Shown piece by piece: positions 1-64,000 of a stretch of 64,000 bases of DNA. This DNA comes from Acidobacteriota bacterium. Its GTDB lineage: Bacteria > Acidobacteriota > Terriglobia > Terriglobales > Acidobacteriaceae. The translations under genes were made by a program, and so were the position numbers. Position 1 is the stretch's first letter, and each line of letters begins with the position of its first letter. The stretch spans positions 1 to 64,000 of the forward strand of contig JAJXZT010000071.1 in the NCBI GenBank assembly GCA_021779935.1. The letters run 5' to 3'. The notes beneath the pieces were generated by a model. It made no database searches, was not told where the DNA came from, and saw nothing but the letters and a program-made list of their open reading frames with translations.

Positions 1-520
1 CATCCCAGGGTGAAAATCACATCCTATAATCAACATGTTCGGCTCCTTCTTCCTGAGCCTTGGTCGTGGTACTTCCAAGACTACTCGGGTTGCAAGGAGC
101 CGACGTCGTTATGAAATCATGTGACAAACAAGTCGCGAGTCACGAACAGCAGAAGTAAGGATCAACACAGAGGTCACGGAAGAACACGGTGAGAAAACAT
201 AAGAAAAACGCAGCGGGCGCAGAGGGGCAATGACTTTTGTTAAATGGGCTTTCTGCGAGTGAAGTGATCGTCCATTTGGGCACGACACTATTTTCTTTGG
301 TAATTGGACAGAAATTACGCGGTATAGCATATTTTCACTATCTTCACCGGTCGTACGAATCTGCGGTTCTTTGCTAACGACTCAGACTCTGCGATGTAAG
401 TGACTCGTAATGCGTGGGCTTGTTCTCTTCCCGCCTCTCAAAGTAATACAAACGTGGCGGCTGAATGAGTATGGCCCGAAGTGTGCAAGTTCACAGGTGT
501 GGTGGGCTGAGGAGCGAGAT
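1..520. other. Leading non-coding stretch
   Basis: No reading frame here has recognisable protein content or a good ribosome-binding site. The 3' part (about 480-520) is the leader of the DUF4382 lipoprotein gene, with a purine-rich GGAGCGAG just before its ATG. I see no RNA gene, repeat or convincing promoter. An upstream gene may lie outside the window. Confidence 0.5.
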
Positions 521-1957
521 ATGAAAACGAAATACCTGCTAGTTGCTGTTGTAGGCGTAGCGGTTTCATCGGCGATCTGGCTGGTAGGCTGTGGAGGAGG
601 TTCAGGCAGTTCCAGCAATCCATCGTCGATGGCGACGGTGAACACAACGATGACCGATCCGCCGACATGCGCGTCACCCGGCGGTCCTTACAGTCACGTG
701 TATGTGTCCATTGCGGACGTAGAGATACACCAGAGTGCCACGGCGCAGGCGTCTGACAGCGGCTGGGTGGACCTGACACCAGGCCTGAAGTCGGCACCCA
801 AGCAGGTTGATCTGCTCGCACTTGGCGGGAATGGCTGCGTGCTCGCGCAACTTGGCTCAAATACACAGATACAGCCGGGCACGTATCAGCAGATACGGCT
901 GCTGCTGGCGCCGGATACGGCGTCGGTGGCAAGCAACCAGTGCGGAAGCACGAATAATTGCGTGGTCTACAACGGCAAGACCTATCCGCTGAATCTGTCG
1001 AGCGAAACACAGACGGGCATCAAGATTCCTTCCGGACAGATAGCGGGTGGCAACTTCACGGTGGCTGCCGGACAGGTCAAGGGGCTGGACATCAACTTCG
1101 ATGCCTGCGCCTCCATCATCCTGCAAGGCAGTGGAGCCTTTCGATTAAAACCGGTTTTACATGCGGGCGAGGTCGCATTAAGTTCCAATTCGATTACCGG
1201 ACAAATCGTGGATTCCGGTTCGATGGCGGCGATCTCTGGAGCCAAAGCAATCGTCGCACTGGAGACAAAAGATTCGAACGGCGTCGACCGGATGGTGATG
1301 CAGACAACTCCGGATTCGAGCGGCAATTTTATCTTCTGTCCGGTGCCGAGCGGTACGTATGACGTGGTGGCAGTGGCGCTGACAACTTCCGGTCTCACGC
1401 CGACAGCATACTCGGCGACGATCACCAGCGGCGTGCAGCCCGGAAACGCACTCGGCAAGATTCCGATGTATGCACAGCCGGTCCTGGCAAATCAGCAAGG
1501 CATGATCGCAGGAACGGTGTCGACGGCGGGAGGTACCGGCGGGATTGCCGAAGATATCTCGTTGTCAGCGCAACAGCAGTTGACGATTGCAGGATCGAGC
1601 GTCCAGGTAACGATTCCGCTGGTGCAGCAGGAATCGACGATGGTGGCGACGACGACAGCAGCCGGAAATTCCTGCGCGGTGAATACCTACTGCGCGGGCT
1701 ACACACTGGGGCTGCCAGCGGCGCAGCCATACCTCGGAGCATTCAGCAGCAGCGGAACCACCTATACACAGGCCTCGGGTTCCGCGACGAACTACACGGT
1801 TGACGCACAAGCGTTTCAACCGAATTCGGGAGCTACTCCAACCTGCTCACCCACGGAACTGACAACCGCAGTGCAGCAGGATGGTACGACCCCACTGAGC
1901 GTGTCATCGGGGACGACGGTGACGGCGAAGACAATCGCGTTCAGCGGCTGTCAGTAA
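521..1957 (+). CDS. DUF4382 domain lipoprotein
   Basis: Predicted cell-envelope lipoprotein of 478 residues. The chosen ATG at 521 follows GGAGCGAG and starts a lipoprotein signal: basic n-region MKTK, a hydrophobic core and the lipobox LVGC at about residues 20-23, followed by a Gly/Ser linker. An upstream in-frame ATG at 410 would bury this signal, so it was rejected. Residues about 35-230 match the DUF4382 pattern (a domain often seen in Acidobacteriota and Bacteroidota surface proteins; function unknown). Residues about 235-330 look like a carboxypeptidase-regulatory-like beta-sandwich (a GQIVD..SG..I.GA..V start and SGTYDVVAVA end). The rest is Ser/Thr/Ala-rich and low in charge. It converges on atpE across a shared terminator. 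Role unknown; possibly adhesion or carbohydrate binding. Confidence 0.85.
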   Translation: MKTKYLLVAVVGVAVSSAIWLVGCGGGSGSSSNPSSMATVNTTMTDPPTCASPGGPYSHVYVSIADVEIHQSATAQASDSGWVDLTPGLKSAPKQVDLLALGGNGCVLAQLGSNTQIQPGTYQQIRLLLAPDTASVASNQCGSTNNCVVYNGKTYPLNLSSETQTGIKIPSGQIAGGNFTVAAGQVKGLDINFDACASIILQGSGAFRLKPVLHAGEVALSSNSITGQIVDSGSMAAISGAKAIVALETKDSNGVDRMVMQTTPDSSGNFIFCPVPSGTYDVVAVALTTSGLTPTAYSATITSGVQPGNALGKIPMYAQPVLANQQGMIAGTVSTAGGTGGIAEDISLSAQQQLTIAGSSVQVTIPLVQQESTMVATTTAAGNSCAVNTYCAGYTLGLPAAQPYLGAFSSSGTTYTQASGSATNYTVDAQAFQPNSGATPTCSPTELTTAVQQDGTTPLSVSSGTTVTAKTIAFSGCQ

Positions 1958-1986
1958 GCAGTCTCGAAGTAACCTCCCCCAATAGA

Positions 1987-2015
1987 AAAGCCTCCGTCGC
2001 GGGACGGAGGCTTTT
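1987..2015. terminator. Bidirectional intrinsic terminator between lipoprotein gene and atpE
   Basis: A perfect 13-bp stem (AAAAGCCTCCGTC / GACGGAGGCTTTT) with a 4-nt loop has an A-run on one side and a T-run on the other. It sits between converging genes ending at 1957 (+) and 2035 (-), so it can end both transcripts. Confidence 0.85.
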
Positions 2016-2034
2016 GAACTTTTGCGATGGTTGC

Positions 2035-2349
2035 TTACTTCACCTTGGCGAAAATGATCACCAGCGTGTAGAGAGCCAGCGACTCGATGAGCGCGAGGCC
2101 GAGAATGAGGGCAAGCTGGATGCCAGCGCGTGCGGCTGGGTTGCGGGCCAGGGCTTCAGCGGCGCCAGCAGTGGCGCGTCCCTGTGCAAGGCCGCAAAGG
2201 CCGGAAGCGATCGCCATGGAGAAGCCGGCCGTGATGGCAACCCAGTTGGTGCTGGAGGTTGCCGCGGCGCCGCCGGTCGTCTGGGCGAACACAGGCGTTG
2301 CAAGGCAAAGCAGCGCCATGAAGAGGAACACAAAAGCGAACTTACGCAT
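2035..2349 (-). CDS. atpE: F-type ATP synthase subunit c
   Basis: Subunit c of the F0 rotor ring, 104 residues. The ATG at 2349 is preceded by AGGAGAAAAATA. Residues 1-22 form a cleavable signal peptide ending ATPVFAQ, a feature of some lineages with long atpE genes. Two transmembrane helices follow (about 35-60 and 77-100) around the polar loop ARNPAARAG. The ion-binding carboxylate is E89 in LIESLALYTLV. Q56 in helix 1 with E89, S90 and Y94 in helix 2 occupy the positions used by Na+-binding rings, but the helix-1 Pro four residues before Gln is replaced by C52, so ion specificity is open. Last gene of the F0 cluster; b, delta and the F1 genes are absent. Confidence 0.95.
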   Translation of the reverse strand: MRKFAFVFLFMALLCLATPVFAQTTGGAAATSSTNWVAITAGFSMAIASGLCGLAQGRATAGAAEALARNPAARAGIQLALILGLALIESLALYTLVIIFAKVK

Positions 2350-2437
2350 TATTTTTCTCCTATCAATTGCCGCCAGTGGGTGGTTGGCTCTCCTTGAACG
2401 GCGAGGGCCCTCACGCTTGCAGCACAACCAAACTTGA

Positions 2438-3172
2438 TTAGTGCTCTTCCGCGACGGCGCCGGCGAGGTAGACCATCGTCAGGAGGACGAAGATGTACGC
2501 CTGCAACAGCGACACGCCAACGTGCAGTCCGAGGAACAGAACCGGGACCGCGACGGGGACGAGCGAGAAGAACACAAGGGTCACCATGTCTCCGGCGAAC
2601 ATATTGGCGAAGAGACGGATGGTGAGCGACAGAACACGCGCCAGGTGACTGGCAATCTCAATGGGGATCATGAGCGGAGCGAGCACCGGCATGGGGCCGG
2701 CAAAGTGCAACAGGTACTTCCCCACTCCCTGGCGACGGAAGCCATGGTAGTGATAATAGAAAAACGCCACGAGCGCGCAGCCGAGAGGAACCACCGGCGA
2801 CGCAGTGGGCGACTCAAATTCCGGTACCAGACCGATGAGATTGCAACCCAGGATGAAGAGTCCGAGAGTCACCAGGAAAGACGTGAAGATTTCGCTGCCA
2901 TGCCCGATGATTTCGTGACTCTGGTCAACGACGAACTCGTGGAACAGCTCCATGGTGTGCTGGAGACCGCCGGGCTTTTCCACGGAGAGGCGCGAGCGCA
3001 CGATGACGAAAAACAGAGTGAGCAGCAGAAACACCAGGACTTCCATGGCGAACGCATTGCTCATCGGCGCGGCAGGGTTCTCGACATGGACGCCGAGAGC
3101 GTGCAGCAGGGCGGTGACCGGCCCGGCAAAGAGGCGATTCAGTAGCGCGGTAAAAGGAAGCTGCTCAACCAT
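2438..3172 (-). CDS. atpB: F-type ATP synthase subunit a
   Basis: Stator subunit a (244 residues), which forms the two ion half-channels against the c-ring. About five to six membrane helices are visible. The essential arginine is R186 in SLTIRLFANMFAGD, and the final helices carry LLQAYIFVLLTMVYL, both diagnostic of the family. Two histidine-containing stretches (HEIIGHGSE and YYHYHGF) flank the middle helices. The ATG at 3172 has no strong Shine-Dalgarno, so translation may depend on coupling to the gene ending upstream at 3195. It is followed after 88 bp by atpE. Confidence 0.97.
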   Translation of the reverse strand: MVEQLPFTALLNRLFAGPVTALLHALGVHVENPAAPMSNAFAMEVLVFLLLTLFFVIVRSRLSVEKPGGLQHTMELFHEFVVDQSHEIIGHGSEIFTSFLVTLGLFILGCNLIGLVPEFESPTASPVVPLGCALVAFFYYHYHGFRRQGVGKYLLHFAGPMPVLAPLMIPIEIASHLARVLSLTIRLFANMFAGDMVTLVFFSLVPVAVPVLFLGLHVGVSLLQAYIFVLLTMVYLAGAVAEEH

Positions 3173-3194
3173 TGAATTTGTTTGGGATCACGAA

Positions 3195-3680
3195 TCAGAG
3201 TCCGCGCCGGAGCGCTACTACCAGCTCGTAAACGGCCTCACAAAGAATGGCCGGTACGGGCAACAACAGGCCGCCCAGAAAGCCGTACAGGCTTCCGGGA
3301 GAACCATGCAGTATAACATAGGCGCCGATGCCAATCAGGCCGTAACGCAGCATGAATCGGGCGACAACGCCGGTGCCGGAATCGCCTCCGCCGGTGTTCG
3401 CCAGGCGGTCGGCAAAATGGGTGACGGCGATCTTCAACCACACAAAATTCAGATAGGCGACGGCGCCGCCAGCGAGGATTCCGAGAGCGATGGGTAGGCC
3501 ATGAATGATCGCGCCATACGTCACGGCGGCGAGTCCGAAGACAAGCATGAGAAGACGGACGCGGGCGATGGCACCCTCATAGAATGCCGTGACCTCCGGC
3601 GGAGGCTGCTCGGTGGAGAAGTCCGGAGCAGCGTCGGGCGAGGGTTGATCAGGCTGCTCGTTCTCGGGATCGTCGATCAC
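3195..3680 (-). CDS. atpI: ATP synthase subunit I-like membrane protein
   Basis: Small membrane protein of 161 residues of the ATP synthase I-chain family, thought to help c-ring assembly or ion supply. The first about 30 residues are acidic and proline-rich (PENEQPDQPSPDAAPD), then come four hydrophobic helices (about 42-60, 64-85, 108-128, 131-150). The GTG start at 3680 overlaps the TGA of the preceding gene in a GTGA junction, typical of translational coupling. Position directly before atpB supports the call; sequence similarity in this family is low, so the assignment rests partly on context. Confidence 0.8.
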   Translation of the reverse strand: MIDDPENEQPDQPSPDAAPDFSTEQPPPEVTAFYEGAIARVRLLMLVFGLAAVTYGAIIHGLPIALGILAGGAVAYLNFVWLKIAVTHFADRLANTGGGDSGTGVVARFMLRYGLIGIGAYVILHGSPGSLYGFLGGLLLPVPAILCEAVYELVVALRRGL

Positions 3681-3910
3681 GGCTTGCGCTCAGAGGAAAG
3701 GACGGTTCGGATGAGCTGGATAAACCCGGCGATGATGCCGAAGATCAATCCGACAAGATAGACCCAGGTGGTGTGCAGCCAGCGGTCGATGAGGGCGCCG
3801 AAGAGCCATCCGACAACGGTGGTGGCGGGGAGCAAAAAGGCCAGTTCGCTGTACTCGGCCATTTGCACCCAGAGGCTTTTGCCTGCCGGCTTGTCGGGTT
3901 TGTCCTGCAT
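3677..3910 (-). CDS. atpZ: AtpZ/AtpI-like small membrane protein
   Basis: A 77-residue protein with a basic N-terminus and two transmembrane helices (about 18-37 and 43-64) joined by a short RWLHTTW loop, as in AtpZ (an F0F1-associated putative Mg2+/Ca2+ transport or assembly factor). The ATG at 3910 was chosen over an in-frame TTG at 3916. First gene of the F0 group and overlapping the next by 4 bp, so the four F0 genes probably share one transcript. Confidence 0.8.
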   Translation of the reverse strand: MQDKPDKPAGKSLWVQMAEYSELAFLLPATTVVGWLFGALIDRWLHTTWVYLVGLIFGIIAGFIQLIRTVLSSERKP

Positions 3911-3959
3911 AGCCAAAGCCTATCAGACGCTCGCAAGAGGCGGTACCGCATGACGAGCA

Positions 3960-3990
3960 AGAAAATGCCCCCGGAGTTGAAGCCGGGGGC
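3960..3990 (-). terminator. Terminator after nuoN
   Basis: An 8-bp GC stem (GCCCCCGG / CCGGGGGC, loop of 8) lies just after the nuoN stop and is followed, reading the minus strand, by ATTTTCTT. It may separate nuo from the atpZ-I-B-E transcript, or be read through. Confidence 0.65.
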
Positions 3991-4005
3991 GAACGGAAAA
4001 GCTCG

Positions 4006-5550
4006 TTAGTGCATCAACTGCGCGATGGTCGCGGCGTTGGCGCCGGACATCGACCAGTTGACGAGCTCGATAAAGACGTTCGGGAAAAGCCCGATGCCGA
4101 TGGTGCCAATGGCGCAGATGGCCAGGGCAAGCGACATCGACGGGCTGGACTTGACCGGCTCGGCGGTAGTCTCTTCACGCATGAACATCGCGTTGGCCAT
4201 CTTGAGGTAGTAGTAGAGGCCAACCACGGCGTAAAGAACGGCGATGCCGGCGAGAGCGAAGTGTCCGGTCTCGACGAGGCTGAGGAAGATGAAGTACTTC
4301 CCGTAGAAGCCGGCCAGAGGCGGGATTCCGGCGAGCGACAGGAGGAAGATCAACATCAGAACCGCTTCGACGGGAGCCTTCTTGTACAAGCCCGCGAGGT
4401 CGTCAAGGTCGTCGCCGATAATCTCGCGGCGGCGGAGCGAGGCGATGACGGCAAAAGCGCCGAGATTCATGAAGGTGTAGACGAGCAGGTAGAACATGAT
4501 GCCCTTGATGCCGGTGGTGTTCGAAGTGCCGTCGCTGGCGATGAGACCGAGCAACATATAGCCGACGTGGGCAATGGACGAATAGGCAAGCAGGCGCTTG
4601 GTGTTGGTCTGCGTGATGGCCGCCAGATTGCCGCCGGTGAGGGTGGCAAGGGCGACGAAGATCAACATGGGCACGTAGAGCGCGCGCAACGGATAGAAGC
4701 CGAAGAGGAACATGCGCAGCAAGAGAGCCCAGGCAGCGGACTTGACGGCAACGGACATGAACCCGGTGATCGCCGTCGGCGCGCCTTCATAGGCGTCGGG
4801 CGCCCACTGGTGGAAGGGCACGGCAGCGATCTTGAAGAGGAGTCCGGTGGAGACGGCGAGCAGGGCGAAGATCACAACGGGATCGTTGGGGTTCGCGGAG
4901 ATGCGTTTTTCCAGACCCTGGGCGATGGTACCGAGGTTGGTGGAGCCGGTGAGTCCGTAGAAGAGCGAAAGTCCGTAGGCGAAGATGCCGGAGGAGAACG
5001 CGCCAAGGATCAGGTACTTCAGAGCAGCTTCGTTGGAGCGCTGATCGCGGCGGAGGAAGCCGACGAGAACATAGGTGGAAAGCGCCATCAGCTCGAGTCC
5101 GATGAAGAGCATGATGATGTCATAGCCGCAGGCCATGGCCATCATGCCGATGACGGAGAAGAGGATGAGGGCGTAATACTCGCCATGGTTTTCGCGCTCA
5201 ATCTCGAGATACTTGACCGACATGAGCACGGCTACCGCCGCTCCGACGAGAAAGAGGTAGAAGAAGTAGACGGCAAAGCGATCCATGACGACGGTGCCGA
5301 AGAATCCGGGAATGCAGGAGACTTCGGGCCCAAGGAGGCTGTGAATCCGGAAGACAGCGGCAGCGGAAAAGCCGAGGCCGATGAGCGCCGTCAAGGCGTT
5401 GAGACGCTTCCATTCTTCCGGCAGCATCAGGTCGATCATCAGGATGCCCAGCGCGAAAACCGTCAGCAGGATCATCGGCAGAGCCAGCACGTAGTCCGAC
5501 TTGCTGAAGTACTGCGAGAACGCCGTTAAAGGTGTAGTCAACACGTCCAT
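4006..5550 (-). CDS. nuoN: NADH-quinone oxidoreductase subunit N
   Basis: Antiporter-like proton-pumping subunit of complex I, 514 residues and about 14 membrane helices. Family features include the long conserved stretch around KYLILGAFSSGIFAYGLSLFYG, the Lys in LLFKIAAVPFHQWAPDAYEG and QTNTKRLLAYSSIAHVGYML. The ATG at 5550 has AAAGGGA just before it; a TTG at 5586 further upstream is unlikely. Last gene of the nuo cluster, 42 bp after nuoM. Confidence 0.97.
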   Translation of the reverse strand: MDVLTTPLTAFSQYFSKSDYVLALPMILLTVFALGILMIDLMLPEEWKRLNALTALIGLGFSAAAVFRIHSLLGPEVSCIPGFFGTVVMDRFAVYFFYLFLVGAAVAVLMSVKYLEIERENHGEYYALILFSVIGMMAMACGYDIIMLFIGLELMALSTYVLVGFLRRDQRSNEAALKYLILGAFSSGIFAYGLSLFYGLTGSTNLGTIAQGLEKRISANPNDPVVIFALLAVSTGLLFKIAAVPFHQWAPDAYEGAPTAITGFMSVAVKSAAWALLLRMFLFGFYPLRALYVPMLIFVALATLTGGNLAAITQTNTKRLLAYSSIAHVGYMLLGLIASDGTSNTTGIKGIMFYLLVYTFMNLGAFAVIASLRRREIIGDDLDDLAGLYKKAPVEAVLMLIFLLSLAGIPPLAGFYGKYFIFLSLVETGHFALAGIAVLYAVVGLYYYLKMANAMFMREETTAEPVKSSPSMSLALAICAIGTIGIGLFPNVFIELVNWSMSGANAATIAQLMH

Positions 5551-5592
5551 TTCCCTTTCGGGGCGGGCGCACACTGGCGCCGGCAAATAACC

Positions 5593-7290
5593 TTAGTGCG
5601 AGCCCTGGTTGTCCGCGATCTTGACGGCGGCGGTAGAGGGCTTGAATTCACCCGACTTCGGCGCAGTAACTTTTTCAGGGGCCACGGTTGCATCGGGCTT
5701 CTGCTCATCGGGAGCCGCGATGGCTGGAGCCGCTGGGACCGAAGGCTCCGCTTCCGCGTTGTAGACGCCGTTGGTCTGGATCGTCTGAACGATCTCGTTC
5801 ACGGGCTCGTCGAGTATCTGGAAGAACGGCTTGGGGTAAACGCCGATCCACAGAGCCAGGGCCAGGAGCGGAACGAAGGTTGCGATTTCGCGCGCCGAGA
5901 GATCCTTTAACTTCTCGTTTTTCGGATTCTCTACCTTTCCGAAGAAGACTCGCTGGTAGAGCCAGAGCAGATAGGCAGCAGCGAGGATCACACCGGGGAC
6001 GGCCCATGCGGCCCAATACTTGTTGGCCATGAAGGCGCCCTGCAGGATGGTGAATTCGCCGACGAAGCCGTTCAGCAACGGCAGGCCCATCGACGACAGG
6101 AACATGATGAGCGTGATGGTCGCATAGATCGGCATCACGGTGGAGATGCCACCGTACTCGGATATCTCGCGGGTGTGCCGGCGTTCGTAGAGAATGCCGA
6201 CAATCAAGAAGAGTGCGCCGGTGGAGATGCCGTGGTTGATCTGCTGAAGCACCGAACCGCTGAGGCCGGGGCCGTTGAGAGCGAAGATACCGAGAGTGCA
6301 GAAGCCAAGGTGGCTGACAGAAGAATACGCCACGAGCTTCTTCATGTCCTTCTGCACCAGCGAGACAAGCGCGCCGTAGATGATGCCGACAATCGAGAGG
6401 CCAATCATCCATGCCCGCAGCCGGGGATACTGCACAATCGCCGGGAAGAACGGGAGCGAGAAGCGGATCAAACCGTACGTTCCCATCTTCAAGAGGACGC
6501 CGGCGAGGATCACGGAGCCAGCGGTTGGGGCCTCCACGTGGGCATCCGGCAACCAGGTGTGGAAGGGGAACATCGGCACCTTGATCGCGAATCCAAGGAA
6601 GAAGCCGAGGAAGAGGATGACACCCGCCGTGGGCCCGTAGACGGACGGAATGAGCGGCGCGGTCTTGTAGAGCGCCGGAATGCTGAAGGTGTAGACACCC
6701 GTCTGTGCGTGGTTGAAGAAGTACAGGAACAGGATGCCGATCAGCATGAAGACGGAGCCGAAGAGCGTATAGAGGAAGAACTTGATGGCCGCGTAGAGCT
6801 TGCGCGGACCGCCCCAGATGCCGATCAACAGGTACATCGGCACGAGCATGGCTTCCCAGAAAACGAAGAAGAGGAAGAAGTCGAGCGACATGAAGACGCC
6901 GAGCATGCCCGTCTGGAGAATGAGGAACCAGATGTAGTATTCCTTCACGCGGTTCTCGATCGCCGTCCAAGAGGAGAGGATGGAGATGGCGCCGAGCAGC
7001 GTGGTGAGCATGATGAGCAGAAACGAGATGCCATCAATGCCGAGGTAGTAGCCCGCGCCGATAGTGGGAATCCAGTTCTTCGGAGCGCCCTCAATGAACT
7101 TGAATCCAGGCTGGCTCTTGACCGCCCAGAACCACGGAATCAGCGGCAGAGAGACGGCGAATCCAGCCATGGCGAAGATGTTCGCCAGCCAGCGAATGGC
7201 GTTCTTGTTCTCCTTCGGTGTGAAGAGGAGAACCAGAGCCCCCACGAGGGGAGTAAACAAGATGATCGAGAGGATATGGTTGTAGAACAT
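5593..7290 (-). CDS. nuoM: NADH-quinone oxidoreductase subunit M
   Basis: Second antiporter-like subunit of complex I, 565 residues. Conserved pieces: the loop WEAMLVPMYLLIGIWGG, KVPMFPFHTWLPDAHVEAPT and KKLVAYSSVSHLGFC. Start ATG at 7290 (MFYNHIL) fits the family; an in-frame ATG at 7335 would add 15 residues lacking membrane character. Unusual: the last about 55 residues form a Pro/Ala/Lys-rich, probably disordered tail beyond the final helix (EPSVPAAPAIAAPDEQKP and so on) that most NuoM proteins lack. Confidence 0.97.
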   Translation of the reverse strand: MFYNHILSIILFTPLVGALVLLFTPKENKNAIRWLANIFAMAGFAVSLPLIPWFWAVKSQPGFKFIEGAPKNWIPTIGAGYYLGIDGISFLLIMLTTLLGAISILSSWTAIENRVKEYYIWFLILQTGMLGVFMSLDFFLFFVFWEAMLVPMYLLIGIWGGPRKLYAAIKFFLYTLFGSVFMLIGILFLYFFNHAQTGVYTFSIPALYKTAPLIPSVYGPTAGVILFLGFFLGFAIKVPMFPFHTWLPDAHVEAPTAGSVILAGVLLKMGTYGLIRFSLPFFPAIVQYPRLRAWMIGLSIVGIIYGALVSLVQKDMKKLVAYSSVSHLGFCTLGIFALNGPGLSGSVLQQINHGISTGALFLIVGILYERRHTREISEYGGISTVMPIYATITLIMFLSSMGLPLLNGFVGEFTILQGAFMANKYWAAWAVPGVILAAAYLLWLYQRVFFGKVENPKNEKLKDLSAREIATFVPLLALALWIGVYPKPFFQILDEPVNEIVQTIQTNGVYNAEAEPSVPAAPAIAAPDEQKPDATVAPEKVTAPKSGEFKPSTAAVKIADNQGSH

Positions 7291-7355
7291 TGCTAATCCG
7301 TCCGTTTTCCCAGCACTATGGCTGGCTCCCGGCATCTTCTGCCGGATTCATTCAG

Positions 7356-9539
7356 TTACTTACCGAGCAAGAAGATCCTTAAAGCATGTATGGGCGCCAG
7401 GTAATACCAGGTAAGCCCTATCAATCCGAATACCATGACGAGCGCGTACCACTGCACAAGTCCCCACTGCACCAGCCGCACGGGGTACGACAGAACTCGC
7501 GCGACGATGGCGGGACCATTTACGCCGATGCCGTCAATGATCCACTTGTCCCACCAGTTGGAGACGGTGCCGGTGAACTTGGTAAACCAACCCGCGCCGT
7601 TGACGCCGCCATCAATGACGTTGGCGTCAAACTCCCACAGCGCGTCGCCAAGGCCTTGCGCGCCGAGACGCACTCCGCCCAGCTTGCGACGGCCGGTGAA
7701 GAGGTAGTCGTACAACTCATCTACGTAAAACTTGTTGAGCAATGTGCGATAGACCGGAGGAGCGGCCACATTGATCGGCTCGGGATAATCCTTCCCTGCC
7801 TTGCTGTAAGAACGCTTGGCGACGTACCAACCGAGACCAGCGGCTCCCACCGAGAGGAACATGAGGAGGTATTCGCTGCCGTGGCTCTCCCCTTCCGGCT
7901 TCTGTTCTTGCTGCGCGGGAGCGAGGGCTTCGGCGCCGGCTGCCGGGATTGCTTCCGCGGAAACAGTCTCATGCATGGCAAAGACCGGTTCCAGGAATCG
8001 GCCAATGCGGTCCGAACCGCCGAGTGCGGACGGAACACCGAGGAAGCCTGAAAACACCGCGCAGATAGCCAGGATGACGAGCGGAATGGTCATCGACTTG
8101 GGAGATTCGTGAACGTGGTGCTCGACCTCGTGTGACATACGGCTCTCGCCGTAGAAGGTGAGGAAAACAAGGCGGAACATGTAGAACGCGGTCAGAATCG
8201 CGGTGAGGTAGCCGATGCCCCAGAGGACGCGGAAGGCGCCAGCATGGCTGGACCAGGTCTGCCAGAGGATCTCGTCCTTGGAGAAGAATCCGGCGAAGGG
8301 CGGAATGCCTGCGATGGCCAGCGTGCCAATCAGCATGGTTCCAAACGTGACGGGAATTTTCTTCCCGAGCTTGCCCATCCAGCGCATATCCTGCTCGCCG
8401 CTCATGGCGTGAATCACCGAGCCGGAACCGAGGAAGAGCAGCGCCTTGAAGAACGCGTGCGTGAGTACGTGGAAAACGCCGGCGGCAAATGCTCCTACGC
8501 CGAGGGCGAGGAACATGTAGCCGAGCTGCGACACGGTCGAGTAGGCCAGCACGCGCTTGATGTCGTTCTGCACAAGACCGATCAAGGCGGCAAAGAGCGC
8601 CGTCATCGCACCGACCACGGCCACGACCATCATGGAGTCGGGCGCAAGCTGGAAGAGAGCGTTGGAGCGGCAGACCATGTAAACACCAGCAGTGACCATG
8701 GTTGCGGCGTGGATGAGTGCGGAAACCGGGGTCGGACCTTCCATGGCATCCGGCAGCCAGACATAGAGAGGAAGCTGCGCGGACTTGCCGCAAGCGCCAA
8801 GGAAGAGCAGCAAGGTGGCGGCTGTTATATACGGATTGCCCATCAGGTGCGCGGCGTTCGTCCGGGCAAACTCGGTGACCGATGTAAAGTTGGAGGTACC
8901 GACCACCCAGAAAATCATGAACGTCCCAAGCAATACGCCCGCGTCACCAATGCGGTTGACGATGAACGCCTTGTTGGCCGCAGTGGACGCCGAATGCTTG
9001 TGGAAGTAGAAGCCGATCAACAGGTACGAGCACAGGCCGACGCCTTCCCATCCAACGAACATCATGACGTAGTTGTTGGCGAGAATCAGGGTCAGCATGG
9101 AGAACATGAAGAGATTCATGTAGCCGAAGAAGCGGTAGTACCCTCCATCGTGCTTCATGTACCCAGTGCTGTAGATGTGGATGAGCATGCCGACGCCGGT
9201 GACGAAGAGCAGCCAGACGCTCGACAACGGATCCAGAAGGAATCCGACGTTCACCTTGAACTCGGCGAGATGACCGCCCTGCATCGGGAAGAGGAGCTTG
9301 CCGGAGTCGCTGCCGAGCCAGGTGTACATCACCTTTTCGAAGAATGGCTGCCCGCTGTGCACGAACTGCCAGACCGCCATGCACGCCCAGGCGAACGCCA
9401 CTACCACGAGGCCGACGCAGATGCTGTTGACCCACGTCTTGTCATGCTCATCGTCGAGCTTGCGGCCGAAAAAAAACATTACGGTCGCGCCGAGCATGGG
9501 CAACAGAGGAATGATCCAAATGTGTTCCAGGAAGAACAT
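7356..9539 (-). CDS. nuoL: NADH-quinone oxidoreductase subunit L
   Basis: Distal proton-pumping subunit, 727 residues. It has the family's N-terminal helices, the WEGVGLCSYLLIGF loop, LPLYVWLPDAMEGPTPVSALIHAATMV, the DIKRVLAYSTVSQLGYM segment, and a C-terminal amphipathic lateral helix region ending in a last membrane helix (WYYLAPIHALRI). A polar insert of about 40 residues (EAIPAAGAEALAPAQQEQKP) precedes the lateral helix. The ATG at 9539 was preferred to a TTG two codons upstream. It lies 97 bp after nuoK, the longest gap between consecutive genes from nuoC to nuoN. Confidence 0.97.
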   Translation of the reverse strand: MFFLEHIWIIPLLPMLGATVMFFFGRKLDDEHDKTWVNSICVGLVVVAFAWACMAVWQFVHSGQPFFEKVMYTWLGSDSGKLLFPMQGGHLAEFKVNVGFLLDPLSSVWLLFVTGVGMLIHIYSTGYMKHDGGYYRFFGYMNLFMFSMLTLILANNYVMMFVGWEGVGLCSYLLIGFYFHKHSASTAANKAFIVNRIGDAGVLLGTFMIFWVVGTSNFTSVTEFARTNAAHLMGNPYITAATLLLFLGACGKSAQLPLYVWLPDAMEGPTPVSALIHAATMVTAGVYMVCRSNALFQLAPDSMMVVAVVGAMTALFAALIGLVQNDIKRVLAYSTVSQLGYMFLALGVGAFAAGVFHVLTHAFFKALLFLGSGSVIHAMSGEQDMRWMGKLGKKIPVTFGTMLIGTLAIAGIPPFAGFFSKDEILWQTWSSHAGAFRVLWGIGYLTAILTAFYMFRLVFLTFYGESRMSHEVEHHVHESPKSMTIPLVILAICAVFSGFLGVPSALGGSDRIGRFLEPVFAMHETVSAEAIPAAGAEALAPAQQEQKPEGESHGSEYLLMFLSVGAAGLGWYVAKRSYSKAGKDYPEPINVAAPPVYRTLLNKFYVDELYDYLFTGRRKLGGVRLGAQGLGDALWEFDANVIDGGVNGAGWFTKFTGTVSNWWDKWIIDGIGVNGPAIVARVLSYPVRLVQWGLVQWYALVMVFGLIGLTWYYLAPIHALRIFLLGK

Positions 9540-9550
9540 TGTCAAAACCA

Positions 9551-9574
9551 GTCGTCAGTCATCGGTCGTCAGTC
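9551..9574. repeat. Short direct repeat between nuoK and nuoL
   Basis: The 10-mer GTCGTCAGTC occurs at 9551-9560 and again at 9565-9574, separated by ATCG, so the period is 14 bp. It lies in the only sizeable gap inside the nuoC-N run. No stem-loop or promoter shape is evident. Confidence 0.5.
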
Positions 9575-9636
9575 GCTAGTGCTTTCTGACACCGGGTTCG
9601 AATTCGTTCCAGAGCCCGCCAAAAGAACGGCTTGCG

Positions 9637-9942
9637 TTACCACTTCAACAAATCGACCTCATCCATGTTCACGGTCTCCTTGTTACGGAAGAACGCGATG
9701 AGGATACCGAGGGCGATTGCGGCTTCAGCCGCGGCGTCGGCGATGATGAAGATCGCAAACACCTGGCCGTGGAGGTTGTAGAGCCGCGAGAACGCCACCA
9801 GGTTCAGGTTGACTGCGTTCAGGATCAGCTCAATCGACATCAGGATGATGATGACGTTTCTCCGGGTCAGCACCCCGATCACGCCGGTCAGGAACAGTGC
9901 CGCAGCCACCACCAGGTAATGCAATGTCGTGATCTCGGCCAT
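9637..9942 (-). CDS. nuoK: NADH-quinone oxidoreductase subunit K
   Basis: Small membrane subunit of complex I, 101 residues with three helices. The two conserved membrane glutamates are seen in [14 protein letters not shown] and [18 protein letters not shown]. The ATG at 9942 starts one base after the nuoJ stop, so translation is coupled. Confidence 0.97.
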
Positions 9943-9943
9943 C

Positions 9944-10453
9944 TCACACCCTCTTCTTCGCCATGACCACCGCTCCGACGATCGCCACCAGCAAGAGCAA
10001 GGAAGCGAGTTCGAAGGGCATCAGGTAATCGCGATACAGGAGCAGGCCAATGACCTGCGTGTTCGTATTTTCAGGAAAATTCGTAACCGTCTGCGGGAAG
10101 ACCGAACGGCCTTTCTCGAAGATGAAAATAAGCAGCGCGCCGAGAGTCAGCACGGCGATGAGCGCGACCTGCCACTGCTTGTTGAAGCGCTCCTCAAGCT
10201 GGGCCTTTTCCAGGTTCACCAACATGATGACGAACAGGAAGAGGACCATGATGCCGCCGGCGTAAAGCACGATCTGCACGGCCGCCACGAATGGCGCGTA
10301 GAGCATCAGGTAGAGACCGGCGAGCGAAAGCAGCGTGGTAATGAGCGCGAGGGCCGAGTGAACCGGGCTCTTGCGGGTGATAACCACGATGGCGCTGACG
10401 ACGGCGATGATCGACAGAAAGTAGAAGAAGAATGTTGTGGCTACCGGCATCAT
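9944..10453 (-). CDS. nuoJ: NADH-quinone oxidoreductase subunit J
   Basis: Membrane subunit J, 169 residues with five helices, including the family signature [21 protein letters not shown] (about residues 60-80). The frame is open further upstream, but that part runs antisense-like inside nuoI; the true start is the ATG at 10453, which overlaps the nuoI stop as ATGA. The C-terminal helix ends [14 protein letters not shown] as in homologues. Confidence 0.96.
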
Positions 10454-10911
10454 CGCGCGTACTCCGTTGGCTCGGGGCCCTTCTCCAGACGAACGCGGTC
10501 GAGGGTCATGCCTTCGCGGCTGTAGAGCGCCATCTCGTAATCCTGCGAGAGCTCGATGCAGTCGGTGGGACACGATTCCTGGCAGAGTCCGCAGAACATG
10601 CAGCGACTGACGTCGTAGGTGTACGAGGTCATGTACTTCTTCTTGGTCACCGGATCGCGGTCGCTGGTCACGGTGATCAGCTTTTCCGGACAAGCCAGCG
10701 CGCAGGCTCCGCAGCCGTTGCAAAGCGACTCGCCGGTGTCGGGATTGACCGCCATGCGCGGTTGTCCGCGATAACGTTCGGCAATCCAGGGACGCTCCAG
10801 CGGATATTGCTCCGTGATCAGCTCGTCCGGATGCTGCGAACGGAAGGTGACCGAGAGTCCCTTGATAAGATCAACCAGAAAAATTTTGCGAAGCAGAGGA
10901 GCGACGCTCAC
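10450..10911 (-). CDS. nuoI: NADH-quinone oxidoreductase subunit I (2x 4Fe-4S)
   Basis: Peripheral-arm subunit carrying clusters N6a and N6b, 153 residues. Two ferredoxin motifs are complete: C64-C67-C70-C74 (CNGCGACALACP) and C104-C107-C110-C114 (CMFCGLCQESCP). The GTG start at 10911 overlaps the nuoH stop (GTGA). NuoI passes electrons to NuoB/NuoD; NuoB is not encoded here. Confidence 0.97.
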   Translation of the reverse strand: MSVAPLLRKIFLVDLIKGLSVTFRSQHPDELITEQYPLERPWIAERYRGQPRMAVNPDTGESLCNGCGACALACPEKLITVTSDRDPVTKKKYMTSYTYDVSRCMFCGLCQESCPTDCIELSQDYEMALYSREGMTLDRVRLEKGPEPTEYAR

Positions 10912-12188
10912 CGCAACACCCCCATCAGGACCGTGGAAAGGTCCTGGCGAATACCGACCAGCGCCGTAAGGATGAGTACCGCGAGAGAAACCGGCAGCAA
11001 CACCTTCCAGCCTAATTTCATCAACTGGTCAAAGCGGTAACGCGGGAATGTGCCGCGATACCAGATGTAGAGATACATGAAGGCCGCGACTTTCGCGGCA
11101 AACCAGAAAATATCCTGAACGCGCTCGCGCACGCCCGGAAGGAAAAGCACCACGGCGATCAGTGCGATGACTCCGCCGAAGAGCCAGAGGCCGATGGTCT
11201 GCACCTTCATCTGCGGAATCTTGGGCATGCGAGCCGCGCCGATGAGGCACATCAACGCCATGCCGGCGAAGATCAGACCCGGGAAGAGCGAGAACGCGAG
11301 ATCCCAGGAGTGGCCGCTGAGAAGATTGGGGAAAGGACGGAGATAACCGCCCAGCCAGAGGGTGACGGCAACGGAGCTGATACCGATCATCGCCGCGTAT
11401 TCGGCGAGGAAGAACAACGACCAGCGGAAGCCACTGTACTCGGTATGGAAGCCAGCAACCAGTTCGCTCTCAGCTTCAGGAAGATCGAAGGGAGCGCGAT
11501 TGGTTTCGGCGATCATGGCAATGGCAAAGATGAGAAAGGCGATCAGGCCGAGCGGGAACATCGAGAAGATGTACCAGCGTCCGGCAGCCTTCTGCGCTTC
11601 GACGATGCCGATCATGCTCAGCGTGCCGGTGCCGGTCGAGTTCAGGCTGGTCATGAGCACGGCGGAGACAATGGCAAGGCCCATGGCGACTTCGTACGAA
11701 ACCATCTGCGCACTGGAGCGCAAGGCGCCCATCAGCGGGTAGTGGGAGTTCGAGGACCAGCCGGCCATGATGACGCCGAGAACGCTGAGGCTGGAGACAC
11801 CGAGGACGAACAGGATGCCAATGTTCATGTCGGTGACGGCGTGAGTCCTGCCGAAGGGCAGCACGACGTAGTTCAGGAAGGCGATCATCATGACCCATAC
11901 GGGCGCGAACCAGAACACAACCTTGTCGGCTTCGTCGGGGAGGATGTCTTCCTTGGTGAGCAGCTTCAGGGCGTCGGCAATGGGTTGCAAGAGGCCGTGC
12001 GGACCAACGCGCATGGGGCCGAGGCGCACTTGCATGTGCGCCAGAATCTTGCGCTCGAGCCAGGTCATGAGCATGACCGCGACCGAGGCCACCGCGAAGA
12101 TGATGAGGATGTAAATGACGGCCCAGAGGTAACTCCCATACTCACCGGGAGTCACGCTGGAATGCAGGTAATCCAAAAACGGGCGCAT
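10908..12188 (-). CDS. nuoH: NADH-quinone oxidoreductase subunit H
   Basis: Membrane subunit forming the quinone chamber with NuoB and NuoD, 426 residues, eight or more helices. The family loops WLERKILAHMQVRLGPMRVG and ETNRAPFDLPEAESELVAGF are intact, as is YEVAMGLA. ATG at 12188 overlaps the nuoD TAA by one base (TAATG). The protein is about 100 residues longer than the E. coli subunit; the extra length is spread over loops between GTLSMIGIVEAQKAAGRW and WLGGYLRPFPNLL and at the C-terminus. Confidence 0.97.
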   Translation of the reverse strand: MRPFLDYLHSSVTPGEYGSYLWAVIYILIIFAVASVAVMLMTWLERKILAHMQVRLGPMRVGPHGLLQPIADALKLLTKEDILPDEADKVVFWFAPVWVMMIAFLNYVVLPFGRTHAVTDMNIGILFVLGVSSLSVLGVIMAGWSSNSHYPLMGALRSSAQMVSYEVAMGLAIVSAVLMTSLNSTGTGTLSMIGIVEAQKAAGRWYIFSMFPLGLIAFLIFAIAMIAETNRAPFDLPEAESELVAGFHTEYSGFRWSLFFLAEYAAMIGISSVAVTLWLGGYLRPFPNLLSGHSWDLAFSLFPGLIFAGMALMCLIGAARMPKIPQMKVQTIGLWLFGGVIALIAVVLFLPGVRERVQDIFWFAAKVAAFMYLYIWYRGTFPRYRFDQLMKLGWKVLLPVSLAVLILTALVGIRQDLSTVLMGVLR

Positions 12189-13339
12189 TAGCGGTCCACC
12201 TCGCCCAGCACGATATCGAGCGTCCCGATGACGGCCACGACGTCGGCAACCAGCCGTCCGCGGACCATGACATCGAGCGCCTGCAAGTTAACGAATGACG
12301 GCGGACGCACACGAACCCGGTAAGGCTGCGTGGAGCCATCGCTCACGATGTAGTAACCGAGTTCGCCCTTGGGCGCCTCGATGGAGTGGTAAACCTCACC
12401 CACCGGAGGCTTGAGCACCTTGGGAACCTTGGCCATGATGGGGCCTTCGGGAAGTCCAGCAACGGCCTGGCGGATGATGCGCAGGGACTGCCGCATCTCC
12501 TGAATGCGAACTACGTACCGGTCGAAGGTATCGCCGGTGAGGCCGATGGGAATTTCGAAATCGAAGTCCTTGTAGGAGCAGTAGGGCTGTGCTTTGCGGA
12601 GATCCCAGCGGACGCCGCTGCCACGCAGCACAGGGCCGGTTACGCCAAGAGCGATTGCGTCCTCGGCGGAGAGGATGCCGACACCCTTGGTGCGCTCCAC
12701 CCAGATGCGGTTGGTGGTCAGAAGTTCCTCGTACTCGTCGAGACGGGGGTCCTGGGCATCGCAGAAGGCAAGCACTTCCCTGTCGAAGCCTTCGTAGGCG
12801 TCATACTGGCATCCACCGATGCGGAAGGCATGGGTGGTGAGACGCGCGCCGCAATACTTCTCGAAGATCTTGAGGATCTCTTCGCGCTCGCGGAAGGTAT
12901 AGAAAAGCGGCGTGATGGCGCCTATGTCGAGGGCGTGGGTGCCAAGCCAAACCTGGTGACTGGCAAGCCGGTTGAGCTCCGTAAGAATGACGCGAAGGTA
13001 CTCGGCGCGCTTGGGAACTTCAGCGCTGATCAGCTTTTCGACGGCTCCGCAGTAGCCGAGACCGTTGGAAACGGCCGCGACGTAATCCATGCGATCGACG
13101 TAGGGGTTGAACTGCGCGTAGGTACGGTTCTCGGCAATCTTCTCGACGCCGCGATGGAGGTATCCGATGACACACTCGGTGCCGAGGACCTTTTCGCCGT
13201 CGAGCTTGAGGATGACGCGGAGCACGCCGTGGGTGGACGGGTGCTGCGGTCCCATGTTCAACACCATCTCGGTCGAGTCGAGGAAAGTCTTGCCGGGAGC
13301 TTCCACGGGTGCGTCGTCGTAAAAATTGGAATTACTCAT
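12188..13339 (-). CDS. nuoD: NADH-quinone oxidoreductase subunit D
   Basis: 49-kDa-type subunit lining the quinone site, 383 residues. Features: [14 protein letters not shown] (the quinone-site His), [26 protein letters not shown] and the C-terminal DIVLGEVDR. Start ATG at 13339 (MSNSNFYDD) overlaps the nuoC stop (ATGA). nuoC and nuoD are separate genes here rather than fused. Confidence 0.97.
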
Positions 13340-14040
13340 TGCGCACTCTCGATCCCGAGGTTCTTGTGAACCCACTCAGTGTCCTGTTGCAGAATGCCGT
13401 GGTCCTTGCGCAAGGGGAACCCGCTCCAGTCCTCGGGCAGGAGGATGCGACGGAGATCAGGATGGCCGGCAAACTTGACGCCAAACATGTCGTAAGCCTC
13501 GCGCTCCAGCCAGTTGGCGGTGGTCCACAGGGAACAGACGCTCTGCACGTCTTCGCCGTCCTTGATGGAGGTCTTCACGCGGACGCGGATGTTCTGGCTG
13601 AACGAGTAGAGAATCCAGACGATCTCGAATTGCTCTTCGCGCGCCGGGTAGTGGACGCAGGTGAGGTCGACCAAGTAGTCGAACTTCTCGTCGTCGCGCA
13701 TTAGGCGGAGGATATCGTGTGCGATCGACTTGTCGACCACGAGATACGGCTGGCCGACATAGGTAACGGCCTCACGAATTCCGGACCCATACGTCTGCTT
13801 CAACTGGGCCGTCAGCTCGCACTCCCAGGGCTGCGGCGTTGGGGCCGCTGGGCGGGCAGGTGGCTTGGGGGCCGCCGCTGGCGCCGGCGCCGGTTTGGCG
13901 GCCGCCGACGGCGCTGCCGGAGCAGGCGCGGCGGGCGCTGCTGAAGTTGACTCTGCCGGAGATGAACCCGCGCCGGATGCGGCTTTCGGGCTCTCCTGCC
14001 CCGGGGCAGGACTCTGGCTATCTTTCGTCTCGTCGGGCAT
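13336..14040 (-). CDS. nuoC: NADH-quinone oxidoreductase subunit C with Ala/Pro-rich N-terminus
   Basis: 30-kDa-type peripheral subunit, 234 residues. Residues about 75-225 hold the complex I 30-kDa fold, with signature [24 protein letters not shown] and [11 protein letters not shown]. Unusual: residues 1-70 are almost only Ala, Pro, Ser and Lys (for example [20 protein letters not shown]), a disordered linker not needed for the fold. The ATG at 14040 has a weak GGGACAAC upstream. A pair of Crp/Fnr-type palindromes lies 75-110 bp upstream, in the gap where nuoB would normally be, which suggests a separate promoter for nuoC onward. Confidence 0.95.
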
Positions 14041-14346
14041 TTGGTTGTCCCTTACCGATCACGAGGTAGGTTTGTTTAACCCACATTTATAAATAAGCGA
14101 TGCACATACCGGAACTGACACGGGTCACGTCAAACTGTGACAATAATCACATCGGGAAATTTCCCTGTTTTTGACCGCGTCCCAGCCCGGTAATCCCGCG
14201 CTTCGCCACAAGGAAGGATCGCTGTGCCACGCACTGGCGGGCGTCACGATCGCTACACAAAGATCACTTCTCTGCCCCGCGGCGACCAGGGCCGCCAAGG
14301 GAGCAGCAGTCCGGCACTCAGGCCGGGAGTGCGTCACGGAGCGGAA
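14041..14346. other. Gap between nuoA and nuoC with no nuoB
   Basis: In most bacteria nuoB fills this place. No frame on either strand shows NuoB motifs (no paired cysteines of cluster N2). The gap contains a tandem pair of GTGA-N6-TCAC palindromes at 14115-14150, so it looks like a promoter region for nuoC-N rather than a decayed gene. Confidence 0.7.
14115..14150 (-). promoter_or_regulatory. Tandem Crp/Fnr-type operators upstream of nuoC
   Basis: Two 14-bp palindromes, CTGACACGGGTCAC (14115-14128, one mismatch) and GTGACAATAATCAC (14137-14150, perfect GTGA-N6-TCAC; extends to TGTGA-N6-TCACA). Centres are 22 bp apart and lie 81 and 103 bp before the nuoC ATG. Confidence 0.65.
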
Positions 14347-14703
14347 CTAAATCCACTCGAGGGCGCCCTTCTTCCAAATCCAGATGTACCCTACGATCAG
14401 GATGCCAAGGAAGACCATCATTTCCACGAACCCGAAAAGGCCCAGCAGCTTGAACTGCACGGCCCAGGGGAAGAGGAAAACCGTTTCCACATCGAAGACC
14501 ACGAAAAGGATGGCAACGATGTAGAAACGCACGGTGTACCGTTTGCGGGCGCTGTCCACGGGGTCAATGCCGCACTCATACGGCATCAACTTCACCTTGT
14601 CCGGGTTATTCGGACGGATGAGCGACGCGACCAAGACGGTCCCGGCACCGATCAGAAAAGCTATGAGCAGAAAGATGAAGATTGGAACGTAATTTTGCGG
14701 CAT
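14347..14703 (-). CDS. nuoA: NADH-quinone oxidoreductase subunit A
   Basis: Small membrane subunit of complex I, 118 residues, three helices. The conserved loop KLMPYECGIDPVDSARKRY carries the cysteine that reports the active/deactive state in homologues, followed by RFYIVAILFVVFDVETVFLFPWA. ATG at 14703 is preceded by GAGGAG, so an ATG-like start at 14790 is not needed. It is divergent from lysS and 306 bp from nuoC. Confidence 0.96.
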   Translation of the reverse strand: MPQNYVPIFIFLLIAFLIGAGTVLVASLIRPNNPDKVKLMPYECGIDPVDSARKRYTVRFYIVAILFVVFDVETVFLFPWAVQFKLLGLFGFVEMMVFLGILIVGYIWIWKKGALEWI

Positions 14704-14871
14704 GGACTCCTCGCCCGGTGAACGGCAAACAGACAGCACCATCCGGCACTGCTTCCGGAAATCGCCGAATACTAGCTCCGATGGCGGCACGAATCAACAG
14801 CGACGTTCTATATAATTCTTGTTTCGGCCGCCCGGGCTACTTCTTATATATCGAAAGATGACGCACTTGCC

Positions 14872-14887
14872 TGTGAGCCACGTCACA
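14872..14887. promoter_or_regulatory. Crp/Fnr-type operator between nuoA and lysS
   Basis: TGTGAGCCACGTCACA is a perfect TGTGA-N6-TCACA palindrome. Its centre is 176 bp before nuoA (-) and 122 bp before lysS (+). No second copy lies at 22 bp. Complex I is the more natural target, but the site could serve either gene. Confidence 0.5.
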
Positions 14888-15001
14888 TGTGGATTGTAGC
14901 TTGTGCGGAACGGAAGGTCCGCCGCGGACGGGCTTTATGGCGCCGAATGAGGATTCCGGAGATACGGGACCAACCCCTCTCCGCAAAGGAAAAACCAGAC
15001 C

Positions 15002-16552
15002 GTGTCTCTTGATCAGAAAATCTACGAGCAGCGTAAAGACAAACTGAAGCAGATTGAGGCCCTTGGCCAGCCGGCTTACCCATACAAGTACGACGCCACG
15101 CACTTCATTCCGGACGTGCTGGCGAAATATTCCGAGACCCCGGCTGAGCAGTTGGAAAACCCGCGCGTGGAGATGCGCGTTGCCGGACGCATCATGGCGG
15201 TTCGCCTGATGGGAAAGGCCGGGTTCTGCCACTTGCAGCAGGGCGGTAAGCGGTTGCAGATCTACGTCAAGAAAGACGCGGTAGGCGAAAAGGGATTCGA
15301 GCTCTTCCGGTTGCTCGATATCGGCGATCACATTGGCGTGCGTGGATATCTTTTCCGCACGCGCACAAACGAACTGACGGTGCACGTCGACGAAATCACC
15401 TTCCTGGCCAAGGACCTGCTGCCGCTGCCGGAAAAGTGGCACGGATTGCAGGATGTGGAGCTGCGCTATCGCCAGCGCTATGTTGACATGACGATGAACC
15501 CGGAAGTCCGCGAGGTGTTCGTTAAGCGGGCAAAGATCGTGCAGTCGATCCGGCGTTACTTCGATGAGCGAAATTTTGTGGAGGTGGAGACGCCGATGAT
15601 GCAGCCGCTGGCCGGAGGCGCGGCGGCACGGCCGTTTGTCACGCACCACAACACGCTCGACATGGACCTCTACCTGCGCATTGCACCGGAGCTTTACCTG
15701 AAACGGCTGGTGGTCGGCGGACTGGAACGCGTCTACGAGATCAATCGCAACTTCCGCAATGAGGGCATCTCGACGCACCACAACCCGGAGTTCACGATGC
15801 TGGAGTTCTACCAGGCTTACGCGGATTACCACGACCTGATGACGCTAAGCGAAGAACTGCTGAAGCAGGTGGCGCTCGATGTAAACGGCACCACGATTTC
15901 CATGTTCGAGGGTCGCGAGATCGAATGGGGCAAGTTCCAGCGGCTTTCGATGCGCGAAGCGATCACCAAGTATTGGCCGGAAGAGGCAGGAGCGAAGCCG
16001 GAGATGGCGGAGTTCTCAGACCGTGCGAAGGTCGAGGACATGGTGAGGCGGCTGCAGAACGCCAAGGTCAGCATGCCTTACGATCCCAAGGAGCCCACGG
16101 GACGCGCCATTGCAGATATGTTCGAAGCAGTGGCGGAGGAACATCTGTGGGAGCCGACGATTCTTTACGACTTCCCGCTGGCCATCTCGCCGCTCTCGAA
16201 GAACAAGCGCGACGAACCGGAAGAGTGGGTGGAGCGCTTCGAGATTTACGTGGCGGGAATGGAGATCGGGAACGCGTTCAGCGAACTGAACGACCCGGAA
16301 GAGCAGCGGCGGCGCTTCGAACAGCAGCTTTCCGAGCGGGCGCGGGGCGATGAAGAGGCACACCAGATGGACGAGGATTACATCCGTGCGCTGTCGTATG
16401 GAATGCCGCCGACGGGAGGCGAAGGCATCGGAATAGATCGTGTTACGATGCTTTTGACCGGCTCGCCGTCGATCCGCGACGTGATCCTCTTCCCGCTGCT
16501 GCGGCCGGGCAAGCATGAAGAGGAAGAAGAAGGCGCGGAAGAACAGCAGTAA
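15002..16552 (+). CDS. lysS: Lysine--tRNA ligase (class II)
   Basis: Charges tRNA-Lys; 516 residues. An OB-fold anticodon-binding domain (about 55-150) is followed by the class II catalytic core: motif 2 [21 protein letters not shown] and motif 3 [21 protein letters not shown]. The [13 protein letters not shown] and [12 protein letters not shown] segments are typical of LysRS. The start is a GTG at 15002 after AAAGGAAAAA. The C-terminus has an acidic [11 protein letters not shown] tail beyond the core. It is divergent from nuoA. Confidence 0.97.
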
Positions 16553-16641
16553 GATTCTTTCGATCGCGCTCCAGGCGAAGATCTCCAACACAATCGGAAC
16601 GGCCATCCGGACGGAAGCCGATTCCGCGCAGACATCGGTCT

Positions 16642-18138
16642 ATGGCTGAGGACCGAAGCGAGTACCCCATGGGATTTGACTTCACAAGTGAAGAACGCCG
16701 GAAGCTTGGCTACCGGCTCATCGACCGAATCGACCAATACTTCTCTTCCCTCCCGGAGCGCAACGTCCAGCTACCACTGGACGAGCGCACGTTTGGACAT
16801 CTGCGCGACGCGATGCCGGAACTTGCCGAGGATGCCGCCACGGTGCTCGACGAGGCGTGCACGGAGCTGGTCGACAAGGGATTCCACGTTCCAAGCGCCA
16901 ACTATTTCGGGTTGATGAATCCGACGCCAACCTACATGGCCGTGCTGGCGGAAGCGCTGGTTTCCGCACTGAACCCGCAATTGGCAACACTGGCGCGCTC
17001 GCAACTGGCAAGCAAGATCGAGGGCGAAACGATTCGCTGGATCGCCGAACGGGTGGGCTGGCACAAGAAGATCAACGGCGAGGTGGCACCGGAGGGCAGC
17101 CGCGCTTGCGACGGCACCTTCACGAGCGGCGGCAACGAAGCGAACTTTACGGCGCTGGCCCTGGCGCTGGCGGCGAAGTTTCCAGAGTCGGTGGAAGACG
17201 GCGTCGCGGCGATTGGAGCGCGACCGGTTGGGTATGCATCGAACGAATCGCATCACTCGCTGGACAAATCTTTCGGGCTGTTGGGATTGGGACGCAAGGC
17301 GCTGCGGCGAGTTCCGGTAAACGACCGGATACAACTCGATCCGCAGGCGCTGGTGGCGCGCATAGAGTCCGACCTGGCGGCGGGATTCAGGCCATTTTGC
17401 CTGATCGCAACGGCCGGAACGACGAACTCCGGGGCAATCGACAACCTTGAAGAATTGCACGCCATCGCGCGCACCTACGGGATGTGGTTCCACGTGGATG
17501 GCGCGTACGGCGCAGCATTGATCTTTTCAGACAAGCATCGACTGCTGATGCGGGGAATCGAGAAGGCAGACTCGATCACGATCGATCCGCACAAGTGGCT
17601 GGCGATGCCGTTTGCAGCGGGAGTGATTTTGACTTCACGGCCGGAAATGCTGGAGCAGACATTTGGTGTATCAACGCCGTACATGCCGAAGATCGCAAAT
17701 GCTCCGCTGATCGATAATTTCAAGGTCAGCACGCAGTGGTCGCGGAGAATGAATTCGCTGAAACTGTGGCTGACGCTGCGTGTACACGGAAGGCAGGCGT
17801 ACGAGGAGCTGATCGATTCGCAACTCAAGCTATCGCACTCGATGGCGGAGTGGATCAGCAACTCGCCGTTTTTGGAACTGGCGACACAACAGTATCTGCC
17901 AATTCTGAATTTCCGGGTGAAGGGCTGCACGAATGAAGCGGCGTGCGCCGCGGCGAACCAGGCGATTGTGGAAGCGGTGACGCGCGATGGCCGCGTGTGG
18001 ATTTCAAATACGCTGGTACAGGGACGCAGCGTGATTCGCATGATGGTGATCAGCTACCTGACCAGCGAACGCAACCTGGAACTGGTGCAGGAAAGACTGA
18101 CGAAAGCGGCGGAAGAAGCGGTGCGAAAGCGCAGCTAG
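16642..18138 (+). CDS. Pyridoxal-dependent (group II) decarboxylase family protein
   Basis: 498-residue PLP enzyme of the group II decarboxylase family (glutamate/aromatic-L-amino-acid decarboxylase type). The PLP lysine is in SITIDPHKWLAMP; FHVDGAYGAALIF holds the cofactor-contacting Asp, and TFTSGGNEANFTAL the phosphate-binding loop. ATAGTTNSGAID is also typical. Substrate cannot be told from sequence. The first ATG (16642) is used; an ATG ten codons on (16669) is an alternative, neither with a strong Shine-Dalgarno. It lies 90 bp after lysS, possibly co-transcribed. Confidence 0.9.
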   Translation: MAEDRSEYPMGFDFTSEERRKLGYRLIDRIDQYFSSLPERNVQLPLDERTFGHLRDAMPELAEDAATVLDEACTELVDKGFHVPSANYFGLMNPTPTYMAVLAEALVSALNPQLATLARSQLASKIEGETIRWIAERVGWHKKINGEVAPEGSRACDGTFTSGGNEANFTALALALAAKFPESVEDGVAAIGARPVGYASNESHHSLDKSFGLLGLGRKALRRVPVNDRIQLDPQALVARIESDLAAGFRPFCLIATAGTTNSGAIDNLEELHAIARTYGMWFHVDGAYGAALIFSDKHRLLMRGIEKADSITIDPHKWLAMPFAAGVILTSRPEMLEQTFGVSTPYMPKIANAPLIDNFKVSTQWSRRMNSLKLWLTLRVHGRQAYEELIDSQLKLSHSMAEWISNSPFLELATQQYLPILNFRVKGCTNEAACAAANQAIVEAVTRDGRVWISNTLVQGRSVIRMMVISYLTSERNLELVQERLTKAAEEAVRKRS

Positions 18139-18162
18139 CCGTGGGGCCGACATCGATGTGAG

Positions 18163-18187
18163 GAAGGGACGGCTTGGCCGTCCCTTC
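18163..18187. terminator. Stem-loop between converging genes
   Basis: An 11-bp perfect stem (GAAGGGACGGC / GCCGTCCCTTC) with a 3-nt loop sits between the decarboxylase stop and the end of the YbjQ gene. It lacks a long T-run, so termination strength is uncertain. Confidence 0.55.
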
Positions 18188-18209
18188 GCTGCGTAATACG
18201 GATGGGGAT

Positions 18210-18587
18210 TTATTGCTGCGGCTTCGGTTTCACTACCACGGCAGTGCCATAGGCGAGCACCTCGGTGACGCCCTGCATGATGTCGGTGGCGTCGTAGTGG
18301 GCGCCGATGACGGCGTTGGCGCCGAGTTGCGCGGCGTGTTCCATCATCAGGTCGAAAGCTTCGTTGCGGGTCTTTTCGCAGAGATTGCTGAGCAACGTAA
18401 TGTTGCCGCCGACCAAGGTCTGCAAGCCGGCGCCGATGGTGCCAAAGATGGAGCGCGAACGCACGACAATGCCGCGCACAACTCCAAGGTTTTTAACAAT
18501 CTCGAAATTGTCGAGTTCGAACGCCGTGGTGACCATCTCGTGTCGCACTGCCGTTCCGGCGTGCGTGTACTGCGGTTGTGTCGCCAT
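18210..18587 (-). CDS. YbjQ family (heavy-metal-binding-like) protein
   Basis: 125-residue cytosolic protein of the YbjQ/UPF0145 family. Family features: a start with [26 protein letters not shown]-like strands, the [22 protein letters not shown] helix and [13 protein letters not shown]. Some homologues are annotated as heavy-metal binding from domain similarity, but no function is established. Stands alone between xerC and a convergent gene. Confidence 0.88.
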
Positions 18588-18693
18588 GAATCAAACCCTC
18601 CTATGACCAAGAGCATACGCCAGAGATTGCGTGCGCGAACGCGGATTCGAATTTATTACCGAGCAGCAATTTCTTAAAGAGATTTCAAAATGC

Positions 18694-19626
18694 TCAGCGG
18701 GCACGGGGATGAGTTTCGTCGTAGACCTGCATGACCTTGCTGGTGGAAAGCTGCGTGTAACGCTGCGTGGTGGAAAGGCGCTCGTGGCCGAGCATCTCCT
18801 GGATGGCCCGCAAGTCCGCGCCCTCTTCGAGCATGTGTGTGCCAAAGGCATGGCGCAGGGTGTGGGGATGGACGTCGGCGGGCAGACCACGGGCAACGGC
18901 GATGGCCTTCACAATGCGTCCGACACTGCGCGTGGTGAGGCGCGAACCGCGCAGATTGATGAGCAGAGCGGGAACGTGCTTCTTCTTGCGGGCGACAATT
19001 TCCTGGCGCCGGGGCAGATAGTCACGCACGGCTATGGCCGCGGAATCTCCGAAAGGAACGAGCCGCTGTTTCTTGCCTTTGCCGCGAACGAGGATGGCTT
19101 CGCGGTTCCAGTGAATGTCTTCCAGATTGATACCTATCAATTCAGAGTTGCGAATGCCGCAGCCGTATAGAAGCTCGAGGATGGCGCGGTCGCGCTCGGG
19201 AAAGGCGGCGTTGTCCGGCATGCCGGTATCGAGCACCACGTTCATCTCCTCGATGGTCGGAACGCGCGGCAGCTTTTTCGGCAGACGTGGGGTGGAGACG
19301 AGCGACGCAGGGTTCTGCCGGACGAGACCTTCCCGTCCCAGCCATTTGTAAAGCGAACGCAGTGCCGCCAAGGCGCGCGCGACGGAAGTCTTGCTGAGTC
19401 CGCGATCGTAGAGATGGGAGAGAAAGCTGCGGATGCGAACGTGATCAATCGCATCCCACCTGGCGTCGCCAATGAACTGCGTGAACTGTTCGAGATCGGT
19501 GCGATAGGCCTTGATGGTGTGGGGTGAGGCGTTTTTTTCGACCAGCGAACGAAGAAATTTGTCGACACCCTTTTCGACAAAGGTCCGCGAAGCAGCGGGC
19601 GGGCGGGCGTCATGGACGTGCTTCAT
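18694..19626 (-). CDS. xerC: Tyrosine recombinase XerC-like
   Basis: Site-specific recombinase of about 310 residues. An N-terminal SAM-like core-binding domain (about 15-105) is followed by the catalytic domain with the full tyrosine-recombinase set: R159 (CGIRNSEL), K183, H255-x-x-R258 ([10 protein letters not shown]), H281 (GHERLST) and nucleophile Y290. The ATG at 19626 gives the best distance from AGAAAGGGA; an adjacent ATG at 19629 is possible. It is third of a run xerD, membrane protein, xerC on the minus strand. Expected role: chromosome dimer resolution with its partner at dif. Confidence 0.92.
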
Positions 19627-19653
19627 CATTCCCTTTCTCACTCCGAATCTTTC

Positions 19654-20127
19654 TCACTCCGAATCAAGGTGGCAAAACACCATTCCGCCGAGTGCCGCGC
19701 CTACGGCCACGAACATCGCCACGCGCAGGCCGCTGTACCTGACATAGGTATCGCCGAGAGCAACCGCGATGTAGCGCTTGAAAATGTAGACGGCAGCAAA
19801 CACCCCGGGAAGAATCGCCACGCCGATATGTTTTGCCCTGACGAAGACAATCCAGGTCCGCTTGGTAATCCAGAACACCAGCATTGAAAAGAGAAAGACT
19901 ACGGCGGCGTAGATGCACCAGGCGATCAGAACTTCGAAGCCGACGAAAAAATTGTCTCCGCTGGATGCCCAGCGGGCGCGGAAGATGCTCAACAAGCCGG
20001 GCACCACCAGCAGATCCGAAACACTTAGCGAAAACACGACGACGACGAAATAGCAGAGTGCAACATAAATGTAGGGATGGCGATCGGCCGCTTTCAGGAG
20101 CAATTCGCCGGTTCGTTTTCTCTCCAT
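19654..20127 (-). CDS. Hypothetical four-helix membrane protein between xerD and xerC
   Basis: 157 residues, not recognised. Hydrophobic segments at about 20-43, 62-88, 98-115 and 128-150 predict four membrane helices, with a basic N-terminus (MERKRTGELLLKAADRH). There are no cysteines or other motif clusters suggesting catalysis. Its ATG starts one base after the xerD stop, so it is translationally coupled to xerD, and it ends 27 bp before xerC. Confidence 0.75.
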   Translation of the reverse strand: MERKRTGELLLKAADRHPYIYVALCYFVVVVFSLSVSDLLVVPGLLSIFRARWASSGDNFFVGFEVLIAWCIYAAVVFLFSMLVFWITKRTWIVFVRAKHIGVAILPGVFAAVYIFKRYIAVALGDTYVRYSGLRVAMFVAVGAALGGMVFCHLDSE

Positions 20128-20128
20128 C

Positions 20129-21094
20129 TCAGGACTCCGGTTCAGCGGCTGCGGCTTGACGTCGCCGCGCGCGAGGATGATGCAAGTTGTAGACGTTCTT
20201 TAGACGATCGAGCGCAAGATGCGTGTAAATCTGCGTGGTGGAAATGTCGGCATGGCCGAGAATGGTCTGGACGGTACGGAGATCGGCGCCATTTTCCACC
20301 ATGTGGGTGGCGGCGCTGTGGCGAAGCATATGCGGGCTGACGTGGCGGCCGGTAACCGTGGCGGCCGCATTCACGATTCCCCAGACACGTTCGCGCGTGA
20401 GGCCGTGGGCGCCACGGGCCAGAAAGAGCACCGGAGATTTGCAGTTGCCTTCGAGGAGCGGACGCGCATTCTGGCTGTATTCGGCGACGGCGGCGATGGC
20501 GCTGCGGCCAATGGGAACGATGCGCTCCTTGTCTCCCTTGCCGCGCACGAGAACGTAACCGAGATCGAGTTTCAGGTCGGCGGTCTTGAGGTGAATCAAC
20601 TCGGAGACGCGCAGACCTCCCGCGTAGAAAACCTCGAGAATCGCGCGATTGCGAAGCTCCAGCGCCTGCTGCCACTTTGTCTTCTCGCCGGGAGTGGCCT
20701 GGGTAAGCATCTGCTCCACTTCGGTGCGGGCCAGAGCCTTGGGCAGGACTTTCCATTGCCGTGGCGAATCGATGTTTAGAGTGGGATCGTGCTCGAGAAA
20801 GCGGTCAAGCAGCAGAAATCGATAGAGGTGGCGCAAGGCAGAGAGCTTCCGAGCAACGGTGCGGGCGTCGTACTGATTGGAAAAAAGATTGTCGAGAAAG
20901 TCGCGAACGTCCTGCCGTGTTGCGGTGAGAAGCTTGCGTTTGTGCTTGCCAAGAAATGCCGTCCAGAGAGCGAGATCGGATTGGTAGGATTGGATGGAGA
21001 GGCGCGAAAGTCCCTTCTCTACCTTGAGGTAGTCGAGAAAGCCGGCGAGGGCGCGATCATTCTTCTCGGGAGACACGAGGATAGTATGGCGCAT
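20129..21094 (-). CDS. xerD: Tyrosine recombinase XerD-like
   Basis: 321-residue recombinase, paralogue of the XerC-like protein 0.5 kb downstream. Catalytic set complete: R162 (GGLRVSEL), K186 (VRGKGDKE), H255-x-x-R258 (HMLRHSAATH), H281 (GHADIST) and Y290 (TTQIYTH). Core-binding domain at about 15-105. The C-terminus has an Arg/Ala-rich tail (RARRRQAAAAEPES). Assignment of which paralogue is XerC and which XerD is a judgement from overall similarity. Confidence 0.9.
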   Translation of the reverse strand: MRHTILVSPEKNDRALAGFLDYLKVEKGLSRLSIQSYQSDLALWTAFLGKHKRKLLTATRQDVRDFLDNLFSNQYDARTVARKLSALRHLYRFLLLDRFLEHDPTLNIDSPRQWKVLPKALARTEVEQMLTQATPGEKTKWQQALELRNRAILEVFYAGGLRVSELIHLKTADLKLDLGYVLVRGKGDKERIVPIGRSAIAAVAEYSQNARPLLEGNCKSPVLFLARGAHGLTRERVWGIVNAAATVTGRHVSPHMLRHSAATHMVENGADLRTVQTILGHADISTTQIYTHLALDRLKNVYNLHHPRARRRQAAAAEPES

Positions 21095-21133
21095 TATCGG
21101 ACGCAGCGGAGTTGGCGAAAAGGGTGCCGCCGG

Positions 21134-21859
21134 TCAGCGCTGCAAGGCACGGAAGAGTTCCTCCGCCCAGAGGGGCCCGCTTGGTTCGTCTTCATGCATA
21201 AAGAAGGCGTAGACCGGAACACCTTCCGACAGGAAGCGCTCGATGCGCTTGCGCAGGACGGTTCGCTGGCGCTTTGTGTAGTCCGGATGACGAAAGCGAT
21301 AGTAGACGAAATCGGCGGTCTGGACCTCGGGAGTCGTGATCTTTTCCGTTTCACTGATACACAGAGCGGTCTTGCGACGACGAAGGACGCGGAAGACTTC
21401 TTCAGAGAGCCAGGAGTCGTGACGGAATTCGACCGCTCGCCGGGGACGGGACGGAAGCTGCGCGAGGAACTCATCGAGCAGAACCGGGTCAGCCTTCATA
21501 TTGTGCGGAAGCTGGTAGAGGACGGGACCGAGGCGCCGGGACTTGAAAAGCGGCTGGATGGAGTCAAGGAATCTCTGCAAAGGCTCTTCGACGTTGCGCA
21601 AGCGGCGAAAGTGCGTGATGGATTGATGGGCTTTGACAACGAAGCGGAACTCGCTGGGCGTCTGCGATAGCCAGTTCGCGATGGTGGAAGGTTCAAGAAT
21701 TTGCCGAAAGGTATAGTTCACCTCGACGGCATTCAATCGCGTGGCGTAGGACGAGAGAAAGTCCCGGGGAGCAATGCGCTGGGGATAGAAGTCTGGCTTC
21801 CACGAAGGGTAAGCCCAGCCGGAAGTACCGATGAAAGCGCGAGAAGCAGGTTCAGGCAT
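21134..21859 (-). CDS. DUF72 (YecE family) protein
   Basis: 241-residue TIM-barrel-like protein of the DUF72/YecE family, function unknown. Signature IGTSGWAYPSWKPDFYP at the N-terminus, then LNAVEVNYTFRQI, FRFVVKAHQSITH, LGPVLYQLPHNM, VEFRHDSWL and FVYYRFRHPD, all in family order. The ATG at 21859 places the start about 9 residues before IGTSGW as in homologues; further upstream starts (21910) are possible. The stop lies only 39 bp from xerD's start on the same strand, so it may head the xer transcript. Confidence 0.9.
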   Translation of the reverse strand: MPEPASRAFIGTSGWAYPSWKPDFYPQRIAPRDFLSSYATRLNAVEVNYTFRQILEPSTIANWLSQTPSEFRFVVKAHQSITHFRRLRNVEEPLQRFLDSIQPLFKSRRLGPVLYQLPHNMKADPVLLDEFLAQLPSRPRRAVEFRHDSWLSEEVFRVLRRRKTALCISETEKITTPEVQTADFVYYRFRHPDYTKRQRTVLRKRIERFLSEGVPVYAFFMHEDEPSGPLWAEELFRALQR

Positions 21860-22066
21860 ATTGCGTGCGGCTCCAGACAAAGTGGCATTTCTCCGCGCAC
21901 ATTCTCCCATTTCCAACTATGATTTCCCATTGTTGTCTCAATTTGCAATGCTCTGCTGGTATCTGCCGTAACTTGTTTGACATTGGTATTCAAGGGCTTG
22001 TAACTTCCTAGAATCCGGAAAAACCTTTGCATCCCGCCGAGGACGCCCATTTTCCGTGGAGGCACC

Positions 22067-23581
22067 ATGAGACGGCTTAGAGCCTATCTTCCTCTCCTGT
22101 TACTACTATGTCTCGGGTTGCAGGCCTTTGGACAAGACCTTGCATCCTTCGAGAAACGCGTCACAGTCAAAAAACTAGCAAACGGCCTGACGATAGTTTT
22201 ATGCCGGCGGACCGAGTCGCCGACGTTTTCATTCTTCACCATCGTGGATGCGGGATCGGCCCAGGACCCCAAGGGGGAAACCGGTATAGCGCACATGATG
22301 GAACACATGGCCTTCAAGGGGACGTATGACATCGGCACAACGAACTATCCCGCCGAGAAAATCGCCCTGGCAAAGGTCGAGACAGCGTACGCGACGTACA
22401 GAAACGAACGGCTGAAGGTGATTGGCCGCGACGAAGCGAAAGTTGCGGCGGCTAAGAAAGCATGGGAAGAAGCACGCACTGCAGCCGACAAATACGCAGT
22501 GAAGAACGCGTATGGAAAGATTGTAGAGGAAGAAGGCGGAGTTGGAATGAACGCCTCCACCAGCTACGATTCGACGCAATACTTCTACTCGATGCCGATC
22601 AACCGGTTTCAGCTTTGGGCATACCTTGAGTCAGACCGCATGATGCACCCGGTGATGCGCGAGTTCTATAAAGAGCGCGACGTGGTGACGGAAGAGCGCC
22701 GGATGCGTGTGGACAGCAGCCCGATGGGCCGCGCCCTGGAACAGTTCACGTCGGTGGCATTCGATTCGAATCCATATCATCGTCCGACGGTCGGATATCC
22801 AGGCGACCTGCGGTATTTCTCCGCCACCCAGGCGTTGCAGTTCTTTGACAAGTATTACGTTCCGAGCAACATGGTAATTGCGGTGGTTGGCGATCTGGAC
22901 CCGGCGACGGCGCTTCCGATCATGGAAAAATATTTCGGACGTATCCCGGGGAAACCGAAGCCGGATGAGTACTCGACGCCGGAGCTACCGCAGAACTCCG
23001 AGCGCGAGGTACTTCTGAAGGAACCGATGCAGCCTATCTATATTGAAGGCTACCATCGCCCCGACTACCTCGATCCCGATGACGCGGTGTACACGGTGAT
23101 CGCAGACCTGATGTCCGACGGACGGACATCGCGCCTGTACCGCTCGCTGGTGGAGAAAAAGAAGATTGCGGCATATGCGGCAGGATTCTCGGGATTCCCG
23201 GGATCGAAGTATGCCAACATGTTCGCCTTCTACGGCGTTCCGCTACCGGGTCATACTGACCAGGAAATTGCCGATGCAATCCATGAAGAAATCGACAAAG
23301 TGAAGACGCAGGACGTGAGCGATGCCGAGCTGAAGATGATCAAGACGCGCGAGCGCGCGTCGTTGATCCGCAGCTTGGACAGCAACGCGGGGCTGGCGCA
23401 GAACCTGGCGGTCATGGAGTTGCGCTACGGCAACTGGCAGGAACTATTCAACCAGTTGAATGCAATTGACAAGGTAACCAAAGCGGACATCCGGCGCGTG
23501 GCGAACAAAGTGTTCGTGAGCACGAACCGGACGGTTGGTTATATCGAGAATTCGAACGCCGCGACAAAGGGGGCAAAGTAA
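22067..23581 (+). CDS. M16 zinc peptidase, catalytically competent member
   Basis: Secreted or periplasmic metallopeptidase of 504 residues. A signal peptide (about 1-23, ending LQAFGQ) precedes an M16 N-terminal domain with the inverted zinc motif H-x-x-E-H in TGIAHMMEHMAFKGT and the downstream Glu in DVVTEERRMRVDSSP. Between them is a Lys/Ala/Glu-rich insertion of about 60 residues, probably helical. The second M16 domain (about 240-490) has NMVIAVVGDLDP and DGRTSRLYRSL. It ends next to the start of a second M16 gene lacking the zinc motif, suggesting a heterodimer like mitochondrial processing peptidase-type pairs. Confidence 0.93.
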   Translation: MRRLRAYLPLLLLLCLGLQAFGQDLASFEKRVTVKKLANGLTIVLCRRTESPTFSFFTIVDAGSAQDPKGETGIAHMMEHMAFKGTYDIGTTNYPAEKIALAKVETAYATYRNERLKVIGRDEAKVAAAKKAWEEARTAADKYAVKNAYGKIVEEEGGVGMNASTSYDSTQYFYSMPINRFQLWAYLESDRMMHPVMREFYKERDVVTEERRMRVDSSPMGRALEQFTSVAFDSNPYHRPTVGYPGDLRYFSATQALQFFDKYYVPSNMVIAVVGDLDPATALPIMEKYFGRIPGKPKPDEYSTPELPQNSEREVLLKEPMQPIYIEGYHRPDYLDPDDAVYTVIADLMSDGRTSRLYRSLVEKKKIAAYAAGFSGFPGSKYANMFAFYGVPLPGHTDQEIADAIHEEIDKVKTQDVSDAELKMIKTRERASLIRSLDSNAGLAQNLAVMELRYGNWQELFNQLNAIDKVTKADIRRVANKVFVSTNRTVGYIENSNAATKGAK

Positions 23582-25765
23582 ATGAAGAACAGACGGACAG
23601 CAGTTCTGCTCTCGCTGGCGCTCCTGATCGGCTCGGCCCCGATGATGTGGAGCCAGGCGGCAAAGAAACCCGAAGCGAAAGCTCCGGCCCGCGTAACAAC
23701 AGGCGCAATCCCTTCAAGCTGGCAGAAAGTACCGATCCCGCCGTTGCCGGCATGGAAGCCTGAACAGCCAACCCGGTTCGTATTGAAAAACGGGATGGTC
23801 ATCTACCTGATGGAAGACCATGAACTTCCGCTGGTCAGCGGAGTTGCCTACATCCGCGGCGGCGCTACTGCCGAGCCCGCCAACAAAGTGGGCATGATGA
23901 GCATCTATTCGCAAGTCTGGCGCACGGGCGGCACAAAGGACATGACCGGCGACCAGATGGACGAATTCCTGGAAGCGCGTGCGGCAAAAATCGAGACCGA
24001 CGCGGGGAATGAGTCCACCTCCATCGGGTTCGACTGCCTGAAGGGAGACTTCAACGACGTCTTCAAGATGTTCGTTGACCTGATGCAGAATCCCGACTTC
24101 CGGCAGGACAAGATCGACCTGGCGAAGAGCTACATGAACACCGCAATCTCGCGGCGCAATGACAGCAGCGGGCAGATTGTCAGCCGTGAGGCGGGATTCC
24201 TGGCCTACGGAAAGAACAACCCGTATGTCCGCGAGATGGAATACTCGACGGTCGCTGCGGTTACGCGGCAGGACCTTGTGAATTGGCACAAGGACCACGT
24301 CTTCCCGAACGACATCATGCTTGGGATCTCCGGTGACTTCGATACCAAACAGATGGAAGCGAAGCTGGAAGAGGCCTTCGGCGGCTGGGCGAAGGGCCCG
24401 GAAATCACGCAGCCGGAAGTTGAATTCCATCCCGCGAAGCCCGGGATTTACGTCGTCAACAAGGCCGACGTCAACCAGAGCGAGATCCGCATGGTCGAAC
24501 TCGGCATCAAGCGGAGCAATCCGGACTGGTTCGCCGTGCAGGTCTTCAACGAGGTCTTCGGCGGCGGCTTCTCTTCCCGGCTGTTCAACGACCTGCGCAC
24601 CAAACAAGGCTTGGCGTACTCGGTGGGCGGCGGTATCGGCTCGTCAATGGACCATCCGGGCATTACCCAACTTGGAATCGGAACCAAGTCGGAAAGCACA
24701 ATCCCGGCAATCAAGGGACTGTGGGCGGAAATCGGCGATCTGAAAACTAATCCGCCGACAGAAGCTGAACTGAAGCGCGCCAAGGACACCATCCTGAACG
24801 GCTTCATCTTCAACTACAACACGCCGGACAAGGTACTGCGGGAAAAGATGACGCTGGAACGCTACGGCTATCCGGCGGACTTCCTGGAGAAATTCCAATC
24901 GCACGTGGAGAAGGTGACGACCGCCGATCTGGAACGCGTCGCACTGAAGTATCTCCACAAGGACCAACTCGCGGTGCTGGTGGTGGGCAAAGCTGCGGAC
25001 TGGGAAAAGCAGCTCGCGGAATTGGGACCGGTAACGAACCTGGATATCACCATCCCGGTGCCTGGAGAAGGTGCCAAGGCAGAGGCAGCACCGAAAGCAA
25101 GCAATCCCGAGGGCAAGGCCCTGATGGCCAAGTTCGTCCAGTTCCTGGGCGGCGAAGCCAATGTGCAGGCAGTAAAAGCAATGCACGAAGTATCCAAACA
25201 GACCGTGGAAACGCCACAGGGGCAGATGACAGTCAACGTCGACGAAACGATCGTATTGCCGGACAAGATGATGGCGAAGATCGGGACGCCGATGGGTGAG
25301 ATGACGCGGGTGGTCACGCCCGATGTCGCTTATATGGCCATGGGTGGCCAGAGCCGCGACTTGCCGGCAAGCATGAAAGAACAGGCGCTGGAGCAAATTG
25401 CCCGGCACTATGTTTCGATTGCGCAACACGTCAATGACTCCAGCCTCGAGTTCGTGGCCAATGGCACGGCGAAGGTTGGGGACAAGGACGCAGCAGTCGT
25501 GGACGTCTACCTCAACGGCAAGAAAGTCACCTGGTACCTCGATCCAACCACGGGCGCCTTGTTGCGCGAGCAGCAGAACGTTGTGGGACAGACTGGACCG
25601 GCCGAGGTCACCACTGACTTATCCGATTGGAAGACGGTCAATGGCGTGAACTTTGCCATGAAGGGCGTGACCATGCAGAATGGCAAGCAAGCGGCATCGA
25701 CCGAGACACAAACGGTGGAGGTCAATCCGCAGGTGGACCCGAAGGTATTTACAAAACCTCAATGA
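23582..25765 (+). CDS. M16-family partner without zinc site, plus C-terminal domain
   Basis: 727 residues with signal peptide (about 1-25). Residues about 60-490 hold two M16 domains, but the place of the H-x-x-E-H motif reads NKVGMMSIYSQVWRTGGT, so it cannot bind zinc in the usual way. The R/Y substrate-binding pair typical of such partners is present (FSSRLFNDLRTKQGLAYSVGGG). After an Ala/Lys-rich linker, about 200 C-terminal residues (from about 520) resemble an outer-membrane-lipoprotein-sorting (LolA-like) fold: GKKVTWYLDPTTGALLREQQ and LSDWKTVNGVNFAMKG. It starts immediately after the preceding M16 stop. Confidence 0.92.
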   Translation: MKNRRTAVLLSLALLIGSAPMMWSQAAKKPEAKAPARVTTGAIPSSWQKVPIPPLPAWKPEQPTRFVLKNGMVIYLMEDHELPLVSGVAYIRGGATAEPANKVGMMSIYSQVWRTGGTKDMTGDQMDEFLEARAAKIETDAGNESTSIGFDCLKGDFNDVFKMFVDLMQNPDFRQDKIDLAKSYMNTAISRRNDSSGQIVSREAGFLAYGKNNPYVREMEYSTVAAVTRQDLVNWHKDHVFPNDIMLGISGDFDTKQMEAKLEEAFGGWAKGPEITQPEVEFHPAKPGIYVVNKADVNQSEIRMVELGIKRSNPDWFAVQVFNEVFGGGFSSRLFNDLRTKQGLAYSVGGGIGSSMDHPGITQLGIGTKSESTIPAIKGLWAEIGDLKTNPPTEAELKRAKDTILNGFIFNYNTPDKVLREKMTLERYGYPADFLEKFQSHVEKVTTADLERVALKYLHKDQLAVLVVGKAADWEKQLAELGPVTNLDITIPVPGEGAKAEAAPKASNPEGKALMAKFVQFLGGEANVQAVKAMHEVSKQTVETPQGQMTVNVDETIVLPDKMMAKIGTPMGEMTRVVTPDVAYMAMGGQSRDLPASMKEQALEQIARHYVSIAQHVNDSSLEFVANGTAKVGDKDAAVVDVYLNGKKVTWYLDPTTGALLREQQNVVGQTGPAEVTTDLSDWKTVNGVNFAMKGVTMQNGKQAASTETQTVEVNPQVDPKVFTKPQ

Positions 25766-25808
25766 AGAACTTTAGCTTTATCGATTAACATGCTGATTGC
25801 GAAACGTT

Positions 25809-25838
25809 AAGGGTGACTACGGTCACCCTTTTCTTTTT
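25809..25838 (+). terminator. Intrinsic terminator of the M16 pair
   Basis: A 9-bp stem AAGGGTGAC / GTCACCCTT with a 4-nt loop is followed by TTTCTTTTTG. The stem happens to contain GTGAC-N4-GTCAC, the same palindrome as the Crp/Fnr-type sites, but the T-run marks it as a terminator. Confidence 0.85.
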
Positions 25839-25941
25839 GTGATGCAAAGCGAGGGTGGCGAATCAGGTTCAAGAGTGATTGACACCGACAGCGGAATCGC
25901 AGTAGCCTCCATAGCGAACAAAAGGCGAAATAAGGTGTTTT

Positions 25942-27147
25942 ATGGCTGCTGCTGATCACTCCTATCTTTTCCGTTTCTCCGAGATCGCCGAGCAGGACAA
26001 CTGCGGCGAAGAACAGTGCGTTCCGGGCTCGGCGCCGATACGCCTTGTCGGTATCGCCAAGCTGGCCGCCGAAGGAGACAAGCTTCGACAGGGGCACAAC
26101 GTGGAATATTTCACGCTGGAGTCCCGCTCGATCCTGAACCGCTGCACGGCTCCCCGGATGCCGTTCACCTGGACGATCAATCCCTACAGGGGATGCGAGT
26201 TTGCGTGCAAATACTGCTACGCGCGGTACACGCACGAGTTCCTGGAGATTCGCGACAATATTGAATTCGAACGGAAGATATTTCTGAAGCAGGCTGCCGG
26301 GCTGGAACCGAAAGCAGGCGAACCCGGAGCTGGATACGGTCGCCGTCCGGGGGATGGCTTGCAGGAACTTCTGCGCCGGGACCTGAAGAAGGTAAAGCCC
26401 GGAGAGGAGATCGCCATCGGTACCGCGACAGATCCTTATCAGCCGGCGGAACGCAGATTTGGACTGACGCGCACGATTCTGGCGGAACTGGCGCAGCACA
26501 GGGGCTTTGAAATCGGCATCGTGACCAAGTCCGACCTGGTGATGCGCGATATCGACCTGTTTCAGCGCATCGCGGAGCACAACAGCCTCTTCATCAACCT
26601 GACGATTACGACACTGGATGCGCAGCTTGCGAGAATTCTGGAGCCGCGCGCTCCACGACCGGATCTGCGGATGAACGCGGTCAAGGAGTTGAACGCAGCG
26701 GGAATCGATGCGGGGGTGATCTGCGCGCCGGTGGTGCCGGGTATTACAGACTCCGTGCAGTCACTGGATGCACTGGTGCGGGAGACGAAGCACGCAGGCG
26801 GAAAGTATATTTTTGCGAATCCACTGTTCCTTAAGCCATGCTCGGCAAGCGTCTTCCTTCCCTTCCTCGACAAGGAGTTTCCGAAGTTGGCCGAGGGATA
26901 CAGGAAACGCTACGAGGGCAAGGCGTTCGTGGAGAAGGCGTACAAGAGAAGAATTTCAGATCTGATGAAGGCGCTGCGCACGAAGTACAACGTTCGTTGG
27001 GAGTCGCGCCGCGACCAGGAGCGTGCGCGAAAGCTCAAGGAGCATCCGGACGCCGCACAGATGGGATTGTTTTACGAACTAAGCCCGCCTGAGGAGAAGC
27101 CGGAGCTCCCGCTCGGCTACCAGAGGCGCCGCCGGTCGATGTGCTGA
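25942..27147 (+). CDS. Radical SAM protein, SPL-like family
   Basis: 401-residue radical SAM enzyme. The cluster motif C-x3-C-x2-C is in NPYRGCEFACKYCYARYTH (about residues 82-100). It resembles the spore-photoproduct-lyase-like group typified by Rv2578c/PA0069, with ATDPYQPAERRFGLTR and VPGITDS. The group's substrate is not established; a DNA-repair role is only suggested by the family name. It starts at an ATG after AAGGTG. No obvious operon partner; the next gene is convergent. Confidence 0.88.
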   Translation: MAAADHSYLFRFSEIAEQDNCGEEQCVPGSAPIRLVGIAKLAAEGDKLRQGHNVEYFTLESRSILNRCTAPRMPFTWTINPYRGCEFACKYCYARYTHEFLEIRDNIEFERKIFLKQAAGLEPKAGEPGAGYGRRPGDGLQELLRRDLKKVKPGEEIAIGTATDPYQPAERRFGLTRTILAELAQHRGFEIGIVTKSDLVMRDIDLFQRIAEHNSLFINLTITTLDAQLARILEPRAPRPDLRMNAVKELNAAGIDAGVICAPVVPGITDSVQSLDALVRETKHAGGKYIFANPLFLKPCSASVFLPFLDKEFPKLAEGYRKRYEGKAFVEKAYKRRISDLMKALRTKYNVRWESRRDQERARKLKEHPDAAQMGLFYELSPPEEKPELPLGYQRRRRSMC

Positions 27148-27168
27148 GCCGGAGGCGCGTGACCAGGG

Positions 27169-27543
27169 CTATTTCCCGGCGATGCCGGACTGATCGAGCA
27201 TCACAAGCAGATAGAAGTCGCGATCACGGATAGCCTTGAAACTCTGCTGCCAGCCCTTCAAGTTGCCGGCGGTTCTGTCTCGTATCCATGCGCGCTTGAT
27301 CAGCAACGCAATCTTGGCTTCGTAACTTTCGGAGTCATGTGTCGCATCGAAACGCTCGACCATCTCCTCATCGATCGGAGTGCCGTCTTCCTCGGAAAAA
27401 GCGAGCATTGCCTTCTCGTCACTGGAAAGGTTGATTCCATCGAGTGTTGCCTGTTCGACAACCTTGCCGATAAGGAATTTCTTCGCGGCCAGGTATTCGG
27501 TTTCGGCTGCGTCCATAACATCCTCCGCGGTCTTATTCGCCAT
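27169..27543 (-). CDS. Hypothetical protein coupled to crp
   Basis: 124 residues, rich in Glu, Asp, Lys and Ala, no membrane segment, no cysteine, predicted mostly helical. Not recognised. The ATG at 27543 lies inside the end of the upstream crp/fnr gene (11-bp overlap), so expression is coupled to that regulator. It could be an accessory or anti-regulator, but nothing in the sequence proves it. Confidence 0.7.
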   Translation of the reverse strand: MANKTAEDVMDAAETEYLAAKKFLIGKVVEQATLDGINLSSDEKAMLAFSEEDGTPIDEEMVERFDATHDSESYEAKIALLIKRAWIRDRTAGNLKGWQQSFKAIRDRDFYLLVMLDQSGIAGK

Positions 27544-28246
27544 CTTTGAGTTCTTCCAGAAGTTTCTTCAGGTCAGGAATGATGACCGTGCGGCCTTCGA
27601 TACGAAGCAGGCCCTCGCTTTGAAAACGGCTCATGTTGCGGGAAACGAGCTCGCGCACGGTTCCGATCTGAGCCGCAATGTCCTGGTTCGTGCTGGGAAG
27701 GGTGAATTCAATTCCCTGTGCAGTCTTCTTCCCTTCCGTACGAGCTAACCGCGCGAGCAACGCAGCAAGGCGGTGCCTGACGGTGGTGAACGACAACTCC
27801 TCGATAATACCCACGAGTCTGCGCAGCCGCGCACCGACCACGGCAAGAACCTTCAGGCCGACTTCCGGGTACTGCATGCAAAGCGCATGGAAGTCCTGCT
27901 TGCTATAGAAGAGCATGGTCGCTTCGGTAACTGCCTGGGCCGACGCCGGATAGTTGCCGCCGTCGAATACCGGCAGCTCAGCGACGGAGCTTCCGGGGCC
28001 GTCGATGGAAAGCACCTGCTCGCGGCCTCCCGGAGAATTCTTGAAGATTCGCACGCTGCCGCTTTTCACGACGTAGAGCCCGGAGCAATTTTCGCCTTCA
28101 GCAAAGACGAGTTCACCCGCATCGAAATGGCGCTCAATAATCCGTGAACGGACTAGCTCGAACTGCTGCTCGGTGAGCGCTGAAAAAACCGGGACCCGGC
28201 GGAGAATGTCGGACGGCTCAATAGGCGTAAAAGGCATCCGGGACAT
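27533..28246 (-). CDS. Crp/Fnr family transcription regulator (first of three)
   Basis: 237 residues. An N-terminal cyclic-nucleotide-binding-like beta-roll (about 18-125; GELVFAEGENCSGLYVVKSGSVRIFK), a dimerisation helix and a C-terminal winged helix (about 170-235). The recognition helix reads GTVRELVSRNMSRF: Arg-Glu at the positions of CRP R180-E181 and Arg at R185, the residues CRP uses to read GTGA. It has no N-terminal C-x2-C set, unlike the two paralogues at 39-40 kb, so it probably senses a different signal. Confidence 0.93.
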   Translation of the reverse strand: MSRMPFTPIEPSDILRRVPVFSALTEQQFELVRSRIIERHFDAGELVFAEGENCSGLYVVKSGSVRIFKNSPGGREQVLSIDGPGSSVAELPVFDGGNYPASAQAVTEATMLFYSKQDFHALCMQYPEVGLKVLAVVGARLRRLVGIIEELSFTTVRHRLAALLARLARTEGKKTAQGIEFTLPSTNQDIAAQIGTVRELVSRNMSRFQSEGLLRIEGRTVIIPDLKKLLEELKDGE

Positions 28247-28290
28247 TGTATCGCGAGACAGCTATTCCCGCGCCGGACAATGGGTTGGGC

Positions 28291-28317
28291 AAAAGAATGG
28301 CGGGCCCGATGCCCGCC
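28291..28317 (-). terminator. Terminator of the radical SAM-ywiC transcript
   Basis: Stem GGCGGGC / GCCCGCC (7 bp, loop 5) followed on the minus strand by ATTCTTTTG, 92 bp after the YwiC-like stop. Confidence 0.7.
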
Positions 28318-28408
28318 GCGTAATGCGATACAGATATCAATCAATGCAGGTACTTCAGGAGGCTTCTACTGCAAAACCAAATATGAGCTGGGCCCTGGGC
28401 CGAGTCCT

Positions 28409-29269
28409 TCAGTGACGAAGAATAAACGCCGCCATCAGCAGGACGCCAAAAGTGATTCCGTGCAGCAGTTCCGCAAGACCAAGCCGCTGCACATCCAAGG
28501 TCTGCGCTTTTCCGGCCAGCCAGAAGAACCCGCGGAATGTGACCGGGAGGAACGCAATAATCGCCAGTAACGGAAGCAGTCCCGCACGTTCGGCGGCAAG
28601 CACGGCGCCGAGCATCAGAATCTGCCCGAGGATAAAATTCCGCGCGCTGTGCGCACGTTCCGCAAAGCCAGCAGTACGAGCGTTACGAATACGAGACTGC
28701 ACGTAATGAACCTGGTTGCCGGCAAAGAGCCATGACGCTATCCAGAGCGCAAGCGCGGTGCGATCGAGCCTGCCGGTAACGACGTAGTACGCTCCCGCAG
28801 ACGTGGATGTAAGTCCGATGCATCCGATGATTTGCGCGACAGTGCGAACCTTGCGACCGAAGAGCCGCACACAGGCCTGTAACGCGAAAGACGCGCCTGC
28901 AATGCTTCCAATCAACAACAGCCCGCGATTGCGACCGCCCCAGAGCAATCCAAGCAAACACAGTAATGAAAATGGAGCAAGAATGGACAGCGTCTGCAAA
29001 ACTGCATTGCGCTCTTCGCGGGTGTGCGCACGCATGGGAGAAAAACCAAGCCAGCTTTCCAGTGGGGTACGCAGACAGAAAAGCGAAAGTGACGTGAGCA
29101 GGAAAAGCACAAGGTTCCCGATTGCGTTTCCGTACGGAAAAGCCACACACGCGCCAGTGACCAGAGGCACCAGCAGCAGTCCCCACGCGCCGTGCTCACG
29201 AGGAAATACCAGCGAGCGGATGCGCGAAGGATGATGCACTGGGCGGATGCTGGTGACCATTTCAGACAT
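28409..29269 (-). CDS. YwiC-like membrane protein
   Basis: 286-residue integral membrane protein with about nine to ten hydrophobic helices. It resembles the YwiC-like family, opening with PREHGAWGLLLVPLVTG, a family hallmark. In Bacillus subtilis ywiC sits among anaerobic nitrate-respiration genes, but its function is unknown. The ATG at 29269 follows GGGAGTATCT; the frame is open another 80 codons upstream, overlapping the radical SAM gene region, but has no membrane character. It is co-directional with, and 148 bp after, the radical SAM gene; no terminator is seen between them. Confidence 0.85.
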   Translation of the reverse strand: MSEMVTSIRPVHHPSRIRSLVFPREHGAWGLLLVPLVTGACVAFPYGNAIGNLVLFLLTSLSLFCLRTPLESWLGFSPMRAHTREERNAVLQTLSILAPFSLLCLLGLLWGGRNRGLLLIGSIAGASFALQACVRLFGRKVRTVAQIIGCIGLTSTSAGAYYVVTGRLDRTALALWIASWLFAGNQVHYVQSRIRNARTAGFAERAHSARNFILGQILMLGAVLAAERAGLLPLLAIIAFLPVTFRGFFWLAGKAQTLDVQRLGLAELLHGITFGVLLMAAFILRH

Positions 29270-29417
29270 AGATACTCCCAGGTCAGTTCGACCTTGCTTC
29301 GCCAGTTGATTGCCGTTCCTGAACCCCATGAACGGACCCCACACCAGGTACATCAGAAAAATCGGGCCGGACATTTGCGATTGCGCAGGCTTGCCGTCCG
29401 GCCCGGAAGTTTTGTTT

Positions 29418-30632
29418 CTACACCTTGGCTTGCATTGACTTTGGCTGATAGACGCAGAATGGCTCCGAGGCCATGTAGTCGCCGGTTGCAGCAAAGGCAC
29501 GCGCACGGCATCCCATGCAGACGTTGCGGAATTCGCAGCAGCCGCACTTTCCGGTCAGCTTGTCGTTGTCACGCAGTGTGTCAAACACTTGCGAGTGATT
29601 CCAAATCTCGGAGAACGGTTGTTCGCGAAGATCGCCAGCCAGCGCGGGCAGATAACCGCACGGGAAGACCTGGCCTTCATGCGAGATGAAACACACACCG
29701 GTACCCGCAAGGCATCCCTTGGTAACAGCGTTCATGGCGTTCGGATCGCCGGGGTGGCCGCCTGGATGTCCGCCGGGATGACCTGGCTTCAACGAAATTC
29801 CGGTGGAGCCCGGCATGGTCATGTCGGTTGGACCGATTTCCGACGGGTTGGCAGCGGGGGCTGCTCCGTAGCCGGTGGCCTTGCGCTCTTCCGCACGGCG
29901 CTGCCGGACGACGCGGAAATAATGCGGCGCGCACGTCGCCTTCAGTTCGATATCGCCGCTCTGCGACTGATCGTAAAACCAGTTGAGAATGCGCTCGTAC
30001 TCTTCGGGCGGAACCATCTGCTCGTCGGCGATGTCGACGCCGCATCCGACCGGAACGAGAAGGAACGTATGCAACGCGTCGGCGCCAAGGGTCCGCACGA
30101 GTTCGAGAACCTTGGGCAACTCGACGGCATTGTGACGTGCGATCGTCATGTTGATCTGCACGGCCATTCCGAGGTCCTTGAGATTACGGAAGCCATAGAT
30201 GGCAGCATCAAACGCGCCGGGAATACCACGGAAGCTATCGTGGGTTTCGGCGTTGGCGCCGTCCAGGCTGATGGATACGCGCTTCACGCCGGAGTCGACG
30301 ATCTTGCGCGCGATCTCACGGGTGACCAGCGTCCCGTTGGTGGCCAGCGCAACGCGCAAACCGCGGTCGGTGCCGTAACGCGCCAGATGGAAGATGTCCG
30401 GACGGTAGAGCGGTTCGCCACCGCTGAGAACAAGAATTGGATTGGCAAAGCTGGCGATCTGGTCGATGATGTCAAGCGCCTTGGGCGTTGGAAGATCGGT
30501 CGGGGAGGCCAACTCGGTGGCCGTCGCACGGCAATGAACACAACGAAGATTACAGCCCTTGGTAACTTCCCAGAAAATGAGTCGCGGGGTGTATTTCTGC
30601 TGCCCACTCGCTCCGTTCGCGCTCGGGTTCAT
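29418..30632 (-). CDS. Radical SAM/SPASM protein, AhbD/NirJ-like, with GHPGG repeats
   Basis: 404 residues. Radical SAM cluster C27-x3-C31-x2-C34 (TKGCNLRCVHC), GGEPLYRPD, and a C-terminal SPASM region with Cys at about 307, 314, 325, 363, 365, 366, 372, 375 and 393 for auxiliary clusters. The KATCAPHYFR segment (C234) is typical of the haem-maturation group AhbC/AhbD/NirJ, which act on tetrapyrroles or peptides, so a role in haem or haem d1 formation is possible but unproven. Residues 284-295 carry three GHPG repeats, a His/Gly insertion that may bind metal. ATG at 30632 follows AAGGAGAATTC. A tandem Crp/Fnr-type operator pair lies about 87-122 bp upstream. Confidence 0.9.
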   Translation of the reverse strand: MNPSANGASGQQKYTPRLIFWEVTKGCNLRCVHCRATATELASPTDLPTPKALDIIDQIASFANPILVLSGGEPLYRPDIFHLARYGTDRGLRVALATNGTLVTREIARKIVDSGVKRVSISLDGANAETHDSFRGIPGAFDAAIYGFRNLKDLGMAVQINMTIARHNAVELPKVLELVRTLGADALHTFLLVPVGCGVDIADEQMVPPEEYERILNWFYDQSQSGDIELKATCAPHYFRVVRQRRAEERKATGYGAAPAANPSEIGPTDMTMPGSTGISLKPGHPGGHPGGHPGDPNAMNAVTKGCLAGTGVCFISHEGQVFPCGYLPALAGDLREQPFSEIWNHSQVFDTLRDNDKLTGKCGCCEFRNVCMGCRARAFAATGDYMASEPFCVYQPKSMQAKV

Positions 30633-30718
30633 GAATTCTCCTTACTCGGGGTCATGCCAGGTAGCTCCTTGTTGCTCGACCGTGAACTCAAGATACGGGA
30701 ACGATGTCGCACAGGGCC

Positions 30719-30754
30719 GTGATTCTACTCACGACAATCTGTGACGTTCATCAC
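30719..30754 (-). promoter_or_regulatory. Tandem Crp/Fnr-type operators upstream of the radical SAM gene
   Basis: Two perfect GTGA-N6-TCAC palindromes: GTGATTCTACTCAC (30719-30732) and GTGACGTTCATCAC (30741-30754), starts exactly 22 bp apart. Centres are 93 and 115 bp before the start codon at 30632. Confidence 0.7.
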
Positions 30755-30815
30755 TCCGGTGAAAACCTTACCTGGCAAGGGTTTCCAGCGAGGATGCAGA
30801 ACATCCTGAGTCCGA

Positions 30816-30843
30816 GAAAAAGGCGCAGCACACGGCTGCGCCT
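30816..30843 (-). terminator. Terminator after the NapC/NirT-like gene
   Basis: Stem AGGCGCAG / CTGCGCCT (8 bp, loop 7) followed on the minus strand by TTTTTCTC, 49 bp after the cytochrome stop. Confidence 0.8.
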
Positions 30844-30891
30844 CAAATTGGCGTCGCACGAAATTACGTGGTCGTGCGACCGGTGATTCGT

Positions 30892-32427
30892 TTACGGACC
30901 GACTCCACCCGTGTGGCAATCGGAACAATTGACGTCCTTCAAGTCGCCAATATCGACGGGGTGCTTGAACTGCATACCCTGCGGCGTTGCTGCAATCGAG
31001 GCGGCACCCTCCGTTTGCGACAGGATGGTATGGCAGGCATTGCAATCCTTGGTGATGACCTTGCCATCCGGACTGACGTGATTGCCGTCATGGCAGCGGA
31101 AGCATCCCTGGAAGTAGTAGTGCCCGATATTGTTCGGGTGCGTCTGCCAGGTGACCTTCATCTCCGGGAAGATGGTGCGCTGGAAAATCTTTTGCAATTG
31201 CGAAACCATCTCCTCGATCTCGCCGGCCTTCGACTTTGCGATATCGGGATACTTGTCCTTGTAGAAGGCGGGGATTTGCGTGGCGATTGCCTGGAGTGCT
31301 TCGGGCGTCGTCTTGTAAGTGGCGGTGAGAAGCTGCACGCCTTCCATCTTGGCGTACGGCAGATTGCGATCGATGCGATTGGTGGCCAGCGCGTTGTCCA
31401 CCGAGCGATCCGGTGGCGGGAAATCATGCGTCGGACGGTTGTGGCAGTCGACGCAATCCATGCGACGTTCGGCCATCTTGTTGATCGTCGCAGCGTCCAC
31501 ACCCTTTTCGGTGAAGACGGTGGTGCGACCTTCGCGGTCGGTGATCTGCACCCATGGAATGTTCATGCGGGTGGGATCGGATTTGTACATCACGACGTTG
31601 GCGATGTTCATGTGCCAGTGAATGCCCATGGCTTCGCCGTTGTTAGCGTCACCGCCACCGGTTTTAATGAGCAAGCTGATCTGGCGCGGAGTGTTCTTTT
31701 CGTCGTCGCCGAACTCGTTGATGACCTTGAGCTGTGCGCCCCAGAACTTCTTGGGCCAGTGGCACTGTTCGCAGGTCTCGGGAGCTGGGCGCAGGTTCGC
31801 GACGGGCGTCTCGATGGGACGAGGATAGGTTCCGAGCACCGTGTAGTAGACCTGGCGCAGACCGGACATCTTGGAGCGCACATACCAGCTTGCGCCGTTT
31901 CCGACGTGGCAGTCGACGCAGCGAACCCGGGCGTGCGGCGAGTTCTGGTGCGCGGTGTATTCGGGATGCATCACCGTATGGCAAAGCTGTCCACAGAACT
32001 GCGTGGAGTCCGTGTACTCATAACCCTGATAACTGCCGATCGCGCTCATGATGACAAACAGCACGACGAAGGCAAGAAAGAATGCAATGCTGCTGCGCTG
32101 CGCCGGGTTATTCAAATCAAGCAACGGAAACTTGGGCAGAGTTGGCAGTTTGCGACGATGCAGCGAACGCTGTCGCCACATTCCAAAGGGCACCAGAAGC
32201 AGGCCGAAGACGAAGAACCCAGGCATCACCATGTAGGCGAGAAGGCCAATGTATGGGCTGGGGCGTTTCGACAGCAGATCTAGGAGAAAGAGAAAGATGA
32301 TGTTGGCAAGCGAGACCGCCGCGAGCGCCAGTCCAATCAGACTGATGTAGTTACGTAACAATTCGCGGAGGCTCAGGTCTTCACCATTAGGGGGCAATGG
32401 GGTATTCACCGAACCGGTGTCACTCAT
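30892..32427 (-). CDS. Seven-haem NapC/NirT-family membrane cytochrome c
   Basis: 511 residues. Three hydrophobic helices (about 30-55, 66-88, 112-132) anchor a periplasmic multihaem domain, as in NapC/NirT/NrfH quinol oxidases that pass electrons from the quinol pool to periplasmic partners. Six canonical C-x2-C-H motifs are seen (CVDCH, CEQCH, CVDCH, CFRCH, CNACH, CSDCH) plus an N-terminal C-x3-C-H (CGQLCH) followed by TVMHPEY, which places a haem next to the membrane. This domain is longer than in four-haem NapC. ATG at 32427 follows AGGAG; an ATG at 32457 would add ten residues. The partner reductase is not encoded beside it. Confidence 0.92.
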   Translation of the reverse strand: MSDTGSVNTPLPPNGEDLSLRELLRNYISLIGLALAAVSLANIIFLFLLDLLSKRPSPYIGLLAYMVMPGFFVFGLLLVPFGMWRQRSLHRRKLPTLPKFPLLDLNNPAQRSSIAFFLAFVVLFVIMSAIGSYQGYEYTDSTQFCGQLCHTVMHPEYTAHQNSPHARVRCVDCHVGNGASWYVRSKMSGLRQVYYTVLGTYPRPIETPVANLRPAPETCEQCHWPKKFWGAQLKVINEFGDDEKNTPRQISLLIKTGGGDANNGEAMGIHWHMNIANVVMYKSDPTRMNIPWVQITDREGRTTVFTEKGVDAATINKMAERRMDCVDCHNRPTHDFPPPDRSVDNALATNRIDRNLPYAKMEGVQLLTATYKTTPEALQAIATQIPAFYKDKYPDIAKSKAGEIEEMVSQLQKIFQRTIFPEMKVTWQTHPNNIGHYYFQGCFRCHDGNHVSPDGKVITKDCNACHTILSQTEGAASIAATPQGMQFKHPVDIGDLKDVNCSDCHTGGVGP

Positions 32428-32526
32428 CCGATAACTCCTGCATAGGATTCGGCCCAATCTTGCGACCGACTAATGCTGGCTGACAGACGCGCAAAAAACG
32501 GCGCGCTTAACCATACAGCAAGATTC

Positions 32527-32559
32527 AAGAAAAAGCAGCAGGCCGATCCACCGGCCTGC
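32527..32559 (-). terminator. Terminator after the 11-haem/cytochrome b gene
   Basis: Stem GCAGGCCG / CGGCCTGC (8 bp, loop 6) followed on the minus strand by TGCTTTTTCTTG, between the multihaem gene (ending 32598) and the NapC/NirT-like gene (starting 32427). Confidence 0.8.
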
Positions 32560-32597
32560 CGCCGACTAAACTACCAACCGCGACTGCGAAAGATACT

Positions 32598-34628
32598 TCA
32601 TTCGGTCGCCGCGGAATCCTTATTTTTTTTCTCCTGCGGGGCGTCTACAATCTGCTCCGCCGGAGGTTCGTCTTCCATCACTACCGCACTGAGCGTCTCG
32701 TAATCGAGGGCGTGCTCTTCGCGATAGTGTTCAAGGCTCATCTTGCCGTCGAACCATGCCCAGTTCATCGGGTATGAGTCGGGGTCGAAGATGATCATGT
32801 AGAAGTGCCACACAATGATGGCCAGGGTGGCAAGAATGGCCTCGTACCAGTGAATGGTGGTGGCAACATCGACCCACCAGCGCGGTACACGATCTCCAAC
32901 GAAAACCTGGAACCACATCATGAAGCCGGTAGCGCCCATGACGAAGGTTCCCCAGACAAGCGCCCAGTACTCCATCTTCTCGGCGTAATTGAACCGCTTG
33001 AACTGAGGCTTGCGGTTACTGAAGCCGAGATAGTAGGCGAAGACATCCACCATATCGGTGGCATCCTTCGGCTCAGGGAGCATGTCACGCCACATCTTCC
33101 GGCCTTCCGCATAACGGATGACATAGAAAATATGGAACAGGCTGGTTGCGATCAGTATGGAACCCGCAATGCGGTGCACGATGCTGCGAACGGACTCGTT
33201 GATGAACACCATCGCGAGCCAGGAATTCGGATACTTCAGGGAGAATCCCGTAAGCACCAGAATAATGAAACTCACGAAGAGACTGAGGTGCTGAATCTGC
33301 TGCAGCTTCGTCATGCGGGTGACAATGCGCGGCCCGCCAGAAATGTGCGCGTGTCCGTGCAAACGGTCCACAAGTTTCTTCCGCAGGATGATCAGGTTGT
33401 GGAGCACCATGAAGCCGATCGTGCCCCAGATCATCAGCAGGTAGAAACGCCGGATGAAGGCAAGGATCTTGGCCTCCGCAGCCTGTGGCGGCTCATCCGA
33501 CAAGTGGATCTTGCCCCTGGTGAAGCTCTCGTTCGCGCCGGGATGGCACTGACCGCAAGTCTTTACCAGGTTGGCCTTGTTGATGGTGGAACGCGGATCG
33601 CTGGACGGCAGAATGTCATGGACGCCGTGGCAACTGGCGCAGTTGGCAACCTTGGTGGAACCCATCTCATGCGCAAGACCGTGATAGCTGTCCTGGTAGG
33701 AGGATAGGCGGTTCCCGGGAACGCCAAACTCTCGCGTAAGAGTCACGCCGGAGTGACATTGCCCGCAGACTTCGGTGGCCAGATTCTGGGCATTGACGGT
33801 TGCAGTCGGGTCCTGGGGTCTTTTAATGCTATGAATGCCGTGACAATCCGTACACACCGGAGCGTGCAGGTTTCCCCTGGCTACTGCCTGACCGTGAATG
33901 CTTTCTGAATACTGTGCCGCTTCAGACCCGTGGCACTTGCCACAAGTCTTGGGAACGTTGGTTTTGAAAATCGGCGACTGCGGATTGCCGGGGCCCATGA
34001 TGTCGTGAGCTCCGTGGCAGTCCGTGCAGACCGCGGCCTTGTCATTGCCTTCCGCGCTGAGCTTGCCGTGCACGCTCTGCTGGTAGTTGATGACTGGCGT
34101 GGTGGTCACGCCCGAAGTTTCCATGACGAACTTCTGGCCGTGACATGCGCCGCAGGTTTTTGGAATGTTAGCGTGGTTGACCTTGGAATTCGGATCGCTG
34201 GGCGGCAGAAGCTCGTGAATGTTGCCATGACAGCTTTCGCAAGTCGCGGCATTGGAATTCCCTGCCGCAATCGCTCGCGCATGAATACTCTTGTCGTAAG
34301 TCTTCTGCTCGTCAGCATGACACTGGGCGCAGGTAGGCTTGGAGACGTTAGCGTCGTGTGGAAGCGACTTGATGTCTTTGTGGCAGTCAACACAGTTAAA
34401 CATCTGCCCGTGCATGGAGGCCTTGAACTTATCCTCGTTCACCTGCAGGCTAACTTGTTTGCCATTGACGTCCATGGTCAACGACGGATCACTGTGACAG
34501 GCCAAGCAATCCGCATTGGTCAACTGCTGCGGTTGCCTGGCCTGCGCAAGCCCGGTAAGCATCATTACCAGGCAAATGATTAGATATCCTCCGGGACCTT
34601 TCCCCGGATTTCTACCTCGGGAGAACAT
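32598..34628 (-). CDS. Eleven-haem cytochrome c fused to a cytochrome b membrane domain
   Basis: 676 residues. A signal/anchor segment (about 14-31) leads to a periplasmic region with 11 C-x2-C-H motifs between about residues 41 and 375 (CLACH, CVDCH, CAQCH, CESCH, CGACH, CTDCH, CGKCH, CTDCH, CGQCH, CASCH, CGQCH). The C-terminal about 250 residues form a four-helix cytochrome b561-like domain with membrane histidines (LHNLI, QHLSLF, VHRIAG, SLFHIFY, TIHWYEA, VWHFYM), as in formate-dehydrogenase or thiosulfate-reductase gamma subunits. One polypeptide thus joins quinol oxidation/reduction to a haem wire. It ends in an acidic cytoplasmic tail (EDEPPAEQIVDAPQEKKNK). It follows the small cytochrome c gene by 33 bp. 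Confidence 0.93.
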   Translation of the reverse strand: MFSRGRNPGKGPGGYLIICLVMMLTGLAQARQPQQLTNADCLACHSDPSLTMDVNGKQVSLQVNEDKFKASMHGQMFNCVDCHKDIKSLPHDANVSKPTCAQCHADEQKTYDKSIHARAIAAGNSNAATCESCHGNIHELLPPSDPNSKVNHANIPKTCGACHGQKFVMETSGVTTTPVINYQQSVHGKLSAEGNDKAAVCTDCHGAHDIMGPGNPQSPIFKTNVPKTCGKCHGSEAAQYSESIHGQAVARGNLHAPVCTDCHGIHSIKRPQDPTATVNAQNLATEVCGQCHSGVTLTREFGVPGNRLSSYQDSYHGLAHEMGSTKVANCASCHGVHDILPSSDPRSTINKANLVKTCGQCHPGANESFTRGKIHLSDEPPQAAEAKILAFIRRFYLLMIWGTIGFMVLHNLIILRKKLVDRLHGHAHISGGPRIVTRMTKLQQIQHLSLFVSFIILVLTGFSLKYPNSWLAMVFINESVRSIVHRIAGSILIATSLFHIFYVIRYAEGRKMWRDMLPEPKDATDMVDVFAYYLGFSNRKPQFKRFNYAEKMEYWALVWGTFVMGATGFMMWFQVFVGDRVPRWWVDVATTIHWYEAILATLAIIVWHFYMIIFDPDSYPMNWAWFDGKMSLEHYREEHALDYETLSAVVMEDEPPAEQIVDAPQEKKNKDSAATE

Positions 34629-34661
34629 CGAGCACCTCGGCTGCGCTCAAAACAGTATTGG

Positions 34662-34961
34662 TTACTTCTTCAACGTGCGAATGAAGCTAACCGCAGCCTT
34701 GATCTCGTCGGCGCTCATCCTGCTGCCATAAGCCGGCATCTTTGCCTTGCCCTTGGTAACGATCTCGATCAACTGCGCGTCACTCTGCTTCTGAACCTCG
34801 GCGGAGCTAAGTGGCTTAATCCCCATGGCTGCGTTGACTTTGCTGCCGTCAGCACCGTGACACATGGCGCACTTGGCCTTGTAAACAGCCGCTCCATCGG
34901 CGGCCATCGCCGGAAGAGCAAGGGCTGCCATAGCGGCCAGAGCGATAACTGTCTTTTTCAT
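34662..34961 (-). CDS. Small periplasmic monohaem cytochrome c
   Basis: 99-residue class I cytochrome c. Signal peptide about 1-20 (ending LPAMAADG), haem site C-x2-C-H in YKAKCAMCHGADG, axial Met in AKMPAYG and a final helix AAVSFIRTLKK. It probably shuttles electrons in the periplasm. ATG at 34961 follows AAGGAAACC; the 23-codon upstream extension of the frame lacks signal character. It is followed after 33 bp by the 11-haem/cytochrome b gene. Three Crp/Fnr-type palindromes lie 145-230 bp upstream. Confidence 0.95.
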   Translation of the reverse strand: MKKTVIALAAMAALALPAMAADGAAVYKAKCAMCHGADGSKVNAAMGIKPLSSAEVQKQSDAQLIEIVTKGKAKMPAYGSRMSADEIKAAVSFIRTLKK

Positions 34962-35105
34962 CTTGGTTTCCTTCTCTCGTATGGTTTCCATCGCTGTAAC
35001 CGGAGGTGGATTCCGTGCGTTTTGACCCACTTACACAGAGTTCTTCACGCCGGAATCTCCGCAACGGTACATCTTGTTTTTCGCATCCGCATGCCACGTG
35101 CCGCA

Positions 35106-35141
35106 GTGAGAGCCCTCACCCCGGGAAGTGACTAGTGTCAC
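35106..35141 (-). promoter_or_regulatory. Tandem Crp/Fnr-type operators upstream of cytochrome c
   Basis: Two perfect palindromes: GTGAGAGCCCTCAC (35106-35119) and GTGACTAGTGTCAC (35128-35141), starts 22 bp apart. Centres are 152 and 174 bp before the cytochrome c ATG. Confidence 0.7.
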
Positions 35142-35178
35142 AGATAGTTAGGACTCATAGGCTGCGATACAGGATGTT

Positions 35179-35192
35179 GTGGCAAACGTCAC
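35179..35192 (-). promoter_or_regulatory. Third, degenerate Crp/Fnr-type palindrome
   Basis: GTGGCAAACGTCAC differs from GTGA-N6-TCAC by one base and lies 51 bp from the nearer perfect site of the tandem pair. It could be an auxiliary site. Confidence 0.35.
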
Positions 35193-35295
35193 ATGAACGA
35201 GGGTTAAAGCGAACAGAACCACCACAATTTCTATGCCCCAAAAGTGCCCGCGAAAATGAGAGCTCGTGAAAAACGTATCCGGCAGAAGGACACAA

Positions 35296-35357
35296 TGAAA
35301 CGGGGCGACTCGAAAGCCGCCCCGTCCGGAGGGCCAACGGCACTGAAGCGCCGTTGG
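35296..35357 (-). terminator. Double stem-loop after the porin gene
   Basis: Two consecutive hairpins follow the porin stop on the minus strand: CCAACGGC / GCCGTTGG (35334-35357) and ACGGGGCG / CGCCCCGT (35300-35325), the second followed by TTTCATT. They should end the decahaem-porin transcript. Confidence 0.65.
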
Positions 35358-35366
35358 GAGGAGAAG

Positions 35367-37916
35367 TTAGAACGCGTACTTCAACGACAGAGTGCCCGTG
35401 TTGGCATGGAAGTCGCGAGGTGCGGCGATCACGCCCGGGTTACTCTTCTCGTTGTAGCCGTAATAGTTGTATCCGCCCTTGAACGTAACGTTCTTGCTCA
35501 AGGCCAGTTCCAACGTACCGAAGGGCTTGTGCCAGTTGATTCCCAACGGGCCAAGCGGCTGGAACGGGTTCGGACCGGCGCCATAGCCGACGATCGGGCC
35601 ACCGAGACTACCGGTGTAAACCACGTTGCCATTCGCATCGACTGGCACGTTGAACGGCGCAAGCGTGTCGCCGCGCAGCCAGTTATTCTGACCGGAATCG
35701 CTGGTGAGGTCGTAACCGAGCTTCAGGGTTACGCGCTTCACCGGATTCAGCGTCAGGTAGGCATAGGCCGAGTTGGTGTTCTGCTGGTAAAGCAGGACCA
35801 GCGGAACCTCGCCGGCCACGGCGCCGGTGCAACGAGCGATCTGTCCGCCCTGCGGAACAAGACCCGTTGCGCCACCGCTTACCGGCAGACAAGCTCCACT
35901 ATTGGAGTAGATGTCCTGGTACGACCAGCCAAAGTTGAAGTCAACCATCTTGGTCGGGTTGAGCTGGAAATCCAGGCTGTAGTTGCGGGAATGGTCCTGA
36001 TGACGAGGCGACACGATGCTTGTCGGGAACACCTCGTTGAAAATGCTATTGCGATTCTCGAGCGCGAAAATCGAACCCGAGACCGTGAACCATTCGCTCG
36101 CACGATACGAGCTGCGCAGCTTGAATCTCTGCTGGTGGCCCGGAGCGATGTTGGTGAATGGTGTATCCACGTACATCGTTTCCAAGTCAGCATTGATCCG
36201 CCAGCCGTCGAACGGACGGGCATTGAAGCCGACCAGGATGGTCTGCTCCGTCTGGTCTTCCGTGGCGACGATGTCGGTAACGGTCGTGAAGGTTCCGAGA
36301 GTACGCGAAGCGGCGCTGGCGACATTTGCGCCATAGTACGTCGCCGTGTCGGTGCTCAGGTCCTTGTAACCGGCAGTGCGGGTGCCAAACCGGCCGCCCA
36401 CGTGCATTCCGAACCTGCGATTGGGGTCCCACTGCAACAGGATCGTATCGTTGATGGCCTTGTCGCTGTGGAACTGAACCCAGGTGTAGCGGTCAAAATC
36501 AGGACCGCTGCTGCTGGTGTGGTACGGCGTTCCGCTGGTCGGGAGCCCCGCGCAGGTCGAAGCGCCATTGGGCGCGCCGATCGGCGTCAAGATGGTGGCT
36601 CCGCTGGCGACATTGGGATAGCACGCAACTTCGGTGCTGTTCCAGACGCCGGGAATCCGCCAGTTCAGGTAATGGAACTGGTTGCTGATCGACCAGTTGT
36701 CGTTGATGCGATACGTCAGACCGATGTCCGCACTCGCCGAAACCCGCTTGATCTTCGCCGGGCCGTTGAACTGGAAGGCCCGTTCGTAGGTACGGGTGAT
36801 AAACGCGTTCGCCTGTTCGTTGTACGTGTTCATCTTGTTTTCGGCGGAGCTGTAGCTGCCCGTGGCGGTGATGTCGAGCTTCTTGAAGTAGCTCGACGTG
36901 AAGGACAACTGCGACGTCGGGAACGTTGTGTGCTGCGGACCGAAACGATTGTAGCCAAAATACAGGTTGCAACCGCTCGCCTTGACGACGTTGCCCACAC
37001 CGGCGGTCGGAGTGATCATCGGCGGAGTGTTCGAGCAAGGCTGTCCGTAATACGTGTTATAGATCGCACCGATATCGACCGGTTGGTATCCGGCGGCTCC
37101 GGCGTTGATCATATAGCTGAGATTCTGGTCAGACCACGACGTGTCGTTCTTGTTGTAGTCGAAGAACTGATCGAAGCTCAATTGCGTGCGAGGTGCAATC
37201 CTCAGGTCCACGCCGATGCGGTACTGGTCCTGACGGTCACGGAAGTTCTGATACAGCGAGAGTTCCGTGCCCTCATGGAACGTCGTGTAGGACGGGCCTT
37301 CATTGACGTTGCGCGAGTAGCCGAGACGAAGACGAACCGGCGACTGCGGAGCAATCGTCAGGTTGAAATCGCCCATGTTCCGGCGCGTGTCCATGGCATG
37401 CGGCGATTTATTCCACTGTACGTATCCGCCCGGAGTATTGAACGGATTGGCCAGCAGGTTGTAATCGAAATAGTTCTGGTCGCGACGATAATTACCGACA
37501 AAATCAAACCAGCGGTTCTTGGAGGCGCGAATTAACGTGCCCGCTTCCGGATCGCCGCCGTAGCCGTAGCTGCGGATGTAAAGGTCGTCAATCAAATTGC
37601 CGGTGTGGGTCATCGAGCGCATGCTGAACGACTGCTCGAGAAGCCGGGGACCGTTGTGCAGGTTGACGAACGTGTTGTACATCGAACTGTTGCCCTCGAT
37701 GTCCGTGATCCGGCCGCCGAATTCAATCGACTGCTGAATCGTGTAGCCGCCGGCCACCGTGCCGGTTTCTTCCTTTGCCTGCTGGGCAGACAAAAGACAC
37801 GGAACAAGGAGCAAGCAGAGTGCAAGAATGACGATGCTGCGAGTCATCGCGCCACTCCCGTTGTGCAGCGTCCTCAAGGTCGAGGATCGCCGTGGAGAAA
37901 CAGTGATCAATTCCAT
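35367..37916 (-). CDS. Large outer-membrane beta-barrel, MtrB/PioB-like candidate
   Basis: 849 residues. After a signal peptide (core IVILALCLLLVPCLL, cleavage near SAQQ) the sequence is a long alternation of polar/aromatic strands such as RLRLGYSRNV and LGLTYRIND-type pairs, ending in a terminal strand LSLKYAF with C-terminal Phe, the outer-membrane barrel signal. About 26-30 strands would fit. Several cysteine pairs sit in likely outer loops. Two starts have good Shine-Dalgarno sequences: 37916 (GGAGGGGACACC, used here) and 37847 (GGGAG), the latter giving a shorter signal peptide. It begins 13 bp after the decahaem cytochrome gene, the arrangement of MtrA-MtrB conduits, in which the barrel sheathes the decahaem wire. 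The MtrB/PioB assignment is inferred from size and pairing. Confidence 0.85.
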   Translation of the reverse strand: MELITVSPRRSSTLRTLHNGSGAMTRSIVILALCLLLVPCLLSAQQAKEETGTVAGGYTIQQSIEFGGRITDIEGNSSMYNTFVNLHNGPRLLEQSFSMRSMTHTGNLIDDLYIRSYGYGGDPEAGTLIRASKNRWFDFVGNYRRDQNYFDYNLLANPFNTPGGYVQWNKSPHAMDTRRNMGDFNLTIAPQSPVRLRLGYSRNVNEGPSYTTFHEGTELSLYQNFRDRQDQYRIGVDLRIAPRTQLSFDQFFDYNKNDTSWSDQNLSYMINAGAAGYQPVDIGAIYNTYYGQPCSNTPPMITPTAGVGNVVKASGCNLYFGYNRFGPQHTTFPTSQLSFTSSYFKKLDITATGSYSSAENKMNTYNEQANAFITRTYERAFQFNGPAKIKRVSASADIGLTYRINDNWSISNQFHYLNWRIPGVWNSTEVACYPNVASGATILTPIGAPNGASTCAGLPTSGTPYHTSSSGPDFDRYTWVQFHSDKAINDTILLQWDPNRRFGMHVGGRFGTRTAGYKDLSTDTATYYGANVASAASRTLGTFTTVTDIVATEDQTEQTILVGFNARPFDGWRINADLETMYVDTPFTNIAPGHQQRFKLRSSYRASEWFTVSGSIFALENRNSIFNEVFPTSIVSPRHQDHSRNYSLDFQLNPTKMVDFNFGWSYQDIYSNSGACLPVSGGATGLVPQGGQIARCTGAVAGEVPLVLLYQQNTNSAYAYLTLNPVKRVTLKLGYDLTSDSGQNNWLRGDTLAPFNVPVDANGNVVYTGSLGGPIVGYGAGPNPFQPLGPLGINWHKPFGTLELALSKNVTFKGGYNYYGYNEKSNPGVIAAPRDFHANTGTLSLKYAF

Positions 37917-37929
37917 GGTGTCCCCTCCC

Positions 37930-38877
37930 TTACTTGAAGAGAATGTTGCTGGTGTTAGAACCGTGAATTGCCACGTGACAAAGCGTGCAAGCCTGGCTCT
38001 TCGTGTTCTGCGGATGCGGACCGGAGGGTAAAACGTCTCCGTGGCACTCCAGACACAAGGAGTTGACGCGCGCGCGAGTCAGTAGACGCGGATTGGTCGA
38101 GCCGTGCGGCGTGTGGCAGGCTTGACAGCCTTCCGACTTCACCGGGTAGTGCTCGAAGACGAACGGACCGCGTTTGTCAGCGTGACACTTGAAGCAAACG
38201 GCATCCTGAGCGCTCGCGCTGCGCAGCTGCTCCGGCATGTTGGTACCGTGGGCGCTGTGGCAGTCGTTGCAGCTTATGAGGCCTTCGTTCACGCGATGAC
38301 GGAACGGCTTGTTGAAGTCGGCCTTGATCTCCTGGTGACACGAATAGCAGAGATCCGGCGATTTCTGCACGAGCAGTTGTTCTTCGACCTTCGGCTTGTG
38401 AACCGAGTGACAGGTCGTACAGGTAACGCCAGCGCGTGCGTGGACCGAACGGTTGAACGTCATGTGTTCGGCATTCTTTTCGTGACACGTCATACAGCGG
38501 GCGGTGATTTCCTCGGGCTTCACATCCTTGAACGTGAAGATTTTGGTCTTGTCTCCGCCTCCGTTGACGTGGGCTGCTCCGGGACCATGACACGACTCGC
38601 ATCCATGCCATTGTTCGCCGCGGCCAGTATTAGAAAAAATGCGGTAATGTGGGGAGGCCTCGGTGTTCTTAAATTGGTCCTCGTGGCACCCCTTGCAGGT
38701 CTCGGAGCCAACGTACTGCGATGCATCCGCAGCCGCTGTCGCCGAGGGTTGATTCGTAGTCTGTGCCGCATCCTTCTTGTCCTGCCTGGCGGCCATCAAC
38801 TGGACCGCTCCCAGCAGGAACAGGAAACATGCGACGAACCAGACCGAATACCGCCTGAGAATTCGTGCTTCCTTCAT
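37930..38877 (-). CDS. DmsE/MtrA-type decahaem cytochrome c
   Basis: 315 residues with an N-terminal signal (about 11-30) and ten C-x2-C-H motifs: CKGCH, CESCH, CMTCH, CTTCH, CYSCH, CNDCH, CFKCH, CQACH, CLECH and CTLCH. Length, haem number and spacing match the DmsE/MtrA/PioA family, which carries electrons through the outer membrane inside a barrel partner. The barrel gene follows at 13 bp. No outer-surface cytochrome (MtrC-like) or DMSO-reductase-like enzyme is encoded in the window, so the terminal acceptor is unknown. A tandem Crp/Fnr-type operator pair lies about 112-148 bp upstream. Confidence 0.94.
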   Translation of the reverse strand: MKEARILRRYSVWFVACFLFLLGAVQLMAARQDKKDAAQTTNQPSATAAADASQYVGSETCKGCHEDQFKNTEASPHYRIFSNTGRGEQWHGCESCHGPGAAHVNGGGDKTKIFTFKDVKPEEITARCMTCHEKNAEHMTFNRSVHARAGVTCTTCHSVHKPKVEEQLLVQKSPDLCYSCHQEIKADFNKPFRHRVNEGLISCNDCHSAHGTNMPEQLRSASAQDAVCFKCHADKRGPFVFEHYPVKSEGCQACHTPHGSTNPRLLTRARVNSLCLECHGDVLPSGPHPQNTKSQACTLCHVAIHGSNTSNILFK

Positions 38878-38988
38878 CCTCGCTCCTCGAATAGCTCTTT
38901 TAGGACTACTTCCAGCGGAATCGTGATCCCGCGCGCATGATGAGCTTTCACGCGATTGTGATTGTGAACTAATGTGCCCGCCACGAAA

Positions 38989-39025
38989 GTGACGCCCGTC
39001 ACATTTCAGACGTGACCGCGCTCAT
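38989..39025 (-). promoter_or_regulatory. Tandem Crp/Fnr-type operators upstream of the decahaem gene
   Basis: A perfect palindrome GTGACGCCCGTCAC (38989-39002) and a one-mismatch copy GTGACCGCGCTCAT (39012-39025), starts 23 bp apart. Centres are 118 and 141 bp before the ATG at 38877. Confidence 0.6.
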
Positions 39026-39140
39026 AATTTGGTGATTTTTGGCAAGCTGGCCAAAATGGGTAATTCGACCTTTAGGGGATTAACCGGATCGCTAATGCCT
39101 ATTGATATACCTGGGAGGGTCCGAATGGATGCTTAAAGCA

Positions 39141-39173
39141 TAAAAGGCCGCCAGAAGGGCGATCTGGCGGCCT
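39141..39173 (-). terminator. Terminator of the HTH-less crp gene
   Basis: Stem AGGCCGCCAG / CTGGCGGCCT (10 bp, loop 9) followed on the minus strand by TTTTATG, 50 bp after the stop at 39224. Confidence 0.85.
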
Positions 39174-39223
39174 CATGAATTGATATTTGTAAATGCAACA
39201 CCTATTGCGGCCCGAAACGCATA

Positions 39224-39727
39224 TCAAGAAGCAACGCGAGGACGGATAAGACGGGGACGGCGTGTCCGCGTCAGTCCGATGGAACGCACCCGCTCATACG
39301 CCGCGTGAAGGTCCTGGCTGAGCATCTGTACGACCATCATGCAGGCGTCACGATGATCGCGAAGGAACTTGAGAAGATCCTTACGCCGCACGAATACAAC
39401 CTGGGATTGATCCAGCAACTCCGCCGTGACTTCATACGGTGTCCCGGACATGCTGGCTCCGAGTCCAAGCACTTCTCCCGGACCGGCAATGCGCAACATC
39501 AACCGCTTGCCGTTTTCGGAGCAGATGGATAGTTTGGCCCGGCCGTCGCATAGAACGTAGATCCCCCGCGAGGGACGCCCCTCGGCGAATAACACGGCGC
39601 CCTTCTCGCAGGTGACCTGCGACTTGACCGCGTCGAAGGCCTGCAGCGCTTCCGTTGGCATGTCACAAAAGATGCGGTCGGGACGGAACGTGCAGTTGAA
39701 GCAACTCGGCTGGCTAGAGCTTTCCAT
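39224..39727 (-). CDS. Crp/Fnr-like sensor protein lacking the HTH domain
   Basis: 167 residues, clearly paralogous to the regulator at 39982-40701 through the sensor domain and dimer helix (GAVLFAEG, RGIYVLC.GR.KLSICS, PGEVLGLGASMSG.PYE.TAE). It keeps the N-terminal Cys set C9-x2-C12-x8-C21 proposed to hold an Fe-S cluster, but ends right after the dimerisation helix with an Arg-rich tail (GLTRTRRPRLIRPRVAS). No winged helix is encoded downstream in any frame before the terminator at 39173. A perfect plus a near-perfect Crp/Fnr-type palindrome lie 39-75 bp before its ATG. It may heterodimerise with and blunt the complete paralogue. Confidence 0.88.
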   Translation of the reverse strand: MESSSQPSCFNCTFRPDRIFCDMPTEALQAFDAVKSQVTCEKGAVLFAEGRPSRGIYVLCDGRAKLSICSENGKRLMLRIAGPGEVLGLGASMSGTPYEVTAELLDQSQVVFVRRKDLLKFLRDHRDACMMVVQMLSQDLHAAYERVRSIGLTRTRRPRLIRPRVAS

Positions 39728-39765
39728 GACATCATCCGTTTAACGTGGTTGCGAATTCCGTCGCA

Positions 39766-39801
39766 GTGACTACAGTCACTCTTCGCCGTGAGGGATGCCA
39801 C
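39766..39801 (-). promoter_or_regulatory. Tandem Crp/Fnr-type operators upstream of the HTH-less crp gene
   Basis: GTGACTACAGTCAC (39766-39779, perfect) and GTGAGGGATGCCAC (39788-39801, one mismatch), starts exactly 22 bp apart. The nearer site is only 39 bp from the start codon, closer than at the other genes, which would also fit repression. Confidence 0.6.
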
Positions 39802-39981
39802 AAAAGGCAATGAAAATGCGCTCTCGCACGATCTATACGACCGCGAAACGCGGCGCGTGACAAGCTTTCCACGGCACTGCCGTGCCATTCGTGGCGGCGA
39901 TTGAATGCCTGGCCCGAGACGATACGGCAGTGACCGGAAAGCGAACTACCTTGCTGCAGCGGCAGCCGGACGTGCGCCGGA

Positions 39982-40701
39982 CTACACGGTTGCGAGTGCC
40001 TTAAGCGCTGCCTTATTGCGAATGACGAGCGTCGATCCCTTGGACTGCACGATCTGACGTTTCTTCAATTCGGCAAACAATCGGGTGACCGTCTCGCGCG
40101 AAGTTCCAATCATCTGCGCTATCTCCTCGTGCGTGAGGGCAAGCTTCAGACGGGGTTCCGCCTTCGCGGATTCACCGTTGCGATTGCTCCACTCGATGAG
40201 AAGCTTTGCAAGTTTTTCCGCCGCCGAATGCGAAAGTCCCAGGGAGCGGATCTCGCGGCAGGCAGTGTTGTACTTTTCGCTCAACTGCTCGGCCACGCGC
40301 AAACAAGCGTCGCTGTGGTCGCGAAGGAAGCGCAGAAAGTCCTCGCGCTTGACGAAATTGATCTGGCAAGGATCGATGGTTTCGGCAGTGAGTTCATAGG
40401 GCTTGCCGGAAACGCTCGCACTGAGTCCGAGAACTTCACCCGCCTCCGCAATTTTCAGGATTAACGTCTTGCCGTCGGTCGAACAGATCGACAGTTTGAC
40501 GCGTCCCTTGCAGAGCACGAAAATTCCGCGCGGCGCTTGCCCTTCTACAAATAGAACTGCACCCTTGGGATAAGCTGTAGCGTATTTTATTTGTTCGAAT
40601 GATTGAAGCGCCGCGGTAGGAAGATCGCAAAAAATATGATCGGCGCGCATTTTGCAGGCCAGGCAGCTTTCGATAATGTCGAGCCCGTATGGTGAGAGCA
40701 C
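39982..40701 (-). CDS. Crp/Fnr family regulator with N-terminal cysteine cluster
   Basis: 239 residues from a GTG at 40701 preceded by AAGAGGGGG; the longer open frame upstream is Cys/Arg-rich and not family-like. N-terminal C13-x2-C16-x8-C25 recalls the FNR Fe-S ligands (different spacing), followed by the beta-roll (GAVLFVEGQAPRGIFVLCKGRVKL), dimer helix and winged helix (about 175-225). The recognition helix is GTSRETVTRLFAEL: R-E-T-V-T-R matches CRP's R-E-T-V-G-R, which reads GTGA, rather than FNR's V-E-T-I-S-R. Likely an oxygen- or NO-responsive activator of the neighbouring respiratory genes; that link is inference. Confidence 0.92.
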   Translation of the reverse strand: MLSPYGLDIIESCLACKMRADHIFCDLPTAALQSFEQIKYATAYPKGAVLFVEGQAPRGIFVLCKGRVKLSICSTDGKTLILKIAEAGEVLGLSASVSGKPYELTAETIDPCQINFVKREDFLRFLRDHSDACLRVAEQLSEKYNTACREIRSLGLSHSAAEKLAKLLIEWSNRNGESAKAEPRLKLALTHEEIAQMIGTSRETVTRLFAELKKRQIVQSKGSTLVIRNKAALKALATV

Positions 40702-41482
40702 ACAACCCCCTCTTGTAGTCCAATTGCACCCATGGACATGGCGCGGCCGGACTTTCTGCCGCTGCCATGCGGGGTGCGAAGCGTTGTGCCGCAAACAGCG
40801 CTGCACTTCCGAACCGCACTCGCAGGTGTGACCGGCGTACCGAGTGCCTGAGACGAACCGGAAACCTGTACAGTTCCGATTGCGCCGCCAAGTGCTCGCA
40901 GCACGCCCTAGTTTCAGAGATTTACGGCAGGCACAAACGTGCAACAAGTACGTAGATCACAATCCGATGTGACGTGAGTGACGATTAGGGAACCATCGCC
41001 GACCGGACATCACCTGTAAGTGTGACTACTTGCGCCACTTACGTGTTCCAGACCTTCCGGCTACGCCGTCAGACTCCACTCCAGATTCCGCCACAGGGTT
41101 CAAGAAATGAGTTTCTGGCGCACGTCGAAGTGTGACCCACGTCTCTTGCACCACGTACGTGCCTTTCTGGAGTCCGGGCGCTGTTTCTCTTGCAATTAAA
41201 TTCGGCGGGAACGTTTTCGTCCAGTACTTGCCCGGCATGTCAGGCTGGACGCCAAGACTTTTTGCCGGCGATCAGCCGGAACTTCTTGTGACTCCCGAAC
41301 TGGCATTGGCAGTGTGAGGATTTGCCGGTTCTCCCATGGCCTGTTCCCTCCTGCAACCCACTGTTCTCTCACGCCGGGCCTTTCCGAGCGAACATCACCC
41401 TCGCTTATGACGGCAATCACAGACCCATCGGGCGTTCGATAAACAGAATGAAGCCTGTTTTCTCGAAAGGACCGGCCTCGCA
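40702..41482. other. Long intergenic region between crp/fnr and acyl-CoA dehydrogenase genes
   Basis: 781 bp between divergent genes. Frames present are short and not protein-like. It includes direct GTGAC copies (GTGACGTGAGTGAC near 40970-40983) and a two-half palindrome with one mismatch (GTGACCCACGTCTC, 41132-41145), but no clear tandem operator. A remnant or a small RNA could be hidden here; I cannot support either. Confidence 0.5.
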
Positions 41483-43723
41483 ATGGCAACGCCTTCTGTC
41501 GAAAAACCCACCTACGAAACGATTCGCACTCTTCCCGGAGACGACGTCCGGCAGATTCTCTGGCGGTACTCCGATCGATATGACCTTCAGATGCTGGTGC
41601 AATCGGTGCGCTCGGTGGCGCGCGGACTGGTCGCACACCTGGTTGCTGAAGGTGCGCGCAACACTCACGAGTGGACGGATCGCAAGAACGAACTGCTCAA
41701 GGCCTACGACGAAAGCGGAGTTTCCGCCTCGTTCCTGGAACCGGAGGAAGGCGGCTTCATCGCCGGTCCGAAGAACATGGTGCTGGCACTGGTGGCATAT
41801 GAGCTGGCATGGGTCGACGGTGGCGCTGCGACAGGCGCACTCGCCGGCTGCCTTGCGCTGTCGCCGATTCATGAGCGCGGCACGGTTGAGCAGAAAAAAC
41901 ACTACATGAGCCTGTGCGCTCCGCCGCAACCGGGCGAGGACCGCAAACCGTGGCGCGGATCATTCTGCCTGACGGAACCAATCCCCTACGTTGGAGTCGA
42001 CACCGGGATGCTCAACGGCAAACTGCGCGTGGCGGAGTGGAAAGACGGCGAGGAGCCGATGCTTCAGGTCGACAAGCGCGGACGGTTCATCACCAACATG
42101 GGTTTCGCCAACTTTGTCACGGCGGCGGTTCAGTCGGTCGACGAGCGCATTAAGGGCTCGTGCATCGTCATCCTGGAAGAGAACGATCCCGGCATATTCG
42201 ATCGCGGCACGCCGACGAAGAAAATGGTGCACCAACTCTCGTCGACAAACGACCCTATCTTCAGCCTGAAGGTTCCGGCGAGCCGCATCGTCGGCGGATA
42301 CACAGTGAAGGACGGCGTCATTGTCCCCAACTTCGATCACAGCGAGGTGATTGAGGCAGTCTTCAAGCGGACGCGCGTGACGGTCGCGCTCATGACTTCG
42401 GCCAAGCTGCTGTCCGCCATCGAGCCCATCATTCGCTACCAGCGCGGACGATTCCGCGGCGCGGAGCAGGCAACTCCGGGCACGATCCGTTACGACCTTG
42501 GATTGCAGCAGCGCGAAGACGCACTGCATCGCCTGGTCGACATCTGGGCGATGGGTGAAGCTTCGGCAGCACTCGGATTTGCCGCCGCGCGGTGTTTCGA
42601 TGTGCTCGACCCACTGGAGAAAGAGAAGAACACGATCCTGGAAGAAAAAGGTATCCGGGGCGGCAAGAGCGAGATGAAGTTCTTCAAGGGAGTCCAGAAA
42701 GACGCCATCGATTTCCTGAACCTTTGCGCCAAGCCGGAAGAAGCGCGCGCCAACAGCACACGGTTCGTGGAATTGCATGAAAACAAGCTGGTCCAGTACG
42801 CGATTCTCGACGCCGTCGCGGGCGTGCTCTGCCCCGCGTCGAAGCTGTGGAATACCGGCAAGGGCAACGTGCTGATGCGCGAGGCGGTCAGCCTGATGGG
42901 AGGCTACGGAATCACGGAAGATTGTCCAGGGTTCCTCGGCCAGAAGTGGATGGATTCGCAACTGGAAGCCACTTACGAAGGTCCGGAAGCGGTGCAGCGC
43001 CGCAACCTGACAGTCACCATGCAGAACGAGCTTTTCCTTAAGCAGTTCGGCAACTGGATCGTCGAGATGCGTCACATTGCCGCGCAGAAGCCCGGAACAG
43101 GCGCATGCGCGCTGGGCACGGCGATGCAACTGTGGCTGTGGACGTACAAGCATCTGCAACACGCCAAGGATCCGCAGGGCAACAAGCTCTATCAAAGCGC
43201 CCGCCAGGGAGTCACGTTCCCGATGGCCGACGCGCTGTGCTGGCTCCTGGCCAGCCGTCAGCAGATTCTCGACCTCATCGAACTCGAGCATCGCGGGCCG
43301 GAAAACCCGGTGGTTGCGGAAGGCCTCGCGGGAACCGTGCAGTTCCTGACGGATCTCTGCCACGTACAGACGGCGCGCTCGGTGGGCGAAGTCGGACGCA
43401 TCTGTGCCGAACTTGTGCACGGATTCCGCCGCCATCCGGCGTGGGACGAAGCGGGATACAAGGGCTGCTACGCGCAGGACGAGATGGATTTGATGGAGGC
43501 GTTCGTTCCCGGCCTTCCGGCATGCGCCACCGACGTTGTCGGTCTCGATGGATGCCATCCGGACAAGGCCGGTCCGTGCGCCAACTGCGAGGGACTTGAA
43601 CCGTTCCAGCGTCTGCGTGCGCGTATGGACAACTGCCTGACTGGAGCAATGCTGGCCAAGGATCGGGCGGCGGAGGCATTGACGAAAGTCATGATTCCGG
43701 AAGCGCTGGACTATCCGCAGTAA
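41483..43723 (+). CDS. Large acyl-CoA dehydrogenase family protein
   Basis: 746-residue flavoprotein. Residues about 60-540 follow the acyl-CoA dehydrogenase plan: mixed helical N-terminal domain, FCLTEPIPYVG (flavin-binding strand region), and C-terminal helices with LMGGYGITEDCPGFLGQKWMD and LEATYEGPEAVQRRNLT. The about 200-residue C-terminal extension ends with several cysteines (LPACATDVVGLDGCHPD, GPCANCEGLEPF), an arrangement that could bind metal or an Fe-S cluster. Substrate unknown. It heads an operon with ETF-quinone oxidoreductase, EtfB and EtfA, so electrons from substrate oxidation are expected to reach the quinone pool. Confidence 0.88.
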   Translation: MATPSVEKPTYETIRTLPGDDVRQILWRYSDRYDLQMLVQSVRSVARGLVAHLVAEGARNTHEWTDRKNELLKAYDESGVSASFLEPEEGGFIAGPKNMVLALVAYELAWVDGGAATGALAGCLALSPIHERGTVEQKKHYMSLCAPPQPGEDRKPWRGSFCLTEPIPYVGVDTGMLNGKLRVAEWKDGEEPMLQVDKRGRFITNMGFANFVTAAVQSVDERIKGSCIVILEENDPGIFDRGTPTKKMVHQLSSTNDPIFSLKVPASRIVGGYTVKDGVIVPNFDHSEVIEAVFKRTRVTVALMTSAKLLSAIEPIIRYQRGRFRGAEQATPGTIRYDLGLQQREDALHRLVDIWAMGEASAALGFAAARCFDVLDPLEKEKNTILEEKGIRGGKSEMKFFKGVQKDAIDFLNLCAKPEEARANSTRFVELHENKLVQYAILDAVAGVLCPASKLWNTGKGNVLMREAVSLMGGYGITEDCPGFLGQKWMDSQLEATYEGPEAVQRRNLTVTMQNELFLKQFGNWIVEMRHIAAQKPGTGACALGTAMQLWLWTYKHLQHAKDPQGNKLYQSARQGVTFPMADALCWLLASRQQILDLIELEHRGPENPVVAEGLAGTVQFLTDLCHVQTARSVGEVGRICAELVHGFRRHPAWDEAGYKGCYAQDEMDLMEAFVPGLPACATDVVGLDGCHPDKAGPCANCEGLEPFQRLRARMDNCLTGAMLAKDRAAEALTKVMIPEALDYPQ

Positions 43724-43843
43724 CCGGCAGAGGGGTGTAAGCAACTGGCGATACGAGAAGCGAGGCGGTCGGACGCTACGTTCGGCGCATACCGCACGAG
43801 CAGGGGCATACGCGCGTTTCACAGGATTGAGGACGAGCTTTAG

Positions 43844-45703
43844 ATGGCTGACGAAGAGCAACAATTTGAGCAGGAACGGCAGAGCCTGGAAGTAGACATC
43901 GCATGCGTAGGCTTTGGCCCGGCGATGGGCGGATTTCTGACCACTCTCTCGCAGAAACTTGCCGCGGATTCGGATCACCCCCTGGAGTCGGCGGTGATGA
44001 CGGGCATGCCGCTGCAGGTTATCTGTTATGAACGTGCGGATGATCCCGGATTTGGCGTCTCCGGCGTGGTGACTCGCGCGCGCGGGATTCGCTCGACGCT
44101 TCCCGACCTCGATCCATCGCAGATTCCAATGGCAACGCCGGTGTCGCAGGAGAAAGTTCTCTACCTGCTCGATCCGGTTGGCGCCAGCCGGCGATCCCTT
44201 GGACTGCGCACCGCCGACGCAGCCATCAAAGCTTTTCGATGGATGCTGCCGGTGGATCACGATGCACTCGAACTTCCCTACACGCCTGACTTTCTCAGGA
44301 AGCATGACGGACTGGTGATGTCGATTGGGCAGTTCAACCAGTGGGTAGCCAGCCAGTTGATGACGAGCGGCCTCGTGCAGATTTGGCCCGCGATGCCGGT
44401 ACAACAGGCGTTGATTGAGAATGACGCCGTTGTGGGCGTGCGGATGGTGGACCAGGGTGTTGATCGTCAGGGCAAACCTGACGCCGGTTATATGCCCGGC
44501 ATGGACATCAAGGCCGCGCTCACGGTAGTTGGCGACGGGCCCGTTAGCCCAGTGGGACGCCAGCTCGACGAACGTTTCGGGATGCCTCCGGGACACGAGA
44601 AACACGATTGGGCCGTCGGCATGAAGGCCGTCATCGAATTGCCTGAACACGTCGATCTCAAGCCCGGCACGGTCTTTCATAGCTTCGGATATCCCGAGCC
44701 GGAAATATTCGGATTCTTCTATGTTCATCCGGAGCGTGTCGCCACTGTTGGAATTTTCGTGCCGTCGTGGTTCGACAGCCCGGTGCGTACGGCTTACCGG
44801 TACCTTCAGCATTTCATGATGCACCCGTACTTCTGGCGCTACCTCAAGGGAGGAACGCTTAAATCCTGGGGAGCGAAGTCGCTACAGGAGTCCGGCAAAC
44901 GCGGAGAGCCTTTCCTTGCCGGCAACGGATACGCGCGCATAGGCGAAGGTTCAGGCAGCACAAACGTTCTCACCGGTTCCGGCGTGGACGAGGCCTGGAC
45001 CACGGGCACGCAACTGGCGGAGTCTGTCGTTGAATTGCTGCGCGCCGGACAGAAGTTTACGCGCGAGAACCTGGAGCGCACGTATGTCCAACGCCGCCGC
45101 CGTAGCTGGGTCGAGAAGGAAGGCCGCGTCGCCGAACATGCGCGCGACGGCTTCCAGCGTGGCGTCATTTCCGGACTGATTGGCATGGGACTTGCCGGAA
45201 TGACCGGCGGCCGCGTGTCGCTGCATCTGGAAACCAAAGCTCCGCACGAGCGTCTGCGCTCGCCGGAACAATTTTTCGCATCGCGGCTGTCGGCACAGGA
45301 ACTCGCCAATATCAGGCGCCACTGCACACAGACGAACACGCCGCTGCACGATGCGGTGATGGAAGCCTGCGGCTGGCCGGCAATTCCCTTCGACGGCAAA
45401 CTGCTCATCACGCATCAGGACGCGCTGCTGATGGGCGGCAAAGTACAAGCTCCCGCCGGATACGCCGATCACGTCAGCTTCCGCGATGCTCACGTGTGCG
45501 AACTCTGCGGCGCGCGGACGTGCATCGAGATCTGCTCCGGACAGGCGATCACTCCCGGTGAAAACGGAGTACCGGCATTTGATCGTGAAAAGTGCGTCCA
45601 CTGCGGCGCCTGCCTATGGAACTGCTCGCAAGCAGATGCCAACGGTGTGACGAATCTGGAATTCAGGGCCGGCGCGGGCGGATTGCACTCGGCCCAGAAC
45701 TGA
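43844..45703 (+). CDS. ETF-quinone oxidoreductase (FixC/ETF-QO-like) with 4Fe-4S domain
   Basis: 619 residues. N-terminal FAD-binding fold (VDIACVGFGPAMGGFLTTL, about 17-36), a middle FAD/quinone domain (VVGDGPVSPVGRQLDE; GNGYARIGEGSGSTNVLTGSGVDEAW), and a C-terminal ferredoxin-like domain with cysteines in HVCELCGARTCIEICSG and KCVHCGACLWNCSQ. This is the layout of ETF-ubiquinone oxidoreductase and FixC/FixX fused. It would pass electrons from EtfAB to membrane quinone. Located between the acyl-CoA dehydrogenase and etfB. Confidence 0.9.
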   Translation: MADEEQQFEQERQSLEVDIACVGFGPAMGGFLTTLSQKLAADSDHPLESAVMTGMPLQVICYERADDPGFGVSGVVTRARGIRSTLPDLDPSQIPMATPVSQEKVLYLLDPVGASRRSLGLRTADAAIKAFRWMLPVDHDALELPYTPDFLRKHDGLVMSIGQFNQWVASQLMTSGLVQIWPAMPVQQALIENDAVVGVRMVDQGVDRQGKPDAGYMPGMDIKAALTVVGDGPVSPVGRQLDERFGMPPGHEKHDWAVGMKAVIELPEHVDLKPGTVFHSFGYPEPEIFGFFYVHPERVATVGIFVPSWFDSPVRTAYRYLQHFMMHPYFWRYLKGGTLKSWGAKSLQESGKRGEPFLAGNGYARIGEGSGSTNVLTGSGVDEAWTTGTQLAESVVELLRAGQKFTRENLERTYVQRRRRSWVEKEGRVAEHARDGFQRGVISGLIGMGLAGMTGGRVSLHLETKAPHERLRSPEQFFASRLSAQELANIRRHCTQTNTPLHDAVMEACGWPAIPFDGKLLITHQDALLMGGKVQAPAGYADHVSFRDAHVCELCGARTCIEICSGQAITPGENGVPAFDREKCVHCGACLWNCSQADANGVTNLEFRAGAGGLHSAQN

Positions 45704-45770
45704 AGTCACCGCCCGGCCCCACAGCCGGGTGCAACAAAGTATTACGCAACAAGAACGGGAAAGAAGCGAG

Positions 45771-46583
45771 ATGAGTACACCATTACAAATTGTCGTTTGT
45801 GGAGGCATCGTGCCGGATCCGCTCCAGACCCTGGAGCCCGTAACCGGCGTCGGACTGCCCGCACTGAAGAACGAAATGATGCTTCCGGCGGTGCTGGATC
45901 CGTGGGCAGGACACGCGCTCTATGAGGCAGCCAACCTCGCGAAGAAAGTGCCGGGCTCGAAGGTTTACCTTGTCAGTCTCGGACAGAAAGCCAAACTGCA
46001 ACAGGTGATGATGACGATCGCGCAGAAGGTCTCCTTCGAACTGGTCGCCATCGATGGCCCCGCCAGCGGGTTCACCGACGCGCACGAGGTTGCCCCCGCA
46101 TTGGCCGCAGCAATCATGGCGATTCCCGGCATCGATAAATCGAGGCTCTTGCTCTTTGGCGGATGGGAATCGGCTTCGCGCGGCGCCGGGGCCACCATGC
46201 AGATACTTGGCGAGATCCTCGGCATCACCGATCAGTTCGAAGGTGTCGACGAGATCACGGTGCAAGACGACGGCTCGTTCCAGGTCCTTGAGCGTGTGGA
46301 AGGCGGCAAGCACCAGGTCAGTACGTGCGCCGGAACACCAGCCGTGCTTGGCTGGGCAACCGGCAATCTCGGCGAGCCGCGCAACGATCCGCAAGTCGGC
46401 ATGGCCAACATGCGCACCGTAATGCCCGCGCTGCAACGCGCCAAGCCGGCAAAAGTGGCGGCGGAAGGCGTGCTCTATGGCCGCGTTGAACTGCCGAAGC
46501 AGCAGCGCAATACGCGGATCGTCAAAGATATGCCAGCCGATCAAATCGCTCGCGAAATTATCGAGTGGATATCACAAAAGTAG
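45771..46583 (+). CDS. etfB: Electron transfer flavoprotein beta subunit
   Basis: 270-residue ETF small subunit. It follows the EtfB plan (VVCGGIVPDPL start, DPWAGHALYEAANLAKK, VYLVSLGQKAKLQQVMMTIA) but is divergent, with the family's nucleotide-binding loop altered. The ATG at 45771 (MSTPLQIVV) is used rather than an upstream ATG at 45729 without family similarity. etfA follows after 14 bp. Confidence 0.85.
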   Translation: MSTPLQIVVCGGIVPDPLQTLEPVTGVGLPALKNEMMLPAVLDPWAGHALYEAANLAKKVPGSKVYLVSLGQKAKLQQVMMTIAQKVSFELVAIDGPASGFTDAHEVAPALAAAIMAIPGIDKSRLLLFGGWESASRGAGATMQILGEILGITDQFEGVDEITVQDDGSFQVLERVEGGKHQVSTCAGTPAVLGWATGNLGEPRNDPQVGMANMRTVMPALQRAKPAKVAAEGVLYGRVELPKQQRNTRIVKDMPADQIAREIIEWISQK

Positions 46584-46597
46584 AGCGGAGAGAAACA

Positions 46598-47650
46598 GTG
46601 GAAACTATTCTTTTTGTCACAAGTACGGAAGCCGACGGAACCCTGAACCGCCACGCGCTGGAAGCCCTGGGCACTGCGGTGGATACTGCCGTCTCCCTGC
46701 CGGGCTCACCGCTCGTTGTCGGCCTCTTTGGAGAGAAGATCGAGGCGGCGGCTAATTCCATTGCAAACTGTGGTGCAGTGCGCTTCCTCGGAGTGGAGGG
46801 CGCGGAGTTCACCCAGGCCCGCTACGCTACCGATGCCGCCGCGCTGGAGATGCTGTGCCGCGCGTCAAAGGCTACGCTGGTGATCGCACCGGCCACGTCG
46901 CGCATGGCGCGTGTCATCGCGGGCGTCTCGCATCGTCTTAATGGCCGTATCGACACGCATGTCAATGCAATTGCCACCAGCAATGACCAGGTTGCCATCA
47001 CGCGCTGGTTCTACCGCCAGAGAATGTTTTCTGAACTGACGCGCACCCAGCGTCCATGGCTGCTCAGTGTCGACTCCGGTTGCCATACGGCCTACCAGGG
47101 AGAATCGCAGAACGTCGACATCGAACTGCTGCCGATCGTTCTGGGCTCCGATCACCTTCGCACGAAGGTTGCGGGCTTTAAGGCTCCCAGCGCCGACCAG
47201 CAGACGATTCGTCCCGACGCAGACTTGCTCTTCGTAACCGGCGCCGGCTGGACCAAGAAACAGAAGGACGGGCAGACGCACCCGAAGGAAGCCGAACAAC
47301 TCATTCTTGGATTCCTGCGCGAGACCAAGGCTTCCCTCGGCGGCAGCAAATCGCTGGTCGACATGAGTGGCGAAGGCGAGCAGGTGCTGCAGTTCATGAG
47401 CCACCTCAACCAGGTCGGCCAGACGGGAGCGACACCGCGGCATCCCAAGGGCCTCTCCACCTGCTGTCACGGCGAGGAACCGCACGTGGTTGGCTGGCGA
47501 TTCATTCGCGAGCGCCGAGCCGTGAACCTGGACCCCAATTGCGGATGGGCCCGCGGCAAGGCCGACGTGCTCTACGTGGCGGACGCGTTTGAAGTGGTGG
47601 CGAAAGTGAACGCGCTGCTCGCGGAAAAACACTCGACCGTCAACGCGTAA
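46598..47650 (+). CDS. etfA: Electron transfer flavoprotein alpha subunit, divergent FAD site
   Basis: 350 residues from a GTG at 46598 preceded by GGAGAG. N-terminal alpha/beta domain (about 1-180) and C-terminal FAD domain (about 200-345). The FAD region starts with VGQTGATPRHPKG as in EtfA, but the usual GISGAIQH segment is replaced by STCCHGEEPHVV, and the ADYG/VGDL loop by ARGKADVLYVADAFEVV. The double cysteine is unusual. It may bind FAD differently or serve a dedicated dehydrogenase. Confidence 0.85.
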   Translation: METILFVTSTEADGTLNRHALEALGTAVDTAVSLPGSPLVVGLFGEKIEAAANSIANCGAVRFLGVEGAEFTQARYATDAAALEMLCRASKATLVIAPATSRMARVIAGVSHRLNGRIDTHVNAIATSNDQVAITRWFYRQRMFSELTRTQRPWLLSVDSGCHTAYQGESQNVDIELLPIVLGSDHLRTKVAGFKAPSADQQTIRPDADLLFVTGAGWTKKQKDGQTHPKEAEQLILGFLRETKASLGGSKSLVDMSGEGEQVLQFMSHLNQVGQTGATPRHPKGLSTCCHGEEPHVVGWRFIRERRAVNLDPNCGWARGKADVLYVADAFEVVAKVNALLAEKHSTVNA

Positions 47651-47672
47651 ACGTTCAATCTGAATTGACGAG

Positions 47673-47700
47673 AGGCGTCCCAGTCGGGCGCCTTTTTTGT
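47673..47700 (+). terminator. Terminator of the ETF operon
   Basis: AGGCG-T-CCC / GGG-CGCCT stem with a single bulge and 4-nt loop followed by TTTTTTGTTTT. It ends the acyl-CoA dehydrogenase to etfA transcript; the convergent ferredoxin gene ends 24 bp further on. Confidence 0.85.
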
Positions 47701-47723
47701 TTTGCGGAAGAACACCTGTTCGC

Positions 47724-48089
47724 TTATTGTCCCGGCTTGCGCGGTTTGTGAGGACACGTCGCAGCATTGAGGCATTCGTCGGCGATGATCAGGCGCTTCA
47801 CTGGCTTGCCGCCCAGGATATGCGAATCGATAATTTCGTCGACATCAGCTTCCGTGACGTGCCCGTACCAGACGGCCTCGGGATACACCACAACCGTTGG
47901 CCCGTGCTCGCATTGATCGAGACATCCAGACTTGTTCGCCCTTACGGTTCCCTTGATGCCGCGCTGGGCCAGCTTCGTTTTGAAGAGCCGGTGAAGCTCT
48001 CCTTCGCCGGACGGACTGCAACAGCCACGCGGGTGGCCATCCGGACGCTGATTCGTGCAGACAAAAATATGTTTTTCAAATTTTGCCAT
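47724..48089 (-). CDS. Thioredoxin-like [2Fe-2S] ferredoxin
   Basis: 121-residue (2Fe-2S) ferredoxin of the Clostridium pasteurianum type (thioredoxin-like fold). Cysteines at HIFVCTNQRPDGHPRGCCSP and KSGCLDQCEHGPTVVVYPE match the family; YGHVTEADVDEIIDSHILGGKPV is the typical C-terminal part. Electron carrier with unknown partner. It faces the ETF operon but on the opposite strand. Confidence 0.93.
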   Translation of the reverse strand: MAKFEKHIFVCTNQRPDGHPRGCCSPSGEGELHRLFKTKLAQRGIKGTVRANKSGCLDQCEHGPTVVVYPEAVWYGHVTEADVDEIIDSHILGGKPVKRLIIADECLNAATCPHKPRKPGQ

Positions 48090-48128
48090 GATGGTGATCC
48101 GATGATACCAGCCGGTACGGGACCAAAA

Positions 48129-48881
48129 CTACTGCGCAGAAACCTTGTAGATGGAGTACATCGATGTTTCCGCCACGCGGCAAAAGAAATCAAATTTGGC
48201 GAAGACCTGCTGCTCGAAGGGCGCGTTGTAAATCACGTAGATTGATCGCGGTTTCTGTTGCACACTCGCTTCCAGGTTCCGCAATACCTGTTCCAGAACG
48301 TAGTCTGGAAACGGATTGAATAAATAAACAACGAGCGGAATATCCGGAAACTGATACTTCCGAGCATCCATGCAGAGCGCCGCCAGTTCACCGCACTCCT
48401 GGCCCGGTACGTTGAAGCGCAAGATGTTCTGGGCAGCGATCTCGTGCAACTCCGGCTGCACTTCCACTCCAATGATCTCGCGGAATGGATACATCGCAGC
48501 CATCAGCAGCGTTCTTCCCTTGCCCGATCCCAGGTCAATAAACGCGTATTCCTCAAAATCAACCCCAACAAGCTGATTCATGATTTCGCTGAATTCCTCG
48601 GGGACCGTTGGCTGGTAAAGGCGCTCGGTGAAAATCTCCCGAAGGCGCACCGCCAAGGGCAAGCGCGCCCAGGTCGTATCCACGCCGAAGTCGCAGTCAT
48701 AGTCGATATCGCCGAACCGTTGGCGTCGCCTGTCGGGCATACTGTCGCGTACCACGTACCAAAGCTGGGTCGCCAGGTAGCCGATCGAGAGAAAGAAACC
48801 ACGCGACCGAACGGAGTCGCGCGCCCAATGTAACGCGGCTTCTCCAAGCGTTTGTGTCCGGCGTCTTTCCATACATTCCAT
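48129..48881 (-). CDS. Class I SAM-dependent methyltransferase
   Basis: 250 residues. Motif I is FIDLGSGKGRTLLMAA, followed by GVEVQPELHEIAAQN (motif II acidic residue) and the strand VVYLFNPFPDYVLEQVL. A positively charged N-terminal region precedes. The start is uncertain: ATG at 48881 or 48872 give the family-like length; the frame stays open to 49079. Substrate unknown. It is divergent from the MFS gene. Confidence 0.82.
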   Translation of the reverse strand: MECMERRRTQTLGEAALHWARDSVRSRGFFLSIGYLATQLWYVVRDSMPDRRRQRFGDIDYDCDFGVDTTWARLPLAVRLREIFTERLYQPTVPEEFSEIMNQLVGVDFEEYAFIDLGSGKGRTLLMAAMYPFREIIGVEVQPELHEIAAQNILRFNVPGQECGELAALCMDARKYQFPDIPLVVYLFNPFPDYVLEQVLRNLEASVQQKPRSIYVIYNAPFEQQVFAKFDFFCRVAETSMYSIYKVSAQ

Positions 48882-49041
48882 TATGCATGTTAGTCGTCGC
48901 AACCACGGCAAGACGCGGAAGTTTTCTATCAAGCACGCGGATGCATGAATATGCAGCGCGTGAATTTCCGAAGGCCATACGCGCAACAATAACGATGCCC
49001 GGCGACAGAAATCAAAATCTGTGGCAAAGTAAATTATCCCG

Positions 49042-50334
49042 ATGGAAACTCCGTCAGACGCACACTCCAGAGCACGCATAGCGTTCGGCTATTCGAACTT
49101 CCGCTACTATCAATTCGCGCGCTTTCTGGCCGTCGCTGCCCTAGAGATGCAATCGGTCGCCGTCGGATGGCAGGTGTATGAAATAACCCGCCGCCCTCTC
49201 GACCTCGGCCTGGTGGGGCTGGCTCAGTTCCTGCCGGGCATCATTCTTTTCCTGCTCGCCGGACACACTGCCGACCGCATCCGGCGCGAACGCATCATCC
49301 TCGTCTGCTACGCGGGATTCGCCGTCTGCTCCGCTTTTCTGTTCGCATTTGCAATGCGGGGAATGACCAACGTCTACCCGATTTACGTCGACTTAATTCT
49401 TCTGGGCATCGTTCGTGCGTTTAACGGACCGGCCGCACAAGCGATCCTGCCACTGCTGGTTCCAGAGGAGCACTTCCCCAACGCGGTTGCCTGGGGATCT
49501 TCGTTCTTTCAGGCCGCAACCATTCTGGGCCCCACGCTTGGCGGCGTCATCTACGCCATAACCGCCGGCGCCGAGGCCGTCTATGCCACGTCGATGGCGT
49601 GCTTTCTCGTCAGCGCGGTACTTATTTCGTTGCTGCGAATCACGGCCAGGCCACGTGCGCGCCGCGCGTTCTCGTTCGATACAGTGCTTGCGGGGCTGCG
49701 CTACGTCTGGGACGAAAAGATCGTGCTCGGCGCAATATCGCTCGACCTCTTTGCCGTGTTGCTGGGAGGAGCCGTGGCCCTGTTGCCCGTCTACGCGAAG
49801 GAGATACTGTTCGTAGGGCCGTGGGGATTGGGTTTGTTACGCGCTGCGCCGGGAGTTGGCGCGGTGGGAATGGCGATCTTCATGGCCTATCGGCCCTTGA
49901 AGCATCGCGCTGGAGTAATCATGCTGTGGTGTGTGGCTGGCTTTGGCCTCTTCACCATCGTCTTCGGTCTCTCGCGAAATATCTGGCTTTCCCTGATCGC
50001 GCTGGTACTGGTCGGCGCCACCGACATGATCAGCGTGATCGTTCGCGGCACCCTGGTACAGCTTGCCACTCCTGATTCCATGCGCGGACGCGTCAGCGCA
50101 GTCAACATGCTTTTCATTGGAGCCACCAACGAGTTCGGCCAGTTCGAGTCGGGAATCACGGCACAGTGGTTCGGCACCGTGCCGGCCGTTGTGCTCGGAG
50201 GCGTGGGCACGCTGCTTGTCGTCGCGCTCTGGTCGTGGAATTTCCCGTCCCTGCGCAAGGTCGATTCCCTTGCCATGGCCACGCCCAAGGAAATCCCCGA
50301 AGAACCTGCTATCGTCGCCGACCCCAGCGAATAA
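49042..50334 (+). CDS. MFS transporter (EntS/MFS_3-like exporter)
   Basis: 430 residues with 12 predicted helices. The loop AGHTADRIRRERII between helices 2 and 3 is the MFS motif A position, and NFRYYQFARFLAVAALEMQSVAVGWQVYEIT opens helix 1 as in EntS-type exporters. RGTLVQLATPDSMRGRVSAVNMLFIGATNEFGQFESG is also characteristic. Substrate cannot be inferred. ATG at 49042. It sits upstream of ric-norB with 190 bp between. Confidence 0.9.
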   Translation: METPSDAHSRARIAFGYSNFRYYQFARFLAVAALEMQSVAVGWQVYEITRRPLDLGLVGLAQFLPGIILFLLAGHTADRIRRERIILVCYAGFAVCSAFLFAFAMRGMTNVYPIYVDLILLGIVRAFNGPAAQAILPLLVPEEHFPNAVAWGSSFFQAATILGPTLGGVIYAITAGAEAVYATSMACFLVSAVLISLLRITARPRARRAFSFDTVLAGLRYVWDEKIVLGAISLDLFAVLLGGAVALLPVYAKEILFVGPWGLGLLRAAPGVGAVGMAIFMAYRPLKHRAGVIMLWCVAGFGLFTIVFGLSRNIWLSLIALVLVGATDMISVIVRGTLVQLATPDSMRGRVSAVNMLFIGATNEFGQFESGITAQWFGTVPAVVLGGVGTLLVVALWSWNFPSLRKVDSLAMATPKEIPEEPAIVADPSE

Positions 50335-50385
50335 CCGCGCCCCGATCCCGAATTTTTGTTGCAACATCTACTTTTTCTTCTCCCC

Positions 50386-50399
50386 GTGACTTAAGTCAT
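50386..50399 (+). promoter_or_regulatory. Crp/Fnr-type palindrome upstream of ric-norB
   Basis: GTGACTTAAGTCAT, one mismatch from GTGA-N6-TCAC and also a TGAC-N4-GTCA palindrome as bound by FNR/DNR-type regulators. Centre 133 bp before the ric ATG. No tandem copy was found at 22 bp. Confidence 0.5.
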
Positions 50400-50525
50400 C
50401 GTGCCCTGTCCTCCCACCGCTTACTTTGAGGTTGTAGTGAGGCGGTATCCGGCAAACCAGTTCACCTTCCCATTTTGAGGCGGACTGGACTCCGGACAAA
50501 CGGCCGCCCGGAGCGGAGCAGGCAA

Positions 50526-51254
50526 ATGGCAATTGAAGCTGGCAGAACGATTAAGGACCTGGCGGTCGAAAACCCCGAGTCAACACGAGTATTTGAAGCG
50601 CTTGGCATTGACTACTGCTGCGGCGGCAAGCGTCCCGTGGAGGAAGCATGCGCCCACGCAGGCATCAGTGTCGACGAATTACAGGCGCGCATCGAGGCGG
50701 TAATCAAAGACTCTGCCTCGCGCAACGACCGTGACAAGAACTGGGCCAGCCGCTCCATCAGCGACCTGGTCAACCATGTTGTCACCACCCACCACGCCTA
50801 TGTGCGCAATGAAATCCCGCGCATCACGGCGCTCCTTGAAAAGATCGGCGCGAAACATGGCGAACGCCATCCCGAACTCTTTGAAGTGAAGTCGGTCTTT
50901 GCCGGACTCGCCGCAGAACTTACCGTCCACATGATGAAGGAAGAACAGGTTCTCTTCCCATACCTGGTGAGGATGGAAGAGGCAGTGTTGGAAAGTGAAC
51001 CGGCACCGCCAGCGATGTTCGGCAGCATCGAACATCCGATCCACATGATGATGTTCGAGCACGACAGCGCCGGAGTGGCACTGGGCCAACTGAAGGAACT
51101 GACCGGAGGCTACATTGCACCGTCCGACGGTTGCACGACGTACGCTGCCGCTTATCGCGCGCTGGCCGAGTTCGAAGCCGATCTTCACCAGCACATTCAT
51201 CTGGAAAACAACATCCTCTTCCCGCGTGCCATCGAGATGTCGCGCGAGGGCTGA
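50526..51254 (+). CDS. ric: Iron-sulfur cluster repair di-iron protein RIC (ScdA/YtfE)
   Basis: 242-residue non-haem di-iron protein that repairs Fe-S clusters after NO or oxidative damage. N-terminal ScdA_N part with GIDYCCGGKRPVEEAC (C31, C32), then a hemerythrin-like four-helix bundle with conserved His/Glu ligands in VVTTHHAYVRNEIP, ELTVHMMKEEQVLFPY, IEHPIHMMMFEHDSAG and DLHQHIHLENNILFPRA. ATG at 50526 after GGAGCAGG; the upstream 17 codons of the frame are not family-like. norB follows at 63 bp, so the two form an NO-defence pair. Confidence 0.95.
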   Translation: MAIEAGRTIKDLAVENPESTRVFEALGIDYCCGGKRPVEEACAHAGISVDELQARIEAVIKDSASRNDRDKNWASRSISDLVNHVVTTHHAYVRNEIPRITALLEKIGAKHGERHPELFEVKSVFAGLAAELTVHMMKEEQVLFPYLVRMEEAVLESEPAPPAMFGSIEHPIHMMMFEHDSAGVALGQLKELTGGYIAPSDGCTTYAAAYRALAEFEADLHQHIHLENNILFPRAIEMSREG

Positions 51255-51317
51255 AGAGTTTCACCACGAAATTCACACGGGCGCGGCGCCCCACGCTGCG
51301 CCCAGGAGAATGCAATC

Positions 51318-53603
51318 ATGCAATTCAAGAAGCTGTGGATCGCGCTAGGCATCGTGCTTGTCGCATCCTTTGCAGTCCTTGGCGGAGTAGGCTACAAGGG
51401 CATTGAAAATGCCCCGCCGATTCCGTCCAAGGTCGTGACCGCCAGTGGTCAGGTGCTCTTTACCGGCACTGACATCAAGGACGGTCAAAACGTGTGGCAA
51501 TCCATCGGAGGCCAGGAAGTGGGCTCCATCTGGGGCCACGGATCGTATGTCGCGCCGGACTGGACCGCGGACTACCTGCATCGTCAATCCGTCATCATTC
51601 TTGATCGGTGGGCGCGAGAGGCGGGTGCGACAAACTTCGATTCGTTGACTCCGGAAGCGCAGGCAGCGCTCAAGGTTCGGCTGAAGGATCAGACTCGCCG
51701 CAATACCTACGATCGAGTCACCAACACCATCACCATCGACAACGATCGCGCCGCAGCCTTCGCGGAACTTGAACCGTATTACGCAAACCTCTTTGCCAAC
51801 GGCCGCGGTGATTACGCCATTCCAAAGGGCGCACTGGTTGACACGGTCAAGCAGCAGAAGATGGCTGCATTCTTCTTCTGGACTGCCTGGGCCTCGAGCA
51901 CGGATCGTCCGGGACAAGCCATCAGCTACACGCAGAATTGGCCTCACGAAGACCTCGTCGGCAACGTCCCAACGGCCAACATGACCATCTGGAGCCTCAT
52001 CAGCGTCTTCCTGCTGCTTGCGGGCATCGGCGCGCTGGTCATCTACCAGGGCTCCCAGACGCGGGTTCCAATGGAACCGGACACGAAGGTCGATCCTTTG
52101 CTTGGGTTGAAACCGACTCCGTCGCAGCGCGCTACGATCAAATATTTTCTTGTAGTCGTCGTACTCTGGCTGGTGCAGATTCTGATGGGCGTCGTCGTCG
52201 CGCACTACGGCGTCGAGGGCAACGCGTTCTACGGAATTCCGCTGGCCCGGTGGCTGCCGTACTCCATCGCGCGGACCTGGCACCTGCAACTCGCCATCTT
52301 CTGGATCGCAACGTCGTGGCTCGCCACCGGACTCTTCATCGCACCGGCGGTCAGTGGCGTCGAACCCAAGGGGCAGCGCCTCGGCGTCAACCTGCTCTTC
52401 GGAGCGCTCGTAGTCGTCGTCTTCGGCTCACTTGCGGGTGAATGGCTCGGCATCGAACAAAAACTCGGCAACTTCTGGTTCTGGATTGGCTCACAGGGTT
52501 ATGAATACTTGGACCTCGGACGCCTGTGGCAGATTCTGCTTTTCGTCGGACTCGTCTTCTGGCTCTTCCTGATGTATCGCGGACTCAAGCCGGCGTTGGC
52601 GCGGCGCGACGAGCAGCGTCCGCTGCTGATGCTGTTCCTCGTTTCCTCCATCGCCATCCCGACGTTCTACGCCGCCGGTCTTATGTACGGTCAGCGCTCG
52701 AACCTGGTCACCGCCGAATACTGGCGCTGGTGGGTAGTTCACCTCTGGGTGGAAGGTTTCTTCGAAGTATTCGCCACGGTCGTTATCGCCTTCCTCTTCA
52801 CGCGTCTGCGCTTGCTCTCCGTGAAGACGGCGACGCGCGCCGTGCTCTTCTCCACCGTGATCTTCCTTTCGGGTGGCATCATCGGCACGTTCCATCACCT
52901 CTACTTCACCGGCATGCCGGCATCAGTTCTTGCGCTTGGCTCAGTTTTCAGCGCGCTGGAAGTCGTGCCGCTCGTGCTGGTCGGTTATGAAGTGTGGGAG
53001 AACATCCGGATCACGCGTGCAACCGGCGAAGCCCAGTGGATGCGCATGTACAAGTGGCCTGTCTACTTCTTCGTTGCCGTGGCTTTCTGGAACTTTGTCG
53101 GAGCGGGACTGTTCGGCTTCCTCATCAATCCGCCCATCTCGCTCTACTACGTGCAGGGCCTGAACCTTACGCCGCTCCATGGACACACCGCGCTGTTCGG
53201 TGTCTACGGAATGCTGGGCCTTGGACTCCTGCTCTTCTGCCTGCGGGCGATGTGGCCGGGACGCCAGTGGAAAGATCGTCCTTTGCAGATCTCCTTCTGG
53301 TCGCTGAACGTGGGGTTGGGAATGATGGCGCTGCTCAGCCTGTTGCCGGTTGGGTTGCTCCAGGCCGCGGCCTCCATCCAACACGGCACGTGGTATGCGC
53401 GCTCCGCGACGTTCCTCCACGGACCGTACATGAGCACGCTGCGCTGGATGCGCGTACCCGGCGACATCCTCTTCTCAATCGGCGCCGTGGTGCTCGCATG
53501 GTTTGTACTCGGCCTGCTTACCGGCCATTCCTATGTAGAAGGAGCGCAAGTGAAGTCCGCTTCCGTGACAACGCTGCACGCCAAGGAATTCCCGGCAGAC
53601 TGA
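51318..53603 (+). CDS. norB: Quinol-dependent nitric oxide reductase (qNorB)
   Basis: Reduces 2 NO to N2O with quinol electrons. 761 residues: an N-terminal helix, a periplasmic cytochrome-c-like domain without haem motif (about 30-220, GGQEVGSIWGHGSYVAPDWTADYLHR), then the 12-helix haem-copper oxidase core. Catalytic centre histidines/glutamate: H475-LWVEGFFEVFA, F-H526-H527-LYFTG; low-spin haem ligands in ARTWHLQLAIFW and LHGHTALFGVYGM. Fusion of the NorC-like and NorB parts in one chain defines qNor. No denitrification reductase (nir, nos) is in the window, so detoxification is likely. Confidence 0.97.
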   Translation: MQFKKLWIALGIVLVASFAVLGGVGYKGIENAPPIPSKVVTASGQVLFTGTDIKDGQNVWQSIGGQEVGSIWGHGSYVAPDWTADYLHRQSVIILDRWAREAGATNFDSLTPEAQAALKVRLKDQTRRNTYDRVTNTITIDNDRAAAFAELEPYYANLFANGRGDYAIPKGALVDTVKQQKMAAFFFWTAWASSTDRPGQAISYTQNWPHEDLVGNVPTANMTIWSLISVFLLLAGIGALVIYQGSQTRVPMEPDTKVDPLLGLKPTPSQRATIKYFLVVVVLWLVQILMGVVVAHYGVEGNAFYGIPLARWLPYSIARTWHLQLAIFWIATSWLATGLFIAPAVSGVEPKGQRLGVNLLFGALVVVVFGSLAGEWLGIEQKLGNFWFWIGSQGYEYLDLGRLWQILLFVGLVFWLFLMYRGLKPALARRDEQRPLLMLFLVSSIAIPTFYAAGLMYGQRSNLVTAEYWRWWVVHLWVEGFFEVFATVVIAFLFTRLRLLSVKTATRAVLFSTVIFLSGGIIGTFHHLYFTGMPASVLALGSVFSALEVVPLVLVGYEVWENIRITRATGEAQWMRMYKWPVYFFVAVAFWNFVGAGLFGFLINPPISLYYVQGLNLTPLHGHTALFGVYGMLGLGLLLFCLRAMWPGRQWKDRPLQISFWSLNVGLGMMALLSLLPVGLLQAAASIQHGTWYARSATFLHGPYMSTLRWMRVPGDILFSIGAVVLAWFVLGLLTGHSYVEGAQVKSASVTTLHAKEFPAD

Positions 53604-53665
53604 CATTCGCACGACCTCCATTCCATTTGGCGCGGGAAAAGATCCCCGCGCTACTTTTTTGCGCA

Positions 53666-53693
53666 ATGAAAATGGCCACGCCGAAGCGTGGCC
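53666..53693 (-). terminator. Terminator of the flotillin-pspA operon
   Basis: 8-bp stem GGCCACGC / GCGTGGCC; on the minus strand the loop is TTCG, a stable tetraloop, followed by ATTTTCATT, 26 bp after the pspA stop. Confidence 0.85.
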
Positions 53694-53718
53694 CTCTCAG
53701 TGTTTCTCGCTGCAAGTT

Positions 53719-54384
53719 CTATGCCGGCAAGCTCTTGCGCGACTTGATCTCCTGCAAAAGCTTCTCGACCTCATCCTCGCGTTCCAGTGCCGCGAATTTC
53801 CGTTCGACATCGTCGGCCATCATTTCGACCTTCGCCTGTCCAACGGCGTGCTCGCGATCGATGCGATTCTTCATGCGGTCGAATGCCGCGACCTGCGAAG
53901 GCGCGCCGGTTGCTCCGTGTGCGTCCGCAGCGCGGCTTACGGCCTTCGCTCTCCGATGCTGAGCAATCAAAAGATCGCTCTTCGCTTGCGCCTCGGCCAT
54001 CTTCTGCTCCAGGCTGCGGAGCGCGTCCTTCAACGTTTCTACCTGCATCTTCTGGTCCGCGATCTGCTCGTCGAAGTTCTGCGTCAGTTGCTTGTATGAC
54101 ATCGAGCGCGCCAGCGCGGCCCGCGCCAGGGCATCGTCTTTTTTGTCCACGGCCAGTTCCGCCTTTCGCACCCATTCGCTGCAACTGGCGTCGTTCTCCG
54201 CCTTCTTTTTTTCGAGCAGGTGCAGGTCCGCAATGGCGATTGCCACTTGCGTCTTCACCTGTATGAACTGGTTCTGCATGTCGACGAGGACCTGCTTGAG
54301 CATTTTTTCCGGGTGCTCGGCCCGGTCGATCAGGTCATTGAGGTTGGCTCGAACCAGCGTCGCAACTCGCTCTAGAAGTGCCAT
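53719..54384 (-). CDS. pspA: PspA/IM30 family phage-shock protein
   Basis: 221-residue ESCRT-III-like membrane-stress protein. Long coiled-coil from about 25 to 145, starting with the amphipathic helix MALLERVATLVRANLNDLIDRAEHPEKMLKQ that binds the membrane. Length is typical of PspA without the Vipp1 extension. ATG at 54384. It follows the flotillin gene by 99 bp, with a GC stem-loop in between that may modulate expression. Confidence 0.95.
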   Translation of the reverse strand: MALLERVATLVRANLNDLIDRAEHPEKMLKQVLVDMQNQFIQVKTQVAIAIADLHLLEKKKAENDASCSEWVRKAELAVDKKDDALARAALARSMSYKQLTQNFDEQIADQKMQVETLKDALRSLEQKMAEAQAKSDLLIAQHRRAKAVSRAADAHGATGAPSQVAAFDRMKNRIDREHAVGQAKVEMMADDVERKFAALEREDEVEKLLQEIKSRKSLPA

Positions 54385-54456
54385 AACTGCTCCTCTTGCT
54401 GCTTGTGGCAGCCTTGACGAACCGGCCTGACCATCGTCATGCCGGCCCTTTGAAGT

Positions 54457-54476
54457 GGGGGAGGCTGTCCTCCCCC
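54457..54476 (-). terminator. Stem-loop between flotillin and pspA
   Basis: Perfect 8-bp stem GGGGGAGG / CCTCCCCC with a 4-nt loop, no T-run. It may be a partial terminator or an mRNA-stability element setting the pspA:flotillin ratio. Confidence 0.4.
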
Positions 54477-54483
54477 GGTTGAT

Positions 54484-55950
54484 TTACTTCCCGGCGCCAG
54501 CCTTGCCTTCCTCGGTGCCGCGGTTTGCATTCGCCTCTCTCGGGCTCTTGTCTCCAATCAGCCGTACCTTCGACAGCAGGTCCTTTATGTCCATGCCCGA
54601 AAGTCCTTCGAACAGTGCCGGAACCTGTGCCGCCATCTTCGCAATGTCACCCGTGATCTTGTTGACTCCTGCTGCGTTGCCATCGCCGGTGGAAACCACC
54701 GTGATGCGATCCACCTGGTTCAACGGAGTCGCCAGCGCCCTGACCACTTCCGGAAGCACCGTGATCAACTTATCGATCACGGCAGCCTGGTTGTACTCCT
54801 GGAATGCCTCGGCTTTTACGTTCATCGCCTTGGCTTCCGATTCGCCTTTCTTGAAGATGATCTCGGCTTCGGCTTCGCCCTGCTGTCGAATCGAAGCCGC
54901 CTTGCCTTCTGCTTCCCGTGTCAGGCGCTGCTTCTCGGCTTCGGCCAGGGTTTCGATGCGTTGCCGTTCGACTTCCGCCGGCTTTAGCACGGTCGCGATC
55001 AATTCCTTTTCGCGACGCGCGATTTCGGCTTCCTGCACCTTGACCTGCTCTTCTTTTTCCACCTGCTGAACTTTCACGGCCTCCACGATGACTTGCTGCT
55101 GCATCACGTTCGACTGGATTTCGTAAGCCTTGTCGGCCTGCGCCTGCTGGGTCTTTACCGCCTGCTCATACGTGGCCTTCTTCACGTCGAGATCGCGTTG
55201 CGCCTCGGCCTGCTTTGTCAGCGATACCGTTTGGGCAAGGACACGCTCCTGGTCCGCCTGCGCCTCGGCTACCGCGGCCTCTCGCCGTGCCAGGGCCCGC
55301 TTGATCGCCGTATCGCGCTCGGCTTCGGCCGCTGCTACGTCGGCATCACGCTTGATCCGCGCAACATCCGGGCGTCCCATGTTCGTGATGTAATCGTTCT
55401 TGTCGCGCACTTCCTTGATGGTGAACGAGATCACTTCCAGGCCCATCTTGTTCATGTCGTCAGCGCAGGTCGAGCGCATCCGGTCGGACACCATCTCCGG
55501 CTGCTTCACGATTTCTTCCACCGTGAGCTGTCCTATGATGCCGCGCAGGTGGCCTTCCATCACCAACCGGATCAGGCCTTCCCGCTGCACCGGAGTCTTC
55601 GTCAGAAATTGCTCCGATGCCGTCAGGATCGATTCCGGATCGGACTTCACCTTGATCTGTGCCACGGCTTCCACCGTGACCGCCACGCCCTGCTTGGTGT
55701 AGAGGTCCTGTTGCGGCGCTACATCGAAGGACATCAATTCAAGCGAGAGCTCGCGACAGTTCTCCACCATGGGGATGATGATGGAGCCGTGACCCTTGAT
55801 GATGCGCATCCCCCTGATGCCGAACACCACCAGCGCTTCGTTCGGGCCTGCCTTGCGGTACAGCTTCGCAAACATTCCGAAGACGAACACCACTGCCAGG
55901 ACCGACAGTCCTGAAAAGACCCAAATCTGCGTCATTGCGTTCGCGTCCAT
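54484..55950 (-). CDS. floT: Flotillin family protein
   Basis: 488 residues. N-terminal membrane segment (about 8-28), SPFH/band-7 domain (about 30-220), then a long Glu/Ala/Gln/Lys coiled coil (about 220-400) with the GEAEAE.I..KGESEAKAMN-type pattern, and the hydrophobic end LITVLPEVVRALATPLNQVDRITVVSTGDGN. It scaffolds membrane microdomains. ATG at 55950 with strong AGGAGGAAT. Preceded by an NfeD gene (the usual flotillin partner) and followed by pspA. Confidence 0.95.
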   Translation of the reverse strand: MDANAMTQIWVFSGLSVLAVVFVFGMFAKLYRKAGPNEALVVFGIRGMRIIKGHGSIIIPMVENCRELSLELMSFDVAPQQDLYTKQGVAVTVEAVAQIKVKSDPESILTASEQFLTKTPVQREGLIRLVMEGHLRGIIGQLTVEEIVKQPEMVSDRMRSTCADDMNKMGLEVISFTIKEVRDKNDYITNMGRPDVARIKRDADVAAAEAERDTAIKRALARREAAVAEAQADQERVLAQTVSLTKQAEAQRDLDVKKATYEQAVKTQQAQADKAYEIQSNVMQQQVIVEAVKVQQVEKEEQVKVQEAEIARREKELIATVLKPAEVERQRIETLAEAEKQRLTREAEGKAASIRQQGEAEAEIIFKKGESEAKAMNVKAEAFQEYNQAAVIDKLITVLPEVVRALATPLNQVDRITVVSTGDGNAAGVNKITGDIAKMAAQVPALFEGLSGMDIKDLLSKVRLIGDKSPREANANRGTEEGKAGAGK

Positions 55951-56031
55951 ATTCCTCCTGAAATTACCGGAGATCCTTCTCCGTGGCGGGATGCGTTGTT
56001 CGACGGCGAAGAAGGCGCCCCCGCCTCATAC

Positions 56032-56646
56032 TCACTGCGAAACCATCGGTTGATCGGTTCCGGCTGTCATTTCTTCCCACAGCCTGACATACGCAATTCC
56101 CTTCTCGTACCGTGTCACAACTACTTCCACACCCTTGGAGATCGCTCTGCCATCTTCGCTGCGCGCACCTGACGTCTGGCGCGTGCCTCCTTGCGAGTAG
56201 ACAATCTCTCCCGTGCCACCTTCGCGAATCGAGCTCGTCACTTTGCCCAGCACCCCAACCATCTCGTAGTCCGCGGGATCAAGTTCGCGCTCGTGGGCCA
56301 GCAACAGCCGCGTGATCAACAGAAAGACAATCGCCGCGCCGGCCATGCCGGCAAATATTGCCAACAGCAATGAGACAACCCCATAGAGCCCGGAGAACTG
56401 GGTCAGCAGGTAGCCCACGCCACCGAACCATGCCAGGAATACCGTGATCGTTCCAATATTGATCACGGGAAGGCCTCCGTCACCCATCGCATGTGGACCT
56501 GCCGGTGCGTGAGCCACATGCGCCGGGCCTACATGGATATGGAACGGTAAATGTAAATGTATGTGCAGATTCCCGAGCGCAAACGACACCAGGCTCAACA
56601 GGAATCCAACGGCAAAACAGATCAGGTAGAGATCGGCAATGGTCAT
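56032..56646 (-). CDS. NfeD-like membrane protein with His-rich loop
   Basis: 204 residues: an N-terminal helix (about 4-25), a periplasmic or cytoplasmic loop, a helix cluster (about 60-120) and a C-terminal OB-fold soluble domain (about 130-195; GVLGKVTSSIREGGTGEIVYSQGG). NfeD/YuaF proteins bind flotillins. Unusual: residues 28-52 contain eight histidines (NLHIHLHLPFHIHVG and PAHVAHAPAGPH), suggesting a metal site. ATG at 56646 overlaps the XRE regulator stop (ATGA). Confidence 0.88.
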   Translation of the reverse strand: MTIADLYLICFAVGFLLSLVSFALGNLHIHLHLPFHIHVGPAHVAHAPAGPHAMGDGGLPVINIGTITVFLAWFGGVGYLLTQFSGLYGVVSLLLAIFAGMAGAAIVFLLITRLLLAHERELDPADYEMVGVLGKVTSSIREGGTGEIVYSQGGTRQTSGARSEDGRAISKGVEVVVTRYEKGIAYVRLWEEMTAGTDQPMVSQ

Positions 56647-57146
56647 CGCGAGTCTCCCGTCGCGCTCGCAACCGCGGCGCGCTCCGGCTTCAACACTTCC
56701 AGCAGACGATCCACCAGCTTCGGTGTTTCCAGAATCGCGCCCATCAGCACCAGGCATTTACGCGAATCCTCATGCTTGGCCACGGTCAGCAACGCGTGGC
56801 ACACCTCAGGATCACGCCGGAATCGCTCTGCCCCGCTGATCAGCCAGAGATCCACCGTGTCTTCCAGCACGCGAAGGTCGGAAAGCAATTCAGTGTGGTA
56901 GCCTTCCGGATCGTCCACCAGGTATCCCGGATGGACTTTGAAATATTTCGCAAGCAGCATGCGCGAAGAATTCGTCAGGTGGGGTCGGGCGCCGCTCTCG
57001 ATCTGCGAGAGATACGACTGGCTCAGGCTCTGCCCCATTTCTTCCTTCAGGGAGCGGGCCAGTTCCTGTTGGGTCATCTCGCGACCAAGGCCGCGAAGCG
57101 TGCCTTCCACGAGGCGCAGGTAACGGAGTTTTTCGCCAAGTTTCAT
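56643..57146 (-). CDS. XRE-type transcription regulator of the flotillin operon
   Basis: 167 residues. N-terminal helix-turn-helix (about 5-70): REMTQQELARSLKEEMGQSLSQSYLSQIESGARPHLTN. A C-terminal helical domain of about 90 residues follows, of unknown ligand. First gene of the operon XRE-NfeD-flotillin-pspA; a nested inverted repeat begins at its own start codon, pointing to autoregulation. Confidence 0.9.
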   Translation of the reverse strand: MKLGEKLRYLRLVEGTLRGLGREMTQQELARSLKEEMGQSLSQSYLSQIESGARPHLTNSSRMLLAKYFKVHPGYLVDDPEGYHTELLSDLRVLEDTVDLWLISGAERFRRDPEVCHALLTVAKHEDSRKCLVLMGAILETPKLVDRLLEVLKPERAAVASATGDSR

Positions 57147-57185
57147 ATTACGGATTGCAATACTAATATCGCAATTAGTAATATG
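57144..57185 (-). promoter_or_regulatory. Nested inverted-repeat operator at the XRE start codon
   Basis: Outer arms CATATTAC (57144-57151) and GTAATATG (57178-57185), inner arms ATTGC (57154-57158) and GCAAT (57171-57175), all symmetric around one centre, with AATACTAATATC in the middle. AT-rich against GC-rich surroundings. The left end is the ATG itself (57146-57144), so bound protein would block initiation of the XRE-NfeD-flotillin-pspA transcript. Confidence 0.7.
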
Positions 57186-57285
57186 TCAAGAACTCGATTT
57201 CCCAGCCTGTCAATCACTTGGGCGGCACAAGGGAGACATCCACCTTTCCTCCCCTCGTCGCCGGATCATCATGCTCGGCACACCA

Positions 57286-57316
57286 ATGAGAAAGGGCAGC
57301 GTTCACCGCTGCCCTT
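57286..57316 (-). terminator. Terminator after mnmA
   Basis: 10-bp stem AAGGGCAGCG / CGCTGCCCTT with a 5-nt loop followed on the minus strand by TCTCATT, 24 bp after the mnmA stop. Confidence 0.65.
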
Positions 57317-57339
57317 GGCAATTCCACCAACACTTCGAA

Positions 57340-58452
57340 TTACACGATCCATCCACCGCCCACAACCACGTCTCCCTGGTAGAAGACGACAGCCTGTCCG
57401 GGCGTGATCGACCGCTGCGGCTCGTCGAATGTAACCAGCACGCCGTCCTCGCCTTCAGGCTCCACGGTAGCCGATGCCGGCTGGTGCCTGTGGCGAATCT
57501 TTGCCTCCACGCGAATCGCCTCGTGCAGCTCCGGGATGGCAATCCAGTTCATATTCCGCGCGTGCAGGGTGCGCGACATCAGGTGTTCGGCATCACCGAC
57601 CACGACCTCGCGCCTGTCGCCGCGAATCTCCACCACGTACAGCGCATTGCCCGTTGCCACGCCCAGCCCCTTGCGTTGGCCGATCGTGAAATTGTGGATG
57701 CCGTTGTGGTGGCCAATCACTTCGCCGGAAGTCGTGACCAATTCTCCGCTGGTATCCGGCAGCGGCTCGCCCTGCTCTTCCAGGTAGGCGTCGAGGAATT
57801 GCTTGTAATCGCCGTTGGGGACGAAGCAGATTTCCTGCGAGTCCGGCTTTTCCGCCAGCACCGTAAGGCCCTGGTTGCGTGCTTCTTCCCGTACCGCGGG
57901 CTTGTGCATCTCTCCCAGCGGAAACATCGTGCGGCTCAACTGTTCCTGTGTCAGCCCGAAAAGGAAGTATGTCTGATCCTTCGCCTTATCCGCCGGACGC
58001 TTCAGCACCCAGCGCTGCCGCCCCTCGTCCCACTCGTTGCGGGCGTAATGTCCGGTCGCGATATACTCCGCTCCAATTTGCCGCGCTGTTCGCAGCAACT
58101 GGTCGAACTTGAGGTGGTTGTTGCAGAGCGAGCACGGAATCGGCGTGCGCCCTGATAGGTACTCTGCGACAAATGGCTTCACCACGTCCTGTTCGAAGCG
58201 GTCTTCCTGGTTGACAACGTAGTACGGGATGCCGAGCTTCTGCGCAACGTGCCGCGCATCGTAGACGTCATCGATCGAGCAGCAGCGTCCCTGCGCCGGC
58301 TCTCCCTCGGGATGCGTTCCCGGCAGACGCCGCTGGTTCCACAACTGCATCGTCAGCCCGACCAGCTCGTATCCCTGCGCGCGCAGCATCGCCGCAACGG
58401 TGGATGAATCCACACCGCCCGACATCGCTACCGCTATGACCTTCTTCTCCAC
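57340..58452 (-). CDS. mnmA: tRNA 2-thiouridine(34) synthase MnmA
   Basis: 370-residue tRNA thiolase. PP-loop SGGVDSS at 11-17; the two redox cysteines are C110 (IPCSLCNNHLKF) and C209 (DSQEICFVPNGDYKQFL); C-terminal beta-barrel domain follows. GTG start at 58452 after AAGGATATT. The cysteine desulfurase gene, a likely sulfur source, is upstream on the same strand. Confidence 0.97.
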   Translation of the reverse strand: MEKKVIAVAMSGGVDSSTVAAMLRAQGYELVGLTMQLWNQRRLPGTHPEGEPAQGRCCSIDDVYDARHVAQKLGIPYYVVNQEDRFEQDVVKPFVAEYLSGRTPIPCSLCNNHLKFDQLLRTARQIGAEYIATGHYARNEWDEGRQRWVLKRPADKAKDQTYFLFGLTQEQLSRTMFPLGEMHKPAVREEARNQGLTVLAEKPDSQEICFVPNGDYKQFLDAYLEEQGEPLPDTSGELVTTSGEVIGHHNGIHNFTIGQRKGLGVATGNALYVVEIRGDRREVVVGDAEHLMSRTLHARNMNWIAIPELHEAIRVEAKIRHRHQPASATVEPEGEDGVLVTFDEPQRSITPGQAVVFYQGDVVVGGGWIV

Positions 58453-58479
58453 AATATCCTTACCTGTCCTTCTGCAACC

Positions 58480-59658
58480 TCAGAAACTCAGCGACTTTGC
58501 AGCCGTAGTTTTCTTCCACACCGGGCTCAACTCCCTGAGTTTTCCCAGCACTTCCGGCACGCGCTCCAGCACAAAGTCCACTTCCTCTTCCGTATTCTGC
58601 TTGCCCAGGCTGAAGCGTATCGACCCTCGCGCCTGCTCTGGCGTCAGTCCCATGGCGGTCAACACGTGCGACGGTTCGATTGCGCCCGACGAACATGCAG
58701 CTCCGGTCGAGACTGCCACACCCTTCAAATCCATGGCGATTACGAACGCTTCGCCCTCTATGCACTCAAAGATGATGTTCGACGTGTTTGGAGTTCTCGC
58801 TGCATTGCCGCTATTCACCGATGTCATCTCCAGCGAACTTGTGATCGTGCGTTCCAACCGGTCGCGCATCGCAGACATCTTCTCCGGCCCGCCTTCCGCA
58901 AACCAACGCTTCGCCAGTTCCGCCGCCTTCCCCAACCCGACGATCCCCGGGACATTTTCCGTTCCGGCGCGCCGTGAACGTTCATGCCGCCCGCCGTACA
59001 TCATCGGGTGCAGCAGCGTTCCCTTGCGCACGTAGAGTGCACCCACGCCCTGTGGACCGTGCATTTTGTGCGCGGCAATTGTCAGCAGGTCGCAGCCAAT
59101 CCGTTTGACGTCGAGCGGCACCTTGCCTGCCGCCTGCACCGCGTCGGTGTGAAAATAAACGTCCGCTTCCGCGGCGATCCGGCCGATTTCTTCCACGGGT
59201 TGCAATACCCCGGTTTCGTTGTTCGCCATCATCACCGAGATCAGCTTTGTGGTGGGACGAAGCGCGCCCTTCAACCTTTCCAGATCGACCATGCCCTGCT
59301 CATCCACCGGCACATACGTCACGTCGACGCCGCGCTGCTCCAATTGATGACATGCATTGAGAACCGCGTGATGCTCCACCGTAGTGGTAATTACATGGTC
59401 TCCCGGTTGCGCCAGGCCAAAGATCGCGAGATTGTCGCCTTCTGTGCCGCCGCTGGTAAACACAACTTCCGTGGGACGCGCGCCGAGTAGTCCGGCAACG
59501 TGCTCTCGGGCCTCTTCCACCGCCGCTCGCGCCTGTTGTCCAACCTGATGAATCGACGATGCATTGCCGAATTTCTCCATGAAATACGGGCGCATCGCTT
59601 CCATCACATCGGGGAGAAGCGGACTGGTCGCGTTGTTATCGAAGTAGACTCTGCGCAT
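58480..59658 (-). CDS. Cysteine desulfurase (NifS/IscS type)
   Basis: 392-residue PLP enzyme releasing sulfur from cysteine for tRNA thiolation or Fe-S assembly. PLP lysine K198 (AAHKMHGPQGVGALY), active cysteine C322 (STGAACSSG), and N-terminal YFDNNATSP. Start ATG at 59658; an ATG-like start five codons upstream is less likely. mnmA follows at 27 bp, so the two probably share a transcript. Confidence 0.96.
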   Translation of the reverse strand: MRRVYFDNNATSPLLPDVMEAMRPYFMEKFGNASSIHQVGQQARAAVEEAREHVAGLLGARPTEVVFTSGGTEGDNLAIFGLAQPGDHVITTTVEHHAVLNACHQLEQRGVDVTYVPVDEQGMVDLERLKGALRPTTKLISVMMANNETGVLQPVEEIGRIAAEADVYFHTDAVQAAGKVPLDVKRIGCDLLTIAAHKMHGPQGVGALYVRKGTLLHPMMYGGRHERSRRAGTENVPGIVGLGKAAELAKRWFAEGGPEKMSAMRDRLERTITSSLEMTSVNSGNAARTPNTSNIIFECIEGEAFVIAMDLKGVAVSTGAACSSGAIEPSHVLTAMGLTPEQARGSIRFSLGKQNTEEEVDFVLERVPEVLGKLRELSPVWKKTTAAKSLSF

Positions 59659-59743
59659 CGCGGAATACCCCACCCTCTTATTCTACAGTTTTCCTGCGGA
59701 TTCATTGGCATTCCAGCACCGCTCAGCGGTAGAATGCGCGGCA

Positions 59744-59998
59744 ATGAGTCGTTTACTGAGGAGCCTGCTCGTCGCGCTGGGGGCAACGGCATTTATAGTC
59801 GTACTCGTTTCTTTCCTTGTCCTGGTTGGCCTTTGGGTTTACGCCCGATTCATGGCCGGCAATGGCAACGGCCTTGGTGCGTGGAGCAGCAGCGTCAGCG
59901 GGTTGGACCTTTACCTGTTCACCGCCGTCATCTTCTTCATCAGTTTTGGCGTCGCCTACTGGCGATCCGGCCGAAGCTCCCGTCCGCTCTCCAAATAA
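59744..59998 (+). CDS. Small two-helix membrane protein
   Basis: 84 residues with hydrophobic segments at about 9-34 and 54-72 separated by a Gly/Asn-rich loop (RFMAGNGNGLGAWSSS). Not recognised. ATG at 59744 was chosen to start at MSRLLRSLLVALGA; the frame opens at 59705. It is divergent from the cysteine desulfurase gene and convergent with citrate synthase. Confidence 0.6.
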   Translation: MSRLLRSLLVALGATAFIVVLVSFLVLVGLWVYARFMAGNGNGLGAWSSSVSGLDLYLFTAVIFFISFGVAYWRSGRSSRPLSK

Positions 59999-60001
59999 CA
60001 A

Positions 60002-60028
60002 AAGGCCCGGACTTTCCGTCCAGGCCTT
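60002..60028. terminator. Stem-loop between converging genes
   Basis: AAGGCCCGGAC / GTCCAGGCCTT, 11 bp with one mismatch, loop of 5, between the small membrane protein and the citrate synthase end. Flanked by AAAA on the left, so it can end the minus-strand transcript. Confidence 0.6.
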
Positions 60029-60049
60029 CAGTCTCTTGAATCCGACGAA

Positions 60050-61189
60050 CTATCCGCGCTTTTCGATTGGCACGTACTTCGTCGGATAAGCCGGGCCGAC
60101 ATATTCCGCACGGGGGCGAATCAGCCGGTTGTCGGAAAGTTGCTCCATGACGTGTGCCGTCCAGCCGGACATGCGCGACATCGCGAAGATCGGCGTGAAC
60201 AGATCCACTTCGATCCCCAGCGTGTGGTAAGTCGACGCGGCATAGAAGTCCACGTTCGCGTTCAGCTTCTTTTCCTTGTTGATGTACTCCTCAATCTTCT
60301 TGGAGTACTCAAACCACTTCGCCTGTCCGCTCGAGTAGCCCAGTTCGCGAGACATCTGCCGCAGGTGCGTCGCACGCGGGTCTTCCGTCGAGTAAACGCG
60401 GTGTCCGAAGCCCGGAACCTTTTTCTTCTGCGCCAGCATGCCCTTGATGTAGTCGACCGGGTCGGCCCCATTCGTGTCGATTTCCACCAGGATTTTGAAC
60501 ACTGCTTCATTCGCGCCGCCGTGCAACGGCCCCTTCAAGGCTCCGATGGCGGAGGTGACGGCCGAGTGCATATCGCTCAGTGTTGCTGCCGTTACGCGTG
60601 CCGCAAATGTCGAGGCGTTCAATTCGTGGTCGGCCTGCAGAATCAGCGCGATGTCGAGTGCGCGCGTCGCCGTCTCGCTCGGACGCTCGCCCGTAAGCAT
60701 CAGCAGGAAGTTCGCCGCGTGCGAAAGCGTGCGATCAGGTTCGACAAGCGGCTTGCCCTTGCGGATACGATCGTAAGACGCCACGATCATCGCGATCTGC
60801 GATATCAGGCGGGTCGCCTTCGCGCGGTTGGCTTCCGGTGTATTGATCTTTTCTTCCGGATCGAAGAATGATAGCGCTGAAACGGTCGTCCGCAACACGT
60901 CCATTGGCAGCACGTGCTTGGGAACCTGCCGCAAGTAGCTTATGATCTGCGCGTCCAGCTTCCGCTCGCGCACCAGTTGCAGGCTGAACTCCTGTAATTG
61001 CGCACGGGTAGGCAGCGTCCCGTTCCAGAGCAGGTAGCAAACTTCTTCAAAAGTTGCGTTGTCCGCGAGTTCGTGGATATCGATCCCGCGGTAGGCCAGT
61101 ATTCCTTTATCGCCGTCGATGAAACATATCCCGGAATCTCCGGCGATAACGTCTTCAAGTCCCCGATTGTGAGTGGCTGTAGTGGACAT
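60050..61189 (-). CDS. gltA: Citrate synthase
   Basis: 379 residues of the short hexamer/dimer citrate synthase type (like citZ). Catalytic H223 (LHGGANEAV), H263 (PGFGHRVY) and D314 (VDFYAAS). It catalyses oxaloacetate + acetyl-CoA to citrate. ATG at 61189 after GAGAGGGAC. 2-methylcitrate synthase activity cannot be excluded from sequence. Confidence 0.95.
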   Translation of the reverse strand: MSTTATHNRGLEDVIAGDSGICFIDGDKGILAYRGIDIHELADNATFEEVCYLLWNGTLPTRAQLQEFSLQLVRERKLDAQIISYLRQVPKHVLPMDVLRTTVSALSFFDPEEKINTPEANRAKATRLISQIAMIVASYDRIRKGKPLVEPDRTLSHAANFLLMLTGERPSETATRALDIALILQADHELNASTFAARVTAATLSDMHSAVTSAIGALKGPLHGGANEAVFKILVEIDTNGADPVDYIKGMLAQKKKVPGFGHRVYSTEDPRATHLRQMSRELGYSSGQAKWFEYSKKIEEYINKEKKLNANVDFYAASTYHTLGIEVDLFTPIFAMSRMSGWTAHVMEQLSDNRLIRPRAEYVGPAYPTKYVPIEKRG

Positions 61190-61551
61190 GAGTCCCTCTC
61201 ATAAATAAAGAGTTATTCGAATGATTGCCAGAACCAATGACACCCGGAGAACTTGCCGCGGGTGCTGCCGCTCGCAAAAATCCCGGCAGCCTGACCGGCA
61301 CCGGAGACTCCAGCACGGCTCGCCGCGCGTCTCTGCCCGGCGTTGCTGCCCCTAGTCCGCATTCTGGTTGGATGCGTATAAAGCAGCAAATAATTCTTAT
61401 ACCGCAAACCGGTCAACAATTCCATCTTGGGAGAGCACACGAGGTCTCCTTTACCACTTATTTGCCCTGCCTCGGCCCGCAAGTTATATTCCTCTGCTGC
61501 CGCAATACACCTGAAAGGCGCGTCCCAACAGGAAAGACGCCTGGAGACTCC
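61190..61551. other. Intergenic region between gltA and the S46 peptidase gene
   Basis: 362 bp between divergent starts. A frame is open through it ahead of the peptidase start, but it is Arg/Thr/Pro-rich and unlike a signal peptide, so it is not counted. An AT-rich stretch near 61382-61403 may hold promoter elements; nothing specific is certain. Confidence 0.45.
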
Positions 61552-63666
61552 ATGAAAAATAAGCTCATTCTGCTGTCCGCCATTCTCCTACTGCTGCTCT
61601 CGACCTCTGCCATCGCAGACGAGGGTATGTGGCTATACAACGCCTTCCCCACCGCAAAAGTTAAGGCGAAGTATGGCTTTGCACCCACCCAGGCTTGGCT
61701 TGATCATCTGCGGCTCGCATCCGTTCGCATGGGCGCATCTGCCTCGTTCGTGTCCCCGGATGGACTGGTCTTCACCAATCACCATGTTGGCGCCGGATGC
61801 GTTCATAACCTCTCCACCGCCGACAAGGACTACATCAAGGACGGTTTCTACGCTCCTACTCGCGAACAGGAACCCAAGTGCCCGGGAATCGAGGTTTCCA
61901 CCCTTATCGGGATTCAGGACGTTACCAAGGAAATCCAGGACGCCTCTAAACCCGGAATGACTGACGCACAGGCCGGCATGGCACAACGCCAGGAGATGTC
62001 CAAGCTCGAGCGCCAGTGCTCGGATGCCGCGCAGAATATTCACTGCCAGACCGTTACTCTCTACTCCGGCGGCATGTATCACCTCTACAAGTACAAGCAG
62101 TACAACGATGTCCGCCTCGTCATGGCGCCCGAGTTCGACGCCGCTTTCTTCGGCGGTGACCCGGACAACTTCACCTATCCGCGCTACGACCTCGACATCA
62201 CCTTCTTCCGCGTCTATGAAAACGGCAAGCCGATCCATGTGACGGATTACCTGCCGTTCACCACCAAGGGCGTAAAGGAAGGCGAACTGGTGTTCGCCAG
62301 TGGCAACCCCGGCTCCACCGGACGCCTTCTGACCATGGCGCAGTTGGAATACCTTCGCGACGTTGCGTACCCCCAGCGGCTCAAAATGCTGAAGATGGGG
62401 ATCGACGATCTGCTTGCCTTCAGTGACAAATCGCCGGAGAACGCCCGCGTCGCCGAGCGTGTCCTGTTCGGCTACCAGAACTCCTTCAAGGCCCTCACCG
62501 GATACCAGTCCGGCCTGATGGATAAAAAACTGATGGCCCAGCGCGCCGTCGAAGAACAACAGCTTCGCGCTGCCATCGCCAAGGACCCTGCGTCCAAGGC
62601 CGAATATGACGCCGCGTTTGAAGCCATCGCCGATGCAATGAAATTCCAGCGCAACAACTTCATTCGCATCACCTTTGTTGGCAATCCGGTTGGCGGACGC
62701 CTCTCCAGCATGGCCCGCACCCTGGTGCAGGCTGCCGAAGAGCGCACTAAGCCCAATGAGCAGCGCCTTCGCGGCTTCCAGGATCAGGCACTGCCGTCGC
62801 TTCAGCAGGGCCTCTTCTCTCCGGCCCCCATCTCCAAGGACCTCGAACTGATGCAAGTCACCGAGGCTCTCAAGAACATAGCCGATGAGATGGGAGCCAC
62901 CGATCCTTTCGTCGAGAAGGTTCTCGGCGGCAAATCGCCCGAGGAGCGCGCCAACGAGTTGGTGATGGGCAGCAAGCTCGACGACGTGGCTGTCCGCAAG
63001 CAGCTCTATGAAGGCGGCCAGGAAGCCATTGCTGCCTCCACCGACCCAATGATCGTTCTCTGGCGCACGATCGATCCCGAGTCGCGCGCGGTCCGCAAGG
63101 AAGTTGAGGACAAGGTGGATTCCGTCGTCCGCAAGAACGGCGGCCTCATCGCCAAGGCCCGCTTCAAGGTCTATGGCACCGACGTTGCTCCTGATGCGAC
63201 GGGCACACTGCGCCTCAGTTACGGCAAGGTGGCCAGCTATATGCTCAACGGCAAGAAGGTTCCCTTCTCCACCAACATGGGCGGAGCCTTCAAAGTCTCG
63301 GCAGAGCACGGCGGAAAGCCGCCCTATGCTCTCCCGGCGAGCTGGCTCAAGGCCAAGGACAAGATCAACCCCAATACGGTTCTCGATACGGTGAATACCG
63401 TCGATAGCATCGGCGGTAACTCCGGTTCGCCCGTCGTGAATACTAAGGGCGAAATCATCGGCATCCTCTTCGATGGCAACATCGAGTCGCTGCCGTGGAA
63501 CTTCTTCTACGACGACACCGTTGGCCGCACTGTCCTTACTGACTCGCGCGCCGTCATCGAATCTCTGGAGAAGATCTACAATGCCCAACCGCTTGCCGAC
63601 GAACTGCTCAATGCCGGCAAGTCCTCGGAAAAGCCCGCTGCCAAGAAAGCGAAAAAGTCGTACTAA
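61552..63666 (+). CDS. S46 family dipeptidyl-peptidase
   Basis: 704 residues, secreted serine dipeptidyl-peptidase of the S46 (DPP7/DPP11) family. Signal peptide 1-22, then DEGMWLYNAFP as in the family N-terminus, catalytic His in VFTNHHVGAGC (H77/H78), Asp in the GDPDNFTYPRYDLDI region and Ser S624 in GGNSGSPVVNTKGE. An all-helical insert lies between about 300 and 500. It ends in a Lys-rich tail (KPAAKKAKKSY). ATG at 61552 follows GGAGACTCC. It trims dipeptides from peptides in the periplasm. Confidence 0.95.
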   Translation: MKNKLILLSAILLLLLSTSAIADEGMWLYNAFPTAKVKAKYGFAPTQAWLDHLRLASVRMGASASFVSPDGLVFTNHHVGAGCVHNLSTADKDYIKDGFYAPTREQEPKCPGIEVSTLIGIQDVTKEIQDASKPGMTDAQAGMAQRQEMSKLERQCSDAAQNIHCQTVTLYSGGMYHLYKYKQYNDVRLVMAPEFDAAFFGGDPDNFTYPRYDLDITFFRVYENGKPIHVTDYLPFTTKGVKEGELVFASGNPGSTGRLLTMAQLEYLRDVAYPQRLKMLKMGIDDLLAFSDKSPENARVAERVLFGYQNSFKALTGYQSGLMDKKLMAQRAVEEQQLRAAIAKDPASKAEYDAAFEAIADAMKFQRNNFIRITFVGNPVGGRLSSMARTLVQAAEERTKPNEQRLRGFQDQALPSLQQGLFSPAPISKDLELMQVTEALKNIADEMGATDPFVEKVLGGKSPEERANELVMGSKLDDVAVRKQLYEGGQEAIAASTDPMIVLWRTIDPESRAVRKEVEDKVDSVVRKNGGLIAKARFKVYGTDVAPDATGTLRLSYGKVASYMLNGKKVPFSTNMGGAFKVSAEHGGKPPYALPASWLKAKDKINPNTVLDTVNTVDSIGGNSGSPVVNTKGEIIGILFDGNIESLPWNFFYDDTVGRTVLTDSRAVIESLEKIYNAQPLADELLNAGKSSEKPAAKKAKKSY

Positions 63667-63692
63667 AGGAAACTTTCTCGGTAGAAGCGAAT

Positions 63693-63732
63693 GCCCCGTC
63701 CTGACACTCTCAGGGCGGGGCGTTTGTTTTTA
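63693..63732 (+). terminator. Terminator of the S46 peptidase gene
   Basis: 12-bp stem GCCCCGTCCTGA / TCAGGGCGGGGC (one G-U pair) followed by GTTTGTTTTT, 26 bp after the stop codon. Confidence 0.8.
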
Positions 63733-64000
63733 CTCGTTGGCTCTCCCCTTGCCACCCTCGCATCGCCCGCGGTAAAACCATCCTTGACGCCCATCATTCC
63801 CGCGATAACGCTTGGACAGTCTGCCGTACTCCGCAAGCACTTCCGCGAATACGCGACGATTGAATTCAATCTGTATTGTCAGAGCATTGAATAGAAACTT
63901 GCTGGGCAGCTGGTGCCATGGACAAGGCCACCATGTACTGCCGTACTTTGCGGGATCGCACCTAACTTCAACAGTGTTCGCAGTGAATCAACTCTGCGTC
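63733..64000. other. Trailing region without a supported gene
   Basis: A short open frame crosses the first part, starting inside the terminator, without recognisable features or ribosome-binding site. Nothing else is seen to the window end. Confidence 0.4.

What the first reader, a model, noticed from the sequence alone, without database searches (positions are those of the whole stretch)
39224..39727. Crp/Fnr paralogue that keeps the cysteine sensor but has lost the DNA-binding domain
It matches its neighbour through the beta-roll and dimer helix, retains C-x2-C-x8-C, then stops with an Arg-rich tail followed by a good terminator. Its promoter has its own operator pair close to the start. 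A DNA-binding-dead partner could form inactive heterodimers and give negative feedback on the regulon.
Basis: partly seen in the sequence, partly recalled or inferred. Interest (0 to 1): 0.7.

Follow-up and report, generated by a model that had tools for sequence, protein, structure and literature searches.

The report
Conserved DNA-binding-less partner of a regulator
Soil Acidobacteriota carry, next to a respiration-type gene switch, a shortened copy of it that lacks the DNA-binding part but has been kept by selection in many genera under a promoter that looks built for the full-length switch to turn on, so it is probably a built-in brake or modulator of that switch.

Summary
The ORF (39224-39727, minus, 167 aa) is a Crp/Fnr paralogue that ends at the hinge. 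It is not decay: the same HTH-less gene (HL) was found in at least 36 of 150 family genomes (26 of 79 genera). 34 rows form one clade (100/98), dN/dS is well below 1, and 31 of 35 copies lie directly downstream of the same full-length regulator (FL).

New here: the HL promoter keeps a fixed geometry. An operator GTGA(C/T)N4(G/A)TCAC sits one class II distance upstream of a -10-like box, and the start codon falls where transcription should begin (17 of 33 exactly; 32 of 33 within -1 to +4). HL therefore looks like a leaderless gene activated by FL or a sister paralogue. An Arg-x-Arg tail is nearly invariant.

The three-cysteine motif is dispensable (lost in 5 of 35). The dimer helix is the part least like FL, which weakens, but does not exclude, the simple heterodimer model.

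Best reading: an activator-induced anti-activator or modulator, like TrlR or CerN in the LuxR family. My searches found no such case for Crp/Fnr. Nothing has been tested biochemically.

The parts
39224..39727 (-). HL: HTH-less Crp/Fnr paralogue, 167 aa (Cys motif 8-24, beta-roll about 25-123, C-helix 126-152, Arg-rich tail 153-167)
   Evidence: predicted model mean pLDDT 79.8, helix 126-155; top structural matches A. fischeri FNR residues 17-168 and GlxR, both Z 18.8
39982..40701 (-). FL: full-length Crp/Fnr regulator, GTG start, 239 aa, with HTH and recognition helix SRETVTR
   Evidence: a relative of 75% identity or more in 34 of 150 family genomes
39766..39779 (-). proximal operator GTGACTGTAGTCAC, about class II position relative to the HL start
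   Evidence: 10 of 10 match; 33 of 35 HL genes score 9 or 10 (32 at the promoter position, G011 at -111), against 0.5% of mononucleotide shuffles
39788..39801 (-). distal operator GTGGCATCCCTCAC, 22 bp upstream of the proximal one
   Evidence: 8 of 10; offset 22 is the best offset in 23 of 34 genomes, mean score 7.03 against 1.4-3.5 at other offsets; median per-genome shuffle p 0.04
39738..39743 (-). -10-like hexamer TTAAAC at the class II distance (+30 to +35 from the operator centre)
   Evidence: 3 of 6 here; over 34 genomes mean 3.15 of 6 at this offset, next best of 32 offsets 2.38
39144..39174 (-). terminator-like hairpin after HL
   Evidence: 12 pairs, 8 G-C, T-rich tail; 3 such sites in the region against 2.4 in shuffles; a similar structure found after 10 of 35 HL genes by a simple scan
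38989..39002 (-). palindromic operator GTGACGGGCGTCAC between HL and the decahaem cytochrome gene
   Evidence: 10 of 10 match, centred 228 bp after the HL stop; no shuffle control for this position
37930..38877 (-). DmsE-family decahaem c-type cytochrome gene downstream of the pair
   Evidence: NCBIfam TIGR03508, 258.7 bits against a cut-off of 192.2; a homologue in 10 of 20 wide loci around the pair

Best explanation
HL is a dedicated protein modulator, most likely an anti-activator, of the Crp/Fnr regulator(s) it derives from. FL (or its sister PAR) in its active state binds the -41.5 operator as a class II activator and switches on a leaderless HL mRNA. HL then folds as beta-roll plus dimer helix without an HTH and lowers regulator activity by protein contact, most simply by taking one place in a dimer with FL or PAR so that the pair lacks one recognition helix. 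The result is a self-limiting, pulse-like or dampened response of a respiratory regulon. Shown by comparison: retention without HTH in one clade, purifying selection, promoter geometry, conserved Arg tail. Inferred: a single loss of the HTH, activation by FL/PAR, leaderless start, sign of the feedback. Not shown: any heterodimer or any expression.
For: At least 36 of 150 family genomes, 26 of 79 genera, carry HL (the match list is capped). 34 HL rows form one clade, 100/98. dN/dS 0.017-0.198 in the 14 of 15 pairs with finite dS. 31 of 35 lie 78-336 bp downstream of FL. Operator score 9 or 10 of 10 in 33 of 35; in 32 of these it is centred 37-56 bp before the nominal start. The first in-frame ATG after the -10 position is at the predicted TSS in 17 of 33 and within -1 to +4 in 32 of 33; Shine-Dalgarno-like motifs in 2 of 33 HL (shuffle expectation 10%) against 13 of 32 FL. 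Control: of 434 ORF starts in 20 wide loci, 19 have such an operator at -52 to -34 and 14 of these are HL. FL has the Crp-type recognition helix SRETVTR (its link to GTGA half-sites is recalled). HTH-less paralogue antagonists are known in other families (TrlR: passages of PMC3907764; CerN, FleT: passages of PMC11655674). Full-length Fnr paralogues interact through the dimer helix in two-hybrid assays (passages of PMC5934665).
Against: The dimer helix is where HL and FL differ most: 0.35 identity against 0.46-0.72 elsewhere (30 pairs), with fixed or nearly fixed differences at 133, 139, 140, 141, 144 and 146. That is what insulated homodimers would show; obligate heterodimer adaptation would look similar. 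It is also the most diverged segment between FL and PAR (0.46 against 0.57-0.82, 13 genomes), so the objection is moderate. HL and PAR are somewhat more alike there (0.434 against 0.363, 13 genomes), so FL may not be the partner. Eight of 34 promoters have fewer than 3 of 6 -10 matches in exact register. Three FL carriers (G006, G027, G146) show no HL beside FL in the stretches seen. Four HL carriers have no adjacent FL: G011 and G014 have a PAR-like copy elsewhere; G067 and G117 are 74% and 67% complete genomes. No expression or binding data exist here.
Confidence: 0.45

Rival explanations
1. HL forms its own homodimer and works as an effector or redox buffer: it keeps the ligand pocket and competes with FL for the same small signal, giving negative feedback without any heterodimer.
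For: The segment corresponding to the Crp phosphate-binding cassette is the most FL-like part (0.72 identity) and the dimer helix the least (0.35). Invariant G84, G88, L89, A91, E99 and E103 lie there (31 rows).
Against: The effector is unknown; residues at the Crp R82/S83 positions are not Arg/Ser (read by eye). The pocket segment is also the best conserved part between FL and PAR (0.82), so its conservation is not special to HL. This reading does not explain the nearly invariant Arg-x-Arg tail (Arg156 in 34 of 34).
Confidence: 0.2
2. HL is a homodimeric sensor-adaptor with a new target: the basic tail after the hinge binds another protein, RNA or DNA backbone, and the gene is simply a member of the FL regulon.
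For: Tail Arg content 28.8% against 9.0% in the body; Arg154 in 32 of 34, Arg156 in 34 of 34. The dimer helix has its own conserved signature, H141 34 of 34 and Y or F144 34 of 34.
Against: Tight linkage to FL (31 of 35) and the operator-driven promoter suggest a link to FL itself. The tail beyond about residue 160 is variable.
Confidence: 0.25
3. HL is a pseudogene or recent truncation without function.
For: It has lost a domain and, in some lineages, the cysteines.
Against: One clade across 26 genera, dN/dS well below 1, conserved promoter geometry and tail.
Confidence: 0.02

Closest known systems
TrlR of Agrobacterium (truncated TraR, LuxR family)
   Same: Paralogue of a dimeric regulator without its DNA-binding domain; reported to block the full-length protein by forming inactive dimers (passages, PMC3907764).
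   Different: LuxR not Crp/Fnr family; on the Ti plasmid and mannopine-inducible, 88% identical to TraR (passage, PMC11655674). HL lies on large contigs (133,698 bp here; a single 5.65-Mb contig in G031), is shared by 26 genera, is 54% identical to FL here and has a regulator-type operator.
CerN (with CerM) and FleT (with FleQ) of Cereibacter sphaeroides
   Same: Homologues without HTH or DNA-binding domain that modulate a full-length partner (abstract and discussion passages, PMC11655674). CerN and CerM are only 31% identical, so divergent pairs can still act.
   Different: LuxR and FleQ families. No class II leaderless promoter is mentioned in the passages seen.
Fnr1-Fnr3 of Herbaspirillum seropedicae
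   Same: Crp/Fnr paralogues whose interaction through the dimerisation helix was detected in two-hybrid assays (passages, PMC5934665).
   Different: Both partners bind DNA (each has its own promoter group) and they co-activate.
E. coli / A. fischeri FNR
   Same: Among the top structural matches of the HL model (A. fischeri FNR residues 17-168, Z 18.8, rmsd 2.6, 17% identity; GlxR ties); N-terminal C-x2-C pair in a similar place by alignment.
   Different: Third Cys at x8, not x5; no Cys aligned with FNR C122 (the FL beta-roll Cys aligns three columns earlier; read by eye); no HTH in HL; Ala at the FNR D154 position in both FL and HL.

Membership tests
Crp/Fnr superfamily transcription factor | N-terminal cNMP_binding-type beta-roll | tested here: met
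   PF00027, 63.6 bits against a cut-off of 27.5
Crp/Fnr superfamily transcription factor | Long C-helix for dimerisation | tested here: met
   predicted helix 126-155; aligns with Crp and FNR C-helices; dimerisation itself not tested
Crp/Fnr superfamily transcription factor | C-terminal HTH_Crp DNA-binding domain | tested here: not met
   no HTH family hit; no remnant seen downstream in the window; tblastn of the FL HTH against 400 nt downstream of 35 HL genes gave one weak antisense alignment (25 aa, E 0.035)
FNR-type [4Fe-4S] oxygen sensor | Cys set C-x2-C-x5-C plus C122 | tested here: not met
   HL spacing is x8; no Cys at the C122 column; whether another ligand set binds a cluster is unknown
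cAMP-binding Crp | Arg82-Ser83 of the phosphate-binding cassette | tested here: not met
   the alignment puts Y98 and E99 there (read by eye)
TrlR-like DNA-binding-less inhibitor (functional class) | Paralogue of a dimeric regulator lacking the DNA-binding domain | tested here: met
TrlR-like DNA-binding-less inhibitor (functional class) | Forms inactive heterodimers and inhibits the full-length protein | not testable with these tools
   no complex prediction or assay available
Class II Crp-dependent promoter | Operator centred 41.5 bp upstream of the TSS with a -10 box in register | tested here: inconclusive
   operator to -10 spacing is enriched over 34 genomes, 26 of 34 with 3 or more of 6 in exact register; the TSS has not been mapped

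The most novel reading that the evidence does not exclude
A Crp/Fnr activator and a built-in HTH-less partner form a conserved two-gene feedback device. FL or PAR class II-activates a leaderless HL gene, and the mixed dimer (one HTH plus HL's Arg-x-Arg hinge tail) is not merely dead but a distinct DNA- or polymerase-binding species. It might act on asymmetric sites such as the distal operator, whose HL-proximal TCAC half is kept in 33 of 34 genomes while the other half begins GTG in only 19 of 34 (read by eye).
Probability: 0.15. Interest if true: 0.82.

Novelty: new variant of a known kind. Interest (0 to 1): 0.68.

Why it matters
Crp/Fnr proteins are among the best studied bacterial regulators, and my searches showed none with a conserved DNA-binding-less partner. 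If HL brakes FL, a soil lineage limits its respiratory regulon with a protein decoy made by the regulator itself. The fixed operator / -10 / ATG arrangement also gives a directly testable prediction of class II activation of a leaderless gene in Acidobacteriota. A relative that can be cultivated would allow a test.

Tried and rejected
Decay, frameshift or sequencing error: rejected. The one broken relative, G095, contains an ambiguous stretch (X); it was left out of the tree, dN/dS, pair identities and start-codon counts, and kept in the 35-row Cys and operator counts and the 34-row -10 and site-pair counts.

'FL has the FNR C122 ligand and HL lost it' was my first idea (note). The alignment with E. 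coli FNR and CRP fetched by accession puts the FL Cys three columns from C122, so I dropped the equivalence; only the FL/HL difference stands, and the more distant full-length copies of G013 and G011 also lack that Cys.

Charge-swap salt bridges across an FL:HL coiled coil: considered from positions 139 and 146, but by my heptad assignment these are g positions whose partners are 144 and 151, so no clear prediction.

Co-evolution of HL and FL helices: not attempted; FL is nearly invariant there.

Operator neighbours: of 41 pattern matches in the genome (5 for the backward control) six pairs are one palindromic place read on both strands, so 35 places. 30 matches (24 places) became loci and were examined. 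I chose 10 neighbouring ORFs, mechanically delimited and some picked because they looked familiar, for Pfam; 8 had a family, 2 none.

HL outside the family: in the phylum sample (247 genomes, E at most 1e-35, at most 14 candidates scored per genome) short frames were listed only in the own family; more divergent ones would be missed. The order sample (249 genomes) has a capped match list and was not used for counts. The first genome-contig search with one sequence found no relative; with the alignment it gave 41 loci: L058-L091 and L098 (35) hold HL-type frames, L092-L097 only full-length ones.

Literature: searches (listings with start of abstracts) and passages of five papers showed no HTH-less Crp/Fnr partner. 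PMC12531629 and PMC9603854 were only searched for terms. The library is open-access only, so absence is weak.

Full report
WHAT IS THERE. On the minus strand lie a full-length Crp/Fnr-type regulator (FL, 39982-40701, GTG start, 239 aa) and, 254 bp downstream of the FL stop, a 167-aa paralogue (HL, 39224-39727). HL is 54% identical to FL over 155 aa and contains only the cNMP_binding domain, whereas FL also has HTH_Crp_2 and Crp. No other frame downstream continues the protein. AlphaFold gives a beta-roll and a long helix 126-155 (mean pLDDT 79.8; residues 1-16 and 155-160 under 50). The top structural matches, tied, are A. fischeri FNR (Z 18.8, rmsd 2.6, 151 residues, 17% identity) and cAMP-bound GlxR (Z 18.8, rmsd 2.5, 147 residues). 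On the alignment with E. coli CRP and FNR, the homologous part of HL stops at the hinge between C-helix and HTH domain.

IT IS NOT DECAY. A search of 150 genomes of the family, with follow-up by frame, gave 35 HL copies and a more divergent one in G013 (35% identity): at least 36 of 150 genomes and 26 of 79 genera (the match list is capped). In 31 of the 35, FL lies immediately upstream on the same strand, 78-336 bp away. Seen from FL: 34 of 150 genomes have an FL of 75% identity or more, and 31 of these have HL beside it; G006, G027 and G146 do not in the stretches seen. A tree of 34 HL, 32 FL and 7 other full-length rows puts all HL on one side of a branch with 100/98 support; the root was set at the midpoint only. 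So the HTH was most simply lost once and the short form inherited. dN/dS (Nei-Gojobori) is 0.017-0.198 for HL in 14 of 15 chosen pairs (one had undefined dS), and the same range in the seven pairs with pS under 0.5; the others are near saturation. FL is stricter, 0.006-0.067 in 13 pairs. Relatives in the named genome collection are MAGs labelled Acidobacteriaceae, Acidobacteriales, Terriglobales, Terriglobia, Acidobacteria or Acidobacteriota, with isolate labels such as palsa, bog, fen and groundwater; one is labelled Blastocatellia.

WHAT SELECTION KEEPS. Cx2Cx8C is present in 30 of 35 HL and 32 of 32 FL. It is lost in G003, G011, G014, G074 and G119, and the G013 copy lacks it too. A beta-roll Cys present in 32 of 32 FL and 7 of 7 other full-length tree rows is found in only 2 of 34 HL, one of them the earliest branch, G073; two more distant full-length copies, of G013 and G011, also lack it. 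I first took it for the fourth FNR ligand; alignment with FNR and CRP places it three columns from C122, so that is unresolved. The pocket segment is the most FL-like part of HL (0.72), the dimer helix the least (0.35; 30 pairs). The same order holds between FL and the third paralogue PAR (0.82 and 0.46, 13 genomes), so fast change of the helix is not special to HL. In the helix HL has V133, D139, L140, H141, Y144 and R146 (each in 29 to 34 of 34) against FL A, K, Y, N, C and E (each 32 of 32); PAR (65% to FL) has yet another set. Both HL and FL have Ala where E. coli FNR has D154; in FNR the D154A change lets the protein dimerise without its cluster (passage in PMC5934665), so dimerisation here may not depend on a cluster (inference). 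After G151, HL has a tail of median 14.5 residues, 28.8% Arg against 9.0% in the body, with Arg156 in 34 of 34 and Arg154 in 32 of 34.

THE PROMOTER. Between FL and HL lies GTGA(C/T)N4(G/A)TCAC. 33 of 35 HL genes score 9 or 10 of 10 (mean of all 35, 9.3; mononucleotide shuffles 6.4; 0.5% of shuffles reach 9); G010 and G054 score 8. The best match of G011 lies at -111, so G011 was left out of the later geometry counts; the other 34 are centred 37-56 bp before the nominal start. Aligned on the operator centre, 34 genomes show a TATNA-like hexamer at +30 to +35, the spacing of a class II Crp promoter (mean 3.15 matches of 6; next best of 32 offsets 2.38; 26 of 34 have 3 or more, 8 have fewer; that -41.5 is the class II position is recalled). 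The first in-frame ATG after that box is at the predicted TSS in 17 of 33, and within -1 to +4 in 32 of 33 (G011 and G095 left out); the window itself is at +4. Shine-Dalgarno-like motifs precede 2 of 33 HL, about the shuffle level of 10%, and 13 of 32 FL starts. As a control, 434 ORF starts in the 20 wide loci contain 19 with such an operator at -52 to -34, and 14 of these are HL; FL itself has one there in 3 of 32. The G013 copy, though 35% identical and without the cysteine motif, keeps the same spacing to its ATG (read by eye). A second operator lies exactly 22 bp upstream: offset 22 is the best in 23 of 34 genomes, with mean 7.03 of 10 against 1.4-3.5 elsewhere (median per-genome shuffle p 0.04); its HL-proximal half ends TCAC in 33 of 34, its other half begins GTG in 19 of 34 (halves read by eye). 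FL and PAR both carry SRETVTR, the Crp-type recognition sequence, so either could be the activator.

THE REGULON. In the window's genome the pattern GTGAYNNNNRTCACNG is matched 41 times (35 places, six of them read on both strands) against 5 for the reversed control. Neighbours of the sites include cytochrome bd subunit I, NADH dehydrogenase 20-kDa and 30-kDa subunits, a universal stress protein, a radical SAM/SPASM protein and a second cytochrome bd-like protein (8 of the 10 ORFs that I chose had a Pfam family). A 10-of-10 site lies in front of the DmsE-family decahaem cytochrome next to HL. A respiratory, Fnr-like regulon is therefore likely (inference).

HOW IT PROBABLY WORKS. Active FL or PAR turns HL on; HL accumulates and modulates FL or PAR. 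A protein that has lost its HTH, kept its beta-roll and dimer helix, sits beside its parent and is driven by a parent-type operator is most simply a self-made brake. The straightforward form is a mixed dimer with one HTH. Precedents outside the family are TrlR, CerN and FleT, and within the family the full-length Fnr1-Fnr3 interaction. The divergence of the dimer helix is a real objection: it may mean that HL pairs with itself, with PAR, or in a specialised way with FL. Effector competition and a new target of the Arg tail remain rivals. I put about 0.45 on the anti-activator reading, and regard the activator-driven leaderless promoter as the best supported single inference.

NOVELTY. DNA-binding-less paralogue partners are known, so the kind is known; for Crp/Fnr I found none in searches of an open-access library. 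Hence a new variant of a known kind.

Noticed in passing
L139 3496-3997 (G013:C46): A highly divergent HTH-less copy (35% identity, no Cx2Cx8C) still sits behind a full-length copy and keeps the operator and the spacing to its ATG.
   Followed up: partly
G000:C20:47540-48250 (L145): A second full-length paralogue (PAR, 65% to FL). 22 of 60 sampled genomes have a match at E at most 1e-85, FL hits included. A GTGA operator lies about 220 bp downstream of it (C20:48468).
   Followed up: partly
window 32598-38877: Cluster of multihaem cytochromes: a DmsE-family decahaem protein, an 849-aa protein without Pfam family that may be an outer-membrane barrel partner (my guess), and a 676-aa protein with sub-threshold cytochrome b-type and multihaem matches. 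Possible extracellular electron transfer conduit linked to the regulator pair.
   Followed up: partly
window 30739-30754 and 35128-35143: Further operators of the same type, one near a radical SAM/SPASM gene and one near a small cytochrome c-like gene.
   Followed up: partly
window 41483-45703: Acyl-CoA dehydrogenase-like ORF followed by a FixC-like flavoprotein with a ferredoxin-like end, on the other strand from the regulator pair (sub-threshold family matches).
   Followed up: no
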